DNA from: an uncultured Eubacteriales bacterium | GTDB taxonomy: Bacteria > Bacillota > Clostridia > Christensenellales > Aristaeellaceae | Assembly (NCBI GenBank): GCA_900316415.1 | Contig: ONCV01000010.1 | Span: forward strand, 1-56,375 | Length of the DNA: 56,375 bases | Direction: 5' to 3' | Shown here: one piece after another, positions 1 through 56,375 of the stretch | Layout of the letters: each line of letters begins with the position of its first letter | Numbering within the stretch: position 1 is the first letter of the stretch | The notes under the pieces: generated by a model | Databases searched by the model: none | The model's input: the letters and a program-made list of their open reading frames with translations, nothing else | Told to the model about the DNA's origin: nothing | Position numbers and translations under genes: made by a program

Positions 1-96
1 ATACTTGAAACCATGTTTCGATGTAGCGCCGTATACCAGACCGGTACGTACGGTGCAATGGGAGGGGCGAGGGTTAACGCCCTCCCTCTACCCTAT
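1..96 (+). mobile_element. 3' end of a group II intron (domains V and VI)
   Basis: Positions 26-56 fold as a domain V hairpin: GCGCCGUA pairs with the UACGGUGC arm, with a two-base bulge (C47, G48) on the 3' side and a short distal stem. AGC, the usual catalytic triad, lies at 25-27. After a 3-base linker, 60-93 folds as domain VI: GGG 60-62 with 91-93, AGGGG 63-67 with 85-89, GAGGG 69-73 with 80-84, and loop 74-79. A90 is left bulged as the branch-point adenosine. The intron would end in AU at 95-96, putting the branch A seven bases from the 3' end as in known group II introns. The reverse-transcriptase gene would lie upstream, outside the window. The fold was done by hand. Confidence 0.82.
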
Positions 97-227
97 CGGG
101 AGGGCCCGCGTTTGCCCCCCGGAAGGGCGGGAGCAAAATTTCTGCAGGTGGGGGAGACGGTTCAACCCCTTGATTTTCAAGGAATGCGCAAAAATTTCGC
201 GCCTTCCTTTTTTTCTTTTTTTCTGGG

Positions 228-233
228 TATAAT
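228..233 (+). promoter_or_regulatory. Possible -10 box (TATAAT) for the first sugar operon
   Basis: A perfect TATAAT lies 50 bases before the first permease start, but the -35 position holds only a pyrimidine run, so an activator would be needed. A 6-bp inverted repeat (CCTTGA/TCAAGG, 168-182) lies about 50 bases upstream of it and could be an operator. The rest of 97-283 holds nothing else I recognise. Confidence 0.35.
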
Positions 234-283
234 CTGGCCAGAAATCAACCGAAACAGCCCGGGAAGCAAAGGAGGGGCAATCC

Positions 284-1234
284 ATGAACCGACAGATCAA
301 TGCGCGGCCCCGGGGCAGCCTGGCGAAGCGGATGGCCCGCGCCGCGCAGCGGGACTGGCAGCTGTGGGCGCTGATGCTGCCCGCCCTGGCCTTCTTTCTG
401 GTGTTCTGCTACTTTCCCATGTACGGCGTGCAGATCGCCTTCCGGGATTACAAGGCTTCCTTCGGCATCACCGGCAGCAAATGGGTGGGGCTGAAGTTTT
501 TCGAAAAGTTCTTCAGCAGCTATTACTGCGGCCGGATGTTCCTGAACACCTTCCTGCTCAATCTGTACGGGCTGCTGTTCGGCTTCCTGATCCCGATCCT
601 GCTGGCGATCCTGCTGAACCAGCTGAACCGCAGGCGCTTCAAGGGGTTTGCCCAGACGGCCATCTATGTGCCCCATTTCATTTCCACCGTGGTGCTGGCG
701 GGCATGATTTACCTGTTCTTTTCCCCGACCAACGGCATCATCAACCACCTGATCACGGCGGCGGGGGGCCAGCCCATTTACTTCATCATGGAGCCGGGAT
801 GGTTCCGGCCCCTGTTCATCGGATCGGAGATCTGGCAGAACGCGGGGTGGAACACGATCCTGTACATCGCCACCCTGACCGGCATTGATCCCCAGCTGTA
901 CGAGGCGGCCACCATCGACGGGGCCACCCGCTGGGAGAAGATCCGGCACATCGACATTCCCCATCTGATTCCCATCGCCGTGATGATGCTGATCCTGAAC
1001 TGCGGGTCCCTGCTCTCGTCCAACACGGACAAGGCGCTGCTGCTGCAGACCAGCGGAAACATGCCCACCTCGGACATCCTCGGCGTCTATGTCTACAGCG
1101 TCGGCATCGCGGCCTCCAAGGCGCAGTATTCCTACGCCTCGGCCATCGGCCTGTGCCTGAACGTGATCAACTTCGCGATCATCATGCTGGTGAACGCCGT
1201 TTCCCGCAGGCTGAGCGACATCAGCCTGTTCTGA
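284..1234 (+). CDS. Sugar ABC transporter permease, LplB-like
   Basis: Inner-membrane permease subunit of a binding-protein-dependent carbohydrate importer, 316 residues as usual for the LplB/YtcP-partner family. The first membrane helix is around residues 26-46 and about six helices are expected. The cytoplasmic EAA loop that docks on the ATPase is clear at about 206-226 (YEAATIDGATRWEKI). The start is set by GGAGGGG at 271-277, six bases before the ATG. It is followed after 17 bases by the partner permease and then by two binding proteins. No ATPase gene is present; in this family a shared MsmX-type ATPase normally serves several importers (family knowledge). The substrate cannot be read from the sequence, but the neighbouring rhamnosidase suggests a plant-type oligosaccharide. 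Confidence 0.93.
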   Translation: MNRQINARPRGSLAKRMARAAQRDWQLWALMLPALAFFLVFCYFPMYGVQIAFRDYKASFGITGSKWVGLKFFEKFFSSYYCGRMFLNTFLLNLYGLLFGFLIPILLAILLNQLNRRRFKGFAQTAIYVPHFISTVVLAGMIYLFFSPTNGIINHLITAAGGQPIYFIMEPGWFRPLFIGSEIWQNAGWNTILYIATLTGIDPQLYEAATIDGATRWEKIRHIDIPHLIPIAVMMLILNCGSLLSSNTDKALLLQTSGNMPTSDILGVYVYSVGIAASKAQYSYASAIGLCLNVINFAIIMLVNAVSRRLSDISLF

Positions 1235-1251
1235 GAAGGGAGGGAGAACGA

Positions 1252-2190
1252 ATGGCACGGACTGCCGGAAAAATGCATTCGGGAACCCGGATCCGGGAAA
1301 CGGGCAGGGACCGGGTGTTCAACCTCATCAATCTGATCTTCTGGATCATCGTGCTCTTCATCGTGCTGTATCCCCTGTGGCTGATCCTGATCGCCTCGGT
1401 TTCGGATCCGGACGCGGTGCTGCAGGCCCGGGTGCTCCTCTGGCCGGTGGATTTCTCCCTGATGGGCTACGAGGCCGTGTTCCAGTACCGGGAGCTGTGG
1501 GGAAGCTATCTGAACTCCGTGTTCTACACCCTGGCGGGGTCGGCGCTGAGCGTGGTGGTGACCCTGGCGGCGGCCTACTCGCTGTCCCGGCGGTTTGCGG
1601 GGAAAAAGCTGGTCAGCCTGGCCATCACCTTCACCATGTTCTTCTCCGGCGGCCTGATTCCCATCTTCCTGAACGTGCGGGACCTCGGGCTGTACAACAC
1701 CCGGGCGGTCATGATCCTGATGAACCTGGTGTCGGTCTGGAACCTGATGGTTGCCCGGACCTATATCCAGACCACCATCCCCAACGAGCTGTACGAGGCG
1801 GCGGTGATGGACGGCTCCGATCACTTCACCTATTTCTTCCGCTGCGTGCTGCCCCTGTCCGGGACCATCGTGGCCGTGCTGTCGGTGTATTACGGCGTGG
1901 CCCGCTGGAATGATTATTTCACCGGGCTGGTGATGCTGCGGGACCGCTCCCTGTATCCGCTGCAGCTGGTGCTGCGGGAGATTCTGGCGTCCCTGACCTC
2001 CACGGGCTCCTCGGACACCTTCTTCGCCGCCTACGCGGACAACCTGGGCGGCCTGCAGGAGGCGCTGCGGAAGGCGGAGGTGGCCAAGTACTGCTGCATC
2101 GTGGTTTCCACCGTGCCCGCCGTGGTGCTGTACGTGTTCATGCAGAAATACTTCGTCAAGGGCGTCATGATCGGCTCGCTGAAGGGCTGA
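1252..2190 (+). CDS. Sugar ABC transporter permease, LplC/YtcP-like
   Basis: Second permease of the importer, 312 residues. It has the typical early helix (NLIFWIIVLFIVLYPLWLIL), an EAA loop (LYEAAVMDGSDHFTYFFR) and the family-typical C-terminus ending KYFVKGVMIGSLKG. The reading frame is open further upstream, but the ATG at 1252 is chosen because GAAGGGAGGGAG sits just before it and the upstream part overlaps the previous gene. It forms the heterodimeric membrane channel with the preceding protein. The same pairing recurs at 33291-35099 and 49164-50984 in this window. Confidence 0.93.
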   Translation: MARTAGKMHSGTRIRETGRDRVFNLINLIFWIIVLFIVLYPLWLILIASVSDPDAVLQARVLLWPVDFSLMGYEAVFQYRELWGSYLNSVFYTLAGSALSVVVTLAAAYSLSRRFAGKKLVSLAITFTMFFSGGLIPIFLNVRDLGLYNTRAVMILMNLVSVWNLMVARTYIQTTIPNELYEAAVMDGSDHFTYFFRCVLPLSGTIVAVLSVYYGVARWNDYFTGLVMLRDRSLYPLQLVLREILASLTSTGSSDTFFAAYADNLGGLQEALRKAEVAKYCCIVVSTVPAVVLYVFMQKYFVKGVMIGSLKG

Positions 2191-2221
2191 GGCGGCCGGC
2201 GCCCCCTCTCACGGATTCCAT

Positions 2222-2237
2222 CAGGGCCGGAGCCCTG
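2222..2237 (+). promoter_or_regulatory. Intercistronic stem-loop before the binding-protein gene
   Basis: CAGGGC-CGGA-GCCCTG is a perfect 6-bp stem with a 4-base loop between the second permease and the binding-protein gene. It lacks a U-run, so mRNA stabilisation or processing that favours binding-protein expression is more likely than termination (inference). Confidence 0.45.
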
Positions 2238-2262
2238 TAATAGAAAAAAGGAGGTAAACCCC

Positions 2263-3768
2263 ATGAAGAAACTCGTTTCCCTGCTGCTTGCCCTGTGCAT
2301 GCTGATGAGCGTCGGCGCCGCCCTCGCGGAGGAAAAGACCGAGCTGACCGCCTTCCAGTACGCGCTGGAGAACCAGAACACCGATTTCAACAACCTGTGG
2401 TTCTTCGACGAGCTGGAGGCGAAGACCAACACCCATGTGACCTTCGAGATGGTGAAGGACGCGGACTGGGCCACCAGTGTGAACCTGATGTTCGCCGTGC
2501 CGGACCAGATGCCCGACATGATCCTGCGCCACGCGGTGGACGTGGAGGAATACGGCGTGACCCAGGGCCTGCTGCTGCCCCTGGATGAATACCTGACCGA
2601 AGAGATCATGCCCAACTATGTCAGCCGCCTGAACATCAATCACGCGGGCGATTCCATCCCCGCCAGCGACGGACATACCTACTTCATCGGCTTCCTCATG
2701 GCCCAGAACGTGAACCACACCGGCACCTGGTACGTGAACCGGAAGGAGCTGGAGAAGCTGGGCCTCGAAGAGCCGAAGACCATCGAGGACGTGACCGCCA
2801 TGCTGCGCGCCATGAAGGCGGACGGCATCACCTGGCCCTTCTCCGCGTCCTACACCCAGTTCGGTCCCGAGACCATCTGGAACCAGTTCGCCTCCTTCGG
2901 CGTGCCGGAGAACACCTATTACTACTACATCGACGAGAACGACAAGGTGCAGTTCACCTGCGGCCAGGCCGGCTGGCGCGCCTGCGTGGAATGGCTCCAT
3001 ACCCTGTATGAGGAAGGCCTGATGGATCCCGAGTCCCTGACCCAGGATTCCAACCTGTGGGCGAACAAGGTCAACAACGGCGAGGTGGGCTACTTCTGCT
3101 ACCTGCGCCTGATCAACACGGCCATCAAGGCGGAGAACGTGGAGAACTTCAAGTCCATCCTGCCCCCCGTGGCCGACGGCTACAAGGCGGCGGTGTCCCA
3201 GATTCTGGAGGTTCCGGAAGCCGGCGCTTACCTGACCCGGAACTGCAAGGATCCCGTGGCGGCCCTGAAGTGGATCGACGCCCAGCTGGAAACCGAAACC
3301 ATGATGGTGTCCCTGAACGGCAAGGTGGGTGAGCAGATCGTGCTCAACGACGAGGGCAAGTACGAAGTGATCGACATCCCCGCGGACAACGGCCTGTATC
3401 AGTTCGTGCCCGTCACCATGGGCCAGTTCTTCGCCCCCGGCGACTACTACACCTCCATCTATCAGATGGCGCCGCACCGCGTGGAGCGCTATGAGGACAG
3501 CAAGGCCTACGCGGAAGCCGGTGTGCTGGAATACAAGAGCTTCCAGTACCTGCGGGATCTGAGCAAGATGAGCAACGAGGACGCGACCGAGGCGGCCGAT
3601 ATCTACACCGAGCTGCAGAAGCTGGTGGAGGAATCCTTCTCCGACTTCGTGCGCAACGGCGTGACGGACGAGAGCTGGGACGCCTTCCAGGCCCAGGCGA
3701 AGAGCATCGGCGTGGAGCGCTACATCGAGCTGTATCAGAACGCCTATGACGCGTATCTGGCCAAGTAA
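2263..3768 (+). CDS. Secreted sugar-binding protein (family 1 type), no lipid anchor
   Basis: Extracellular solute-binding protein of 501 residues that should deliver oligosaccharide to the two upstream permeases. The signal peptide (about 1-23) ends ALA-EE and has no lipobox, so type I signal peptidase should release it. In monoderm bacteria such proteins are usually lipoproteins, so retention at the surface is unexplained. A near-perfect ribosome site (AAGGAGGT, 2248-2255) sets the start. The mature N-terminus is clearly paralogous to the next gene: both carry LTA-QY-LEN, DVEEYGV and LLLPLDEY. No residue-level substrate prediction is possible. Confidence 0.92.
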   Translation: MKKLVSLLLALCMLMSVGAALAEEKTELTAFQYALENQNTDFNNLWFFDELEAKTNTHVTFEMVKDADWATSVNLMFAVPDQMPDMILRHAVDVEEYGVTQGLLLPLDEYLTEEIMPNYVSRLNINHAGDSIPASDGHTYFIGFLMAQNVNHTGTWYVNRKELEKLGLEEPKTIEDVTAMLRAMKADGITWPFSASYTQFGPETIWNQFASFGVPENTYYYYIDENDKVQFTCGQAGWRACVEWLHTLYEEGLMDPESLTQDSNLWANKVNNGEVGYFCYLRLINTAIKAENVENFKSILPPVADGYKAAVSQILEVPEAGAYLTRNCKDPVAALKWIDAQLETETMMVSLNGKVGEQIVLNDEGKYEVIDIPADNGLYQFVPVTMGQFFAPGDYYTSIYQMAPHRVERYEDSKAYAEAGVLEYKSFQYLRDLSKMSNEDATEAADIYTELQKLVEESFSDFVRNGVTDESWDAFQAQAKSIGVERYIELYQNAYDAYLAK

Positions 3769-3823
3769 CCCGGGCGGGTGAAAACACAGCGAAAAACCAA
3801 ACAAAACGGACAAAGCAAAATAC

Positions 3824-3852
3824 TTGCCTGCCGCGGCGCGGGATGCTACAAT
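3824..3852 (+). promoter_or_regulatory. Internal promoter (TTGCCT-17-TACAAT, extended -10)
   Basis: TTGCCT at 3824-3829 and TACAAT at 3847-3852 are separated by 17 bases, with TG one base before the -10. Transcription would start near 3859, only about 11 bases before a strong terminator-like hairpin (3870-3912), and would read into the second binding-protein gene at 3929. Confidence 0.7.
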
Positions 3853-3869
3853 AGCATCATAAAGCTGCC

Positions 3870-3912
3870 GGGCACCGCCGAAGGGGATCCCCGGAGGCGG
3901 TGCCCTTTTTTT
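3870..3912 (+). terminator. Rho-independent terminator or leader attenuator
   Basis: GGGCACCGCC (3870-3879) pairs perfectly with GGCGGTGCCC (3896-3905). The loop holds a further GGGGATCCCC palindrome, and seven Ts follow. It ends transcripts from the upstream gene, but it also lies inside the leader of the promoter at 3824-3852, so it could attenuate the downstream gene. Confidence 0.8.
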
Positions 3913-3928
3913 GAGCAAAGGAGAATTC

Positions 3929-5476
3929 ATGAGCAACCGGGGAAGGTTTCTTTGCGTGCTGCTGGCCGCGGCGCTGCTGCTGGCCGGCTGTTCGGCGCGC
4001 AATGCGGAGGAGGGGCCGGCCGGGCCCGCCGTTTCGCTTACGGCCCTGCAGTACGAGCTGGAGAACATGGCGGTGGATTTCAACGGCCTGTGGTTCTATC
4101 AGCGCATGGAGGAGCAGACGGGCGTCCATGTGGATTTTGAGGACGTGAAGGATTCCGAGTGGGAGAGCAGCGTCAGCCTGGCCTTTGCCCGGGGAAGCAT
4201 GCCCGATCTGATCCTGCGCGGCTCCCTGGACGTGGAGGAATACGGCGTATCCCGCCATCTGCTGCTGCCCCTGGATGAATACATGAAGAAGGGCTTCCTG
4301 CCCAACTATGCCCGGCGCCTCCGGGAAAGCGGCCTGGAGGATCAGCTGACCGCCTCGGACGGGCACATGTATCAGCTGGGCTTTCTGATCTCCCAGGGCG
4401 TGAACACCAACGGGCATTTCTTTATCAACCGGAAATGGCTGGACGCCCTCGGGCTTCCCGTGCCGGAAACTGTGGAGGAGCTGACGGAGACCCTGCGCAG
4501 CTTCCGGAACGGGGATCCGAACGGAAACGGGCTCCGGGACGAGGTGCCGATGGAGTTCACCTTTGACGACAACAACACCGGCATCTACAACCTGTTCTCC
4601 TTCTTCGGCCTGCCCCTGAACGAGGAATACGTGTACGTGGACGGGGAAGGGAAGGTCGCCTTCGCGCCGGAGAGCTCCGCGTTTGCGGAAACGGCGGCCT
4701 GGCTGAACCGGATGTACCGGGAGGGGCTGCTGGACGTGGATTTCATCAGCCAGGGAAGCAATATCTGGGCCGCCAAGGTGAACGGGGGAAACACCGGCCT
4801 GTTCAGCTACTGGCGGCTGGGGAACACCGCGCTCTCCCCGGAAGTGGCCGGCATGTATCAGGTCATGCTGCCGGTGCATGCCGCGGATCACCGGGCCTGC
4901 CTTCCCCGGAACATGGACATCATCGAGTTCGGCGCGGCCCTGACCACGGACTGCCGGGATCCGGAGGCGGCCCTCCGGTGGCTGGACGCGCAGTTTGAAA
5001 CGGAGAACATGCTCATCTCCCAGAACGGCGCCCTGGGGGATACCCTGATCCGGCGGGAGGACGGCCGGTACGAGGTCAGCTATGTGCCGCCGGACAACGA
5101 GCTGTACCGCACGGTGCCGGTGATCTGCGGCCAGTTCTTCGCCCCGGCGGAATACTACGCGGGGGTGTACGTGCCGGCGGCCCACCGGCAGGAAAAGGCG
5201 GAATACTGCCGGCTGTACGGGGAGGCGGGGGTGCTGGAGGAGGTGTCCTCCAAGTATCTGACCGCCGTGGCGCCGAAAACCGCCCGGGAGGATTCCCGGC
5301 TGACCCGGCTCAAGGCGAAGCTGAAAACGATCATTGACGCGGCCCTGGTGACCATGATCACCCAGGGCGTGACGGAGGAGAACACGGCGCAGCTTCAGCG
5401 GCAGCTGGAGGAGGCGGGCAGCCGGGAATACCGGCAGATCTATCAGGAACTGTATGACCGCTGGCGGGGGGAATGA
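3929..5476 (+). CDS. Lipoprotein sugar-binding protein, paralog of the upstream gene
   Basis: Solute-binding protein of 515 residues with a genuine lipobox (LLAGC, Cys21), so it should be lipid-anchored on the outer face of the membrane. The ATG at 3929 follows AAAGGAG with good spacing; an in-frame TTG at 3911 lies in the terminator T-run and is unlikely. It is a divergent tandem paralog of the secreted protein just upstream. It has its own promoter and overlaps the next gene, a membrane-bound AraC regulator, by 4 bases (ATGA), so the two are translationally coupled. This coupling suggests a role in sensing as well as, or instead of, bulk uptake (inference). Confidence 0.9.
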   Translation: MSNRGRFLCVLLAAALLLAGCSARNAEEGPAGPAVSLTALQYELENMAVDFNGLWFYQRMEEQTGVHVDFEDVKDSEWESSVSLAFARGSMPDLILRGSLDVEEYGVSRHLLLPLDEYMKKGFLPNYARRLRESGLEDQLTASDGHMYQLGFLISQGVNTNGHFFINRKWLDALGLPVPETVEELTETLRSFRNGDPNGNGLRDEVPMEFTFDDNNTGIYNLFSFFGLPLNEEYVYVDGEGKVAFAPESSAFAETAAWLNRMYREGLLDVDFISQGSNIWAAKVNGGNTGLFSYWRLGNTALSPEVAGMYQVMLPVHAADHRACLPRNMDIIEFGAALTTDCRDPEAALRWLDAQFETENMLISQNGALGDTLIRREDGRYEVSYVPPDNELYRTVPVICGQFFAPAEYYAGVYVPAAHRQEKAEYCRLYGEAGVLEEVSSKYLTAVAPKTAREDSRLTRLKAKLKTIIDAALVTMITQGVTEENTAQLQRQLEEAGSREYRQIYQELYDRWRGE

Positions 5477-7758
5477 GGAACGTGGGAGCGGGAAAGAAAC
5501 GAAAGCTGTCCATCTTCATGCGCTACGCGCTGTCCTATATGCTGGTGGTGCTGGTGCTGCTCTCCGCGGTGGTGGCCTATCTGTACCGGATCACGGAGCG
5601 GCAGGTGCGGGACAACCTGGTCAGCGCCCAGATCAACCGGCTGACCCGGATCGCGATCCAGCAGGAGGGGTACATCTCCGCCATGCTGAACACGGCGGAG
5701 GAGATCGGGCTGAATCCCCATATCGAGCCCTTCCGATACGACGAGGAGCCCTGGAAGGCCTATGACCTGCAGCTGCAGCTGGTTCCCTATACCTCCACCA
5801 ATCCCTTCTGCGATCAGGTGTATCTTCACTTTTCCGGGGATGACCGGATGTATTCCTCCGCCTCGTCCATGACGGTGGACCTTTTCGCGGAGCTGATGCG
5901 GTACGAGCGGACGGATCCGGAGGAGCTGAAGGCCCTGATTCAGGGAACCGGGCGGCTGACGGTGCTGCCGGCCCAGCGGGTGGTTTCCAACCTGGTGGAC
6001 GGCAGCGAGCCGCGGATGGTCACCTTCGTCCTGCCCCTGGGCGCCCATCCCGGCACCAGCAAGGGCACCATGCTGTTCCTGCTGAAGGAAAGCACCTATC
6101 AGAGCATGTTCGCCGACGCGATCGACGGCGAGATCAATACCTATATCTTCTCCGGCGAGGAAGTGCTCTCCGCCACGGAGGATCTGGAAATATCCCCCGC
6201 GCAGGCCCGGGAGACGCCGGAGAACGGCGCGCGGTACCGGGTTTTCCAGGAGAACGGCCGGTCCTATCTGGCGGTTTCCCTGGGCCGGCGCAGCTGGGAC
6301 CTCAGCTATGCCGCGGTGCTGCGCATGGAGGATGTCAACAGCGCGGTGCACGGCTCCCTGCGGGGAACGCTGGCCGTGTTCCTGATCCTGGCGGGCGTCG
6401 GGCTGCTGCTGGCCTTCTGGATGGCGCGGCGCCACGCCAAGCCCATCCGGGATATCTCCGACCTGCTGGCGGAGGACGGGGCGGAGCGCCGGGACGAGCT
6501 GCAGCAGATTTCCACCGGCATCCGCCAGCTGACCCGGCGCAACAGCGAGCTGATCAGCCGGCTGGATTCGGCCCTGCCCATGCAGCGGCACGACTTCGTC
6601 TTCCGCTTCATGAAGGGCCGCTTCCGCTCCCGGGAGGAGGCGGTCGCCGCCGCGAAGGCGGTGGGCCTGGAGATCGACCGGGAATACTACGCGGTCATTC
6701 TCTGCGGCGTGCCGGAGAACTGGGACTGGCCCCTGGAGCTGAACTGCCCGCCCTTTGACCGGTTCCGGGAGGTGACGGGCACCGGCGTCGAGCTGGTGGC
6801 GCTGAAGGGCATCCTGTACCTGGTGTTCTCCGACCGGCCGGAGCAGCTGCCGGAGTTGGCCGAGGCGGCGCGCCGGGCGGGAAACGAGGAGAGCGGGGGC
6901 TGCGCCACGGCGATCTCCGCCCTGCACCGGGATTTCAGCGAAGCCCCCTCCGCTTATCTGGAGGCGGCCACCGCCTATGACGACCGCTTCATCCGGGGCG
7001 GGGAGGCGGTGCTTTCCTACGATTCCATCTCCTCCAACGTGGCCGGCATCCTGCCCCGGGCCCAGAAGATCACCCATGCCATCAGCCAGGCGCTGGCGAT
7101 GGGCAGCCGGGAGCAGCTGGACAGCCGCATCAGCGAGCTGCTGCAGTTCCTGAAGAACAGCAGCATGTCCCCCTTTGCCTTCCGGATGATCTACAACGAT
7201 GTCATCGATACGCTGACCCGCAGCCAGGCGGCCGCGCTTTCCAGCGGACGGGACGCCCGGGAGTTCTACGACATCTTCTCCCTGTCCTCCTGCCAGTCCA
7301 TTGACGATCTGGACGAGCTGCTCCGCCGCCTGTGCGATTCGCTGCTGACGGACGCGGCCCGGGAGTCGGCGGACGCGCCGGCGGACCCGGAGGATGAGAT
7401 GGATCAGGTGGTGCGCTACATGGAGGAGCACTTCAGCGATCCGGAAATCTCCATGGCGGCCATCGCCGAATCCTTCGGCATCTCCACCACCCGGCTGAGC
7501 CTGTCCTTCAAGGAAAAGACGGGCATGACCCCGCTGGAATACCTGACCCAGCTGCGGGCGCAGCGGGCGCGGGAGCTGCTGGTCGGAACCGATCTGACCA
7601 TCCGGGAGATCAGCGTCCAGGTCGGGTATTACGATTCCGGCAGCTTCATCCGCCGCTTCAAGCAGGTGACGGGCGAAACCCCGCTGCAGTACCGGCGCAG
7701 CCAGAGCCCCGCCCCGGCGCCCGCGAACGGAACCGAAGCGCCGGAGGAAGAAAAGTGA
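5473..7758 (+). CDS. Membrane-anchored AraC-family regulator with extracellular sensor
   Basis: A 761-residue one-component regulator. Helix 1 (about 15-40) and helix 2 (about 295-317) flank an extracellular sensor region. A cytoplasmic linker then leads to a C-terminal AraC DNA-binding domain (about 643-745) with two helix-turn-helix units (ISMAAIAESFGIS and REISVQVGYYDSGSFIRRF). This layout is known for Bacillota regulators beside LplABC-type importers. The start overlaps the preceding binding-protein stop by 4 bases. It probably senses sugar, perhaps through that lipoprotein, and activates this importer and rhamnosidase operon. No histidine kinase core is present. Confidence 0.9.
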   Translation: MRNVGAGKKRKLSIFMRYALSYMLVVLVLLSAVVAYLYRITERQVRDNLVSAQINRLTRIAIQQEGYISAMLNTAEEIGLNPHIEPFRYDEEPWKAYDLQLQLVPYTSTNPFCDQVYLHFSGDDRMYSSASSMTVDLFAELMRYERTDPEELKALIQGTGRLTVLPAQRVVSNLVDGSEPRMVTFVLPLGAHPGTSKGTMLFLLKESTYQSMFADAIDGEINTYIFSGEEVLSATEDLEISPAQARETPENGARYRVFQENGRSYLAVSLGRRSWDLSYAAVLRMEDVNSAVHGSLRGTLAVFLILAGVGLLLAFWMARRHAKPIRDISDLLAEDGAERRDELQQISTGIRQLTRRNSELISRLDSALPMQRHDFVFRFMKGRFRSREEAVAAAKAVGLEIDREYYAVILCGVPENWDWPLELNCPPFDRFREVTGTGVELVALKGILYLVFSDRPEQLPELAEAARRAGNEESGGCATAISALHRDFSEAPSAYLEAATAYDDRFIRGGEAVLSYDSISSNVAGILPRAQKITHAISQALAMGSREQLDSRISELLQFLKNSSMSPFAFRMIYNDVIDTLTRSQAAALSSGRDAREFYDIFSLSSCQSIDDLDELLRRLCDSLLTDAARESADAPADPEDEMDQVVRYMEEHFSDPEISMAAIAESFGISTTRLSLSFKEKTGMTPLEYLTQLRAQRARELLVGTDLTIREISVQVGYYDSGSFIRRFKQVTGETPLQYRRSQSPAPAPANGTEAPEEEK

Positions 7759-7793
7759 AGAAAACTGAATCCGCGAAAACAGGAGGGAATGAC

Positions 7794-10700
7794 ATGGACG
7801 CACTGAAGGAGCTTCGAGTCAGCTATCAGGAAAGGCCGCTGGCGGTGGATGAACAGCATCCCGTATTCAGCTGGCGGATGGAGTCCGACCGGCACGGCGC
7901 GCGGCAGGAGGCCTGGCGGATCACGGTGCGCCGGGGGGAGAACCTTTGCTGGGACAGCGGCCGGGTTCCGGGACCGGAATGCGGCGAGATCGCGTATCCG
8001 GAGATGCTGGAGCCGGAGGCGGCGTACACCTGGAGCCTTTTGGTCTGGAACGAGCAGGGGGAGGAGCTGCGGGCGGAATCCGCCTTCGCGGCGGGTTTCC
8101 TGAATCCGGATCGCTCCGCCTGGCACGGGGCGGAATGGATCGGCTCGGAGGAATGCTGCGTGGCGGCGGAAACCCTGCCCGTCTTCCGGGTCTGCTTCAC
8201 GATGCGGATCGAAGAGGGCGGCACCCGGGCCGGCGTGGTTTTCGGCGCTGAGGATCCCCGGCTGCTTTCCTCCATTCACAACAATTTCCTGATTCACGGG
8301 GAAAACTATATCGCCTTCGAGATCGATATTTCCCGGCCGGAGGCGGCGCTGCGGGTGTTCCGCAGGGGCTACGCCCCGGGGGAGGACGGGCGCACGCCCA
8401 TCGCGGAGGTGCCCGTTCCGGCGGAGCTGCTGCCGGAGGCGGCGCGCTTCCTGCCCCATGAGTATGAGATCGTGATCAGCGGCAATCAGATGGAATGCCT
8501 GCGGATCGACGGGAAAAAGCTGCATACCGGCTTCCGCAGCCCGAACTTCCTGCCCGGGGTGCCGGCGGCCGCGGAGGAAACCCACCTGACCCTGAACCCG
8601 GAGAACAAGGTCACGGACGCGCCGATCTTCCCCCGACTGTGCCAGGTGGGCTTTGTGACCGGGCCGGAAACCCGGGCGGTCTATACGGATTTCGCGATCC
8701 GGCATTACGGCGGCGCGCACCGGATGATCTTCGGCCCCGAAACCGGCGCGGGCTACGGGATCTTCGCGGCATGCCCGGGGCTGCGGACGGAGGGAAACCG
8801 CGTCACGGCGGCGCCGGGCACCCTGTGCTGGGCGGATCCCTCCTTCGGGGCGCTGCCCATGCTGCGCAGGAGCTTCCGCGTGCCGGGACGTGTCCGGGAG
8901 GCCACGCTGTACGCGGCGGCCCGGGGGCTGTTTGAGATCACCGTCAACGGGCGGAAGGCCGGCGACGAATATCTGACGCCCGGGGACATGGATTTCCGCC
9001 ACCGGGAGCTGTACCAGGCCTTCGATGTGACGGAGATGATCCGGGAGGGGGAGAACGTGATCGGCGCGGTGCTGGCCTCCGGATGGTACGGGGACCAGAC
9101 CTCCTATATCGCGGAAAACTACAATTTCTACGGGGACATGCAGGCCCTGCTGGCCGTGCTGCGGGTGACCGGGGAGGACGGCACGGTGCTGTATGTGCCG
9201 ACGGACGCGGACTGGCAGGTATTCGATGACGGGCCGATCCGGTATGCCGGAAACTTCAACGGGGAAACCTGGGACGCGACCCGGGAGATCCCCGGATGGG
9301 ATGAGCCGGGATTCCCGGCGGAGGGCTGGCGCCGGGCGTCGGTACAGCCGGAGGAGGTCTGCGGCCGCGTGCCGGAGATCACCGCGAAAATCGATCCGGG
9401 CATCCGGCGGATCGAGACGCTGACCGCCTCCTTCGCGGCGAAGGAGGTCCGGGGCGAGGACCGGGATACCGTTTATCTGTATGACATGGGCCAGAACATG
9501 GCCGGGCTGCCGGAGATCACCTTCCCCCGGATGGAGCGGAACCGCCGGATCACGATCCGCTACGGGGAGATTCTCTATCCCCGGCTCGCGCCGGACAATC
9601 CCTATTACTACGGGGAGCTGGGCGGCCTCCTGCTGACGGAGAACCTGCGCGGCGCGCTGGCGACGGATGTGTACGTGACGAAGGGAGAGGAGGGGGAGAC
9701 CTTCCGCCCGCGCTTTACCCTGCACGGCTATCGCTATGTGGAGCTCTCCGGGCTGGACGCGCCGATTCCGGCGGAGAACATCCGGGGAATCGTGATCAGC
9801 TCCGTCCGGCAGACCGCTTTCTTCCGCTCCTCCAACCCCCTGACCAATCAGCTGTTCGCCAACATCATCCGCTCCACCGTCAGCAACCATATCTCCATCC
9901 CGACGGACTGCCCCCAGCGGGACGAGCGGCTGGGCTGGGCCGGCGACGCCAACGTGTACGCGAAAACCGCGACCTATCTATCGGACATGCGCGCCTTCTA
10001 CCGCAATTTCAACCGGCTGCAGCGGGAGGCCCAGGGTGCGGACGGCACCTATCACCTGTATGCGCCTTCCTACGCGCCCATCGGGGAGGCCTTCGCCCTG
10101 GGCTATACCTGGAACGCGGCGGGCGTCATGATTCCCTTCGAGACCTTCCGGCAGTACGGCGCGCGGCGGGTGCTGGAGGAAAACTATCCGGCCATGAAGC
10201 GCCACATCGAGGGCATGATGGGCATGATCGCGGAGGGGCGCTCCTGCCTCACCTCCCATATCGGCTTCCTCGGGGATCATCTTTCGGTCACGGACACGGA
10301 CCCCTCCCTGATGGACAACGCCCAGTACTACCGCAGCGTGCGGAGCGTGGAGCGGGCCGCGGAGCTCCTGGGCTTCCGGGAGGACGCGGAGAAATTCCGC
10401 GATTTCGGCGACCGGCTGCGGGAGGAATGGAACCGGGTCTTCGTGGGAGAGGACGGCCGGACCCGCAGCGCGGAAGGCGTGCTGCAGGATACCCAGGCGT
10501 CCTACGCGCTGCCCCTGGTCTGCGGCGTGTTCAGCGGGGAGAACCTGGCCCTGGCCCGGAAGCATCTGAAGGAGGCCTGCCAGCGCACGGATTACACGAT
10601 GACGACCGGCTTCATGGGCACGGGGCCGCTGCTGCCGGCGCTGACGGAGGCGGGGGAGATCGACACGGCCTACCGCATGTTTGAGCAGACGAAATGCCCC

Positions 10701-11195
10701 TCCTGGCTGTATCCGGTGCTGAACGGCGCCACCTCCATGTGGGAGCGCTGGAGCTCCTTTACCGTGGAGAACGGCTTCGGCGGGCAGAACTGGATGAACT
10801 CCTTCAACCATTATTCCCTGGGGGCCATCGGCTCCTGGATGATGGAATTCATGGCCGGCATCGCCCGGAAGGGGGACAGCGGGTTCGGAACCTTCGTGCT
10901 GCAGCCGGTCTGCGGGGGACATTTCACCTCGCTGGAGGCCGCCTACGAATCCGCCCGCGGAACCATCCGGTCCGCCTGGACGGCCCGGGACGGCGTCATG
11001 ACCGGCTATGAATGCACCGTTCCGGCCAACACCCGGGCAGAACTGTATCTCCCCGCGGCGGAGAACGCCCGGGTGCATGCCCGGGAGAATCCGGAAGGCG
11101 GGGAGACGGCCGTTCGGAACGGCATTCCGGTCCGGAAGTATCAGCTGCCGGCCGGCACCTATCATTTTGAAATCGAGATGGGAAAGGACGCCTGA
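7794..11195 (+). CDS. Alpha-L-rhamnosidase, GH78
   Basis: A large 1,133-residue enzyme predicted to hydrolyse terminal alpha-L-rhamnosyl links. The N-terminus carries the family motif for this position (PLAVDEQHPVFSWRM). About 120-330 looks like an inserted beta-sandwich, followed by the rhamnosidase N-domains, the (alpha/alpha)6 catalytic domain and a C-terminal beta-domain. The catalytic signature DCPQRDERLGW-GD lies near residue 704 and SMWERW, with the second catalytic Glu, near 983. There is no signal peptide, so the enzyme should act in the cytoplasm on imported oligosaccharides. The ATG at 7794 is chosen for AGGAGGG before it; an in-frame GTG at 7755 overlaps the regulator stop but lacks a ribosome site. 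Confidence 0.93.
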   Translation: MDALKELRVSYQERPLAVDEQHPVFSWRMESDRHGARQEAWRITVRRGENLCWDSGRVPGPECGEIAYPEMLEPEAAYTWSLLVWNEQGEELRAESAFAAGFLNPDRSAWHGAEWIGSEECCVAAETLPVFRVCFTMRIEEGGTRAGVVFGAEDPRLLSSIHNNFLIHGENYIAFEIDISRPEAALRVFRRGYAPGEDGRTPIAEVPVPAELLPEAARFLPHEYEIVISGNQMECLRIDGKKLHTGFRSPNFLPGVPAAAEETHLTLNPENKVTDAPIFPRLCQVGFVTGPETRAVYTDFAIRHYGGAHRMIFGPETGAGYGIFAACPGLRTEGNRVTAAPGTLCWADPSFGALPMLRRSFRVPGRVREATLYAAARGLFEITVNGRKAGDEYLTPGDMDFRHRELYQAFDVTEMIREGENVIGAVLASGWYGDQTSYIAENYNFYGDMQALLAVLRVTGEDGTVLYVPTDADWQVFDDGPIRYAGNFNGETWDATREIPGWDEPGFPAEGWRRASVQPEEVCGRVPEITAKIDPGIRRIETLTASFAAKEVRGEDRDTVYLYDMGQNMAGLPEITFPRMERNRRITIRYGEILYPRLAPDNPYYYGELGGLLLTENLRGALATDVYVTKGEEGETFRPRFTLHGYRYVELSGLDAPIPAENIRGIVISSVRQTAFFRSSNPLTNQLFANIIRSTVSNHISIPTDCPQRDERLGWAGDANVYAKTATYLSDMRAFYRNFNRLQREAQGADGTYHLYAPSYAPIGEAFALGYTWNAAGVMIPFETFRQYGARRVLEENYPAMKRHIEGMMGMIAEGRSCLTSHIGFLGDHLSVTDTDPSLMDNAQYYRSVRSVERAAELLGFREDAEKFRDFGDRLREEWNRVFVGEDGRTRSAEGVLQDTQASYALPLVCGVFSGENLALARKHLKEACQRTDYTMTTGFMGTGPLLPALTEAGEIDTAYRMFEQTKCPSWLYPVLNGATSMWERWSSFTVENGFGGQNWMNSFNHYSLGAIGSWMMEFMAGIARKGDSGFGTFVLQPVCGGHFTSLEAAYESARGTIRSAWTARDGVMTGYECTVPANTRAELYLPAAENARVHARENPEGGETAVRNGIPVRKYQLPAGTYHFEIEMGKDA

Positions 11196-11216
11196 TCCGG
11201 CCGGGCCGGAGGGCGA

Positions 11217-12488
11217 TCAGGAATGCTGCAGCAGGAAGACCCGGACGCCGTGGGACGGGATCCGGGCGGAGATCCGCTCCCGGAATTCAGCGGTTTCGCC
11301 GCTCCACAGCTCCGTGCCCCGGAGGGGGAGTCCCTCCGGCTCCAGTTCCTCCGCCGGGAAGGAGAAGGCTCCGTCCTTCTCTCCGGCGTTGAAGAGGGCG
11401 AGATAGGTTCCGCCCCCGCGGCAGGCGGCCGTCCAGACGATGTATTCGTTTCCGTCCGCCTGCCTCCGGAAAAGCTGCCGCGCGCTGCGGGAATCGCGGT
11501 GCATCCGCAGCACGCCGTCATTCGTTACCAGATCCCGGGTGAAATCATCGAATTTTGTCATCTCCCCGCCGATCATCAGGGGGGAGCGCAGAAGGCTCCA
11601 GAGGGTCATCATCGTCCGCTGTTCGTCCCGGGTGAAGGCGGTCCGGTCCTCCGGGCTGGTATCCTGGCGGATGGGGCCGATGGGCAGCATGTCCGCGTCC
11701 GGATAATGCCCCGCCCCCGCGTGGACGCTCCATTTTTCCGCCCGCTCGAACATGGCGTACAGCAGCTTCCAGTCATCCCAGAAATCATCCGTGATCCGCC
11801 ACATTGTGGAAACCTGCTTGTAGAGCTCCGCCTTTTCCAGCAGCGCGGGGCCCGGCGAGAGGGACAGAACCATGTCCCGGCCGCAGGCCTGCAGCGCCCC
11901 GGAAATCAGCAGCAGCTCCGCCTCCTCGTGGGGAAGTTCCCGGCAGATATCGTCGCACTTGATGAAATCGACGCCCCATTCGGCGTACAGCTGAAAGATG
12001 GAGGCGTAATAGGCCCGCCCGGCGTCATTGTCCCGGACCCCGTACATATCGGGATTCCAGGCGCAGATGCTGTTGAAGCGGGCCGCGTCCCGGGCGGTCT
12101 GCTCCGTTCCGAGCACCGGGCAGTTCCGGTGAACCGCCTGGCGGGGGATCCCCCGCATGATATGAATGCCGAACTTCAGGCCGAGGGAATGAATGTATTC
12201 CGCCAGCGGCGCGAAGCCCTTTCCGCCCGCCGCCGAGGGAAACCGGTTCGGGGCGGGGATCAGACGCCCGTATTCATCCATGCACAGATCCGCGAAGGGA
12301 CGGTATTCATGGCTGGTGGCGCCGGGCTCATACCACTGGATATCGACGACCACATATTCCCAGCCATGCTCTTTCAGATGGGCCGCCATGTATTCGGCGT
12401 TCTGCCGGACCTCCCTTTCGGTCACGGCCGCCCCGTAGCAGTCCCAGCTGTTCCATCCCATCGGGGCGATTTTCGGCTTTGTCAGCAT
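11217..12488 (-). CDS. GH27 alpha-galactosidase-like glycosidase
   Basis: A 423-residue enzyme with the clan D start PMGWNSWDCYG, followed by the VVVDIQWY strand. The retaining nucleophile is predicted as Asp179 in FIKCDD and the acid/base as Asp235 in WRITDD, by alignment to the human enzyme's KFDGC and WRNFAD motifs from memory. There is no signal peptide, so it should be cytoplasmic. GH27 also contains beta-L-arabinopyranosidases and isomaltodextranases, so galactose specificity is likely but unproven. GGGAGG lies about 10 bases before the ATG. It converges on the GH78 gene and diverges from the channel/TIR operon. Confidence 0.9.
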   Translation of the reverse strand: MLTKPKIAPMGWNSWDCYGAAVTEREVRQNAEYMAAHLKEHGWEYVVVDIQWYEPGATSHEYRPFADLCMDEYGRLIPAPNRFPSAAGGKGFAPLAEYIHSLGLKFGIHIMRGIPRQAVHRNCPVLGTEQTARDAARFNSICAWNPDMYGVRDNDAGRAYYASIFQLYAEWGVDFIKCDDICRELPHEEAELLLISGALQACGRDMVLSLSPGPALLEKAELYKQVSTMWRITDDFWDDWKLLYAMFERAEKWSVHAGAGHYPDADMLPIGPIRQDTSPEDRTAFTRDEQRTMMTLWSLLRSPLMIGGEMTKFDDFTRDLVTNDGVLRMHRDSRSARQLFRRQADGNEYIVWTAACRGGGTYLALFNAGEKDGAFSFPAEELEPEGLPLRGTELWSGETAEFRERISARIPSHGVRVFLLQHS

Positions 12489-12530
12489 CTTTCATTTCCT
12501 CCCGGCAGTTCAGATTCCGTTCCGCCTGCC

Positions 12531-12559
12531 ATTATATCATGGGGAACGGGGAATGCGAA
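12531..12559 (-). promoter_or_regulatory. Promoter of the GH27 gene (TTCGCA-17-TATAAT)
   Basis: On the minus strand, TTCGCA (12559-12554) and a perfect TATAAT (12536-12531) are 17 bases apart, about 43 bases before the GH27 start. It lies back-to-back with the promoter of the channel/TIR operon. Confidence 0.65.
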
Positions 12560-12588
12560 CCGGTTTCTCCAAAAAACATCGCGGAATC

Positions 12589-12617
12589 TTGTGTTTTCCG
12601 GCCGTTCAGGATACAAT
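12589..12617 (+). promoter_or_regulatory. Promoter of the channel/TIR/RyR operon (TTGTGT-17-TACAAT)
   Basis: TTGTGT at 12589-12594 and TACAAT at 12612-12617 have ideal 17-base spacing, giving a start near 12624 and a leader of about 35 bases. It resembles a housekeeping sigma promoter, suggesting constitutive low-level expression. No operator palindrome is evident. Confidence 0.68.
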
Positions 12618-12658
12618 CGGAACCAGAGGAAACAGAACCGGAGGGGGCGTGTCTTTCC

Positions 12659-14227
12659 ATGAACGAAGGAACGCGGCGCGGAAGAGGAAAAAAGGGAAGG
12701 GCGGCGCTGCTTTTCCTGCTGTGCTACCTGGCGGCGCTGGCGCTGCTGACGCTCTCGGAGCGGCACGCGGAGGGAGCCAACATCCGGAGCCTGGGGGACG
12801 CGCTGTGGTATTCCCTGGTCACCATGACCACGGTGGGCTATGGGGATCTGGCCCCGGTCACGCTGCCGGGAAGAATCATCGGCCTGCTGTTTCTGGGAAT
12901 GAGCGTGAGCCTGTTCGGCCTTCTGCTCCACGGAATCTACGCCCTGATGACGGGAAGGCTGGTTCCCTGGCTCCGGCTGAGCCTGGGGAAGAGCCGGACC
13001 TGGTACCTTTTTGACCGGGCGGAGGAGGAAACCTGCCTGCTGGCGGAAAACCTGCTGGCGGGGGACGGGGACGCGCTGGCGGTGTTCTGCGGAACCGGGG
13101 CGCTTCCCCGGCGGGAACCCCGCTTCTGCGCCACGGAGAAGCCGGTCCGGGCGATGGCGGAATACGCGGAGCGGCAGGGCATCCGCTGCATCCTGTTCGC
13201 GGAGGGCGGCGGGGCGGACGCCGGAGAGGGACTGCCCGCGGGGCTCCGGGTGATCCGGAGGAAGGATCCGGAGATGCCGGGCGGCGCGGGAGAGATCTTT
13301 GATCCGATCGCGTCCGCGGCGCGGCAATACTGGAAGGATCATCCGGTTCGGCCCCGGGAGCGGGAAATCCTGCTGGTCGGCGACGGAATATGGGCCAGGG
13401 AGCTGCTGAACCGGGCCATTCTGAACAACGGGCGGGTTCCCTTTCAGACAACGGTATACCGGGTGTTCGGCGACTGGGCGGATTATCAGCGGAATCACAG
13501 CCGGCTGGGAACCGCGCTGGCGCTGAACCGCCTGGAGGAGGGCCGGGACAGCCTGTTCTTTGAGAAAGGCCCCTGGAATGAGGAGGAGCGGATCCGGGCC
13601 GCGGACCGCATCATCCTCTGCGGGGACGATCGGGAGGCCAACCGGCGGAAGGCCGGAACGCTGCTGACCTGGTTTCCCGCGAAGGCGGAGATCCACCTGC
13701 TGGGGGACGCGGCGGCGGAGGGCGTGATCTGCTTCGGAAGCATGCGTCCGGTGCTGACCCCGGAAAACGTGCTGCGGGATGAAATGAACCGGCTGGCCCG
13801 GGCGATGAACGAGCACTACCGCCGGAGATACGGCGGGCCGGCCTGGGAGGAGCTGGACGAGTTCACGAAGGAGCTGAACCGGGCCGCCGCCGACCATCTG
13901 TTCGTGAAGGCCCGCCTGCTGGCGGGGGACGGACCGATGGAGGAGGATGAACGCTTCCGGATCGCACTGGAGCGGTTCCGGACGGCGGATCCGGCGCTTC
14001 GGGAGAAATGCCGGAGAAACGAGCATGACCGGTGGATGCGCTTCTACTGCCTGTACAACTGGCGGCAGGGGGAGAAAAAGGATCCGGTTCAGCGCACGCA
14101 CCCCTGCATCGCGCCCTTTGAGGCGCTGTCCGCGGAGGATCAGGAGAAGGACGAGGGCCCCTGGGAACTGATGGAAATTGCCCTCCGCCGGGTGGGCGGA
14201 ACGGACGGGGAGGACGGAACGAAATGA
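12659..14227 (+). CDS. Two-helix K+ channel with Rossmann-like and C-terminal RyR-like domains
   Basis: A 522-residue membrane protein. Helix 1 is at 15-33, the pore loop carries the K+ selectivity filter TVGYGD (58-63), and helix 2 is at about 71-97. The cytoplasmic part has two Rossmann-like segments (ILLVGDGIWA near 237, RIILCGDD near 317) reminiscent of TrkA/RCK regulators. Residues 376-500 match the RyR repeat pattern: NEHDRWM, then NWRQGEKKD, HPCIAPFEAL and EKD. Such a channel should be tetrameric and gated from the cytoplasm; the RyR-like domain is the obvious ligand-binding candidate (inference). The start has GGAGGGGG 11 bases upstream. It overlaps the TIR gene by 4 bases (ATGA), indicating coupled translation. 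Confidence 0.87.
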   Translation: MNEGTRRGRGKKGRAALLFLLCYLAALALLTLSERHAEGANIRSLGDALWYSLVTMTTVGYGDLAPVTLPGRIIGLLFLGMSVSLFGLLLHGIYALMTGRLVPWLRLSLGKSRTWYLFDRAEEETCLLAENLLAGDGDALAVFCGTGALPRREPRFCATEKPVRAMAEYAERQGIRCILFAEGGGADAGEGLPAGLRVIRRKDPEMPGGAGEIFDPIASAARQYWKDHPVRPREREILLVGDGIWARELLNRAILNNGRVPFQTTVYRVFGDWADYQRNHSRLGTALALNRLEEGRDSLFFEKGPWNEEERIRAADRIILCGDDREANRRKAGTLLTWFPAKAEIHLLGDAAAEGVICFGSMRPVLTPENVLRDEMNRLARAMNEHYRRRYGGPAWEELDEFTKELNRAAADHLFVKARLLAGDGPMEEDERFRIALERFRTADPALREKCRRNEHDRWMRFYCLYNWRQGEKKDPVQRTHPCIAPFEALSAEDQEKDEGPWELMEIALRRVGGTDGEDGTK

Positions 14228-16269
14228 ACTGCGACGTGTTTATCAGCTACCGCCGGGACGGTGGGGACATGACCGCAATGTATATCTATCAGGCCCTGAA
14301 GGAGCGCGGCTACAACGTGTTCTATGACCTGGAGGTGCTGCGGGCGGGGAAGTTCAACGAGGCGCTGCTGGAGGCCATCGATTCCTGCACGGACTTCGTG
14401 CTGATCCTATCCCCGCACGCGCTGGACCGCTGCCGGGACGACGGCGACTGGGTGCGCCGGGAGATCGCCGAGGCGCTGAAGAAAAAGAAGAATATCGTGC
14501 CCGTGATGCTGAACGGCTTCCAGTTTCCGGAGGAGCTGCCGGAGGATATCGAAGACGTCCGGTTCCAGAACGGGCTGAGCGCCACGACGGAATACTTCAC
14601 GGAAAGCATGGACCGGCTATGCAGCCGGTATCTGACCTCCCGCCCCGTCAGCGCGGAGAAGGACGAATCCGCCTCCGCCTCCCGGGGAAAGGGCCGGGGA
14701 AAGGGCCTGCTGATCGGCGGGATCCTCGGCGGCGCCGCCGCCCTGGCCGCGATCGTGCTGGCCGTCAGCGGCGCGCTGAAGGGAAAGGAGCCGCCGGCCG
14801 CGCTGCCGGAAGCTGCCCCGGCGGCTTCGGAAACGGCGGCGCCGGAGATCAGCGAGGCGCCGGCCGCCACGGAGGCGCCCGAGGCCCCGGCAGAGACGCA
14901 GGCGCCGGCGGTGGATGCGGCGGACAGCGCCGGCACGGCGCAGGCCCTGAAGGACATGGACCTGCCGGTGCTGCGCTGGGATGATCAGGGGACGACCGAT
15001 GCCTCCCTGCTTCCTTCCCGGCCCGCGATGGGCGGGCCGCTGGCGCGGAGCGAGATCGACCGGATCGCGGTGACCGACGGGGAGCCCGGAGCGGACGCGT
15101 GGGACGTCTCCGAGGCCGGGGACGGCAGCATCCGGGCCTGGATTGAAACGGAGGGGGAGAAGAACACGCTGCTCATCAGCGCGGGCGGGCCGATCCGGAT
15201 GCCGCAGACGGTCAACGGCATGTTCCAGGGCTACACCCGGGCGAAGAGCATCGAATGGAACGGGCTGGTGGATTTTTCCCGGACGGAGAACGCGACCAAC
15301 CTGTTTTCGGATATCGGCACCACCTCGCTGGATCTGAGCGGGATGGATTTCTCGTCCCTGCAGATGGCGGACGGGATGTTCCAGAACTGCCACGCCCTGA
15401 AGACGCTGAATCTGACCGGAGCCCGGATGGACCATCTGACCGATACGACCGCGATGTTTGACGGCTGCGAGCTCCTGGAGCAGCTGGACCTGAGCGGCCT
15501 GGATACCTCCCGGGTGCAGAGCATGACGGATATGTTCCATGCCTGCAGATCCCTGCGCAGCCTGGATCTGAGCGGCTTCCATACCGGCCGGGCGACCCGG
15601 ATGAACAGCCTGTTCGACGGCTGCGAACGCCTGGAAAGCCTGAATCTGGAAGGCTGGGACACTTCCCGGGTGACCACCATGGAGGCCATGTTCGCCTTCT
15701 GCGGGAAGCTGGAAAACCTGGATGTGAGTCAGTTCCGGACGGAAAGCGCGGAAACCATGCGGAATATGTTCCTGGGCTGCTCCAGCCTGCTGACGCTGGA
15801 TGTTTCCGGGTTTGACACCCGGCGCGTGGAGGAGTTCGGCGGGATGTTTGACGGCTGCGTCCTGCTGGACGGGCTGGATATCCGGGGATGGGACACCTCC
15901 TCCGCGCAGAATATGCAATTCATGTTCCAGGGGTGCCAGTCCCTGACGTCGCTGGATGTCAGCGGGCTGAAAACCGCCTCCGTGCGGGACATGTGCGCCA
16001 TGTTCCTGGGCATGGAGCAGGCGGAGGAACTGGATGTCAGCCATTTCGATACGGGCAGTGTCCGGATCTTCTCCAACATGTTCACGGAATGCCGCCGCCT
16101 GAAGAAGCTGGATGTCAGCGGCTTTGCCCTCGATTCGGCGGAGGAGATGGCGGGGATGTTCTCCGGGTGCGTGGAACTGACGGACATCGGGATGGATCCG
16201 GCCCACTTCGCGAAGGGCAATACGGAAGGAATGTACGCGGGCACGGTCTGGGATCCGGAAAAACCGTAA
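14224..16269 (+). CDS. TIR-domain transmembrane receptor with BspA-type (DUF285) repeats
   Basis: A 681-residue single-pass protein. An N-terminal TIR domain (1-137) starts CDVFISYRRDGGD and carries the putative catalytic glutamate Glu80 in DWVRREIAEAL, the position used by NAD+-cleaving TIR enzymes such as SARM1. A basic Ser/Gly stretch leads to a membrane helix (160-183), a Pro/Ala/Glu-rich spacer (190-240), a beta-rich region, and 12 repeats of exactly 26 residues (342-653) of the LDLSG-DTS-V--M--MF-GC type. The repeats should lie outside the cell and TIR inside, a Toll-receptor-like plan. It is translationally coupled to the channel gene and 45 bases before the next membrane RyR-like gene. 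Ligand and enzyme activity are unknown. Confidence 0.88.
   Translation: MNCDVFISYRRDGGDMTAMYIYQALKERGYNVFYDLEVLRAGKFNEALLEAIDSCTDFVLILSPHALDRCRDDGDWVRREIAEALKKKKNIVPVMLNGFQFPEELPEDIEDVRFQNGLSATTEYFTESMDRLCSRYLTSRPVSAEKDESASASRGKGRGKGLLIGGILGGAAALAAIVLAVSGALKGKEPPAALPEAAPAASETAAPEISEAPAATEAPEAPAETQAPAVDAADSAGTAQALKDMDLPVLRWDDQGTTDASLLPSRPAMGGPLARSEIDRIAVTDGEPGADAWDVSEAGDGSIRAWIETEGEKNTLLISAGGPIRMPQTVNGMFQGYTRAKSIEWNGLVDFSRTENATNLFSDIGTTSLDLSGMDFSSLQMADGMFQNCHALKTLNLTGARMDHLTDTTAMFDGCELLEQLDLSGLDTSRVQSMTDMFHACRSLRSLDLSGFHTGRATRMNSLFDGCERLESLNLEGWDTSRVTTMEAMFAFCGKLENLDVSQFRTESAETMRNMFLGCSSLLTLDVSGFDTRRVEEFGGMFDGCVLLDGLDIRGWDTSSAQNMQFMFQGCQSLTSLDVSGLKTASVRDMCAMFLGMEQAEELDVSHFDTGSVRIFSNMFTECRRLKKLDVSGFALDSAEEMAGMFSGCVELTDIGMDPAHFAKGNTEGMYAGTVWDPEKP
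15247..16182 (+). repeat. 12 x 78-bp coding repeats (DUF285/BspA-like LRR)
   Basis: Twelve contiguous units of 26 codons with no insertions or deletions encode the ectodomain repeats of the TIR receptor. The conserved frame is LDLSG near the start and MF-GC near the end; the first and last units are the most degenerate. This is protein-level repetition, not a CRISPR array. Confidence 0.88.
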
Positions 16270-16314
16270 CGGAACGGCTTCGGACGCCGGACGGCGGGAA
16301 AGGAGGGGGAAGCG

Positions 16315-18183
16315 TTGATCATTACCTCCATTGGAATGGTTCTGGCTCTGGCGGCGGTGTTTATTGCGGCCGTGCTCAATCTGGCGCTGGACAGCGGCTT
16401 CCGCAAGCGGCTGGTCCGGGTGTCCCTGCTCCTGACCTCGCTGATCGGGCTCGTCTTCTACGGATGGGGATACGCCTGGACCTACGGCGCCAACATGACC
16501 TCCCTGATCCGGGCGCTGATGGCGACCTGCCGGATGTTCGCCGGAATCAATGATCTCGGATCGATTCAGAATTCCCCGCCGGTCAGCCACCCGGCGGGGC
16601 TGGCGATCTTCTGGCTCGGGCATTTCCTGGGCTTCTACGCCACGGCCAGCGCGACGATCGCGGCGCTGGGCGAAAAGCTGCTGCGGGATATCCGGGTGAC
16701 GCTGCTCCGCCGGGGAACGCTGCTGATCGTCTACGGAATCAACTCCCGCTCCATGGCCTACGGGCGGCGGATGGCCGGAGAAAAGCGGTGCTCCGTGATC
16801 TTTGTGGATCAGGACTGCAGCACGGATTTTGAGGCCGCCGCCAAATCCTTCGGGGCGATCATCGAAAAGGGAAAGGACGCGCTGGAGGCCAGCCCGCGCT
16901 TCCTGAAACGGGTGAACCTGAAGGCGGGGAAGCGGAAAATGGAGCTGGCCGCGCTGCACCGCAGCGGGCGGAAGAATCTGGAATACGCCCGGAAGCTGCT
17001 GGAATCGATGAAGGCGGCGGGGATCCATCCCGAGCAGACCCGGCTGCTGGCGTCGGGAATCGGGGAGGAGGCCGCGGCGCTGCAGGCGGTGAAGGGAGAC
17101 GGATACGGCAGCGTTTATGCCTTCGATGAATATGAACTGACCGCGCGGATGATCATCCGGGACCATCCCCCCTGCGATCAGATTTCCTTTGACGATCGGG
17201 GCAGGGCAGCGGAGAATTTCCACGCGGTGATCCTTGGCTTCGGCCGGATGGGCCGGGCGGTGCTGACCCAGCTGGTCATGAACGGGCAGTTTTACGGAAG
17301 CCGCTTCCGGGTGGATATCTTCGATCCCGGCGCGCAGAATGGCTTCCTGCACGGGCATCCGATGATGGCCGCCTACGATATCCGCTTTCACAGCCTGGAC
17401 GCGACGCAGGATTCCTTCTATTCCTTCCTGGAGGAAAACCGGAAGGATGTGAAGATGATGATCCTCTGCACCGGGAACGCGGAGCAGAACTACGAGATCG
17501 CAGGCGACCTGGCGGCGTGGTGGCCGTGGAATGAGCGGATGCCGCTGACCGTCTACGTCACCCGGGAGAGCTGCTTCTGGCTGGATGAAACCCGGCACGA
17601 AACGGAGCGGGGCGATTTCCTCGAGGGCGGCTGTCCGGATCTGGAGGAGATGGACGCCATGGCGCGGCAGATCAATTATATCTATCACCGGGGGAAGGGC
17701 GAAAGCCTGACTGCGGAGGAAGCCTGGCGGGAATGCAGCTACGCGGACCGGCAGAGCAGCAGGGCCAGCGCGGACTTCTATCCGGCCGTGCTGCGCGCTT
17801 CCGGGAAAACCGCGGAGCAGGTGCTGGCGGGGGACTGGCCGCCGGACGCGGAGACGCTGGAAAACCTGGCGATCACGGAGCACCTGCGCTGGTGCGCCTA
17901 TCAGTATGCCAACGGGTACGCGGCCATGTCCGAAGAAGTCTGGGAGCAGCGGGCGGCGCGGTACCGCAGCGGCGCGGAACCCGGGTTCCGGATCAGCCGG
18001 GACAATCAGAACCGGCTGCAGGCCTGCCTGACCCCCTGGGAGAAGCTGGACGAGCTGTCCGACCGGGAAAACGCGGTGACCGGCGGGCAGGTGGATTACA
18101 AGCAGATGGACCGGAACAATGTGCTGATGCTCCGGGAGATCCTGCAGGCCCGGCAGGATACGGAGCCCCGGAAGGAAAATTGA
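16315..18183 (+). CDS. Three-helix membrane protein with two Rossmann folds and a C-terminal RyR-like domain
   Basis: A 622-residue protein starting at TTG, with AGGAGGGGG six bases upstream; an in-frame ATG at 16336 would cut into helix 1. Membrane helices are at about 4-24, 33-55 and 94-118, with no K+ filter sequence. A first Rossmann-like segment begins near 134 (TLLIVYGINSRS) and a second, more canonical TrkA-like one near 303 (AVILGFGRMGRAV). The C-terminus (about 505-605) is RyR-like: ITEHLRWCAYQYANGY, LTPWEKLDEL and DYKQMDR. It may be a partner subunit or a second effector of the TIR system. It differs from the channel protein in its membrane part and lacks a recognisable pore, so its transport role is open. 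Confidence 0.8.
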   Translation: MIITSIGMVLALAAVFIAAVLNLALDSGFRKRLVRVSLLLTSLIGLVFYGWGYAWTYGANMTSLIRALMATCRMFAGINDLGSIQNSPPVSHPAGLAIFWLGHFLGFYATASATIAALGEKLLRDIRVTLLRRGTLLIVYGINSRSMAYGRRMAGEKRCSVIFVDQDCSTDFEAAAKSFGAIIEKGKDALEASPRFLKRVNLKAGKRKMELAALHRSGRKNLEYARKLLESMKAAGIHPEQTRLLASGIGEEAAALQAVKGDGYGSVYAFDEYELTARMIIRDHPPCDQISFDDRGRAAENFHAVILGFGRMGRAVLTQLVMNGQFYGSRFRVDIFDPGAQNGFLHGHPMMAAYDIRFHSLDATQDSFYSFLEENRKDVKMMILCTGNAEQNYEIAGDLAAWWPWNERMPLTVYVTRESCFWLDETRHETERGDFLEGGCPDLEEMDAMARQINYIYHRGKGESLTAEEAWRECSYADRQSSRASADFYPAVLRASGKTAEQVLAGDWPPDAETLENLAITEHLRWCAYQYANGYAAMSEEVWEQRAARYRSGAEPGFRISRDNQNRLQACLTPWEKLDELSDRENAVTGGQVDYKQMDRNNVLMLREILQARQDTEPRKEN

Positions 18184-18221
18184 CCGGGCTCCGCAGAACA
18201 GAGAAGGGAGATGCTTCGCGC

Positions 18222-19691
18222 ATGCGTTTTCAGAATCCGATTCTGAAGGGGGACTATTCCGATCCGGATGTGATCCGCGTCGGCGGGGACTTTTATATGA
18301 TTTCCTCCTCCTTCACCTATCTTCCGGGAATTCCGGTTCTTCATTCCCGGGATCTGGTGAACTGGGAGCTGATCGGCTATGCCGCGGCCCGGCTGCCCTT
18401 TGAAAGGTACCGCCGCCCCGTGCACAAGTGCGGCACCTGGGCGCCGAGCCTTCGCTGGCACAACGGCCTGTTCTATGTCTACGTCTGCCTGCCGGACGAA
18501 GGCCTGTTCGCCTTCACCGCGGCGGATCCCGCCGGGGAATGGGAATGCCATTGGGTGAAGGACGTATGCGGATGGATTGATCCCTGCCCCCTGTTCGACG
18601 AGGACGGACGGGCCTGGCTGCTGCACGGGTTTGCGGCCAGCCGCTGCGGCATCAACAATGTGCTGTATGTCCATGAAATGTCGCCGGACGGGTTCCGGGT
18701 GCTGGACAAGGGCGTTCCGGTCTACCGCGGCGCGGAGCACGGGGACGTCACCGTGGAAGGCCCCAAGTGGTACAGGCGGGAGGGCATGTACTGGATCCTC
18801 TGTCCGGCGGGCGGGGTGAAACCGGGATATCAGCTGGCGCTGCGGTCCCCGAACCTGCTGGGCCCCTATGAACGGAAGATCGTCCTGAGCCAGGGAAGCA
18901 CGGAAATCAATGGCCCGCACCAGGGCGGCTGGGTGACCGACGGCCGGGGCGGCGACTGGTTCATTCATTTTCAGGATGTGGACGCCTACGGCCGGGTGCC
19001 GCATCTGCAGCCGGTTTGCTGGGACAGCGGCTGGCCCGTCATGGGACGGGAGGGCAAGCCGGTACTCTCCGGGGAAACGCCGCTTCCGGAAGCCCCCGCC
19101 TCCATTCCGACCTCGGATGATTTCCGGGAAAGAATCGGCCTGCAGTGGCAGTGGCAGGCCAATCCCGATCCCGCCTGGTATTCCCTGCTGAAGCCGGGGC
19201 TGCGGCTTCACGCCGCCCCGTCGGACAGCCTGTTCCATGCGGGGCAGTTCCTGTCCCAGCTGATGCAGGGCTATGATTTCGACATGGACGTCACCCTCCG
19301 GACCCATTTCCATCCCGGGGACCGGGTATGCATCGGCATGATGGGATATCCCTATCACTATGCCGCGCTGACGGAGGAGGGCCTGTGCCTCGTGCGGGGC
19401 GATATCCGGGAGTACGGGCGGAGCATCCCGGAAACCGTTACGGAAACCGTGCTGGCCTCCGTTCCCGGGGCGAAAACCTCCCTCCGGCTGCGCCTGTCCG
19501 TCCGGAAGGGCGAAATGACCTTCTTCCATGGAGACGACGGGAAAGCCTGGCAGCAGATCGGCGGAACCTGCCCGATGGCGCCGGGAGGATGGACCGGCGC
19601 GCGGCCCGGAATCTGCTGCTGGAACACCGGGGGCTGCTGGGGCGGATGGACGGATGTGAGCGAGGTCCGCTTTACCTATCTGGACGAATAA
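18222..19691 (+). CDS. GH43 glycosidase (arabinofuranosidase/beta-xylosidase type)
   Basis: A 489-residue enzyme with a five-bladed propeller catalytic domain (about 1-300) and a C-terminal beta-sandwich (about 305-489) as in GH43 xylosidases. The catalytic triad is visible: base Asp14 (YSDPD), pKa-modulating Asp120 (GWIDP) and acid Glu179 (TVEGPKW). It has no signal peptide and should act on imported oligosaccharides. GGGAG lies 11 bases before the ATG. It begins 38 bases after the RyR-like gene with no promoter I can see between them, so it may be read through from the TIR operon although its function belongs with the glycan genes. Confidence 0.9.
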   Translation: MRFQNPILKGDYSDPDVIRVGGDFYMISSSFTYLPGIPVLHSRDLVNWELIGYAAARLPFERYRRPVHKCGTWAPSLRWHNGLFYVYVCLPDEGLFAFTAADPAGEWECHWVKDVCGWIDPCPLFDEDGRAWLLHGFAASRCGINNVLYVHEMSPDGFRVLDKGVPVYRGAEHGDVTVEGPKWYRREGMYWILCPAGGVKPGYQLALRSPNLLGPYERKIVLSQGSTEINGPHQGGWVTDGRGGDWFIHFQDVDAYGRVPHLQPVCWDSGWPVMGREGKPVLSGETPLPEAPASIPTSDDFRERIGLQWQWQANPDPAWYSLLKPGLRLHAAPSDSLFHAGQFLSQLMQGYDFDMDVTLRTHFHPGDRVCIGMMGYPYHYAALTEEGLCLVRGDIREYGRSIPETVTETVLASVPGAKTSLRLRLSVRKGEMTFFHGDDGKAWQQIGGTCPMAPGGWTGARPGICCWNTGGCWGGWTDVSEVRFTYLDE

Positions 19692-19727
19692 GACCCCGAC
19701 CCGGGGAAAAGGGCATCAAAGCAATCA

Positions 19728-19760
19728 AAAACGGCCTCCGCGTGCAGCGGGGGCCGTTTT
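19728..19760. terminator. Bidirectional rho-independent terminator
   Basis: AAAACGGCCTCCGC (19728-19741) pairs with GCGGGGGCCGTTTT (19747-19760), with one G-U pair. It has A-tracts and T-tracts on both sides and lies between the convergent GH43 gene and the minus-strand secreted-protein gene. Confidence 0.85.
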
Positions 19761-19779
19761 GTGGAAAAGCTCAGGGGAA

Positions 19780-20952
19780 TCAGTAGGTTTCCACCCAGGC
19801 AAAGGCTTCCACCTGATCCGGGGTCAGGTTGTTCTCGGTGCAGTAGGTGACGGCCCGGCTGTCCAGGGAATCCACCAGGGTGATGGTGCTGCCGGCGGCC
19901 AGCTCGTTCTGATACAGGCCGGAGGTGGTCAGGTCCAGCAGCTTGCCGTCCGCGGAGCGAACCGCGGAGACCACATTGAGCCGGGACAGGGGCGCGTCCG
20001 TGGTGTTGGTGACGGTGGCGGCGGTGTAATAGTTGGTGGAATAGCCTTCCTCCACCCGCAGCTGGGCATCGGAAACTTCCATGGAGAGATCCGCCGTCTG
20101 ATAGGTGATCGGGGAGCAGGTCAGGTTCGCGGCGTGATCGGCCACCTCTGCGCCGTCATTCACGTCCGCCGTGATGCAGAGGAAGGTCGCTTCGCCGGGC
20201 TCCAGATAGCGGGAGCCCGAGTTGCTCAGATATTCGCCCTTGCCGATTTCATTTCCGTCCTTGTCCTGCAGGATCAGGGATACTTCGGAGATATAGATCG
20301 GATCCGCGTTATCGTTCTGCACCTTGGCGAGATAAACGCCTTCCGGCTGGCTGAAGCCTTCCCGGACGTAGAAGTTGTCTTCCACTACGGTCAGCTCCGG
20401 CGCGGGACCATCCGCGGAGGGGGCGGAGCTGCTGCCGGTATCCAGGCTGCCCATCATCGACATGACGGTGGCCATCATCTCCATCTGAATCGCCTGCATG
20501 TCCTCTTCGGTTTTGCCCTCGGGCAGGGTGCTGGAATCCTGATAATCGCTGAATTCCTTCACCGTGATTTTTCCGGGCTCGCGGGAAAGCTGGATCATGG
20601 AGGAAATCATGGACATATCCATGCCGGCTCCCAGGGAGGAATCCAGACCCAGCGCGGCGATGCCCTCGGCATCCAGCTGCAGGCTGGTTCCGTCATAGGT
20701 CAGCGGGAGCGAGTTGCCTTCCACCGTGATGGAAACTTTTTCGCCGTCCAGCGTCCAGGTTCCCTCGACGTTGGTCGGGTCGTCCATGGCGAGCTCCAGG
20801 GTGCAGGTTCCGTCCGCTCTCAGATCAAAGGTGCCGGCGGTCATTCCGAGCATGACCAGATACCATGTGCCGGAGACATCCTCCTCCGCCATCACGGGAA
20901 CCGCTGCCAGCATCATGCACAGCGCCAGCAGGAGAGCCAGAGTCTTTTTCAT
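19780..20952 (-). CDS. Secreted protein with lipocalin-like and two beta-sandwich domains
   Basis: A 390-residue exported protein with a type I signal peptide (about 1-23, ending VMAEE) and no lipobox. Residues 25-115 resemble a lipocalin-like barrel (SGTWYLVML, DLRADGTCTLEL, EGTWTLDG). A Met-rich helical linker follows, then two FxLYD-like extracellular beta domains in the C-terminal half (VYLAKVQNDN and YYTAATVTNT). The start is the ATG at 20952, preceded by AGAAGGGAG; the frame is open further upstream but without a ribosome site. Function is unknown; ligand binding at the cell surface is a guess from the fold type. Confidence 0.75.
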   Translation of the reverse strand: MKKTLALLLALCMMLAAVPVMAEEDVSGTWYLVMLGMTAGTFDLRADGTCTLELAMDDPTNVEGTWTLDGEKVSITVEGNSLPLTYDGTSLQLDAEGIAALGLDSSLGAGMDMSMISSMIQLSREPGKITVKEFSDYQDSSTLPEGKTEEDMQAIQMEMMATVMSMMGSLDTGSSSAPSADGPAPELTVVEDNFYVREGFSQPEGVYLAKVQNDNADPIYISEVSLILQDKDGNEIGKGEYLSNSGSRYLEPGEATFLCITADVNDGAEVADHAANLTCSPITYQTADLSMEVSDAQLRVEEGYSTNYYTAATVTNTTDAPLSRLNVVSAVRSADGKLLDLTTSGLYQNELAAGSTITLVDSLDSRAVTYCTENNLTPDQVEAFAWVETY

Positions 20953-21009
20953 GTCTAAAATCTCCCTTCTGTGTTTGATATTCGGAAACCGATTCTTTCT
21001 GACAGAGGC

Positions 21010-21038
21010 ATTATAGCGTGAAAGGGCGAATCCCGCAA
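21010..21038 (-). promoter_or_regulatory. Promoter of the secreted lipocalin-like gene (TTGCGG-17-TATAAT)
   Basis: On the minus strand, TTGCGG (21038-21033) and TATAAT (21015-21010) are 17 bases apart, giving a leader of about 50 bases before the start at 20952. Confidence 0.65.
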
Positions 21039-21120
21039 GCCCGGCGCGGAGGCGCGATGGCCGGCGGAAGAATCTGCCGACCGGCGAGCCAGGGATCCGG
21101 ACTCCGGGAACCGGACCACA

Positions 21121-21157
21121 GCAAAAGAGGCTTCTGACGGGCAGAAACCTCTTTTGC
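21121..21157 (-). terminator. Hairpin terminator after the PspC gene
   Basis: GCAAAAGAGGCTTCTG (21121-21136) pairs with CAGAAACCTCTTTTGC (21142-21157), with one G-U pair. The U-run is part of the stem. It lies 80 bases after the minus-strand PspC stop. Confidence 0.6.
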
Positions 21158-21236
21158 GGCCAGGGGAGGGGGCGGGACGGAGCGATCGCTCCGGCTCCCA
21201 TCCGCTGGAGAAACCCATGGAATCCGTTCCCGGATC

Positions 21237-21503
21237 TTATTCCTCGGGAAGGACAAACGAGCAGATGAAATACAGCAGAACGCCGGTTCCCCAGCCGCAG
21301 GCCAGAACCGCCCAGGCAATCCGGACAATCGTGGGATCCACGCCGAGATACTCCGCGAGGCCGGCGCAGACGCCGGAGATTTTCTTGTCATGGGCGCTCT
21401 TGTGCAGGCGTCCGTGGGTGGTTCCGCGGTTGTTGCTGACGAAATACTGGTAAATGAAATAACCGATCGCCAGGCCGGCGGCTACAGACATGATCTTGCT
21501 CAT
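21237..21503 (-). CDS. pspC: PspC-domain membrane protein
   Basis: A small 88-residue protein. A short N-terminal hydrophobic stretch (MSVAAGLAIGYFIYQYF) precedes the typical PspC domain (KKISGVCAGLAEYLGVDPTIVRIAWAVLA) ending in a membrane helix. PspC proteins are linked to envelope stress in many bacteria. The start at 21503 is chosen for AAAGGAAG upstream; 25 further in-frame residues are unlike the family. It stands alone here and its local role is unclear. Confidence 0.83.
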   Translation of the reverse strand: MSKIMSVAAGLAIGYFIYQYFVSNNRGTTHGRLHKSAHDKKISGVCAGLAEYLGVDPTIVRIAWAVLACGWGTGVLLYFICSFVLPEE

Positions 21504-21763
21504 TGCTTTCAACTTCCTTTCCTGCATCTCCGGCCAGGGATCATTTCCCTGACCATGGGCGAAGTATATCACCCGCACGCGGACGCGTACAGGGCAAAGT
21601 AAGAAAAATAAACTTCCTTATTTCTCCCGGGAGAGAAAAAAGCTCCCGCTGCCCGCGCAGGCCGGAATCCGCGGGCATAGCGCGTCGCCTTCTCTGGGAT
21701 GATATGTTCAAAGGCTGAGGGAACAGCGTAATCATCTCTGCAAAAATCTGAAATAATGACAGG

Positions 21764-22696
21764 TCAGACTCTCCGGGCGAGAATCACCAGATGGCTGTCC
21801 CCGACGCAGGTGGACAGGGTCAGGAGCGCGTCCTCCGGCTGGAGGGAGACATCCGCGGGAATGCGGGAAAGCGTTTGGATTTCCCGCAGATAGTTCCGGA
21901 AGGCTTCATCCGTGGCGAAGGAAGGATGGGAAAAATAGTTCACATAGCCCTCCTTCCGGGGATCGTCCGGGACCAGCAGGACCGCGCAAACCTGATAGAA
22001 CTCCTTCTCCCGGAGGGTGGTCAGGGTCAGCGTGGAGTGACTTTTCCAGAAATCCTTCTCCAGATAACGGATCAGGCGGCCGAACATGCTGCCGTCCTTC
22101 ATATTGTGGCCGTAGATCAGCAGGTTCTGCGTCCGGGCCTCCAGCGGGTGGCGCTCGTCCAGAAAGAGCGTGCCCGAGGGGTTGAGTTGGTTTTCGAAAT
22201 CATGATTCAGGTACCACGCATTGTCCCGGTAGACGACGGGCAGATCCACGAGCCCCGTGATTTTCAGCCAGGCGGTCAGATCCCGGTTTTTTTCCTGCAG
22301 GGCGGCCATGGAGGACAGGATGTCTCCCTCCGTCCGGTGATAGACGGCCGTCTGCACCCGCTCCGGGACGGAAAGCCCCTGGGCCAGTTTCTGCTCCCGG
22401 GTAATGGGGGAGCCGTCCGGCAGGGACATGCGCTGAAAGGGCCTTTCGGCGGATTCCGTCCGGACGGGCGCCGCCGCTTCGGCGGCTTCATGCCAGGCGG
22501 AGTAAGTCCGGCTTTGATCCGCCGTCCGGAGGGACCGGACCGCCTGCGCCGCCAGGACGGCCAGCAGGAGAAGGGAAAGCAGCAGCAGCCCGTTCCGGGG
22601 CCGGAGAAGCCGCCGGAGGAGATCCGCTTTTTTTTCGGGCGGAAAGCGGTAAAACCGGGGTCGGGGCCTTCGGGAAGGCACGGGAGGCATGTTCAT
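21764..22696 (-). CDS. srtB: Class B sortase
   Basis: A 310-residue membrane-anchored transpeptidase. It has a basic N-terminus, a membrane helix (36-55) and an extracellular sortase domain with catalytic His197 (YGHNM), Cys297 (LSTC) and Arg308 (ILARR). The DGSMFG segment after the His is typical of class B. It starts four bases after the stop of the giant surface-protein gene, with AAGGAAG upstream, so the two are co-expressed. That protein ends in a plausible sorting signal and is its likely substrate. Class B enzymes recognise non-LPXTG motifs such as NPQTN or PPXTG/SVQTG-like (family knowledge). Confidence 0.9.
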   Translation of the reverse strand: MNMPPVPSRRPRPRFYRFPPEKKADLLRRLLRPRNGLLLLSLLLLAVLAAQAVRSLRTADQSRTYSAWHEAAEAAAPVRTESAERPFQRMSLPDGSPITREQKLAQGLSVPERVQTAVYHRTEGDILSSMAALQEKNRDLTAWLKITGLVDLPVVYRDNAWYLNHDFENQLNPSGTLFLDERHPLEARTQNLLIYGHNMKDGSMFGRLIRYLEKDFWKSHSTLTLTTLREKEFYQVCAVLLVPDDPRKEGYVNYFSHPSFATDEAFRNYLREIQTLSRIPADVSLQPEDALLTLSTCVGDSHLVILARRV

Positions 22697-22700
22697 TGAT

Positions 22701-25700
22701 TTACGCTTCCTTTTTCCGGCGGAGCAGAATCCACAGGACGAACAGACCCGCCGCTCCGAGGAGGAGCAGCAGCGGCTGGCTGGCATCCCCGGTGGGAACG
22801 GTCTTCTTCAGCACGGTCAGCACGGCTTCCTCGCTGGTGACGCTGTTCGTGTTCCGGTCCGTCACGATGCACCGGTATCTCCAGCCGTTCATGCCCATGT
22901 GCACCCGTTCCAGAACCAGCGTATCCTCCGTGGCGTTCAGATCCTGCCAGCCGAGGCTTTCGCCCATCCAGACCTGCCAGCGGTACTGATAGGGCGGTGT
23001 GCCGCCGGCGGCCTGGACGAAGAACTCCACGGTTTCCTCCTCCAGCGCCGTCTGGCTCTGGGGCTGCACGATGATCCGCAGGGGATCGTCCTCGTTCAGG
23101 CGCACCGTAAAGGAGTTGTCCAGCAGGCTCCACTCCTCCAGGCCGACGCCCCGGATGGTGACCTCCACTTCCTTGGCGCCGCTGCCGTCATCCAGCGCGG
23201 AGACCGGGAAATCGAGGGTATGTCCGCGGCCGTGGGACAGGGAGTCCGGATCGTAGGGCAGATCCAGGTAGCCCACCTCTTCCCGGCCGTCATAGCGGAG
23301 CTCGCAGTACAGCCGGATGGAGGTGTACTGGCTGGAATCATTGGTGATATAGATGCTGATCCGGCGCTCGCCGTCCGGGGTGACATAGACCCGGTGGGCT
23401 ACATCCAGATTCTGCAGGGAGTGGTCCAGCACCGCGGAATCCGGCGCCTTCAGCCCGGTGGCGTACTGGAAGCCGCCGCTGCCGCTCTGCAGCAGGGGCT
23501 GATCCAGCTCCATGGTGCCCCCGGCGGAGCGGGACCAGGTCAGCGACTGCGCACCGGCAACATTCTGCGGCAGCAGGCCGTGCTCCATGGCCAGGCTCTG
23601 CAGCTGATCGGTGTTCGCGGTGTATTCCGTGAGGTCAAACTGCAGCCGGTGGTTGGCGGTTTCATTCCAGGAGACGGGGCTCTTCATCAGCATGGTGAAG
23701 GCGGCCGCCTGGCCGGGCAGGATTTCGGAAGCCGACAGATCGACCTGCTTCGTATCATCCTTGTATTCCGTCCGGGAGCTGAAGGTGCGCACCGTCTGCT
23801 TGATTTCCCAGTAGGTCTGCTTCTCCGTGCCGAAGCCCACGTTCTCCCGCCAGATGGCGTCCTTTCCCTTGATATCGTCCTCCGGCTTGTCGCCTTCCAG
23901 ATGCAGGACATTGTTGTCGGGCTTCTCGGTGTCGCAGCGGACCGTTTCGACCAGATTCACGCTTCCGTCCTCGCCGACCGTGCTTTCCGTGATCGTGAAG
24001 CCCCGGATGGAGAGGTTGCCGTTGTTGACCATCCGGATCAGCACGGTATCGTTTTCCCCGACGCCGATCACGTCATGATCCAGCACCACCGCATCCAGGT
24101 CCATGGCGGCCACCAGCTTCAGCGGGAAGCTCCAGACGGCGCTGTCCGTCACATAGTATCCCTTCTGGGCGGTCAGCAGGATCTGGCTGATGGGCTGATC
24201 CGCCGGCGCTTCAAACTGGGCCAGCACAAACTCGTCCGAGGCGATGGACGCGTCCGGGTCATAGGCCACGGCATTCAGCCGGTATACGCTCATGGACTTG
24301 TCGTCCTTCTTCTGGCCTTCCTCCACCCAGTAGAGGTAGACGGTGCTGCCGATTCTTTCCACATTGAAACCGGCGCCCGGCAGCGTCAGATCCAGATCCG
24401 TGAGCCGATAGGTGGGCGTCCGGGAGCCGGTGGGGTGCTCGATCCGGGCGGCGTGCAGGTGATGCAGCACCTTCCCGCTGTCCAGCGTTTCCTCCGTCAG
24501 GGTGAAGACATGATCCAGGCTCCCGTCCTGGAAGACCCGGTAATAGGGAATGCTCTTGTCATCCAGCAGGACGCAGGAGTATCGGGAATGATAGTAGAGC
24601 TGGCGGTTTCCGGCGGTTTTGTCGGAATCCCGCAGATAATAGTAGGAATTGGCCACGCCGTAGGAATCCGGGGACGCGCCGGCCTGAATCTGCTCCCCTT
24701 CCCGCGGGACCACCGCCATGTCTCCCTTGTAGTGCGTCCTCATCTGACTGGCAAAGAACTTGTCCGTCTTCGTCGTCATGGTCATGGGCATGATGCAGGA
24801 GACGCTGGTCACGTTGTTTCCGATGGCCATGGACGCGTAGAGGAAGCAGTTCTTCTTTTCCAGGGAGAACTCTCCCATGGCCGTGGAGGTCATATGCTCG
24901 AAAACCATGTCCTTCAGCTCTTCCGGCTTGCCCTTCATCGGGTAGGAGTAGAGCATGTGCCAGTTGGCCAGGCCGTTGGTATAGGGCAGACGGCCCGTGA
25001 GCTCTCCCAGCTCGACCATCGGCAGCTTGACCGTCAGGCCGTGGTTTCCGTCCGGGATAAAGCCGAGCATGTACACGGTGGGCGTTCCGCTGATTTTGAT
25101 CTCCTCCCCGGTGGAGGCTGCGGCATCCGCGCAGACCGCGAAGAGGACATGCAGATCGCCGTAGACGGACTTGATCGCGGCGTCGTCTATGTCGACCCGG
25201 CGGAGGTCGAAGGACAGGTCGTCCTGGCCGAACAGCGCCGCGTTGGTTTCGCCGAACATCTTGTCCGCCTCGCGGATGAAGGACTGGGAGCCGTCGTCCG
25301 TGAACACGTTGTCCGGATCCAGCACCAGGGATTTCCGGGAAGCCGCGTCCTGAAGCGCCGCCTCAAAGGTGCCGGTTCTGCCGGTGGTCAGATTCATCCA
25401 CATCACCCGGCTGCGCTTGTTTTGGCCGGCCTTCTTGCCGATGTAGAAGGCAAACATGTCGCCCCCGATCTCCTGGATTTTGACATCCGTCGACTTGTCC
25501 CAGGAGGCGTTGCAGACCTTTTCCGCCTGGGCGATCAGATCCGGATAGTCGTCCGCGGAAAGGGGCAGGGATTCCTCGGGCTCCCCGTCCGCGGAGGCGG
25601 AGGGAAGGAAGAGCTCGCTGAAGGTTCGGGGGAGGGAGGCGGAAGCCTTGGGCCACTCCCCGTCGAAAAGCTCGTAATCCGGCGAGTTCCAGATATCAAA

Positions 25701-28142
25701 CCGGGCATGCCAGAACACGGCTTCCAGCAGCAGATAGAAGCCGAAGCCGGCGGAAATCCGCAGATGGGTGAACTTGCGCCCCTTCAGTTCGAAGAGGAAG
25801 CTGAGATAGCCGTAGCCGTTGACCGTCAAGGAGAGCAGGCCCTTGACGCCGGCGCCGATAAACACGTTGACGGACAGGCGGGCCAGGATCGACAGCCCGG
25901 AGAATTCCGGACTGAAGCCGGTATGCGTGATGACCTCCTCATCCAGGTTCGCCTTGGAATTGATGTCGGTCGTTCCGCCGACCATGCCGTAGACCGCCAG
26001 GGACAGGGTGAAGCTGGCCCCGTAGGTAAGGGGAATCGGGCAGGGCGGGAACAGATGGGTGGCGGTGATGCCGGCCTCCAGGGAGGCGACCACGCCGAAC
26101 ACCCCGGCCAGGTTCTTGCTGGTCCAGGTTTCGCCGTTGCTTTCGACCCGGTACACGATGCCGAACACCGGCGCAATGGTTCCCTTGATGTTGCCCATCT
26201 TGACGCCGCCCTCCCGGTCCGCGTTGGAATACTGGGAGGCGCCGGTGGCCACCTTCTTCAGCGCGGCGGAGGTGTCCTTGAAGGTCGCGTTGATGACCTT
26301 CTTGATCTCGGGGCTGTCGAAGGTATCCTTGTTGAGCAGCGGACCCTTCTTTTCGCCGAACCCGCCCGGATCGATGCCCAGGATGATGGAGGTGGAGCCG
26401 TCCAGCGCCACGGAGATCCGGGGGATGAACGCGGCGAAGGGAACATCCAGGCCCACCGAGCCGCTGGGGAAGAAGTCCCCTCCGGACATCGGGAAGTTGA
26501 AATTGAAGAGGTTGCCGGTGCCGCCGAAGAACGAGCTCAGCAGGGAGGCGCCGATGATCGGCTGCTCCACGGCGGAAGCCTCCGCCTGCAGCTGGGTGGG
26601 AATGATCTTCGTGTACGTCCCCTTGCTCAGATCCGGAGACCCCTCGGCAAAGCTTCCCGACGGGCTGTCCGCGTCGGTCAGCACCATCTGAACCAGGCGC
26701 TTCGTTTCCTCCGTCTTTTCTTCCGTGCCCGTTTTCCAGGTGAAGGCAGCGCCGCCGGGCCGCAGCTTCCGCCGCCATTCGTTGGTGACCTTCAGGGTCC
26801 CGGAGCTGTGGGGCTCAATATAGAAGGTGCCCTTCTCCGAGCCGTCGCTGCTCATGGAGCGGTAATACTGCTTTTTCTCGATATGCTGATAGACCAGGAT
26901 GACCTGCAGCTTTTTGTCCGACGTGTTCTCCACATGGGCCGTGATATCGACCTTCCGCTCGTTATGATTGTTGATGAGGGCCGGATATTCCGCGGCCAGG
27001 CACTCGTGATCGTCGAAGGAAACCCCGGAGAGATAGGGCGTTCCGTCATCCTTCGCCAGGTGGACGATATAGGCCGTGCCCTTGTCCGCCTTGACCTTGT
27101 CCGCGATGAAGTTCCGGTATCCCTCCGCGGTGATCTTCACCGAGAAGGCGATTTCGTCGTCCTTCTTCTTGAAACCGGACAGCGGAACGTTTACCGCGCC
27201 GTCCTTGCCCGTGACACCGGTGAAGGTTGCCTTCGGGTTCGCGTCCGAAAACAGATCCGTGATGGTGACGCTGGCCCCGGCGAACCATTTGTCGTCCGGA
27301 TCCTTCGTGCAGACGGAAATCGTCTTGTCATCCTGCACCCGCAGGTCGGTTCCCTGGGTGCTGTCCGCCAGGGCAGAGGAAACGGGGGAGAGCCTGCCCA
27401 GCAGCGTCTTCCGGGTCGGAAAGCGGGCGGATACGGAGGTCCGCACGTTGACGGCCACCGGATCCTCCGCCGAAAGCACCCGGGTGGCCCACTGGCTCAG
27501 GGTGTCCGCCGCGTTGAGGCCGGGCTGCCGCACAAAGACCTGCAGCTGCCCGTCCAGCCAGGCCTCCGCCTCTCCCGCTTCCTGCGCCATCTCCGTCCGG
27601 ACGGCCCGGATGGCGGAAACCGCGTCCCGGATCTGGCGGGTATGGAAGCGGGTTTCATAATCGGACAGCGAGCCGCCCTGCAGCAGGGAGGACCGGCCCT
27701 CGATGATGCTGGACTGGGAGACCAGGGTCAGCTTCCAGTGCTCCAGCTTCATCCGGACGCTTTCCGCCTGCCGGAAAATGCTGTGCATCTGCGTCGGATA
27801 GCCCGCGAAGGCGCCGGAGGTCAGCTCCTGATACCTGGCCGGATTGTCCTGCTCCAGCCGGTACAGCGCCAGCTCCAGATCCTCGCAGTCGGTTTCCAGG
27901 GTGTGGATCTTTTCCTCCAGCAGCTCGTCGAGATATTCCACCAGCTGCCGGGCGGTCTGGTTCTCCAGGGAACCGGCCCCGGCGTGCCAGGAGGAAGCGT
28001 CCGCTCCGTATCCCGTCAGGGCGGAAGCGGCGGTCAGCTCCCCGGCGGTCAGGGCGGCCCCTTCCGACAGCGCGGCCACCGGGACGGCCTGAACCGTCAG
28101 CACGATCGCCAGCAAAACAGTCAGCCATTTTTTCAGATTCAT
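22701..28142 (-). CDS. Giant cell-wall-anchored surface protein (1,813 residues)
   Basis: Secreted multidomain protein. It has a signal peptide (1-27), a helical region (about 45-210), a carboxypeptidase-regulatory-like beta domain (about 240-340), and a long central part with a glycine-rich, hydrophobic beta-strand section (about 520-830). A large beta-rich region of unknown family follows. The tail has an Ig-like domain (about 1690-1778) with WQVWMGESLGW and YRCIVTDRN. It ends VPTGD (1782-1786), a hydrophobic helix and RRKKEA, a cell-wall sorting signal of unusual sequence. The start ATG at 28142 has GAGGTG before it. It is sandwiched between a foldase-like gene and sortase B. It may be an adhesin or a substrate-binding scaffold; no catalytic motif was recognised. 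Confidence 0.82.
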   Translation of the reverse strand: MNLKKWLTVLLAIVLTVQAVPVAALSEGAALTAGELTAASALTGYGADASSWHAGAGSLENQTARQLVEYLDELLEEKIHTLETDCEDLELALYRLEQDNPARYQELTSGAFAGYPTQMHSIFRQAESVRMKLEHWKLTLVSQSSIIEGRSSLLQGGSLSDYETRFHTRQIRDAVSAIRAVRTEMAQEAGEAEAWLDGQLQVFVRQPGLNAADTLSQWATRVLSAEDPVAVNVRTSVSARFPTRKTLLGRLSPVSSALADSTQGTDLRVQDDKTISVCTKDPDDKWFAGASVTITDLFSDANPKATFTGVTGKDGAVNVPLSGFKKKDDEIAFSVKITAEGYRNFIADKVKADKGTAYIVHLAKDDGTPYLSGVSFDDHECLAAEYPALINNHNERKVDITAHVENTSDKKLQVILVYQHIEKKQYYRSMSSDGSEKGTFYIEPHSSGTLKVTNEWRRKLRPGGAAFTWKTGTEEKTEETKRLVQMVLTDADSPSGSFAEGSPDLSKGTYTKIIPTQLQAEASAVEQPIIGASLLSSFFGGTGNLFNFNFPMSGGDFFPSGSVGLDVPFAAFIPRISVALDGSTSIILGIDPGGFGEKKGPLLNKDTFDSPEIKKVINATFKDTSAALKKVATGASQYSNADREGGVKMGNIKGTIAPVFGIVYRVESNGETWTSKNLAGVFGVVASLEAGITATHLFPPCPIPLTYGASFTLSLAVYGMVGGTTDINSKANLDEEVITHTGFSPEFSGLSILARLSVNVFIGAGVKGLLSLTVNGYGYLSFLFELKGRKFTHLRISAGFGFYLLLEAVFWHARFDIWNSPDYELFDGEWPKASASLPRTFSELFLPSASADGEPEESLPLSADDYPDLIAQAEKVCNASWDKSTDVKIQEIGGDMFAFYIGKKAGQNKRSRVMWMNLTTGRTGTFEAALQDAASRKSLVLDPDNVFTDDGSQSFIREADKMFGETNAALFGQDDLSFDLRRVDIDDAAIKSVYGDLHVLFAVCADAAASTGEEIKISGTPTVYMLGFIPDGNHGLTVKLPMVELGELTGRLPYTNGLANWHMLYSYPMKGKPEELKDMVFEHMTSTAMGEFSLEKKNCFLYASMAIGNNVTSVSCIMPMTMTTKTDKFFASQMRTHYKGDMAVVPREGEQIQAGASPDSYGVANSYYYLRDSDKTAGNRQLYYHSRYSCVLLDDKSIPYYRVFQDGSLDHVFTLTEETLDSGKVLHHLHAARIEHPTGSRTPTYRLTDLDLTLPGAGFNVERIGSTVYLYWVEEGQKKDDKSMSVYRLNAVAYDPDASIASDEFVLAQFEAPADQPISQILLTAQKGYYVTDSAVWSFPLKLVAAMDLDAVVLDHDVIGVGENDTVLIRMVNNGNLSIRGFTITESTVGEDGSVNLVETVRCDTEKPDNNVLHLEGDKPEDDIKGKDAIWRENVGFGTEKQTYWEIKQTVRTFSSRTEYKDDTKQVDLSASEILPGQAAAFTMLMKSPVSWNETANHRLQFDLTEYTANTDQLQSLAMEHGLLPQNVAGAQSLTWSRSAGGTMELDQPLLQSGSGGFQYATGLKAPDSAVLDHSLQNLDVAHRVYVTPDGERRISIYITNDSSQYTSIRLYCELRYDGREEVGYLDLPYDPDSLSHGRGHTLDFPVSALDDGSGAKEVEVTIRGVGLEEWSLLDNSFTVRLNEDDPLRIIVQPQSQTALEEETVEFFVQAAGGTPPYQYRWQVWMGESLGWQDLNATEDTLVLERVHMGMNGWRYRCIVTDRNTNSVTSEEAVLTVLKKTVPTGDASQPLLLLLGAAGLFVLWILLRRKKEA

Positions 28143-28185
28143 GATCAGCACCTCATACCGGATGGATCATCCGACAAAATCGGGT

Positions 28186-29520
28186 TTATTCGACAGGCAG
28201 ACCGGAAAGGTCCGCGGAGATCTCGTAGTCGTTCTTCCAGACCGCGATCAGCTCAGTGAGCTTCCGGGTCTGGGCGGCGTAAAGCGCGGAAGAGCGGAGC
28301 GCCTCCTGCTCCTCCGGCGTCAGCTCCCGCGGCCCGCCGGGGGCGTCGCCCGCGTAATAGATCAGATGGATCCCTTCCTCATCCGTGTAGGGCTCGCTCA
28401 GCTGCCCCGGCGCTGTCAGGGCATCGATGACCCGGTGGGCTTCCTCCGGCCAGACGGCGGATTCGGGATGATACAGCGCGCCGGGCTTGTCCGCCCCGGT
28501 CTGCTGCTGATCCAGGCTGTATCGGGCCAGCAGCGTATCGATGTCGATGCCGGCGGCCAGCTGCTCCCGGATGGCGGTGATCGTTTCCGTCAGCAGCGGA
28601 ATGGCTTCCTTTTCCTTCGCGAGATAGGCCTCCTCCTGCCGGGAAAGCGCCTCCGCCCGGGCGTCATATTCCGCCTTTTTCTCCGTCAGATCCTCCCCGG
28701 CCGCGGCGGCGTCCGCCAGAGCGTAATACGCCGTCTGCACCGCGTTGGTCCGCCGCTTGCCCTCCAGGCGGAGGGCGTCCAGCTCCGTGCGGATCTCCTC
28801 CGGATAGGCGAGGAGAATGTTCTTGATATATCGGTATCCCCCGGGGGTATAGAAGGCCTCGTTCCCGCTCAGCAGGATTTCCTTTTCATACAGCGGGATG
28901 TTGTTTTCGTATCTTTCCCGGTCCGGGTTCAGAAAATTGTCCTCATAATACTGCCTGACCTCCTCGTCGGACACGGTGACGTCGGCGCAGTACAGATCCA
29001 GGATCCGGCTCTCCCGCTCGCCGACCAGGAGCTCCCGGAGAAAGGCGTCCTGGGAATAGCCGGCCTCGGTCATCCAGGCGGTGACCTCCGACTCGGTGAC
29101 CGAGGAGTCAAAGGCCAGGGTATCCTGATAGATCTGCTGCCAGGCCTGCTCATACTGGCGGGCCGCTTCCGCCCGCAGGATGTCCATTTCATCCTCGGTG
29201 AAGCTGTTCTGCCCCTGCTCGGCCAGCTTGTTTTCGATGACGCCCAGGGAGATCAGCCGATCCCGCACGGTGCCCGCCGCTTCCCGCATATCCTCCTCCG
29301 ACGGCGTCTGGCCGCCGGCTTCCGCCAGATAGCGCCAGGAATCCAGCATGTACTTCGCCAGGGAAAGGGGGTATTCGATTTCCCCCACCCGGACGGCCGC
29401 TTCCTCCCCCGGCGCCGCGGACGGCACAAGGAAAAACAGGGCAAGCAGAACGGACAGCACCCGCCGGCTTTTCCCCTTCCGGATTTCGGCGCGGCGGGAG
29501 CGATCAGACCTCTGATTCAT
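28186..29520 (-). CDS. Secreted foldase-like protein (PrsA/SurA-type)
   Basis: A 444-residue exported protein with a basic N-terminus, a hydrophobic segment (about 20-36) and no lipobox. The N-terminal part resembles SurA/PrsA chaperone helices (VRVGEIEYPLSLAKYMLDS, VTVSDEEVRQYYEDNF). A long coiled-coil-prone stretch (EKKAEYDARAEALSRQEEAY) interrupts the region where a parvulin domain would lie, and only its end (GQLSEPYTDEEGIHLIYYAGD) looks canonical. Peptidyl-prolyl isomerase activity is therefore uncertain. It lies 43 bases before the giant surface-protein gene and probably assists its folding outside the cell. AAGGAAGGG sets the ATG at 29520. Confidence 0.72.
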   Translation of the reverse strand: MNQRSDRSRRAEIRKGKSRRVLSVLLALFFLVPSAAPGEEAAVRVGEIEYPLSLAKYMLDSWRYLAEAGGQTPSEEDMREAAGTVRDRLISLGVIENKLAEQGQNSFTEDEMDILRAEAARQYEQAWQQIYQDTLAFDSSVTESEVTAWMTEAGYSQDAFLRELLVGERESRILDLYCADVTVSDEEVRQYYEDNFLNPDRERYENNIPLYEKEILLSGNEAFYTPGGYRYIKNILLAYPEEIRTELDALRLEGKRRTNAVQTAYYALADAAAAGEDLTEKKAEYDARAEALSRQEEAYLAKEKEAIPLLTETITAIREQLAAGIDIDTLLARYSLDQQQTGADKPGALYHPESAVWPEEAHRVIDALTAPGQLSEPYTDEEGIHLIYYAGDAPGGPRELTPEEQEALRSSALYAAQTRKLTELIAVWKNDYEISADLSGLPVE

Positions 29521-29924
29521 GGGTATCCCTTCCTTCCGCGGGCAGCTTTCCCGCGTTTCAGGGATTCCTTCTTCCCGCCGGCAGCTCGGAAGAATCCGTC
29601 CTCCGCCGGGCGAAAGAGGAATCGCAGTATTCAGTGGAAACAATTCCTTAACACACTTGATATGACATATGTCTCCATATACACGCTACCACAAATCCGG
29701 TCAGATTTCAACGAAATTCCGACATTTCTTCCTGCGAAAAACACAGGAAAAACAGGAATTCCGACAGAAGATCATGCCTGAAGAATTCCGGCGAACAAAA
29801 CCGGGATCCGTGCTTCCCGGCGGGGGGAGAAAAATCTTCTCCGGCCTGCGCCGGCGGCGCTTGACGGATTGCGATTTTCCGATACAATAAACTTATCTCG
29901 CACGGGAAAGGCGGACGAAATCAA
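29521..29924. other. Divergent intergenic region (404 bp)
   Basis: It separates the surface-protein operon (minus) from the protease gene (plus). It holds the protease promoter (29861-29888), a perfect 10-bp palindrome GACATATGTC (29664-29673), and three copies of AATTCCG(A/G)C (29715, 29757, 29784). No convincing minus-strand promoter was found for the surface-protein operon. Confidence 0.55.
29861..29888 (+). promoter_or_regulatory. Promoter of the clostripain-like protease gene (TTGACG-16-TACAAT)
   Basis: TTGACG at 29861-29866 and TACAAT at 29883-29888 are 16 bases apart. Transcription would start near 29895, about 30 bases before the gene. Confidence 0.72.
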
Positions 29925-31880
29925 ATGAAGAAGGCGATGCTGTTTCTGATCCTCGCGGCAGCGCTCTGCCTGCTGGGCGGCGCCCTGGCGGAGGAGGGCA
30001 CGGCCACCGTGATGGTCTATCTCTGCGGAACGGACCTGCAGGAGGACGCCTGCCAGGATCTGCTGGAGATGGCCGAGGTGGAGGCCGGGGACGCCATCAA
30101 CCTGGTGGTTCTCGCCGGCGGCGCGAAGGAATGGGCCCTGGAGGACCTGCAGGGCGGAACCCTCAACCTGGCGGTGATCCGGGACGGTTATTATGAGCGG
30201 CTGGAGGACTGGGGCCGGGGGTCCATGGGGGATCCGGACACCCTGGAGGCGTTCCTGAAGTTTGGAATGACGGAATATCCGGCGGACCGGAGCATCGCGA
30301 TCCTGTGGGACCACGGCGCCGGATCGGAGGGCGGCATCTGCTTTGACGAAACCGCGAACGACGACGCGTTGACCGTGGCGGAGATCAACGGGGCGCTGGA
30401 GCGCCTGCAAAGCGCCGTTCCGGATTTTCACATCAGCATCTTCGGCTGCGACGCCTGCATGATGGCGACCTATGAGATGGCTTCCATGCTCTCGGCCTAC
30501 GGGATCGACTGCTTTGTGGCCAGCGAGGAGCTGGAGCCGGGCACCGGCTGGGACTACACCTCCTGGATGGAGGTGCTGAAAGGCGATCCCGCCATCTCCG
30601 ACGCGGATCTTTGCCGGACGATCGTGGACTCCTATATGGACGCGTCGCTGCGGGAGAATCCGGATGACATGCTGACCCTCAGCGCCGTGGACCTGGCCGG
30701 CATCCGGGAGCTGAGAGCCTGCATGGAGCGGTTTGCCGCGATCTTTTCCGGGCAGGTGGAGGCCGGAAACCACGCCGTCATCCGCCGGGGCCGCAGCCGC
30801 ATGTACACCTTCGGCTCCTTCGATGACGCCAGCTGGGATATGGTGGACCTGGGGGCCGTTCTGGATGCCTATGCCCAGCTGGATCCGGCGCTGGCCGCCG
30901 AGGCCAGGCGCCTGCTGAGCAAGGCCGTGATCTGCTCCGCCCAGACGGACAACCTGGATCCCTGCAGCGGCCTGTCCATTCTGCTGCCCCAGGATACGAC
31001 GGAAACCTTTGATGAATACCGGGGCGGGATCGACCTTCCCGGCGTGATTCCGAACTGGATCCATTTTGTGAACAGCTATGTGGATCTGCTCAACGGCGGG
31101 CATTACCAGATCGCCGCCGCCCCGGTTTCCCACATCGGCGCGGACGAGGAGGTGGAGGGAAACTTCACGCCTTCCTCGTTCTTCGAATCCCTGCTCTGGA
31201 ACGACGATACGGAAACCTACGATGAACCGGAGGAGATAGAGATTGCCGCCGATCTGAATGCCGAGGGCTTCACCGCCACGCTTTCCGCGGAGGACATGGA
31301 GTATCTGGACTATGTGGAGGGCTCGCTGCTGATGGACATCAGCGACGAGGAGAGCACCGGCTATGTGGATTTCGGCACCATGCAGAACAACCTGGTGGAC
31401 TGGAACTCCGGCAGGGTGGTGAGCCTCTATGACGGAACCTGGCCCGTTTTCGGCGGGCAGCCGGTTCCCCTGTACGATCAGACCCGCAACGACCGCAGCC
31501 GCCGGAGCCTGATTCCCGTGAAGCTGAACGGGGAATATACCTATCTGGTCGCGGTCTTCCCCGCGGACGGAACGGAAGGACGCGTGATCGGCGCGAACGC
31601 GGGCTACGATGAAGGCGGCCTGCCCATCCGCTCGGTCACCCGGCTGAACCCCGGGGATGAGATCATTCCGGTCTATACCTTCTATTATGAGGAGGAAGGG
31701 AAGGAGGACCTGCAGGAATCCGAGTTTGAAGGCACGCCCATCCGCTGGGAGGAGGGCATGACGGTCACCTATGAGGATCTGAGCGATGAGGAGGAGCCCA
31801 TCGCCATGTACTTCTGCTTTATCTTCAACGACATCTTCGGCGACTATACCATGAGCGAACTGGTTCCCTTCGAGCTGTGA
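29925..31880 (+). CDS. Secreted clostripain-type cysteine peptidase (C11)
   Basis: A 651-residue exported protease. The signal peptide (1-22, ALA-EE) has no lipobox. The peptidase C11 domain starts TVMVYLCGTDL (about 28-38), with catalytic His130 in LWDHGAG and Cys178 in FGCDACMM. Family members cleave after Arg/Lys and are often activated by self-processing. The C-terminal half (about 400-651) is beta-rich, with acidic stretches that might bind calcium. It could digest surface or environmental protein. It is followed after 53 bases by an esterase gene on the same strand. Confidence 0.88.
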   Translation: MKKAMLFLILAAALCLLGGALAEEGTATVMVYLCGTDLQEDACQDLLEMAEVEAGDAINLVVLAGGAKEWALEDLQGGTLNLAVIRDGYYERLEDWGRGSMGDPDTLEAFLKFGMTEYPADRSIAILWDHGAGSEGGICFDETANDDALTVAEINGALERLQSAVPDFHISIFGCDACMMATYEMASMLSAYGIDCFVASEELEPGTGWDYTSWMEVLKGDPAISDADLCRTIVDSYMDASLRENPDDMLTLSAVDLAGIRELRACMERFAAIFSGQVEAGNHAVIRRGRSRMYTFGSFDDASWDMVDLGAVLDAYAQLDPALAAEARRLLSKAVICSAQTDNLDPCSGLSILLPQDTTETFDEYRGGIDLPGVIPNWIHFVNSYVDLLNGGHYQIAAAPVSHIGADEEVEGNFTPSSFFESLLWNDDTETYDEPEEIEIAADLNAEGFTATLSAEDMEYLDYVEGSLLMDISDEESTGYVDFGTMQNNLVDWNSGRVVSLYDGTWPVFGGQPVPLYDQTRNDRSRRSLIPVKLNGEYTYLVAVFPADGTEGRVIGANAGYDEGGLPIRSVTRLNPGDEIIPVYTFYYEEEGKEDLQESEFEGTPIRWEEGMTVTYEDLSDEEEPIAMYFCFIFNDIFGDYTMSELVPFEL

Positions 31881-31933
31881 GCGCAAGGCTCCCGGCCGGA
31901 AGGGGAAAATGAACATGCAGAGGAGAAGCATCC

Positions 31934-32947
31934 ATGAGGACGGAAACCATCCTTCTGAATCCGGAAAGAAACGTCAGCCTGACCGTTTATCTCCAGCCGG
32001 TGGGCGGAGAATACGGCAGGATTGAGCGCCGGCCCGCGGCGCTGGTCATCCCCGGCGGCGGCTATCACTTCTGCTCCGACCGGGAGGCGGAGCCCGTGGC
32101 CCTGGCCTATCTGAAGGCCGGATATCAGGCCTTTGTCCTGCGCTATTCCCTGGATGCGCAGGCGGCCTGGCCCCATCCCCTGGACGATTATGAGCAGGCG
32201 ATGGGGATGATCCGGGACAACGCCGAGGAATGGCACGTGGCGGCGGACCGCATCGCGGTGATCGGTTTCTCCGCGGGAGGGCATCTGGCCGCCTGCGCCG
32301 CGACCATGTCGAAGAACCGCCCCAACGCCGCGATTCTGGGATATCCGGTCATCGACGGCGTCTGCGCCCGGGATTACCTGCCCTCGGCGCCGGACGTCAT
32401 CGCCCATGTCGACGGCAATACCTGCCCCTGCTTCGTGTTTGCCACCCGCACGGACAACCTGGTGCCGGTGTCGAATACCATTCATATGGTCAACGCCCTG
32501 TGCGAAAACGACGTGGCCTTTGAGAGCCACATCTATTCCAACGGCAAGCATGGGCTTTCCACCGGCGATGCCAGCATTGAGGGGGATGTGTTCAGCGAAC
32601 GCTATCCCCGCTGGGTGGAGGACAGCCTCTCCTGGCTGGCGGACGTCCTGGGCGGCATCACCCCGGGAGGGCTGACGGATCCCCGCTTCGGCGCGAAGAT
32701 CAACGGCAACCGGGAGGAGAAGCTGAACCTGGACTGCACCATCGCCCATCTGATGAAAAGCGCCCCGGCCCGGAAGGTGCTGGACGAGTTCCTGCCCGGA
32801 TGGGACAAGGGAACGCCCGGCGCCGCGGCCGGCGTGATTCGGCTGCGGGATGGGCTGACCTACCGGGGGCTGGACGCGAAGACGGTCGCGGACATCGAAG
32901 CCGCGCTGAACGCGATCGACAACCCGGACAGCGCGGCGCGGGGATAA
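31934..32947 (+). CDS. Alpha/beta hydrolase, carbohydrate-esterase-like
   Basis: A 337-residue cytoplasmic esterase related to the acetyl-xylan/feruloyl esterase-like BD-FAE group. The oxyanion loop PGGGYHF lies near 40-46, and the triad is Ser113 (GFSAGG), Asp174 (TRTDNLVP) and His206 (GKHG). The last 80 residues (after about 255) form an unusual helical extension seen in some annotated esterases fused to a small domain. It probably removes acyl groups from imported sugars. It shares the strand and perhaps the transcript with the protease upstream; two terminators follow it. Confidence 0.85.
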   Translation: MRTETILLNPERNVSLTVYLQPVGGEYGRIERRPAALVIPGGGYHFCSDREAEPVALAYLKAGYQAFVLRYSLDAQAAWPHPLDDYEQAMGMIRDNAEEWHVAADRIAVIGFSAGGHLAACAATMSKNRPNAAILGYPVIDGVCARDYLPSAPDVIAHVDGNTCPCFVFATRTDNLVPVSNTIHMVNALCENDVAFESHIYSNGKHGLSTGDASIEGDVFSERYPRWVEDSLSWLADVLGGITPGGLTDPRFGAKINGNREEKLNLDCTIAHLMKSAPARKVLDEFLPGWDKGTPGAAAGVIRLRDGLTYRGLDAKTVADIEAALNAIDNPDSAARG

Positions 32948-33013
32948 CTCCCATTCCGGAAGGTTATCTCTCAGCACGTCAGGCGCGTTCGGCTGTTTGG
33001 CGGAATAGATCCC

Positions 33014-33047
33014 GCGGAGCCCGGGTGACGGGTTCCGCGTTTTTTTT
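33014..33047 (+). terminator. Rho-independent terminator after the esterase gene
   Basis: GCGGAGCCCG (33014-33023) pairs with CGGGTTCCGC (33029-33038), with one G-U pair, followed by G and eight Ts. Confidence 0.85.
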
Positions 33048-33082
33048 GGTTTCGCCGTTCCGGCATTCAGCCGCGGCGTTTT

Positions 33083-33118
33083 CCCCGGAACATCCGCGAA
33101 GATGCCCGGGGCTTTTTT
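33083..33118 (+). terminator. Second terminator-like hairpin
   Basis: CCCCGG..CATC (33083-33094) pairs with GATGCCCGGGG (33101-33111) with a small bulge, followed by six Ts. It acts as a backup to the terminator 40 bases upstream. Confidence 0.65.
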
Positions 33119-33290
33119 GAAAAAAAGGGGGATTGTTTGGAAGAATGGCCATCAGAACCCGCTGAAGCTGCAAAAAAACACTCTGTGAGAAGGATCGGGT
33201 ATCTGATAAACTCTATTCAGATCAAAAAAAGACCGGGATTCCCTTCCGGTTTTCCGGAACCATAACGGAAAAGGAGGAATACCTTCCAAG

Positions 33291-34232
33291 ATGACCAGCG
33301 TACAAAGGAAAAAAGCCGCATCCGGCTTCAGGGGATTGGCCGGAGACCTCCGGAAGGCCTGGCCCCTGTATCTGATGGTGCTGCCGGGGGTGATCTATCT
33401 GATCGCCTTCCGCTACATTCCGATGCTGGGAAGCGTCGTCGCCTTCCAGGACTATTCCGTATTCAAGGGGATTCTGGGAAGTCCCTTTGTCGGCCTCAAA
33501 TACTTCGAGAAGCTGTTCTCCTCCTATGACTTCAGCCGTATTTTCGGCAACACCCTGATTCTGGGCTTCATCAAAACGATCCTGTTGTTCCCGGTGCCGG
33601 TGATTCTGGCCCTGATGATCAACGAGATCAAGCGGACGGCCATCAAGAAGGGCGTTCAGACAGCGATCTACATTCCCCATTTCCTGTCCTGGGTCATCGT
33701 GGGCGGGCTGGTTTTCGACATCCTCGGGGTGGGCGGGCTGTTCAACAACGTCCGGGCGTTCCTGGGAATGGAAACCATCCTTCCCATGCAGAAGGAATCC
33801 TGGTTCCGGCCCATTTACGCCGCCTCCTCCATCTGGAAGGAAAGCGGCTGGGGCACCGTCGTCTATCTGGCCGCCCTGAGCAGCATGGATCCTTCCATCT
33901 ATGAATCTGCGGCCATCGACGGGGCGAACCGCTTTCAGCGGTTCATCTATATCACGCTGCCCCTGCTGGTGCCGACCATCCTGACCCTGTTCCTGATCAA
34001 CATCGGCGGGTTCCTGGATCTGGGATTCGAGCAGGTTTACAATCTCCAGACACCCATGACCTATGAGGTCAGCGATATCTTCGATACCTATGTATACCGG
34101 GTCGGCATCCTGCAGGCCCAGTACAGCTTCACCACGGCGGTGGGCCTGTTCCAGTCGGTCATCGGGCTGATCCTGGTGGTAACCTTCAACACGCTGGCCA
34201 ACAAATATACGGATGACGGGGGGCTGTGGTAA
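33291..34232 (+). CDS. Sugar ABC transporter permease, LplB-like (second importer)
   Basis: A 313-residue membrane permease of the same family as the gene at 284. It has a first helix near 25-45 (LYLMVLPGVIYLIAFRYIP) and an EAA loop reading IYESAAIDGANRFQRF. AAGGAGGAAT lies 12 bases before the ATG. Its stop is directly followed by the ATG of the partner permease. The set continues with a binding protein and a two-component system, making a complete sense-and-import unit apart from the ATPase. Confidence 0.93.
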   Translation: MTSVQRKKAASGFRGLAGDLRKAWPLYLMVLPGVIYLIAFRYIPMLGSVVAFQDYSVFKGILGSPFVGLKYFEKLFSSYDFSRIFGNTLILGFIKTILLFPVPVILALMINEIKRTAIKKGVQTAIYIPHFLSWVIVGGLVFDILGVGGLFNNVRAFLGMETILPMQKESWFRPIYAASSIWKESGWGTVVYLAALSSMDPSIYESAAIDGANRFQRFIYITLPLLVPTILTLFLINIGGFLDLGFEQVYNLQTPMTYEVSDIFDTYVYRVGILQAQYSFTTAVGLFQSVIGLILVVTFNTLANKYTDDGGLW

Positions 34233-35099
34233 ATGAAAGAATCCAGATCTGACGCCGTCTTCGCGGGGGTTCTGACAGCGATCATGATTCTCTTTGCGGT
34301 GGTGGCCCTGATTCCCCTGGTCAATGTGCTGTCCCTTTCTCTGAGTTCCAAGGTTCCGGTGGAGATGAACAGGGTCAACCTGCTCCCCGTGGGGCTCACG
34401 ACGGATTCCTGGAGTTATATTATCGGAAACGAAGCCATGTGGCGATCCTTCGGACTGACGGTATTTTCGACGGTGACCGGGGTGGTGCTGGCCCTTTTCC
34501 TGAACGCCATCATGGCCTATCCGCTTTCAAAGACCCGCTTCAAACCGGGCCGGACGATCATGATCCTGGTGGTCGGAACCATGATCTTCAAGGCGCCGAC
34601 CGTTCCGTACTTCCTGACGCTGCGGAGCTACGGCCTTTACAACAGCGTGCTGGTGCTGATTCTGCCGCATATCCTGAGCGCCTACAATCTGGCCATCATG
34701 CGGACGTTCTTCAAGCAATTCCCGTCGGAGGTGGAGGAAGCGGCGGAAATTGATGGCTGCGGAAGCTTTCAGACCCTGATCCGGATCGTCCTCCCTTCCT
34801 CCAAGGCGGTTCTGGCAACGGTGGGGCTCTTCTACGGGGTCGCGATCTGGAACCAGTTTCAGCATCCCATGATGTTCATTTCCAAGACGGAGCTGTATCC
34901 GCTGCAGCTGAAGATCCGTCAGCTGATCAATGCCGGCGGGGATATCACCGGCATGGTCGTTCGCTCCAACGTGAACTATAACGAGACCACCCTCGGCGCG
35001 GCCGCGGTCGTCTTCGCAATCGTTCCGGTGGTGGCGGTGTACCCCTGGCTTCAGAAATACTTTGCCAAGGGCGCCATGCTGGGATCCGTGAAGGGATAA
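34233..35099 (+). CDS. Sugar ABC transporter permease, LplC-like (second importer)
   Basis: A 288-residue partner permease starting immediately after the preceding stop codon (TAAATG), so translation is probably coupled. It contains an EAA-type loop (EVEEAAEIDGCGSFQTLIR) and ends KYFAKGAMLGSVKG, as in the other two LplC-like proteins of this window. Substrate is unknown. Confidence 0.93.
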   Translation: MKESRSDAVFAGVLTAIMILFAVVALIPLVNVLSLSLSSKVPVEMNRVNLLPVGLTTDSWSYIIGNEAMWRSFGLTVFSTVTGVVLALFLNAIMAYPLSKTRFKPGRTIMILVVGTMIFKAPTVPYFLTLRSYGLYNSVLVLILPHILSAYNLAIMRTFFKQFPSEVEEAAEIDGCGSFQTLIRIVLPSSKAVLATVGLFYGVAIWNQFQHPMMFISKTELYPLQLKIRQLINAGGDITGMVVRSNVNYNETTLGAAAVVFAIVPVVAVYPWLQKYFAKGAMLGSVKG

Positions 35100-35273
35100 A
35101 CCAGTCAATCGGACAGAAAAAGGGGGAATGCGCGGGAGAAGACCGGGCGGATGACCCGGGAAAGACATGTCGGGACTGGAAACAATACAGGAAAACAGAG
35201 AACAAAAACGACTGGGGCGGGAACGGATCGCAGCATCCTTCCGGCCCGACGAAGAAAAGGAGAGGCGCGAAGC

Positions 35274-36800
35274 ATGAAAAAGGCAATCATCTCCCTGGTT
35301 CTGGCAGCAGTGATGCTGTTCACCATGACCGCGGCGGTCGCCGAAACCGCCCCCGAATATCCGGACATCGAGATCTGGAGCAACAACAACGGTTATCTGG
35401 CCGTCGAAATCGGCGGACCGAGCTATACGTATTTCAAGGAACTGACCGGCGTCGGCATGTACCAGCCCTATGTGGAATGGAACGGCGGCACCACCTATCA
35501 GGAGCAGCTGAACCTCCGCATCGCTGCCAATGAGATGCCGGATCTGTTCATCCCGGTCAACGGCATGGAGACCGAGCTGATCAAGGCCGGCGCCATCCTG
35601 GACCTGACGGATCTGCTGCCCGAAAAGGCGCCGCATCTGTACGAGGCGATTCCGGAAGCGGTGTGGGATATCGTCAGGGCCAATGACCCCACCGGCGAGG
35701 GACGGATCTACTATGTTCCTTCCGTGCTGACCTTTGCCCGCAGCGGCGGCATCATTCGTCAGGACTGGCTGGACAATCTGAACATGAGCATGCCCACGAC
35801 CCAGGAAGAATTCGTGGAAGTGCTCCGGGCCTTCAAGACGAAGGATCCCAATGGCAACGGCGAGGCGGATGAGATTCCCACGGGCGGACGCGCGGAAGCC
35901 AGATGGATGGACTATCTCTTCAGCATGTACGGCGTGGCCAGCTGGGAAGGCTATCCCCAGTGGGATCTGTATGACGGCGAGCTGACCTATTCCGCGGTGA
36001 CGCCGAACATGAAGGCCGCGCTGGAGTGGATCGCTTCCCTGTATGCGGAAGGCCTGCTGGATCCGGAAACGCTGCTGAACGACAAGGCCGCCTGGGACGG
36101 CAAGATTAATTCCGGCCGGGTCGGCGTCTATCATCACTGGGCGCAGGCTTCCTATGAATATGCCGAGAATATCGAAGCCTCGACCGGCGTCAAGGCGAAG
36201 CTGGTTCTGATGCCACCGATCAGCGCCGAAGGCTTTGAGGGATTCTACACCGCGCTGCAGATCGGCAGCCCCCAGTGGGTTGCGGCCTATACCACGGACG
36301 AGAAGAAAATCGACGCCGTGATGCGCGCGCTGGATTGCTACGGAAACAGCGAGATGCGGCAGCAGTTTGTGCTGGGCGTGCCCGGCATGCACTGCGAATA
36401 TGACGAGAACGGCGTCGGACACCGGCTGCCCCTGGATATGCAGCACATGGAAAACTACATCTTCCATCCCGACGAAACCCTGGCCACCGTCGAATCCACC
36501 AAGGAAGCGCTGATGCTGATCCGCTCCGAGGACACCGCGTGGGCCGTGGATCAGTCCATCGAGAACCTGGAGAACATGGCTGGCTACGGCAAGGCCATCG
36601 CCGGGGACGGAATTCCGAACAGCATTTACACCGACTATCAGGACATCCAGAACCGGACCCTTTACGCCCAGTACGCGTCGAAGATCATCACCGGCGAGTA
36701 TCCCATCGAGAAGTTTGACGAATTCGTTGAAAAATGGTATGCTTCCGGTGGCCAGACCGTTACCGAGCGCGCCCGGGAATGGTACGCGAAAATGAAATGA
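35274..36800 (+). CDS. Secreted sugar-binding protein (second importer)
   Basis: A 508-residue solute-binding protein with a type I signal peptide (about 1-23, ending AVAET) and no lipobox. The ATG at 35274 is chosen because AAAAGGAG precedes it and the signal peptide begins there. A segment near residues 190-200 (KTKDPNGNGEADEIP) is an EF-hand-like Ca-binding loop known in this binding-protein family. It should feed the permeases at 33291-35099 and may present ligand to the sensor kinase that follows. Confidence 0.92.
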   Translation: MKKAIISLVLAAVMLFTMTAAVAETAPEYPDIEIWSNNNGYLAVEIGGPSYTYFKELTGVGMYQPYVEWNGGTTYQEQLNLRIAANEMPDLFIPVNGMETELIKAGAILDLTDLLPEKAPHLYEAIPEAVWDIVRANDPTGEGRIYYVPSVLTFARSGGIIRQDWLDNLNMSMPTTQEEFVEVLRAFKTKDPNGNGEADEIPTGGRAEARWMDYLFSMYGVASWEGYPQWDLYDGELTYSAVTPNMKAALEWIASLYAEGLLDPETLLNDKAAWDGKINSGRVGVYHHWAQASYEYAENIEASTGVKAKLVLMPPISAEGFEGFYTALQIGSPQWVAAYTTDEKKIDAVMRALDCYGNSEMRQQFVLGVPGMHCEYDENGVGHRLPLDMQHMENYIFHPDETLATVESTKEALMLIRSEDTAWAVDQSIENLENMAGYGKAIAGDGIPNSIYTDYQDIQNRTLYAQYASKIITGEYPIEKFDEFVEKWYASGGQTVTERAREWYAKMK

Positions 36801-36840
36801 TCCAAAGGATTCCTTCGGGAAAGCCTGACGGATAACCCCA

Positions 36841-36866
36841 GGGGGCAGCGATCGTGCGTTGCCCCC
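36841..36866 (+). terminator. Weak hairpin between binding-protein and kinase genes
   Basis: GGGGGCAGCG pairs with CGTTGCCCCC (one G-U pair, loop ATCGTG) but only a poor U-run follows. It probably reduces, rather than blocks, read-through into the kinase genes. Confidence 0.45.
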
Positions 36867-36955
36867 TGTATCATTTCCCGGACAGCGCCTGCCGTGGTTC
36901 GGGAAAAGTCCCGCGCCGCGCCGCGGGGAAACGGAAAAGGAGGGAAAAGGCCGTG

Positions 36956-38809
36956 ATGGAACGAATCCGGGGAAAGCTGCGCCTTCGAAAGCTGACGGCC
37001 CGGCTCGTATTCGGGTATCTGCTGTCCAGCTTCATTCCCCTGATCATTCTGACGGTGACCATTTATGCCGTCTCCTCCCGTCAGCTGCAGCTGTCCGCCA
37101 TGGAATTTGCCACCGCCACCACCTCCCAGATTATCGAAAACCTGGATGCCCAGTACGATGAGTATGACCGGATTACCAAGTCCCTCCTGTATGACCGGGA
37201 GCTGCTGACGGCCCTGACGAAGACGGAGGATATCACCGTGTCCGGCCGGGCGGAACGGAACGAGCAGCTGCGGATGCTGCTGATGAAGGTGAAAACCCTG
37301 CAGCCCCGGCTGGTGAACGTGATGTTCCTGATGACCACGGGGGAGATCCTGACATACAACGAGCAGGGGTTGGTGGTCCGGAAGGAGCTCCTGACAGGAG
37401 CGGAATGGATGCAACGGATCCTCCGCTCCGAGGAAACGATCCAGTTCTCCGAGGTGCATGACCAGCACTACCTGGTGGGACGAATCCAGACCCAGGTCAT
37501 CACCGTGAGCCGGAAAATCTATGATTATCACCATCATTATGTCGGCATCCTGCTGATGGACCTGGATGCCGGGGACCTGTTCACCCTGGGGGAGGAATTT
37601 GCCGCCACCCGGAGCCGCTACAACATGCGGATCAATGTCAGCAGCATCAACGGCCTGCCGGTTTATGACTCGAATATGGCCGCCGGCCTCATCTCCCCGG
37701 AGGAGCTGGCCGCGCAGCTTTCCTCCGGGGAGCTTGCCTGGGATACCGGCGACGCCGTGGTTTACACCCAGCAATCCCTGAAGACAAACCTGCTGGTCCG
37801 CGTGGTTATCCCCCGGAGCCAGCTGCTCACCCGTATCAGCCTGGTGCGGGCCGTGGCGGCCGGTGCGTTCCTTCTCTGCCTGCTGATGATTGTGCTGTTC
37901 TCCCTGTTCCTTTCCCATTCCCTGAACCGGCCCATTCAGCTGATCCGGAAGCGAATGTCGGACGCGGAGCAGGGAAACTATCAGGAGATTGCCCTCCGGC
38001 CTTCCACCGAGGAATTATGCGATCTGGTGGACAGCTATAACCATATGATCTTTCGGATCCGCTGCCTGATCGAGGATGTCTATGTCGCGGAAATCCGGCA
38101 GCGGGATGCCCAGTATCTGGCGCTGCAGACCCAGATCAATCCCCATATGCTCTACAACACGCTGGAAGCCATCCGCATGAAGGCCATGATGCAGGGCGCC
38201 GATGATGTGGCGGACATGGTAAAGATCCTGAGCCGGATGTTCCGCAGCGTTCTCAGCCAGGGGTCGGGACAAACCCATACGCTGTCGGACGAAATTGAGT
38301 ATGCCCGGACGTTCCTGCAGATCCAGAACATCCGGAAACCGGATATGTTTTTCCTGTCCGTTGAAATTCCGGACAGCCTTATGAGCATTCCGGTCATTCC
38401 GGTCGTGATTCAGCCGGTCGTGGAGAATGCTGTCCGGCACGGTTTCCGGGGGCTGGCCTATCCCCTGCATATCCGGATCCGCGGGAAAAGGGATGCGGAC
38501 GGTCTCACCCTCTCCGTATCCGACGACGGGAAGGGAATGACCCCGGAGGCAATCCGGGACAGGAACCGGGAACTGATGGAGGAACGGATCGCCGGGGCGG
38601 ATCAGGACATCCGGCCCGACAGCACGGCCCCGGAGGAGGACCACGGCATCGGGCTGATCAACGTCCGGGACCGGCTGAAGCTCTATTACGGGGAGAAAGC
38701 CGGGATTCGCTTTTCCCGGGTTCCGGACTCCGATCCCTCCGCAGAATATGCCTACGTCCTGACCGTGGAGCTGTTCATTCCCGAAAAGAAAGGAGCGGAA
38801 GCGCCGTGA
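36956..38809 (+). CDS. Sensor histidine kinase, YesM-like
   Basis: A 617-residue membrane kinase with helices near 16-39 and 289-313 flanking an extracellular sensor, then HAMP. The His_kinase core has phosphoacceptor His397 in QINPHMLYNTLE; most relatives have Phe where Met follows the His. The ATPase motifs are VVENAVRHG (N box), DDGKGM and GIGLINVRDRL. It should phosphorylate the response regulator encoded next, with which it overlaps by 4 bases (GTGA). AAGGAGGG precedes; a GTG at 36953 is an equally placed alternative start. It likely controls the second importer. Confidence 0.92.
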   Translation: MERIRGKLRLRKLTARLVFGYLLSSFIPLIILTVTIYAVSSRQLQLSAMEFATATTSQIIENLDAQYDEYDRITKSLLYDRELLTALTKTEDITVSGRAERNEQLRMLLMKVKTLQPRLVNVMFLMTTGEILTYNEQGLVVRKELLTGAEWMQRILRSEETIQFSEVHDQHYLVGRIQTQVITVSRKIYDYHHHYVGILLMDLDAGDLFTLGEEFAATRSRYNMRINVSSINGLPVYDSNMAAGLISPEELAAQLSSGELAWDTGDAVVYTQQSLKTNLLVRVVIPRSQLLTRISLVRAVAAGAFLLCLLMIVLFSLFLSHSLNRPIQLIRKRMSDAEQGNYQEIALRPSTEELCDLVDSYNHMIFRIRCLIEDVYVAEIRQRDAQYLALQTQINPHMLYNTLEAIRMKAMMQGADDVADMVKILSRMFRSVLSQGSGQTHTLSDEIEYARTFLQIQNIRKPDMFFLSVEIPDSLMSIPVIPVVIQPVVENAVRHGFRGLAYPLHIRIRGKRDADGLTLSVSDDGKGMTPEAIRDRNRELMEERIAGADQDIRPDSTAPEEDHGIGLINVRDRLKLYYGEKAGIRFSRVPDSDPSAEYAYVLTVELFIPEKKGAEAP

Positions 38810-40389
38810 ATCAGATATTGATCGTGGATGACGAGCCCGTTATCCTGCTGGGGATTCAATACATGCTGGAGAAATACTGCCCGGAGTGCCGCGTGGCCGC
38901 GCTGGCGGTGGACGGGGAGGACGGGCTGCAGAAAATCCGGGATCTCCGGCCGGATATCGTCATCACGGATATCACCATGCCGCAGATGAACGGCCTGGAT
39001 CTGATCCGGAAGGCCCGGGAGGAGGGCTGCCGGGCCAGGTTCATTATTCTCAGCGGCTACAGCGATTTCAACTACGCCCGGCAGGCTGTTTCCCTGGGCG
39101 TGGAGGACTATATCACCAAACCCGTGGAGGAGCAGGAGCTGGTGGAGGTGATTCGCAGGGTCTGCCGGAGCATAGACGCCGGTAGGGCGACCGAAGCGGA
39201 GGAAGCGCTCAGAACGGAACAATACCGGCAGTACGTGCTGCGGGATGTGCTGGCGGGAAACAGAATGGACCGGGCGGAGAAGGCACAGAAGCTGTCCGCC
39301 GTCGGTTTTCCCATGTCCGGAGCCTCCTGCCTCTGCTTCTGCGTCTTCGTCCGGGAGGACGCCGGGCAGGAGTTTCCCGCGGCGGAGCTGGAAAAGGAAC
39401 TGGGCAGCCTGGCCGAATCCTGCCTGCCCTTCTGCCGGGATCGCTTCATCCTCCCGGACCTTCAGGACGTGAACTGCGTGCTGCTTCTGATGCCGGAGGA
39501 GATTCCGGAAAAGACCGTCCACAACTGTCTGGGCATGTTCCGGTACGCCTGCATGGAAAAGCTGAAACGGGATGTGTGGATCGGATGCAGCCGGGTTCAC
39601 CGGAATCCCGGGGATCTCTCCGAGACCTTCGAGGAAGCCCGGTGTGCGCTGAATTACCGGATTCTGCTGCGGGAGCCGGAGGTGATCCGGTATGAGCGCA
39701 TCAGCGAGCTGGAAGCCCGGGATCTTCAGCTGCCCAATGAGACGCTTTCCAGGCTGGAGGAGGCGGTCGATTCCATGGACGACGACGCCTGCCGCCGGGT
39801 GCTGGATCAGCTCTTCGACGAATGGCAGTCCCGGCCGGATATGACCCTGGAACAGGTCAAGCTGGTGTGCCTGAACATTCTCCTGACAGGGATCCGGAAG
39901 ATTCCCTTTGTGCAGTTCCAGCTCAACGAATATCTGGGAAAGAACCTGTTCTCCCTGGAAACGCTGTCCCATTTCGCGTCGCTGGATCAGCTGAAAAACT
40001 GGATCCTGAACGTGCTGAAGAGCATGAACGAGCTGATGCTGAACACGCCCGCCGGGGAATCCCTGGACGTGATCGAGGAAAGCAAGAAATACATCCGGGC
40101 ACATTTCACGGAGGAAATCAGCCTGAAGGACATCGCGGATCGGTTTTTTATCAATTCGTCCTATTTCAGCACGCTGTTCAAGAAGCGCACCGGCCAGAAC
40201 TATCAGGCCTATGTCACGAAGCTGCGGGTCGAGCTGGCCAGAAAGCTGCTGGCTGATTCGCGGATGCGGATCTATGAAATCTGCGAGACCGTCGGGTATT
40301 CGGACATGAAGCATTTCAACCGGGTTTTCGAGCGGGAAACCGGAGTTCGCCCCGCCGACTATCGGAAATCCGTTCTCGGCGGTTCCTAG
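38806..40389 (+). CDS. Response regulator with AraC DNA-binding domain, YesN-like
   Basis: A 527-residue cytoplasmic regulator starting at GTG and overlapping the kinase stop. The receiver domain (1-120) has acidic DDE near the start, phosphoacceptor Asp55 (IVITDITMPQ) and the conserved Lys in YITKPV. A middle region of the YesN type precedes the C-terminal AraC domain (about 425-522: ISLKDIADRFFINSSYFSTLFKK, then IYEICETVGYSDMKHFNRVF). It should activate the importer operon upstream and possibly the GH3 gene on the opposite strand. Confidence 0.93.
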   Translation: MNQILIVDDEPVILLGIQYMLEKYCPECRVAALAVDGEDGLQKIRDLRPDIVITDITMPQMNGLDLIRKAREEGCRARFIILSGYSDFNYARQAVSLGVEDYITKPVEEQELVEVIRRVCRSIDAGRATEAEEALRTEQYRQYVLRDVLAGNRMDRAEKAQKLSAVGFPMSGASCLCFCVFVREDAGQEFPAAELEKELGSLAESCLPFCRDRFILPDLQDVNCVLLLMPEEIPEKTVHNCLGMFRYACMEKLKRDVWIGCSRVHRNPGDLSETFEEARCALNYRILLREPEVIRYERISELEARDLQLPNETLSRLEEAVDSMDDDACRRVLDQLFDEWQSRPDMTLEQVKLVCLNILLTGIRKIPFVQFQLNEYLGKNLFSLETLSHFASLDQLKNWILNVLKSMNELMLNTPAGESLDVIEESKKYIRAHFTEEISLKDIADRFFINSSYFSTLFKKRTGQNYQAYVTKLRVELARKLLADSRMRIYEICETVGYSDMKHFNRVFERETGVRPADYRKSVLGGS

Positions 40390-40403
40390 GCCGCCAAAGG
40401 AAA

Positions 40404-40447
40404 AGCCGGCCGCCTCCCGGAAAAGGGAGACGGCCGGCTGCTTTTTT
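40404..40447. terminator. Strong terminator between response-regulator and GH3 genes
   Basis: AGCCGGCCGCCTCCC (40404-40418) pairs over 15 bases with GGGAGACGGCCGGCT (40425-40439), with one mismatch or wobble, then GC and six Ts. On the minus strand it is followed by TTTTCCTTT, so it may work in both directions for these convergent genes. Confidence 0.88.
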
Positions 40448-40455
40448 GATCCGGA

Positions 40456-42864
40456 TTATTCCGCGGAAAGAGCCTCGGCCCAGAGCGGCCGGTTTCGTCC
40501 TTCGAGGATCTGATCCTTCAGAACGCGGAAGGAACCGCGGAGGGGAAGATCCGCGGAGGAGGATCCCACCATGACCTCCGCTTCGCCGGCTTCCGTTTTC
40601 CATTCCATCCGCCGATCCAGGAAGGCCAGGAAGCCGGGATTCAGGGAGAAGCGAACCTCGGTGCTTTCTCCCGGGGAGAGGGTGATCCGCCGGAAGCCGG
40701 CCAGTTCCTGCACCGGACGCGCCACGGAGGCGAAGCAGTCGCGCACATAGAGCTGCACCACCTCGGTTCCCGCCCGGCTGCCGGTGTTCTCCAGCGTGAA
40801 GGAAATTTCCAGCGGCTCGTCCGGCAGAACCTCCCGCCGGGAGAGCTTCAGGTCCCGGTAAGCAAATTGCGTATAGGACAGGCCGAATCCGAAGGGATAC
40901 CGGGGCGTATGCGGCGCGTCCACATAATTCTGGAAACCGATGGAGCCGGACTGATGCCAGCTGGATCCGTTGGGATGGTTATAGATCATGGGCAGCTGTC
41001 CCGCGTTGCAGGCGACCGTCACCGGCAGCCGGCCGGAGGGATTGTTCTCACCGGTCAGGGTGTCCGCAATCGCCTGCGCTCCGGTTTCGGACAGGGTCCA
41101 GGCTTCCAGGATGGCGTTCAGATGCCTGTCCGCCGCGTCGGAGGAGATCGGACGTCCGTTGAAGTGAATCCCGACCATGGGCTTCCCCAGGGCGGAAAGC
41201 TTCTCAATCAGCCGATCCTGGCAGGGAGGCAGGTTGATGTCCGTCGCGTCCACGCCCTCCGCCATGCTGGCCACGGAGCAGGAGCCGTATCTTCCGCCCA
41301 GGGTCATCAGGATCAGATCCGACTTTCGGGCGGCCTCCATCGCTTCCCCGTGACCCGAGCAGTCGTCCCCGGCCATGGGATATCCGCGAACCCAGGTGAT
41401 CTCGGCTTCCGGCAGCCGCAGGCGCAGCTCCTCCAGCAGACTCCGGCAGGAGGGCTGCTGCCGGCGGAAGATATTCAGGAAAAGCTCCGTATCCGCGCTC
41501 TGGATCTTTGTGCCCGGAATCGGCTCGTATTCCCCGCTCTGCCAGGGAAGCGCCTCTACCCCGCCCATGGTGTTCAGCCGGGCGTAGGTTCCCTCCGTCA
41601 TGGAAAGATGGGTATAACCGCCGAAGAAATACCGCGCATCCCCCGCGTGGCAGCCGATGAGGGCGATCCGCGGATGCGCTCCCCGCCGCAGGGGAAGAAT
41701 CCCGTCGTTCTTCAGCAGAACCTGTCCCTGTCGCGCAGCCTGCAGGGAGACTTCCCGCTGCTCCTTCCGCCGGAAATGACCGGACAGCGCTTCTCCCTCC
41801 AGCGCGAAGGGATGCTCAAAGAGCCCCATCCGGAATTTTGCCGTCAGCACGCGGAGAACCGATTCGTTCAGCAGGGCCATGCCATCCGGCCGGGCACGCA
41901 GGATCTCCAGCATGCTCCGGCTGTAGCACGAAACGCTGGGAGTTTCCTGATCCACGCCTGCCTCGAGTCCCCAGATTCCCGCCTCTTCCAGGCTCGCGGC
42001 CAGGTACTGCTGGGTGTTCATGTTCTCGAGACCGCAGTAGTCGGACACCACCAGACCGTCAAAGCCCATTTCCTCCCGCAGGATTTCGCGGAGAAGATGC
42101 GCGTTCCCATGGGCGGGCAGACCGTTGATCAGGCAATAGCAGGGCATGACGCCCTTCAGGCCGGCCGTCGTGATCGCGGCCTGAAAACCCTTGGTATAAA
42201 TCTCCCGCAGGGAGCGCTCCGAGATATCCACCCAGGCGCCGTGGATTCCGCCCGCGCCGCGGTGAAAGGCGGCGAAATGCTTTGCCACGGCTTCCGGATG
42301 CCGCCCGTCGACGGCGGTTTTCTGAATTCCCCGGGTGTAGGCGGAGCCCATCTGTCCCACCAGCACGGGATCCTCCCCGTAGCTTTCTCCCATCCGGCCC
42401 AGGCGGGGATCGGAGGCGATATCCAGCACGGGAGCGAAAACCTGGGTGACGCCGCAGGCGGCCTCCTGCTCACCTACGATTTCGCCGATCCTTTCCTCCA
42501 GCTCCGGGTCAAAGCCGGCCCCCCGGGCGATTCCGGAGGGAAAGGAGGTGGAATCCTGCAGCATGGGGCCGCAGATGCCTTCCATATGGAAAATGGCCGG
42601 GATATGATGCGGACTGCGCTCCATGATTTTCCGCTGCGCCTTCCGCTGAAACGCCGCGGCCTCCTCCAGCGTCAGGCATTCCCGCATGCGCAGCGCACTG
42701 ACGTCGCCCACGCCCAGGGGGCATTGCTCCGCGATCATGCCGTCATCGGGGATCCGGGCAAACAGGCATTGCAGCTGGGTCAGCTTTTCCTCATCGCCCA
42801 TCTCCGCCAGCAGCAGGGCGGCGCGCTTTTCCGGCGTTCCTTCCGGATTCATCCAGTCATTCAT
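40456..42864 (-). CDS. GH3 beta-glycosidase
   Basis: An 802-residue retaining glycosidase with the usual GH3 layout. The TIM-barrel domain (about 10-330) has FAPVLDIASDPRLGR, AKHF and nucleophile Asp275 in LVVSDYCG. The alpha/beta sandwich domain (about 380-620) is followed by an FnIII-like domain. It has no signal peptide, so it is cytoplasmic. Family members are beta-glucosidases, beta-xylosidases or N-acetylglucosaminidases. The sandwich domain argues against a NagZ-type enzyme, but the sugar is not decided. AAAGGAG sets the ATG at 42864. It is the only gene of its transcript visible on this strand before the terminator at 40404. Confidence 0.92.
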   Translation of the reverse strand: MNDWMNPEGTPEKRAALLLAEMGDEEKLTQLQCLFARIPDDGMIAEQCPLGVGDVSALRMRECLTLEEAAAFQRKAQRKIMERSPHHIPAIFHMEGICGPMLQDSTSFPSGIARGAGFDPELEERIGEIVGEQEAACGVTQVFAPVLDIASDPRLGRMGESYGEDPVLVGQMGSAYTRGIQKTAVDGRHPEAVAKHFAAFHRGAGGIHGAWVDISERSLREIYTKGFQAAITTAGLKGVMPCYCLINGLPAHGNAHLLREILREEMGFDGLVVSDYCGLENMNTQQYLAASLEEAGIWGLEAGVDQETPSVSCYSRSMLEILRARPDGMALLNESVLRVLTAKFRMGLFEHPFALEGEALSGHFRRKEQREVSLQAARQGQVLLKNDGILPLRRGAHPRIALIGCHAGDARYFFGGYTHLSMTEGTYARLNTMGGVEALPWQSGEYEPIPGTKIQSADTELFLNIFRRQQPSCRSLLEELRLRLPEAEITWVRGYPMAGDDCSGHGEAMEAARKSDLILMTLGGRYGSCSVASMAEGVDATDINLPPCQDRLIEKLSALGKPMVGIHFNGRPISSDAADRHLNAILEAWTLSETGAQAIADTLTGENNPSGRLPVTVACNAGQLPMIYNHPNGSSWHQSGSIGFQNYVDAPHTPRYPFGFGLSYTQFAYRDLKLSRREVLPDEPLEISFTLENTGSRAGTEVVQLYVRDCFASVARPVQELAGFRRITLSPGESTEVRFSLNPGFLAFLDRRMEWKTEAGEAEVMVGSSSADLPLRGSFRVLKDQILEGRNRPLWAEALSAE

Positions 42865-43052
42865 AGGCTTTCTCCTTTCTGACCGCATCGGGTCTTCAGC
42901 TGTTCTGTGCCATTATACCCGCTCCGGAGCCTCATGGAGAAGAGCTTTTTTTGCCGTGACGCATGGCGGGTTTTCCCCATCGGAACCGAAAAAACACCCG
43001 GTGAAACAAATTATCCCCCTGCGGACGGCACCTCCTCAGGGCGAAACGGCAG

Positions 43053-43079
43053 AAAAAAGACGCAGGCGTTTTGCCTGCG
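43053..43079 (-). terminator. Minus-strand terminator after the DUF3237-like gene
   Basis: Read on the minus strand, CGCAGGC-AAAAC-GCCTGCG is a perfect 7-bp stem followed by TCTTTTTT. It separates the DUF3237-like gene from the GH3 gene. Confidence 0.8.
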
Positions 43080-43121
43080 GCGAACGGATTATCAAGGGAA
43101 ATATTTGCGGCCCGGATCCTG

Positions 43122-43559
43122 TCAGGAGGGCCCCACCACATCAAACACCCAGATATCCACGCCCTTCTCCGTGCCATGAACTTCCGTCCGGAAACGCGGC
43201 TGGCTGAGGTAGGGAGCCAGGGCCTTGCTGTCCGTCAGAAACCGGGGACAGGCATGCAGCGGGGTTCCAGGCTGCCGGCCGGTCTGAAACCAGCCGCAGT
43301 TTTCCACGAACAGGGTGCAGGGGGTTCCTTCCCGGTCCGTGCCCCGGAAGGCATAGCGGGCACAGAGGCTGCGGATGCCGGCGGCATTCTCCTGCTGGAC
43401 ATCCACGGAGCCGGGCACGGTCTCCCCCGTGAAAAGCGGAGAATCCACCGTTGCATGAAAGGGAATTATGGTGGCCGCTTCCAGGCCGCATTTTACGTCG
43501 GTGATGTCGGCGGGATCAATGGTTACGTGAAACAGCATGATCGGTTCTTTTTCCTGCAT
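43122..43559 (-). CDS. DUF3237-like small beta-barrel protein
   Basis: A 145-residue cytoplasmic protein without signal peptide. The pattern PLFTGETVPGSVDVQ, ARYAFRGTDREG and LFVENCGWF fits the DUF3237 family of small beta-barrels, whose function is unknown. The ATG at 43559 has GGGAGG 8 bases upstream. It stands between GH3 and two secreted-protein genes and shares no obvious operon. Confidence 0.65.
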   Translation of the reverse strand: MQEKEPIMLFHVTIDPADITDVKCGLEAATIIPFHATVDSPLFTGETVPGSVDVQQENAAGIRSLCARYAFRGTDREGTPCTLFVENCGWFQTGRQPGTPLHACPRFLTDSKALAPYLSQPRFRTEVHGTEKGVDIWVFDVVGPS

Positions 43560-43945
43560 GGCGAAGACCTCCCTTGATGGAATGCATCGGGGCACGGGCA
43601 GCAGCGGTACATTCCTGCAGGGAATGCAAACAGCAGGCCGGATCCTTCGGATCGGCTGCTTTGTACAGATTCTTCCTGCGCTGTTGTATCACGGCTTTCC
43701 GCGTGCTCCGTCGGAAGTATGGTAACACAAAAACGGCGCGGCGGCAATGGGGGCAAGCCGGGGCGGCAGGGGCCCATCCTCCGGGCGGAGAGGGGAAAAA
43801 GCCCAAATATTGGCACAAAGTTTTCTTGCCCGAATACCGGCATTTTACTGCCAGCCCCCGGGGGAACATCGTATCAAAGAGTGTTCAGAGCAATTTGCCC
43901 TGACGGAAGAGAAGAAGGAAGCGCACGGCGCAGGAGGAAATGAAA
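43560..43945. other. Divergent intergenic region (386 bp)
   Basis: It separates the DUF3237-like gene (minus) from the small secreted-protein gene (plus). It has a 10-bp CCCCCGGGGG palindrome (43856-43865) and one weak candidate promoter (TTGGCA-17-AATACC). Open frames here lack ribosome sites and family features; I see no gene. Confidence 0.5.
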
Positions 43946-44488
43946 ATGAAGAAGGTTCTGGCAGTTCTGGCAGCTATCGTCATGGTCCTCGCGGCAACGG
44001 CCGCCTTTGCGGAAGAACCCCCGAAGTTCACCCTTTCCGGCGGGGTGGAGTTCAACATGGATATGGAGCAGGTGATGGAATGCCTGAAGACCCTGAATCT
44101 GAACAACCCCGAGATCGACCGGGAAAAGACCCGCGGGACGGTCGAGTTCTGGGAACTCGAGTATGAGGACGTCCACACCGGGGAAGGCTTCTTCTGCGAT
44201 CTGAAGTACATCTTTGTCGGCAACAGCCTGGTGGCGATTCACTGCGACATGGCGGACGGCACTTCCTACGAGGAGATCCGGAATCAGCTGACCGCTTACG
44301 GCGAAGCGGTTCCCTTCGACGCCGCGACCATCGGCAACGCGAAGTACGTGATCGATGACGACGGAGATCTGAAGGACTGCAAGGAAATGATCGCGGCCAA
44401 CGGCGCGACCATCGTTCTGGAGCAGGACCACGACGGGGATATCGACATCACGATCCTGGATCCCACGGCCGCCTATATCAACAACTGA
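43946..44488 (+). CDS. Small secreted protein, unknown function
   Basis: A 180-residue exported protein. The signal peptide (1-22, ending AFAEE) is followed by an alpha/beta domain with an acidic C-terminus (IDDDGDLKDC, DHDGDIDITILD). The repeated DxDGD-like motifs may bind calcium. I do not recognise the family. AGGAGG lies 8 bases before the ATG at 43946; another ATG six bases earlier is too close to it. It is followed by a terminator and another secreted-protein gene. Confidence 0.78.
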   Translation: MKKVLAVLAAIVMVLAATAAFAEEPPKFTLSGGVEFNMDMEQVMECLKTLNLNNPEIDREKTRGTVEFWELEYEDVHTGEGFFCDLKYIFVGNSLVAIHCDMADGTSYEEIRNQLTAYGEAVPFDAATIGNAKYVIDDDGDLKDCKEMIAANGATIVLEQDHDGDIDITILDPTAAYINN

Positions 44489-44506
44489 ACGGCAAACCCT
44501 TCCGGC

Positions 44507-44539
44507 AAAGTGGCTCTCAGCAACAGCTGAGGCCATTTT
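44507..44539 (+). terminator. Terminator after the small secreted-protein gene
   Basis: AAAGTGGCTCTCAGC pairs with GCTGAGGCCATTTT with one bulge and one G-U pair. The U-run is part of the stem. Confidence 0.65.
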
Positions 44540-44703
44540 GCTGTTTCATTTCAGGTTGTTTCAAGCTTTTTTCAAGCAACCTCCCTTACAATGTCCTCAT
44601 CCGCTGCGGGGGGAGGATTTCGGTGAAAGAGTGCCCGGAGCCCCGGGCGGCGGAGTCCCGGCGGGCATCCCCGCGGGTGGAACGGAACAAGGAGGAAATG
44701 CAT

Positions 44704-45957
44704 ATGAAGAAACTGTTTGCACTGCTGCTGGCGCTGGTTCTGACAGCCGTGTCCTGCGCCTGCTTCGCGGAGGAAACAGCCGAAGTCTCCGACAAGGAGG
44801 CCATTGAAGCGGCGCTGAACCTCAGCAACAATCCGGATCAGGAATGGACGTACCATTCCGACGCGGACGCCTGGGTGCTGTCCCCGGTTATCGCGGTGAC
44901 CCGTCCGGTGATCGAGAGCGAAGAAGGCGTATCCGTCTGTGTGCCCGGAGCCTATGTGAAAGGCATTGACACGGACGGCGACGGAGAGGCGGATGTGACC
45001 GCGGCCGCGGCGGCGGACGCCGTGAAGGGCCGCCTGGTCATCGACTACGAAGCGACCGTGACCAGCACCAACGGTCAGACCTACACGGCCGCCACCGCGC
45101 CGGTGATCCTGAACACCGGCGCCGCCGGATACGGCAACAGCAGCAATACCGCCGCCGCAACCACCTATGCCGCGGAGGGCTACATCAACGTGGCCTGCGG
45201 CAACCGTGGCAAGCAGGACAGCTATACGGACGCGGAAGGCAATACCGTCCATACCGGTGACGCGCCCTCCTGCCTGACGGACCAGAAGGCCGCGACCCGC
45301 TATGTCAAGTACAACATCCTGCTGGGCAACCTGCCGGGCAGCGTGGACTACTGGGTCTCGACCGGCGGCTCCGGCGGCGGCGCCCATGCCGCGATGTTCG
45401 CGGCGACCTCCAACCATCCCGATTTCTATGATTATCAGATCGAGGTCGGGGCGGTGGGCGTCTATCGGAACGCGGACGGCTCCTACTGCACCACGGTAAC
45501 GGTCAACGGGGAGGAAGTCGAGCTTTCCGACGGCGCCTGGGGCTGCGTGGCCTACAGCGCAATCACCTCCCTTTATGAGGCGGACATGGCGCTGGCCATG
45601 GAATATACCCTGTACACCGGCTTCCAGTACAACACGGATTTCCAGCAGGCGGTGGCCGGGCTCCTCTCCCGGGAATACATGGATTACATCAACACCCAGA
45701 ACCTGACCGCGGAGGAGGCGAAGGTCGGCTTCGACCTGGACGGCGACGGCGAGCTGAGCAGCACCGTGGCGCTGACCATCGAGTATGATGAGGAGAAGTA
45801 TGCCGATACCAACGGCTACGGCGGAAGCTATCTGGATCTGTACCTGGCGGAGATGACCGAAAACCTCCAGTGGTATGTGGACAGCCTGGATTATGCGGAG
45901 GGCTGGACCTGGTTCGGCAGCGACGGAACCGCGCTGACGGATGAAGAGGATGAATGA
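44704..45957 (+). CDS. Secreted tannase/feruloyl-esterase-like alpha/beta hydrolase
   Basis: A 417-residue exported protein with signal peptide (1-22, CFAEE). The central segment around VDYWVSTGGSGGGAHAAM resembles the nucleophile elbow of subtype-B tannases (G-x-S-G-G). NVACGNRGKQDSYT precedes it and an acidic C-terminus follows. Ester hydrolysis of phenolic or acyl groups on plant polymers is a reasonable guess; the remaining catalytic residues were not assigned. AAGGAGG sits before the ATG at 44704. An in-frame ATG two codons earlier is less well spaced. Confidence 0.7.
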   Translation: MKKLFALLLALVLTAVSCACFAEETAEVSDKEAIEAALNLSNNPDQEWTYHSDADAWVLSPVIAVTRPVIESEEGVSVCVPGAYVKGIDTDGDGEADVTAAAAADAVKGRLVIDYEATVTSTNGQTYTAATAPVILNTGAAGYGNSSNTAAATTYAAEGYINVACGNRGKQDSYTDAEGNTVHTGDAPSCLTDQKAATRYVKYNILLGNLPGSVDYWVSTGGSGGGAHAAMFAATSNHPDFYDYQIEVGAVGVYRNADGSYCTTVTVNGEEVELSDGAWGCVAYSAITSLYEADMALAMEYTLYTGFQYNTDFQQAVAGLLSREYMDYINTQNLTAEEAKVGFDLDGDGELSSTVALTIEYDEEKYADTNGYGGSYLDLYLAEMTENLQWYVDSLDYAEGWTWFGSDGTALTDEEDE

Positions 45958-45960
45958 GAA

Positions 45961-45988
45961 GAGCACCCTGCCGCAAAGCAGGGTGCTC
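45961..45988. terminator. Bidirectional terminator between convergent genes
   Basis: GAGCACCCTGC (45961-45971) and GCAGGGTGCTC (45978-45988) form a perfect 11-bp stem between the tannase-like gene and the minus-strand sulfatase gene. The flanking T-runs are short. Confidence 0.72.
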
Positions 45989-46011
45989 CCATTTCCCATT
46001 GTTTCACTATT

Positions 46012-47529
46012 TCACAGGCCATTGAAAGCATATCCGGATCCATGCCCGTCGTTGAACCAGTAAGGCCGGTCGTCATCCGTATAAAACACGGTCCGCAGCA
46101 GATTTGGCTCATCCAGCAGGATCTTTTCCAGTGTTTTCCGATCCTGCTGGTAACCCGGGTCCCCATATACATTTTCAAATTCCCAGGGATCCCTTTCCAG
46201 GTCATACATTTCCCTATAGATCTTCACTTTCTCATGCATTTCAAAGCCAACGCCGTTGTATACCAGCTTCATATGCCCCTTGATCACAGCCACCCGGCCT
46301 TCGCAGCTGGAGATCACCACATCCCGACCGCCTTCCTGCACCACCTGTTCCAGCGGCTTTCCGTCAATGTTCTCCGGCAATGGAGCGTCACCCATGCGCA
46401 GAAGCGTGGGAAATACATCCTTGCTGCTCACCCGCTCCGGGACGTTTTTTCGCTCCTTCTGACCCGGATGATGTACGATCAGCGGCACCCGCAGCACATC
46501 GTTGTATATAGCGCTGTTTTTCCCCCACAGGCTATGGTTGCCCATCATGTCGCCATGATCAGCCGTGAAGATAATCTGCAGGTTGTCTCCCCAGATGCCC
46601 TCCGCCTTCCGAATGATCTGATCAATGTATTCGTCTATCTGGATAATGTTGGCATAGTACTTCATCCGCCATCTTCTCCAGTAGGCGGCATCGAAGTTTT
46701 TCTGCGCGCCGTCTATGGCGTTTCCTCCGCCCTCCGTGCATGGCCCGGTACCGAAATATCCCATGCGATTATGCTTCGTCTCGTCGTCCCATTCTCCTTC
46801 CCGCCATCTGCGCGGCAGATCATGGTCCATATCAATCCGATCATTATAATCGCTGGGCGCGTCCATGGGATAATGTGGCCCGGAGAAGCTGACCCACATG
46901 AAATGCGGATCCTCTGGCCTGCAGGTATCCAGATAATCCAGCGCTTTTTGCCCTGTCCAGCTGTCCGGATGGCATTCCTTGTCATAAGGATAGTCCGGAA
47001 TCTCGCCACGCACTTTTTCCTTCACAAATCGCCTGTGATATTCCTTCAGTGTTCCTTTCCGCTCCATCTCCGAGGAATAATCGTCATAGAACCACAGTGA
47101 GATATTTTTATCATCCTGCAGATCCAGATGTTCAATGCCCAGACTCTGATAATAGAGCTTGAAGGCATTGTATTCCTGTAACAGATAAGGTCGCACCGCG
47201 GGATAGGGACAGGGCGCGAAGTGACATTTCCCATGCAGGGAGGTCTTGTAGCCACTTTGCCCCAGGCATGTAAACAGGTTTGGCAGCTCCCTGGGCAGCG
47301 ATGCGCCAAAGTTATTGCTGATGCATCCGTTCCGGTGCGGTTCCAATCCGGTCATCCAGGTGCATCTGGCCGGCAGGCATACCGGGCTGGCAGAATAGGC
47401 ATTTTCATATACGTCAGATCGGCCCATCAGCCCCTGCAACCCTGGCAGCGCGTAGGGCAGCCTGCTTGAATATACAGTGTCCAGATGCTGCTCATCTGTC
47501 GTGATGAAAAGAATGGATGGTTTTGACAT
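46012..47529 (-). CDS. Sulfatase (S1 family, Cys-type)
   Basis: A 505-residue arylsulfatase-superfamily enzyme. The formylglycine signature is SPVCLPARCTWMTG with Cys51 (C-x-P-x-R), the cysteine type that an anaerobic radical-SAM maturase can convert. Metal-binding TTDEQ (near 11) and FTADHGD are present. It has no signal peptide, so it should desulfate imported sugars in the cytoplasm. It is the last gene of the minus-strand importer operon. A start at 47529 with AGAGGAG upstream is preferred; an ATG at 47559 overlaps the previous stop (ATGA) and is possible. The maturase gene lies at 53669. Confidence 0.92.
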   Translation of the reverse strand: MSKPSILFITTDEQHLDTVYSSRLPYALPGLQGLMGRSDVYENAYSASPVCLPARCTWMTGLEPHRNGCISNNFGASLPRELPNLFTCLGQSGYKTSLHGKCHFAPCPYPAVRPYLLQEYNAFKLYYQSLGIEHLDLQDDKNISLWFYDDYSSEMERKGTLKEYHRRFVKEKVRGEIPDYPYDKECHPDSWTGQKALDYLDTCRPEDPHFMWVSFSGPHYPMDAPSDYNDRIDMDHDLPRRWREGEWDDETKHNRMGYFGTGPCTEGGGNAIDGAQKNFDAAYWRRWRMKYYANIIQIDEYIDQIIRKAEGIWGDNLQIIFTADHGDMMGNHSLWGKNSAIYNDVLRVPLIVHHPGQKERKNVPERVSSKDVFPTLLRMGDAPLPENIDGKPLEQVVQEGGRDVVISSCEGRVAVIKGHMKLVYNGVGFEMHEKVKIYREMYDLERDPWEFENVYGDPGYQQDRKTLEKILLDEPNLLRTVFYTDDDRPYWFNDGHGSGYAFNGL

Positions 47530-47555
47530 CTTGCTCTTCTCCTCTGTGGATTCCG

Positions 47556-49106
47556 TCATTCCTTCGGAGCCTTGATATCCATATACCGATCATACGCAGC
47601 CTGCACCGCCGCGATGGCATCATCCAGCCGCATGCTCTGCACGTTCGCCACATAGCTGTCCCAGTTGCTCAGCGGCTCCGTGCCCACGATGAACTTCAGC
47701 ACCATTTCATCCACATAAGTGTCGATATCATTCATAATGGAGGCCCGGGTCGTTTCTTCTTCCTCATTCAGGCTCACATTCGGCAGATAAATTGCGCTGT
47801 CCAGCAACGGATCGTCATCGTACTCCAGTCGGATGGCTGTCGCCTCGGGGCTCTTCAGCAGATTCGCGTGGCAAGCCGTGTCGTTATCGGAATAGGTGGA
47901 GGCATTATGGGATTTCCAATAATAGTTCAGCCCTTCCTGTGAAATTCCATTGTAATCCCACATTACCGGCAGATACTGGTTCTTCCCATCCACTGTATCA
48001 AAGTTTTCTCCGCGAATGCCCCAATTGGCCAGCTCCATCCCTTCCGGTGTATACAGGAAGTTCAGCCACCGCACAGCCAGCGGCACATCCTTGCAGGAGG
48101 CGGTAATCGCCGATGTGGAATACGTCAGACTCCGGCCCACCACGGAAGCCTTGTAGCTATCCCAGTGCAGGAACTGGTCTGGCGTCAGCCGGGGATAAGG
48201 CGTGGACAGCACGGTATAGCCCTCGGACACGCCAAAATTATAGGCTGCCACGATCGGTTTGTCATAGGTGCCGATTTCGCCCGTCGCAAACATGGTGTCC
48301 ACATTGCTCTGGCTGATAAAGTCCTTTGAGATATATCCCTTCTCATACCAGCTGTGGATCAGTTCCAGATACTGCCGGAAGCCTTCCTGGATCTGTCCAT
48401 ATTTTACCACGCCGTCTTCCTGATAGAAGTCAGCCCGAACATTGTAGGCGCCCATCAGCTTTTCTTCATATCCCGTCTTGTTCAGCATATACGGGGTGAT
48501 GCCTGCCGCGAGCATCTGGTCAAACAGCGCTTCCCAGTCGGCAATCGTCACCGGCACAGTTTCCACGCCCAGGCTGTCCAGGGTTTCTTTTTTCAGCACC
48601 AGCCGCATCCACGCGGGATTGGCTTCTGTGTAAATCCTCGCAAAGCAGCTCACCGCGTCCCCATTGGCCGCTTCGCGGTAGATCGCATCGTCCGATGTAA
48701 TGATGCTCCAGTATTCCGGTGCGTATTCCTTCAGATAGGGCATCAGGTCGATGAAGTATCCATCCACCACGCCCTGATAGGAGCCGCCGGTGTACAGGTT
48801 GTCCGCATCAATGATGATGTCCGGCACGTTGCCGCTCAGCAACAGCATGTTCAGGGACTCCTGGGCTGCCGAGGACGTCGGGTTGGTAAACTCGATGTGC
48901 ACCCCCGTCACTTCTTCCAGCTTCTGGTAGAAGGGAGCCTCATTGTAGTTGGTAATGTAGTCCTGCAGATTGGCATCCATGGGGCGAAAAACCGTCAGGG
49001 TTGCCGTTTCCCCCTCAGGAACCAGTCTCACGCTCTCCGCGTGACTGACCGGCGTCAGGGACAGCGCCAGCATCAGGACCATCAGCAACAGTGCAAACCT
49101 CTTCAT
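47556..49106 (-). CDS. Secreted sugar-binding protein (third importer)
   Basis: A 516-residue solute-binding protein with a type I signal peptide (about 1-23, VSHAES) and no lipobox. AAGGAGGG lies 7 bases before the ATG. Its position between two permease genes and a sulfatase suggests binding of a sulfated oligosaccharide (inference). Third position bases are visibly less GC-rich than in the first two binding proteins of this window. Confidence 0.92.
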   Translation of the reverse strand: MKRFALLLMVLMLALSLTPVSHAESVRLVPEGETATLTVFRPMDANLQDYITNYNEAPFYQKLEEVTGVHIEFTNPTSSAAQESLNMLLLSGNVPDIIIDADNLYTGGSYQGVVDGYFIDLMPYLKEYAPEYWSIITSDDAIYREAANGDAVSCFARIYTEANPAWMRLVLKKETLDSLGVETVPVTIADWEALFDQMLAAGITPYMLNKTGYEEKLMGAYNVRADFYQEDGVVKYGQIQEGFRQYLELIHSWYEKGYISKDFISQSNVDTMFATGEIGTYDKPIVAAYNFGVSEGYTVLSTPYPRLTPDQFLHWDSYKASVVGRSLTYSTSAITASCKDVPLAVRWLNFLYTPEGMELANWGIRGENFDTVDGKNQYLPVMWDYNGISQEGLNYYWKSHNASTYSDNDTACHANLLKSPEATAIRLEYDDDPLLDSAIYLPNVSLNEEEETTRASIMNDIDTYVDEMVLKFIVGTEPLSNWDSYVANVQSMRLDDAIAAVQAAYDRYMDIKAPKE

Positions 49107-49163
49107 GAATAAACCCTCCTTTTTATTTTCAGCCGGCTTTTCCCGGCTGGATTCCTGGGCAAG

Positions 49164-50036
49164 TCAGCCTTTGACAGATCCCAACATCACACCCTTGACA
49201 AAATACTTCTGCACAAAGGGATACACTGTCAGAATCGGCACAATGGCCACAATAATCACCGAATACTTGGTCAGTTCCTTCAGATAGATGGCTGCCGCGT
49301 CCTCCGTCGTTCCTCCCGCTCCGTCAAACAGCAGGATGTCCCGTACGAACAACTGCAGCGGATAATACCGGTTGTTGGTCAGATAAATCATGGAGTGAAA
49401 CCACTCGTTCCAGTGTTCCACCACATAAAACAACACCATCACCGCCATTGTGGCCTTCGTGACTGGCATGTAGATCTGCACAAGAATCCGCAGATCGCTG
49501 GCCCCATCCAGATAGGCAGATTCCTGCAGTTCATTGGGAACTCCCGCGAAAGCCGTTCGCATCACAATCAGGTTCCAGGTGTTCACCGCCGTAGGCAGGA
49601 TGATGGCCCACCGGCTATCCAGCATTCCCAAGGATTTAACCAGCATAAAGGACGGCACAATCCCCACGCTGAAGTACATCGTAAACACAAACATGAATAC
49701 GAAAAACTTCCGGAACGGCCATCCCTGCCGGCTCAACGCATAGGCCCCCAGCGGGGTCAGAATCATGTTGATTGTTGTCCCGACAATCACATAGAACATC
49801 GTATTTCCGTATCCCTGCAATATATTCGGGTTCCGGAATACCGTCTCATACCCCCTCAGGCTGAATCCCTGGGGCCCCAGCATCAGTCCACGATGCCGAA
49901 TCAGCAGGATCGGATCACTGAAGGAGGCAAACAGCACATGCAGCAGCGGATACAGGCACACCAGAGAAAAGGCCGTAATAAACGCGTAGTTCAAGGCTGT
50001 CAGACATTTCTGTCCGAAGTTTCTGCGTTCAATCAT
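49164..50036 (-). CDS. Sugar ABC transporter permease, LplC-like (third importer)
   Basis: A 290-residue membrane permease. The first helix is near residues 16-38 (FITAFSLVCLYPLLHVLF), the EAA-type loop is ELQESAYLDGASDLRIL, and the C-terminus reads KYFVKGVMLGSVKG. It begins 12 bases after the stop of the partner permease gene and precedes the binding-protein gene by 57 bases. Confidence 0.93.
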   Translation of the reverse strand: MIERRNFGQKCLTALNYAFITAFSLVCLYPLLHVLFASFSDPILLIRHRGLMLGPQGFSLRGYETVFRNPNILQGYGNTMFYVIVGTTINMILTPLGAYALSRQGWPFRKFFVFMFVFTMYFSVGIVPSFMLVKSLGMLDSRWAIILPTAVNTWNLIVMRTAFAGVPNELQESAYLDGASDLRILVQIYMPVTKATMAVMVLFYVVEHWNEWFHSMIYLTNNRYYPLQLFVRDILLFDGAGGTTEDAAAIYLKELTKYSVIIVAIVPILTVYPFVQKYFVKGVMLGSVKG

Positions 50037-50048
50037 TCTGCGCCCTCC

Positions 50049-50984
50049 TCACCACAGGCTCGTGTCGTTCACCCGACGGCTGAAAGCATTGGCCCCTGTC
50101 AGGATCGCCAGATTCACCACGGAATTCAGCAGCCCGACAGCCGCGCCATAGCTGTAGTTTCTTTCATACAGGCCTCGCCGGTACACATAGCTTGAAATCA
50201 CGTCCGCCGTTTCGTAGGTAGCGGGAGAGTACAACAGAATCACCTTGTCGAACCCAACCAGCATCATCCTGCCAACCCTCATAATCAGCTGAATCACAAT
50301 CACCGGCATCAGCGCAGGGATATTTACATGAATGATCCGCTGAATCCGTCCTGCACCGTCCATCGCCGCCGCTTCATGCAGCGATTGATCCACTCCACTC
50401 AGCGTGGCCAGATAAATAATGGTCCCCCATCCTACGTTCTGCCAGATTTCACTTCCCACAAACAGCGTCCGGAAATATTTGGGATCACTCAGCAGATTCG
50501 TACGTTCCACTCCGAAGGCTGCCAATACATCGTTAATGAGCCCGTCAGACTCACTGAATTCCGTCAGCAGGCTGCAGACCACCACGATGGAGATGAAATG
50601 CGGCATGTAGGTAATCGTCTGAATCACATTCTTGTATTTGTTATCCCGCATCTGGTGAATCAGCAGGGCCAGCACAATGGAAGCCGTAAAGGCGAACAAA
50701 ATCTGATAAAGGTTAATCAACAGCGTATTCCGGATCAGCCGCCAAGCATAAATGCTTTTCAGAAATTCTTCAAAATATTTCAGCCCCACAAAGCGGCTGC
50801 CGCTGATGCCCTTCATTGGCTTGTAATCCAGGAAAGCGATCACGGAGTAATAGATCCCTGCATAATGGAAGATCACATAGTACAGCACAACGGGCAGCAG
50901 CATCAGATAGATGTAGCGATATCTGTAAAGCTTCTTCCTCAGGGACCCGCCAGACGGCTTCCTGATCGCGCTTTCCTTACGCAT
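50049..50984 (-). CDS. Sugar ABC transporter permease, LplB-like (third importer)
   Basis: A 311-residue permease and first gene of the sulfatase-linked importer operon. The early helix (YIYLMLLPVVLYYVIFHYAG) and EAA loop (LHEAAAMDGAGRIQRIIH) are clear. The ATG at 50984 follows GGAGG by about 8 bases; a GTG five codons upstream is less likely. A promoter lies at 51072-51100 and a palindromic site at 51121-51134. Confidence 0.93.
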   Translation of the reverse strand: MRKESAIRKPSGGSLRKKLYRYRYIYLMLLPVVLYYVIFHYAGIYYSVIAFLDYKPMKGISGSRFVGLKYFEEFLKSIYAWRLIRNTLLINLYQILFAFTASIVLALLIHQMRDNKYKNVIQTITYMPHFISIVVVCSLLTEFSESDGLINDVLAAFGVERTNLLSDPKYFRTLFVGSEIWQNVGWGTIIYLATLSGVDQSLHEAAAMDGAGRIQRIIHVNIPALMPVIVIQLIMRVGRMMLVGFDKVILLYSPATYETADVISSYVYRRGLYERNYSYGAAVGLLNSVVNLAILTGANAFSRRVNDTSLW

Positions 50985-51071
50985 GCCTTTTTCCTCCACG
51001 AACGTCCATTTACATCAGACAATTGATCCGGATGACTATCAACAAAATCTGTCTCCCCATCGGGCATCTCA

Positions 51072-51100
51072 AGTGTACCGTTGCGTGTATTTTTGTTCAA
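51072..51100 (-). promoter_or_regulatory. Promoter of the third importer/sulfatase operon (TTGAAC-17-TACACT)
   Basis: On the minus strand, TTGAAC (51100-51095) and TACACT (51077-51072) are 17 bases apart, giving a start near 51065 and a leader of about 80 bases before the permease ATG. Confidence 0.6.
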
Positions 51101-51120
51101 TTTGTCTTTTTATTTCCCAT

Positions 51121-51134
51121 TTGCGAAATCGCAA
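51121..51134. promoter_or_regulatory. Palindromic candidate operator TTGCGAAATCGCAA
   Basis: A perfect 14-bp palindrome centred about 60 bases upstream of the predicted start of the importer operon, a usual place for an activator. Each arm of the neighbouring terminator repeats the TTGCGATT half-site. The AraC sensor encoded at 51227-53446 is a candidate binder (inference). Confidence 0.5.
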
Positions 51135-51148
51135 TTTGACAACTATGC

Positions 51149-51195
51149 AAAAAACAAACGCCTTTGCGATTTTCAAAGCCTGAATCGCAAAGGCG
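51149..51195 (-). terminator. Strong terminator after the AraC sensor gene
   Basis: Arms 51159-51171 and 51183-51195 form a perfect 13-bp stem (CGCCTTTGCGATT). On the minus strand it is followed by TTTGTTTTTT. It isolates the regulator gene from the importer operon. Confidence 0.85.
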
Positions 51196-51226
51196 CCTGT
51201 TTGCTGCCCTTTTCTTACTTTCTCAC

Positions 51227-53446
51227 TCATTCTTTGTGCTGCTGCGCCCTGTATTCCCCAGGTGTGACACCGGCATATTCCTTGAATTTACGGGTGAAGC
51301 TCGCCAGATCCATATATCCGCATTCCGTCACAATATCCCGGATTACAAGGTCTGTTCCGGTCAGCAGTGCCCTGGCTTTTTCCATTCGCAGTCCGGATAC
51401 CACCTGTATATAAGTCAACCCTGTTTCATCACGCAGAAACCGGTTGATGTACGTCGGGGAATATCCCGCCATCTCCGATAGTCTCCCCAGCGAGAAATCC
51501 GGCTCACAGCCATGCTCCTGAATCAGTTTCAGAATATTGTCCCGCTTTTTCTGTGTCTCTGCCTTGCGCCGTTCCTCCACCGCCGCACAGTTTTTTCTCG
51601 TCAGTTCCCGCATCAGCGCAGCGAAAGCTTCCTCATCACTGAAGGCCTCCGCTGTTGTGTGCTCCTGACCAAACTGACGCGCTGCTTCCGGTTCGCATGC
51701 GCTCAGCGCGTTCACATACAGGTTGTATCGCATGTATCCGGTGTTCAGCATTCCTCCATGGGGAAACTCTGCGTTCATGCTGCTCAGCAGATTCTCCAAC
51801 TGAGTGCTGGCTGCTGAATAATCCACGCTGCGCAGGCTTTGCAGGTAGAGATCGTATACTGAAGCCCGTCCACTGCCTCCTTCCGCTGGCGTATCATCTG
51901 CTTCATACAGGTATACCCGTTCTCCGCTATCCCGCTTCCGGTTGTTCAGCACAATATAGGCCTCCAGGAAGCTGCCCGGCAGGTTCCGGATCCCATCTGC
52001 CATTCCTCCGCAGTACAGTCTGGGGTTCTCCAGGCCAAAGGCCAACAGCTGATCCGACAGTTCCAGGCACTGCTCTTTCCGCTGGTCTTCCGTTCCTTTC
52101 GGCAGACAGATGAACGCAAAGCATTCATCCCCCTCCAGCCACACGCTGTAAAGGGTCATGTCTTCCATTCGAATCTCCCGCATCGCAGCCTGCAGAAGCG
52201 CCGGGTTCCGGTCCCTGGGCACCGTCAGCACCGCATATACATTCCCGCCCCATGCTATTTCAGGAAAAATCTGCTTCGCCTGTTCCTCGTCGTACCGTCC
52301 CCGCAGCATACCGGCCAGCATCTGCGTGCGCACATACGGCTGCTGACTGGCGATGGTATCGTTCAGTTTCTTCATCTGGGTCTGCACGTTTTTCAGATGC
52401 CGGTCGATGTATTCCAGTTCTCCGTTTTCGGCCTGAATATCGGTTCCGCCCCCCGCGGTGTTCAGCAGCTTTCGAATCGGGCGGTAGGAGTATCTGGCCA
52501 GCGCATAGGCCAGCAAAATCAGCCCACCCATTGTGGGCAGAAGAATCAGCACCATTCTGCCGCTCATTTCACGGCTGTCAAAATAAAGCCGCTCCAGGTG
52601 TACGCCGGCCACAATGTGCAGTCCATTCTGATTGCTCAGCATGTGAAGCACGTCCCAGGATTCCCCGCCAAGATTGAAGGAGGAAATTTTCCCGGCCGCG
52701 TTCCGAATCATCCGCAGCCTGGCACCTTCCTCCTGCGCCATGTTTTCCCACGCATACAGCAGCGTCAGATTTGATGAATACAGATAGAAGTAGCCCGGTT
52801 CGGTGCCAATGTAGTCCGCCGCGGCACTCAAAAGCTCGCCACTATCCACAATAAAGGCAAATACACCCCGCTGTGCCGGCTCCTGTCCATAATAAGGCAC
52901 CAGCACCGCCAGCGATCCCGCCAGATTGCCCGCACCGGGAGCCGTATACAGCGGAATCACCGTTAGATTCAGTGCACTGTTCAGCCGTGTGAAAAAGCTG
53001 GAGTAGTCCGCGCTGAATTCATCTGCCATCCGTTCTTCAAATTCCTGATAGCTCATTACACCGTCCGCGGTATGAATATTCATACTCCCGATGGCATAAT
53101 AGCAGGTCCTTGCCCGCAAAGAGTGGCTGTTCTGCAAAACCCGAAGATAGGCCGTAATCCGTTCGTTTTCTCGCTCCGTTTCCTCCGACATGTCCAAAGA
53201 TATATTGTTGACCGATGTCTGATATTCACGAATCAAGGCGTCCAAGTGATCCGCAAACTGCGTCACTATACGCCGGTATAGCTCCTGGGAAGTGTTTGCA
53301 TAATGGAATCGCAGCATGAAAAATACCGCTGCTCCCACAATCAGCACTGGAATCAGTGCAATGCAGCAATAGGAAATAAAATATTTCCGGTAATCGCTCT
53401 TACCACGGCGGCACCGTTTGTTTCGATCCCCTGTCCTGTGCGGCAT
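51227..53446 (-). CDS. Membrane-anchored AraC-family regulator (third locus)
   Basis: A 739-residue one-component regulator of the same design as the gene at 5473. Helix 1 (22-44) and helix 2 (298-318) flank an extracellular sensor, followed by a cytoplasmic linker and a C-terminal AraC domain (about 640-735; LGRLSEMAGYSPTYINRFLRDETG and IRDIVTECGYMDLASFTRKF). It should regulate the adjacent importer/sulfatase operon, and perhaps the divergent maturase gene. The ATG at 53446 has AGGAAGG 12 bases upstream; a TTG ten codons earlier is possible. Confidence 0.9.
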   Translation of the reverse strand: MPHRTGDRNKRCRRGKSDYRKYFISYCCIALIPVLIVGAAVFFMLRFHYANTSQELYRRIVTQFADHLDALIREYQTSVNNISLDMSEETERENERITAYLRVLQNSHSLRARTCYYAIGSMNIHTADGVMSYQEFEERMADEFSADYSSFFTRLNSALNLTVIPLYTAPGAGNLAGSLAVLVPYYGQEPAQRGVFAFIVDSGELLSAAADYIGTEPGYFYLYSSNLTLLYAWENMAQEEGARLRMIRNAAGKISSFNLGGESWDVLHMLSNQNGLHIVAGVHLERLYFDSREMSGRMVLILLPTMGGLILLAYALARYSYRPIRKLLNTAGGGTDIQAENGELEYIDRHLKNVQTQMKKLNDTIASQQPYVRTQMLAGMLRGRYDEEQAKQIFPEIAWGGNVYAVLTVPRDRNPALLQAAMREIRMEDMTLYSVWLEGDECFAFICLPKGTEDQRKEQCLELSDQLLAFGLENPRLYCGGMADGIRNLPGSFLEAYIVLNNRKRDSGERVYLYEADDTPAEGGSGRASVYDLYLQSLRSVDYSAASTQLENLLSSMNAEFPHGGMLNTGYMRYNLYVNALSACEPEAARQFGQEHTTAEAFSDEEAFAALMRELTRKNCAAVEERRKAETQKKRDNILKLIQEHGCEPDFSLGRLSEMAGYSPTYINRFLRDETGLTYIQVVSGLRMEKARALLTGTDLVIRDIVTECGYMDLASFTRKFKEYAGVTPGEYRAQQHKE

Positions 53447-53493
53447 AGTGATCCACAACCTTCCTGCCTGATGCAAAGCAAATATCTGATTAT

Positions 53494-53522
53494 ATTATAC
53501 AACAGGCAGAAAGGCATTTCCA
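53494..53522 (-). promoter_or_regulatory. Promoter of the AraC sensor gene (TGGAAA-17-TATAAT)
   Basis: On the minus strand, TGGAAA (53522-53517) and a perfect TATAAT (53499-53494) are 17 bases apart; a second overlapping TATAAT follows. It diverges from the maturase promoter 67 bases away. Confidence 0.6.
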
Positions 53523-53588
53523 GCGTTATATTCATTCGCGAACCTGACAGCCATGAGGCTGTGGCCTGGGGAAGAAGCTTGGATCGAT

Positions 53589-53617
53589 TTGACAATCGCA
53601 ACGAAGTCCTCTATAAT
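53589..53617 (+). promoter_or_regulatory. Perfect consensus promoter (TTGACA-17-TATAAT) for the sulfatase maturase
   Basis: Both hexamers match the housekeeping consensus exactly (53589-53594 and 53612-53617) with ideal spacing. Transcription would start near 53624, about 45 bases before the maturase ATG. This suggests strong, largely constitutive expression. Confidence 0.9.
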
Positions 53618-53668
53618 TTTGGAGGATTGTCGGAATGAACACAAGCCCGAATGAGAAGGAGCTGTCCC

Positions 53669-54757
53669 ATGCCGCCACTGGCCATGATGATTAAACCCGC
53701 GTCCTCCGCCTGCAACATGCGATGCCGCTACTGCTTCTATGCGGATGTGGCCTCCCACCGGGAAACGGCGTCCTACGGCCTGATGCAGCCGGAGACCATG
53801 CATGAGCTGATCCGCCGCGCGTTCCATTATGCGGACAGAACCATTTCCTTCGCTTTTCAGGGCGGCGAGCCCACCCTGGCAGGGCTGTCCTTTTTCCAGG
53901 ATTTTGTGCGCACCGTGGATCAGTACAACACCCGGCATCTGGAAATCCATTATGCCCTGCAGACTAACGGGACTCTGCTGACAGCAGAATTCTGCCGTTT
54001 TCTGGCGGAGCGTCATTTCCTGACAGGCGTCTCCCTGGATGGATCTCCAGCTCTCCATGATGCCCTCCGGCGGAATGCGGAAGGACAGGGAACCCATGCT
54101 GAAGTCCTGCGTGGCCTCCGGCTGCTGAAAAAATTCGGCGCGGAATATAACATTCTCTGCGTAGTAACGCAGCCCGTGGCCCTTCACGCCAGGGAGTGCT
54201 GGGATAGCCTGAAGGAACACAAATATCTTCAGTTTATTCCCTGCATTGACGACTTTGACCGTCCTCTTCAGGATTATTCCCTCACAGCCTCCGCATATGG
54301 GCAATTCCTGATCGATACCTTTGGGCTGTATGAGGCGGCTTTCTTGTCGGGACATCCGGTCAGTGAGCGTCGGTTTGACAATTACCTTTCTCTGGCCATG
54401 GGGATGGAGCCGGAAGCATGCGGAATGCGGGGCGGCTGCGGGAACTATTTTCTGGTGGAATCGGATGGCAGCGTATATCCCTGCGATTTTTATGTGCTGG
54501 ATGCCTGGCGGATGGGAAATGTGCACCAGGATTCCCTGATGCGCATGCGCAAAAGCGGCCCGGCGCTTCATTTTGCTGAAACCGCACGACCGCTCCCTTC
54601 TTCCTGCATGAAATGCTCCTGGCTTTCTATCTGCCGAGGCGGCTGCCGCCGGGATCGGGAGCCCCTGGGTGAGAACAAATACTGTGAAAGCTATCGGATG
54701 TTTTTTGAATCCTGCTGGCCTCGGGTTATGTCCCTGGCCCGGAAAGTGATGCACTAG
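53669..54757 (+). CDS. Anaerobic sulfatase-maturating enzyme (radical SAM, SPASM)
   Basis: A 362-residue radical-SAM enzyme that converts the active-site Cys of sulfatases to formylglycine without oxygen. The radical-SAM motif is Cys15-x3-Cys19-x2-Cys22 (CNMRCRYCFYAD), and FQGGEPT is the GGE motif. The Cys-rich C-terminus (CGMRGGCGNYF, YPCDFY, CMKCSWLSICRGGC) matches the two auxiliary iron-sulfur clusters of this family. AAGGAG lies 7 bases before the ATG. The obvious client is the Cys-type sulfatase encoded 6 kb away on the other strand. Confidence 0.92.
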   Translation: MPPLAMMIKPASSACNMRCRYCFYADVASHRETASYGLMQPETMHELIRRAFHYADRTISFAFQGGEPTLAGLSFFQDFVRTVDQYNTRHLEIHYALQTNGTLLTAEFCRFLAERHFLTGVSLDGSPALHDALRRNAEGQGTHAEVLRGLRLLKKFGAEYNILCVVTQPVALHARECWDSLKEHKYLQFIPCIDDFDRPLQDYSLTASAYGQFLIDTFGLYEAAFLSGHPVSERRFDNYLSLAMGMEPEACGMRGGCGNYFLVESDGSVYPCDFYVLDAWRMGNVHQDSLMRMRKSGPALHFAETARPLPSSCMKCSWLSICRGGCRRDREPLGENKYCESYRMFFESCWPRVMSLARKVMH

Positions 54758-54945
54758 CCGAAGATAAAAGAAATAATATGCGGATGAGATTCCGGATCCG
54801 GAGAATGAATCGACGGAAACGGAATAGGAGGAAGCTGACTTCGGCGGAAAGCGCGAAGAATGAGTGCTGGTGAGGGAAATGGGCCAGAATAGAAGAATGG
54901 TATGAAAAAAGCTGGTATTGTGTCTGATGATGCTCGGTATGATTT

Positions 54946-55863
54946 CTAAAAGCCGGGAGTCGCGCAAATATGAAGCTTTCGATATTGGAGAGGTGTCATT
55001 TTTTCGCTTTGATGAAACTGCTTGACAAAATGGGATGCGTTGCAAAAGCCACAACGCAAACCTATCTCTTCAATGGAGGCGTCCGTGATTCGTAAAAGTT
55101 CTTTCGCATGATTCAGACGAACATGAGTCAGGCAGGAAGAAAAAGGAATTCCGACCTCTTTAAAAAAGAGGCGTGATAAATAGCTTGGATTCAGATGCAT
55201 ATCTTCAGCAATCTTATTCAGATGCAGATCTGACATATATTCTTCATCCAGGAGATTCAAGACTTTTTTCACGTGTACATTTTTAATAAACAGCGGGTGG
55301 CCATAATCTGTTTCAAGAATGAGCCGTGACAAAATCTGCGTCATAAGCATGGATGCGTATACGTCGCCTGTTATGCTTGCGGGGAACTTGTATAAGAGAA
55401 CAAGCTTTTCGAATACATCCATTAACGTTTCGGTCCAGCCAATAGAAAAAGCCGCAAATTGGTTTTCTCCCAGCAGAAGTTCACAGTACTTCTGCGCGAC
55501 AGAACCACCAAACTGAATAAAATAGCTTTCTATTTTACCAGAGTGCTCCATGGTATATCCACTGCGGTTGTCGATCAAACCTGTAGCCGCGATGTTATAA
55601 TCAATAGCAATATGGGAGGAACTGCCTGAGAATTTCAGATCCGTAGGCGATTTACTGAAATCAGAATCCTTTCCCAGAAAATTGAGAGAAAAACTGTTTT
55701 CCGGCATACGATTTGTAAAACAATGACCATCCTGATAGAGATGCCCAAGCTCCAGTATATAAAGCCCCAGTGACTCGGCGAAGGAGCTGGGGTTGATAAA
55801 AATCCATTGTGACTTTGGATCCATGTGGTCGAAAGCCCAGCTGTGTTTCGAAGAAGATGACAT
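54946..55863 (-). CDS. AraC-family transcription regulator (soluble)
   Basis: A 305-residue cytoplasmic regulator. The N-terminal cupin-like ligand-binding part spans about 20-150. The C-terminal AraC domain (about 200-298) has LNKIAEDMHLNPSYLSRLFFKE and IEEIGLRCGFCNASHFVKQF. GGGAGGG sits 6 bases before the ATG. Codon use is clearly richer in A+T than in the genes before 46 kb, hinting at a different origin. It diverges from the truncated isomerase gene, its likely target. Confidence 0.9.
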   Translation of the reverse strand: MSSSSKHSWAFDHMDPKSQWIFINPSSFAESLGLYILELGHLYQDGHCFTNRMPENSFSLNFLGKDSDFSKSPTDLKFSGSSSHIAIDYNIAATGLIDNRSGYTMEHSGKIESYFIQFGGSVAQKYCELLLGENQFAAFSIGWTETLMDVFEKLVLLYKFPASITGDVYASMLMTQILSRLILETDYGHPLFIKNVHVKKVLNLLDEEYMSDLHLNKIAEDMHLNPSYLSRLFFKEVGIPFSSCLTHVRLNHAKELLRITDASIEEIGLRCGFCNASHFVKQFHQSEKMTPLQYRKLHICATPGF

Positions 55864-56082
55864 TTTCAGCCCTCCCTGTTTGCGAAAACCGCGATCATTC
55901 TGAATGCTGTCTCTTTAAAATTAACACATTATGCTTTTATTGGCAAGCAATTCTGAAATGTCATGATTTTATTATTTTTGATAACTTTCGTATAATGACA
56001 AAACGCAATATTTATTTTATAAATAATTATCAGGTTCACACAGGCCATTTACACAGACTCCGCTTCGATCGGAGGCATGATT

Positions 56083-56313
56083 ATGAAAACAAGTATCAGT
56101 GAAAAAGCACGGGTTGGTGTGATGACAGTTGGTCATCGCGAATACTGGGATTGGAATCAATTTCCAGGGATGAAGCAAAGTCTGATCGGCATGGGAGAAG
56201 AAATTGCGGATTGCATACGCGAAACCGGATGCGAAGTTTTATTTTCCTTTGTCGACAATCGGGAAGAAGCCATTCGCCCTGGATTCCCGGAACACAGCAC
56301 TATGAAATCCTAG
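56083..56313 (+). pseudogene. Truncated sugar isomerase (L-fucose/arabinose isomerase family), N-terminal part only
   Basis: The 76-residue frame starts well (GGAGG 7 bases before the ATG; a TATAAT at 55991-55996). KARVGVMTVGHREYWDWNQFPG, GCEVLFSFVDNREEAIRPG resembles the start of L-fucose/L-arabinose isomerase family proteins of about 480 residues. After IRPG it diverges and stops, and no other frame continues the match, so this is not a simple frameshift. The gene seems interrupted near 56285 by an inserted or rearranged segment that continues past the window. Family assignment rests on a short N-terminus. Confidence 0.55.
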
Positions 56314-56375
56314 TGTGAGCACCCGAAACCCGTTGAAAATATTGGGATTTCTGCTATTTTTCTCTTGCAAAATCA

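Follow-up and report, generated by a model that had tools for sequence, protein, structure and literature searches.

A bacterial gene trio of a K+ channel, a TIR protein and a RyR-like membrane protein: a candidate signalling unit

Within the window, by which we mean the whole stretch of 56,375 nt of DNA that was analysed, three same-strand genes encode a predicted K+ channel bearing a RyR domain (P1), a TIR-domain membrane protein (P2) and a second membrane protein with a RyR-like domain (P3), and we propose, with a probability of about 60%, that they act together as a single signalling unit, the TIR domain making an NAD+-derived messenger of the ADP-ribose type that acts through a RyR/RCK gating ring to open the channel. 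This proposal is supported because the RyR pocket of P1 matches that of the phage protein RyDEP and P1 finds its closest fold match in the K+ channel GsuK, and also because TIR genes are co-located with the channel genes and exchanged between loci, the identities of P1 and P3 correlate, and the active-site Glu of the TIR domain is conserved. Our working model is that an outside trigger would be sensed by the variable C-terminal part of P2, causing TIR domains to cluster; that the TIR domain would convert NAD+ to cADPR, 2'/3'cADPR or ADPR; and that binding of this messenger to the gating ring would open the K+ channel, P1 and P3 forming either one heteromeric channel or two cooperating channels. 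The output would be a flux of K+ that might, in defence or stress, end in depolarisation or an arrest of growth. If correct, the model would tie chemistry of the kind used in TIR immunity to the membrane potential of bacteria.

The trio occupies positions 12659–18183 of the + strand, as first described, and the claim of the original prediction that the three genes are coupled is borne out by their coordinates and by the overlap of P1 and P2 (Table 1), P2 and P3 being separated by 45 bp. The single promoter also proposed for them could not be upheld: the candidate site matches at only 8/12 positions and scores under the threshold of the scanner, which listed no + strand promoter there. Two + strand terminator-like sites were detected, both within the gene downstream of the trio, and such sites were not commoner than in shuffles (three found against 3.8 expected). 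The window gave no Rfam match above gathering score and no tRNA.

Table 1. Features of the trio, in window coordinates
Feature	Position	Strand	Basis or remark
P1	12659..14227	+	522 aa; predicted K+ channel pore, dual-RCK-like module, RyR domain
P1 selectivity filter TVGYGD	12830..12847	+	residues 58-63
P1 RyR (R12) domain	13994..14155	+	profile match; alignment to RyDEP
P2 start / P1 stop overlap	14224..14227	+	4 bp, P2 ATG over P1 stop
P2	14224..16269	+	681 aa; TIR-TM-PARCEL/DUF285 LRR protein, likely receptor
P2 TIR domain, SARM1-like	14233..14619	+	profile and alignment; Glu80 within WVxxEI motif
P2 single predicted transmembrane helix	14710..14766	+	residues 163-181, hydropathy
P2 leucine-rich/DUF285 (PARCEL) repeats, best-scoring part	15364..15936	+	profiles; predicted extracellular, topology inferred
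P3	16315..18183	+	622 aa, TTG start; membrane helices, dual-RCK-like module, RyR-like C-terminus
P3 pore-loop-like segment	16492..16554	+	residues 60-80, model; MFAGINDL where P1 has TTVGYGDL
P3 RCK-like double Rossmann region	16714..17634	+	residues 134-440; model and profile-profile comparison
P3 RyR-like C-terminal domain	17848..18126	+	H523, W526; Gln in place of RyDEP H100
Promoter-like TTGTGT-17-TACAAT	12589..12617	+	weak; sequence-based

The description of P1 as a VGYGD channel with a C-terminal RyR-like domain was confirmed, both profiles scoring above their cut-offs (Ion_trans_2, 50.8 bits against a Pfam cut-off of 22.5; RyR PF02026, 33.4 bits against a curated family cut-off of 27.4). 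The order TM1, pore helix, TVGYGD, TM2 is present, and TVG[YF]GD is kept in 24 of the 25 relatives listed. To this the predicted model adds two RCK-like Rossmann domains that were absent from the first description, and from sequence and model together we predict that P1 is a K+ channel of the KcsA type carrying both a RyR domain and a dual-RCK-like module. The models of P1 and P3 match the gating rings of GsuK, TrkA, KtrA and CASTOR (the RCK double Rossmann module), and GsuK was the best Foldseek match of both, the match being loose overall for P1 (TM-score 0.31–0.41). To our knowledge GsuK has no RyR domain; P1 differs from it in adding one and, within the trio, in having a TIR partner in the operon. 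SARM1-type TIRs are strong NADases. This activity would fit a reading in which the TIR chiefly depletes NAD+ and P1 and P3, through their RCK/RyR module, sense the drop in NAD+ or else the ratio of ADP to NAD+, as would the likeness to GsuK, a dual-RCK, multi-ligand K+ channel whose activators are ADP and NAD+ (PMC3510474). We nevertheless consider sensing of NAD+ itself unlikely, as it gives no role to the added RyR domain and phage RyR domains bind 2'/3'cADPR, according to a recent preprint (PMC13232231).

That preprint describes RyDEP as a stand-alone phage counter-defence RyR-domain protein that binds and cleaves 2'/3'cADPR in a pocket containing H75, W78, H100 and D117 (PMC13232231). P1 belongs to the same RyR/R12 family, and its H456, W459, H481 and D498 align with these residues (4/4), the counterpart of D117 being D498 or E499 as the alignment register may be off by one; whereas RyDEP stands alone, the RyR domain of P1 sits on a channel next to a TIR. 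The RyDEP findings lend outside support to the idea in the original prediction that a TIR product may act on RyR-type domains. The RyDEP catalytic H/D pair, kept in P1 within the uncertainty of one residue for the Asp, would also suit a signal-clearing enzyme that ends the TIR signal while K+ flux is gated otherwise. This we regard as very unlikely, since P3 is without the Asp (absent from its RyR-like domain in all six aligned rows) and, in the preprint, six of eight phage homologues tested bound the signals and none but DyoEdafos RyDEP cleaved them (PMC13232231). We also dropped the idea that the D117 counterpart is kept in TIR-linked P1 proteins and lost from solitary ones, since a one-residue shift of the register is possible.

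The P1 family profile also matches RyR1 (E about 1e-19 to 1e-20). Like P1, the animal ryanodine receptor carries an R12 domain on a cation channel, but it is a Ca2+ release channel, whereas P1 combines a K+ filter with RCK-like domains. Whether cADPR acts on RyR is a matter of debate. Structures of animal R12 with bound ATP-type ligands exist (entries 6uhh and 9ls7), and the pocket residues are family-wide, animal RyR included, so that they do not by themselves name the ligand of P1. A link of animal RyR to cADPR has been proposed, as mentioned in the RyDEP preprint (PMC13232231). With its 522-residue channel and TIR enzyme in one operon, the trio would offer a small, reconstitutable model for this debate.

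P3 had been credited with Rossmann and RyR-like domains. It reaches no Pfam cut-off (TrkA_N, 12.7 bits against 23.8), and this assignment therefore rests on comparison with P1 and on an AlphaFold2 model: profile–profile alignment with P1 gave E-values of 4e-14 for the RyR part and 1e-12 for the RCK part (reversed controls, 0.59 and 0.58). Thus both domains stand by profile–profile comparison and model and fail by Pfam cut-offs, and while profile searches accepted the TIR domain of P2 and the RyR domain of P1, the RyR-like part of P3 was recognized only by profile–profile comparison. On this basis the predicted cytoplasmic half of P3 is homologous to that of P1. The P3 of the window keeps two of the four RyDEP pocket residues; the H100 counterpart, Gln in this protein, is His in 17 of 25 family members. 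Hydropathy places membrane helices at residues 2–20 and 33–51, and the model adds a third at 93–131 in an order resembling the pore region of P1, with the canonical filter absent. A P3 pore loop is thus a guess drawn from structure; pore homology by sequence was rejected, as the hhalign E-value for the TM regions (0.072) was no better than those of reversed controls (0.074 and 0.12).

The claim that P2 is a TIR-TM-LRR protein stood, with profile matches to TIR_2 (58.1 bits, cut-off 28) and DUF285 (200 bits) and one transmembrane helix by hydropathy, an architecture that makes P2 a likely membrane receptor. Its TIR domain aligns with that of SARM1 (E 2e-27, residues 4–132) and shares the WVxxEI motif, Glu80 sitting in the position of the motif that corresponds to E642, which we take to be the catalytic Glu of SARM1. 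SARM1, with its ARM and SAM domains, has no counterpart of the TM-LRR part. With its active-site Glu intact, the P2 TIR is predicted to act on NAD+. Outside the window, 20 of 21 partner TIR domains retain this Glu (motifs read in the first locus set only).

Thoeris invites comparison, as there too a TIR gene (ThsB) adjoins the gene of a predicted nucleotide-responsive effector (ThsA). P2 scored 13.9 bits with ThsB_TIR, below the Pfam cut-off of 21.2, and 45.5 bits with NCBIfam Thoeris type III ThcB4, far under the cut-off of 220, and matched the PADLOC ThsB model at E 4.5e-9; the ThsB_TIR cut-off was passed by six of ten partner TIR proteins scanned from related loci. However, in the trio the TIR is partnered by a K+ channel that bears RCK-like and RyR domains, no ThsA effector of SIR2-SLOG or macro type being detected by PADLOC among P1, P3 and ten neighbours, and the trio TIR bears a transmembrane helix and a variable C-terminal part. 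TIR messenger systems known so far act via NADase, membrane or protease effectors. No operon of TIR, RyR and K+ channel was found in the titles and abstract starts searched, and a term search of PMC9092222 found nothing about channels or operons. Unless a 2025 preprint on TIR systems (10.64898/2025.12.03.692087) already includes it, the trio would be a previously undescribed combination.

Conservation of the trio extends well beyond this strain. Neither of the outcomes named beforehand as counting against the original prediction, a trio confined to this strain or rejection of the RyR or TIR assignment by profiles, was thus observed for P1 and P2. P1, P3 and a TIR gene occur together in 19 loci, window included, in the orders P1-TIR-P3, P1-P3-TIR, TIR-P1-P3 and TIR-P3-P1, so that the link is independent of one inherited order. 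Of 26 genomes, 14 have a TIR gene adjoining the P3-family gene, against 0.34 expected when the TIRs of each genome are placed at random into a 12-kb stretch (adjacency scored by hand). A second set of 12 genomes gave 10 such cases against 0.08 expected, or 9 of 11 without G1185, which is the genome of locus L024. The 12 first-set genomes without a TIR at this position comprise two full-length solitary P3 genes (G355 and G504) and ten distant relatives; some TIR-less P3-family genes lie on short contigs (e.g. 3.7 kb in G400). That related genomes have gene order in common would suit chance neighbours or inheritance with no functional tie, yet these counts, and the differences between loci in gene order and TIR type, make such an origin extremely improbable.

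Across 13 loci the identity values of P1 rise with those of P3 (r 0.79; permutation p 0.0002, a value that is too small as the loci share ancestry). The P3 of the window is 60–65% identical to those of three same-genus loci (L155–L157) whose TIR domains, of a different, Sel1 type, are only 20–23% identical to its own; conversely, L024 has a TIR domain 80% identical to the one in the window and a P3 only 37% identical. The TIR is therefore exchanged on a co-varying P1–P3 core, which is genome-level evidence that TIRs of different classes converge on one output. A more specific version of our proposal, advanced tentatively and at somewhat less than even odds, is a bacterial cADPR-to-ryanodine-receptor-type axis in which exchangeable membrane TIR receptors would make the NAD+-derived messenger and RyR domains on the gating ring would open a heteromeric P1–P3 channel, P1 contributing the K+ filter and P3 a pore loop bearing a new one, with GxND in place of GYGD.

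P1 is also found alone. From at least 490 relatives, 80 P1 loci were kept and the first 21 (L010–L030) mapped on genome contigs, L031–L089, mostly short pore-only matches, being outside the mapping; 13 of the 21 were solitary, two of them (L010 and L027) adjoining TrkH. A TIR lay in the fetched stretch at none of 13 P1 loci without P3 against four of seven with P3, and three weak P1 matches (L159–L161) had neither P3 nor TIR. The suggested defence context was not borne out, and a defence-island reading was dropped: PADLOC matched none of ten neighbouring proteins from seven loci (two flanking the window trio, eight in related loci), nor any family or model with P1 or P3. Solitary P1 genes, the TrkH neighbours and this PADLOC result would all suit genes of ordinary K+ homeostasis in which the TIR serves as a scaffold, not as an enzyme, and no nucleotide signal is made. 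We judge this clearly unlikely, given the active-site Glu of the partner TIR domains and the replacement of the TIR by a quite different TIR domain, which implies that TIR is what is kept. The window neighbours tested were alpha-rhamnosidase, alpha-galactosidase, GH43, PspC and sortase-type proteins. A viral origin was also discarded, as viral contigs contained no P3 relative and their P1 matches were nearly all pore-only: of 56 loci, 55 align inside the pore part (query residues 1–123) and one (L131) aligns with the RyR part.

A conserved co-occurrence of a K+ channel with a RyR domain (P1), a TIR protein and a second membrane protein whose cytoplasmic half is homologous to that of the channel (P3), for which the original prediction had proposed a search, was found in 19 mapped loci including the window, with the trio truncated by a contig end at three loci (L163, L018 and L223) and the TIR gene on the opposite strand at L163, L013 and L021. 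Protein searches (E <=1e-3) yielded at least 121 relatives of P1, a few of those listed aligning over the pore only, and at least 173 relatives of P3. P1 was matched at E 1e-10 in 8/61 genomes, five of the matches being near full length, and P3 in 8/297 genomes of the order (1e-10), 16/391 of the class (1e-8), 2/348 of the phylum (1e-8, both already seen) and 15/200 of the family (1e-30). The spread of P1 and P3 is patchy, like that of many accessory systems. L195 and L196, from two species of one genus, have a full-length P3 and neither P1 nor TIR in the fetched stretch; the surrounding genes, judged by eye, are lipoprotein- and transporter-like.

Genes and loci considered (P2, TIR protein of the window; L-numbers, loci in other contigs or genomes)
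Feature	Position or loci	Strand	Source or remark
P1 gene	12659-14227	+	gene map
P2 gene	14224-16269	+	gene map
P3 gene	16315-18183	+	gene map
GH43 glycosidase gene	18222-19691	+	start 38 bp past P3
P1+P3+TIR loci	window, L155, L156, L157, L158, L163, L013, L018, L021, L024, L223, L230-L236, L239		gene maps
P3+TIR without full P1, seven more loci	L162, L164-L167, L209, L210		gene maps
Second TIR gene of the window's genome	contig 20, 33564-34967 (L216:7565-8968)		
Two consecutive TIR genes before a distant P3-like gene	L165:4034-8010; L167:76-4053		
P1-like channel without P3/TIR, adjoining TrkH	L010:9998-13027; L027:9968-14358		TrkA too at L027
Shortened P3 of G031	contig 75 (L240:5774-6730)		

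The domain order TIR-TM-LRR proposed for P2 was upheld by alignment, TM prediction and repeat profiles. SARM1 aligns with the TIR domain at residues 4-132 (E 2e-27), a single TM helix is predicted at residues 163-181, and downstream of it lie a Pro/Ala-rich linker and PARCEL/DUF285 repeats, which we infer to be outside the cell because a basic stretch precedes the helix. The alignment with SARM1 also revealed the WVxxEI motif, the Glu of which is catalytic in that enzyme.

Comparison of loci showed that different TIR proteins replace one another beside a P1-P3 core that stays the same. At L155, L156 and L157, from the window's genus, P3 is 60-65% identical to that of the window and the TIR domains just 20-23%, and the TIR proteins have Sel1 repeats (Pfam for L155 and L157; for L156, resemblance to the L155 protein). 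Identity to the window's TIR domain reaches 80% at L024 and 81% at L239; both proteins have DUF285 repeats, and their C-terminal parts are 41% and 43% identical to that of P2, while the P3 of L024 shares just 37% identity with the P3 of the window. Other TIR partners carry TPR repeats (L158) or beta-propeller-type repeats (L162, L164 and, under the cut-off, L021). A TM helix was predicted in the scanned SARM1-, Sel1-, TPR- and propeller-type partners, and not in those of L165 (both), L166, L210 and one of two at L167. The active-site Glu is present in the window's TIR domain and in 20 of 21 partner domains outside it, the exception being the first of two TIRs at L158; two further domains, the first of the TIR pairs at L165 and L167, have unusual spacing around the motif. 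Identities of P1 and P3 correlate across loci (r 0.79, p 0.0002, n=13), more strongly than those of P1 and TIR (r 0.60, p 0.003, n=9) or P3 and TIR (r 0.39, p 0.007, n=11), all p-values being too small because the loci share ancestry. The window's genome encodes a second, Sel1-type-like TIR protein of 467 aa on contig 20, its TIR domain 72% identical to the P1-P3-adjacent TIR of L155, and since this genome has no P1 or P3 match outside the window, the protein might signal remotely to the window's channel.

Co-location was compared with an expectation in which each genome's TIRs are placed randomly, using a 12-kb stretch. The first set of 26 genomes comprised 23 with a P3-family match from order and class searches, the window's genome included, and G003, G007 and G010, which entered through P1; each held one to seven TIRs (Pfam TIR_2). 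Scored by hand from gene maps, a TIR adjoined a P3-family gene in 14 of the 26 (0.34 expected). By groups defined after data inspection, adjacency was seen in 8/10 genomes with full-length P3 (exceptions G355 and G504), 6/6 with distant P3-family genes and 0/10 in family f38 (nine genomes) and G483, these ten including short contigs (e.g. G400, 3.7 kb). A second set of 12 previously unused genomes from the family search had a TIR beside the trio in 10 (0.08 expected), or 9/11 without G1185, the genome of L024 (identical TIR protein). Common descent renders the p-values of this comparison too small as well, but the loci differ in gene order and TIR type. Both misses, G1042 and G031, gave no TIR_2 match genome-wide at E 0.001. 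G1042 is 75% complete, the contig concerned being 5.6 kb long; in G031, of the window's genus, the P3 reading frame is cut to ~320 codons and adjoined by neither P1 nor TIR, as if the whole system were in decay together.

Thirteen of the 21 P1 loci mapped from the genome_contigs set (L010-L030) are without P3, and no TIR was found in the fetched stretch of any of them; L030 also has no pore motif. TIR is present at four of the seven having P3, and at a fifth, L023, an upstream ORF is similar to the C-terminal portion of the L028 TIR protein (phmmer E 1.7e-140); L028 is itself a contig end, which holds a TIR gene and the tail of P1. At L011 and L029 the mapped stretch lacks a TIR. The position of the solitary P1-like channels of L010 and L027 beside TrkH points to an ordinary K+ role for this form.

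PMC13232231 gives H75, W78, H100 and D117 as ligand contacts of RyDEP, a RyR-domain protein of phage DyoEdafos. The P1 pocket has the same residues by MAFFT alignment, H456, W459, H481 and D498 (the Asp register being uncertain by one position, D498 or E499), in steps of 3, 22 and 17 residues identical to those of RyDEP. P3 aligns H523 and W526 with the first two positions; the third is Gln in 8/25 and His in 17/25 of its family, and none of six aligned P3 rows has an acidic residue at the fourth. According to the same paper, 2'/3'cADPR was bound by six of eight phage homologues tested and cleaved by DyoEdafos RyDEP and not its other homologues, and the pocket residues are common to animal RyR too, so that they are no proof of an ADP-ribose-type ligand; such ligands are, from the residues aligned, plausible for P1.

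Our working hypothesis is that a TIR enzyme with an intact active-site motif, predicted to be membrane-held and bearing a variable C-terminal module, would respond to a trigger such as phage, another microbe or envelope stress, and that its product would act on the RyR/RCK gating ring of the K+ channel encoded beside it and so on K+ flux. RyR-type domains bind TIR-made cADPR isomers in phages (PMC13232231). The main rival, by analogy with the dual-RCK channel GsuK, is that the channel may sense NAD+ or ADP directly. Gating by a TIR product, to which we assign a probability of about 0.6, is favoured by the differing TIR classes on the same core, as a shared small-molecule product would allow. 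The defence-island context suggested for checking did not emerge, PADLOC matching 0/10 neighbouring proteins tested. A literature search, with a 2025 preprint on TIR-based systems outside its scope, returned no description of TIR, RyR and K+ channel combined; the trio would be a TIR messenger system with a channel as effector.

The P1 and P2 genes overlap by 4 bp, and 45 bp separate P2 from P3. The promoter proposed for the trio, TTGTGT-17-TACAAT, is present as sequence, but it has just 8/12 consensus bases and is absent from the scan listing. The scan listed no terminator-like site between P3 and the GH43 gene, so the transcript may continue into the latter. The flank of the trio opposite GH43 carries alpha-rhamnosidase and alpha-galactosidase genes.
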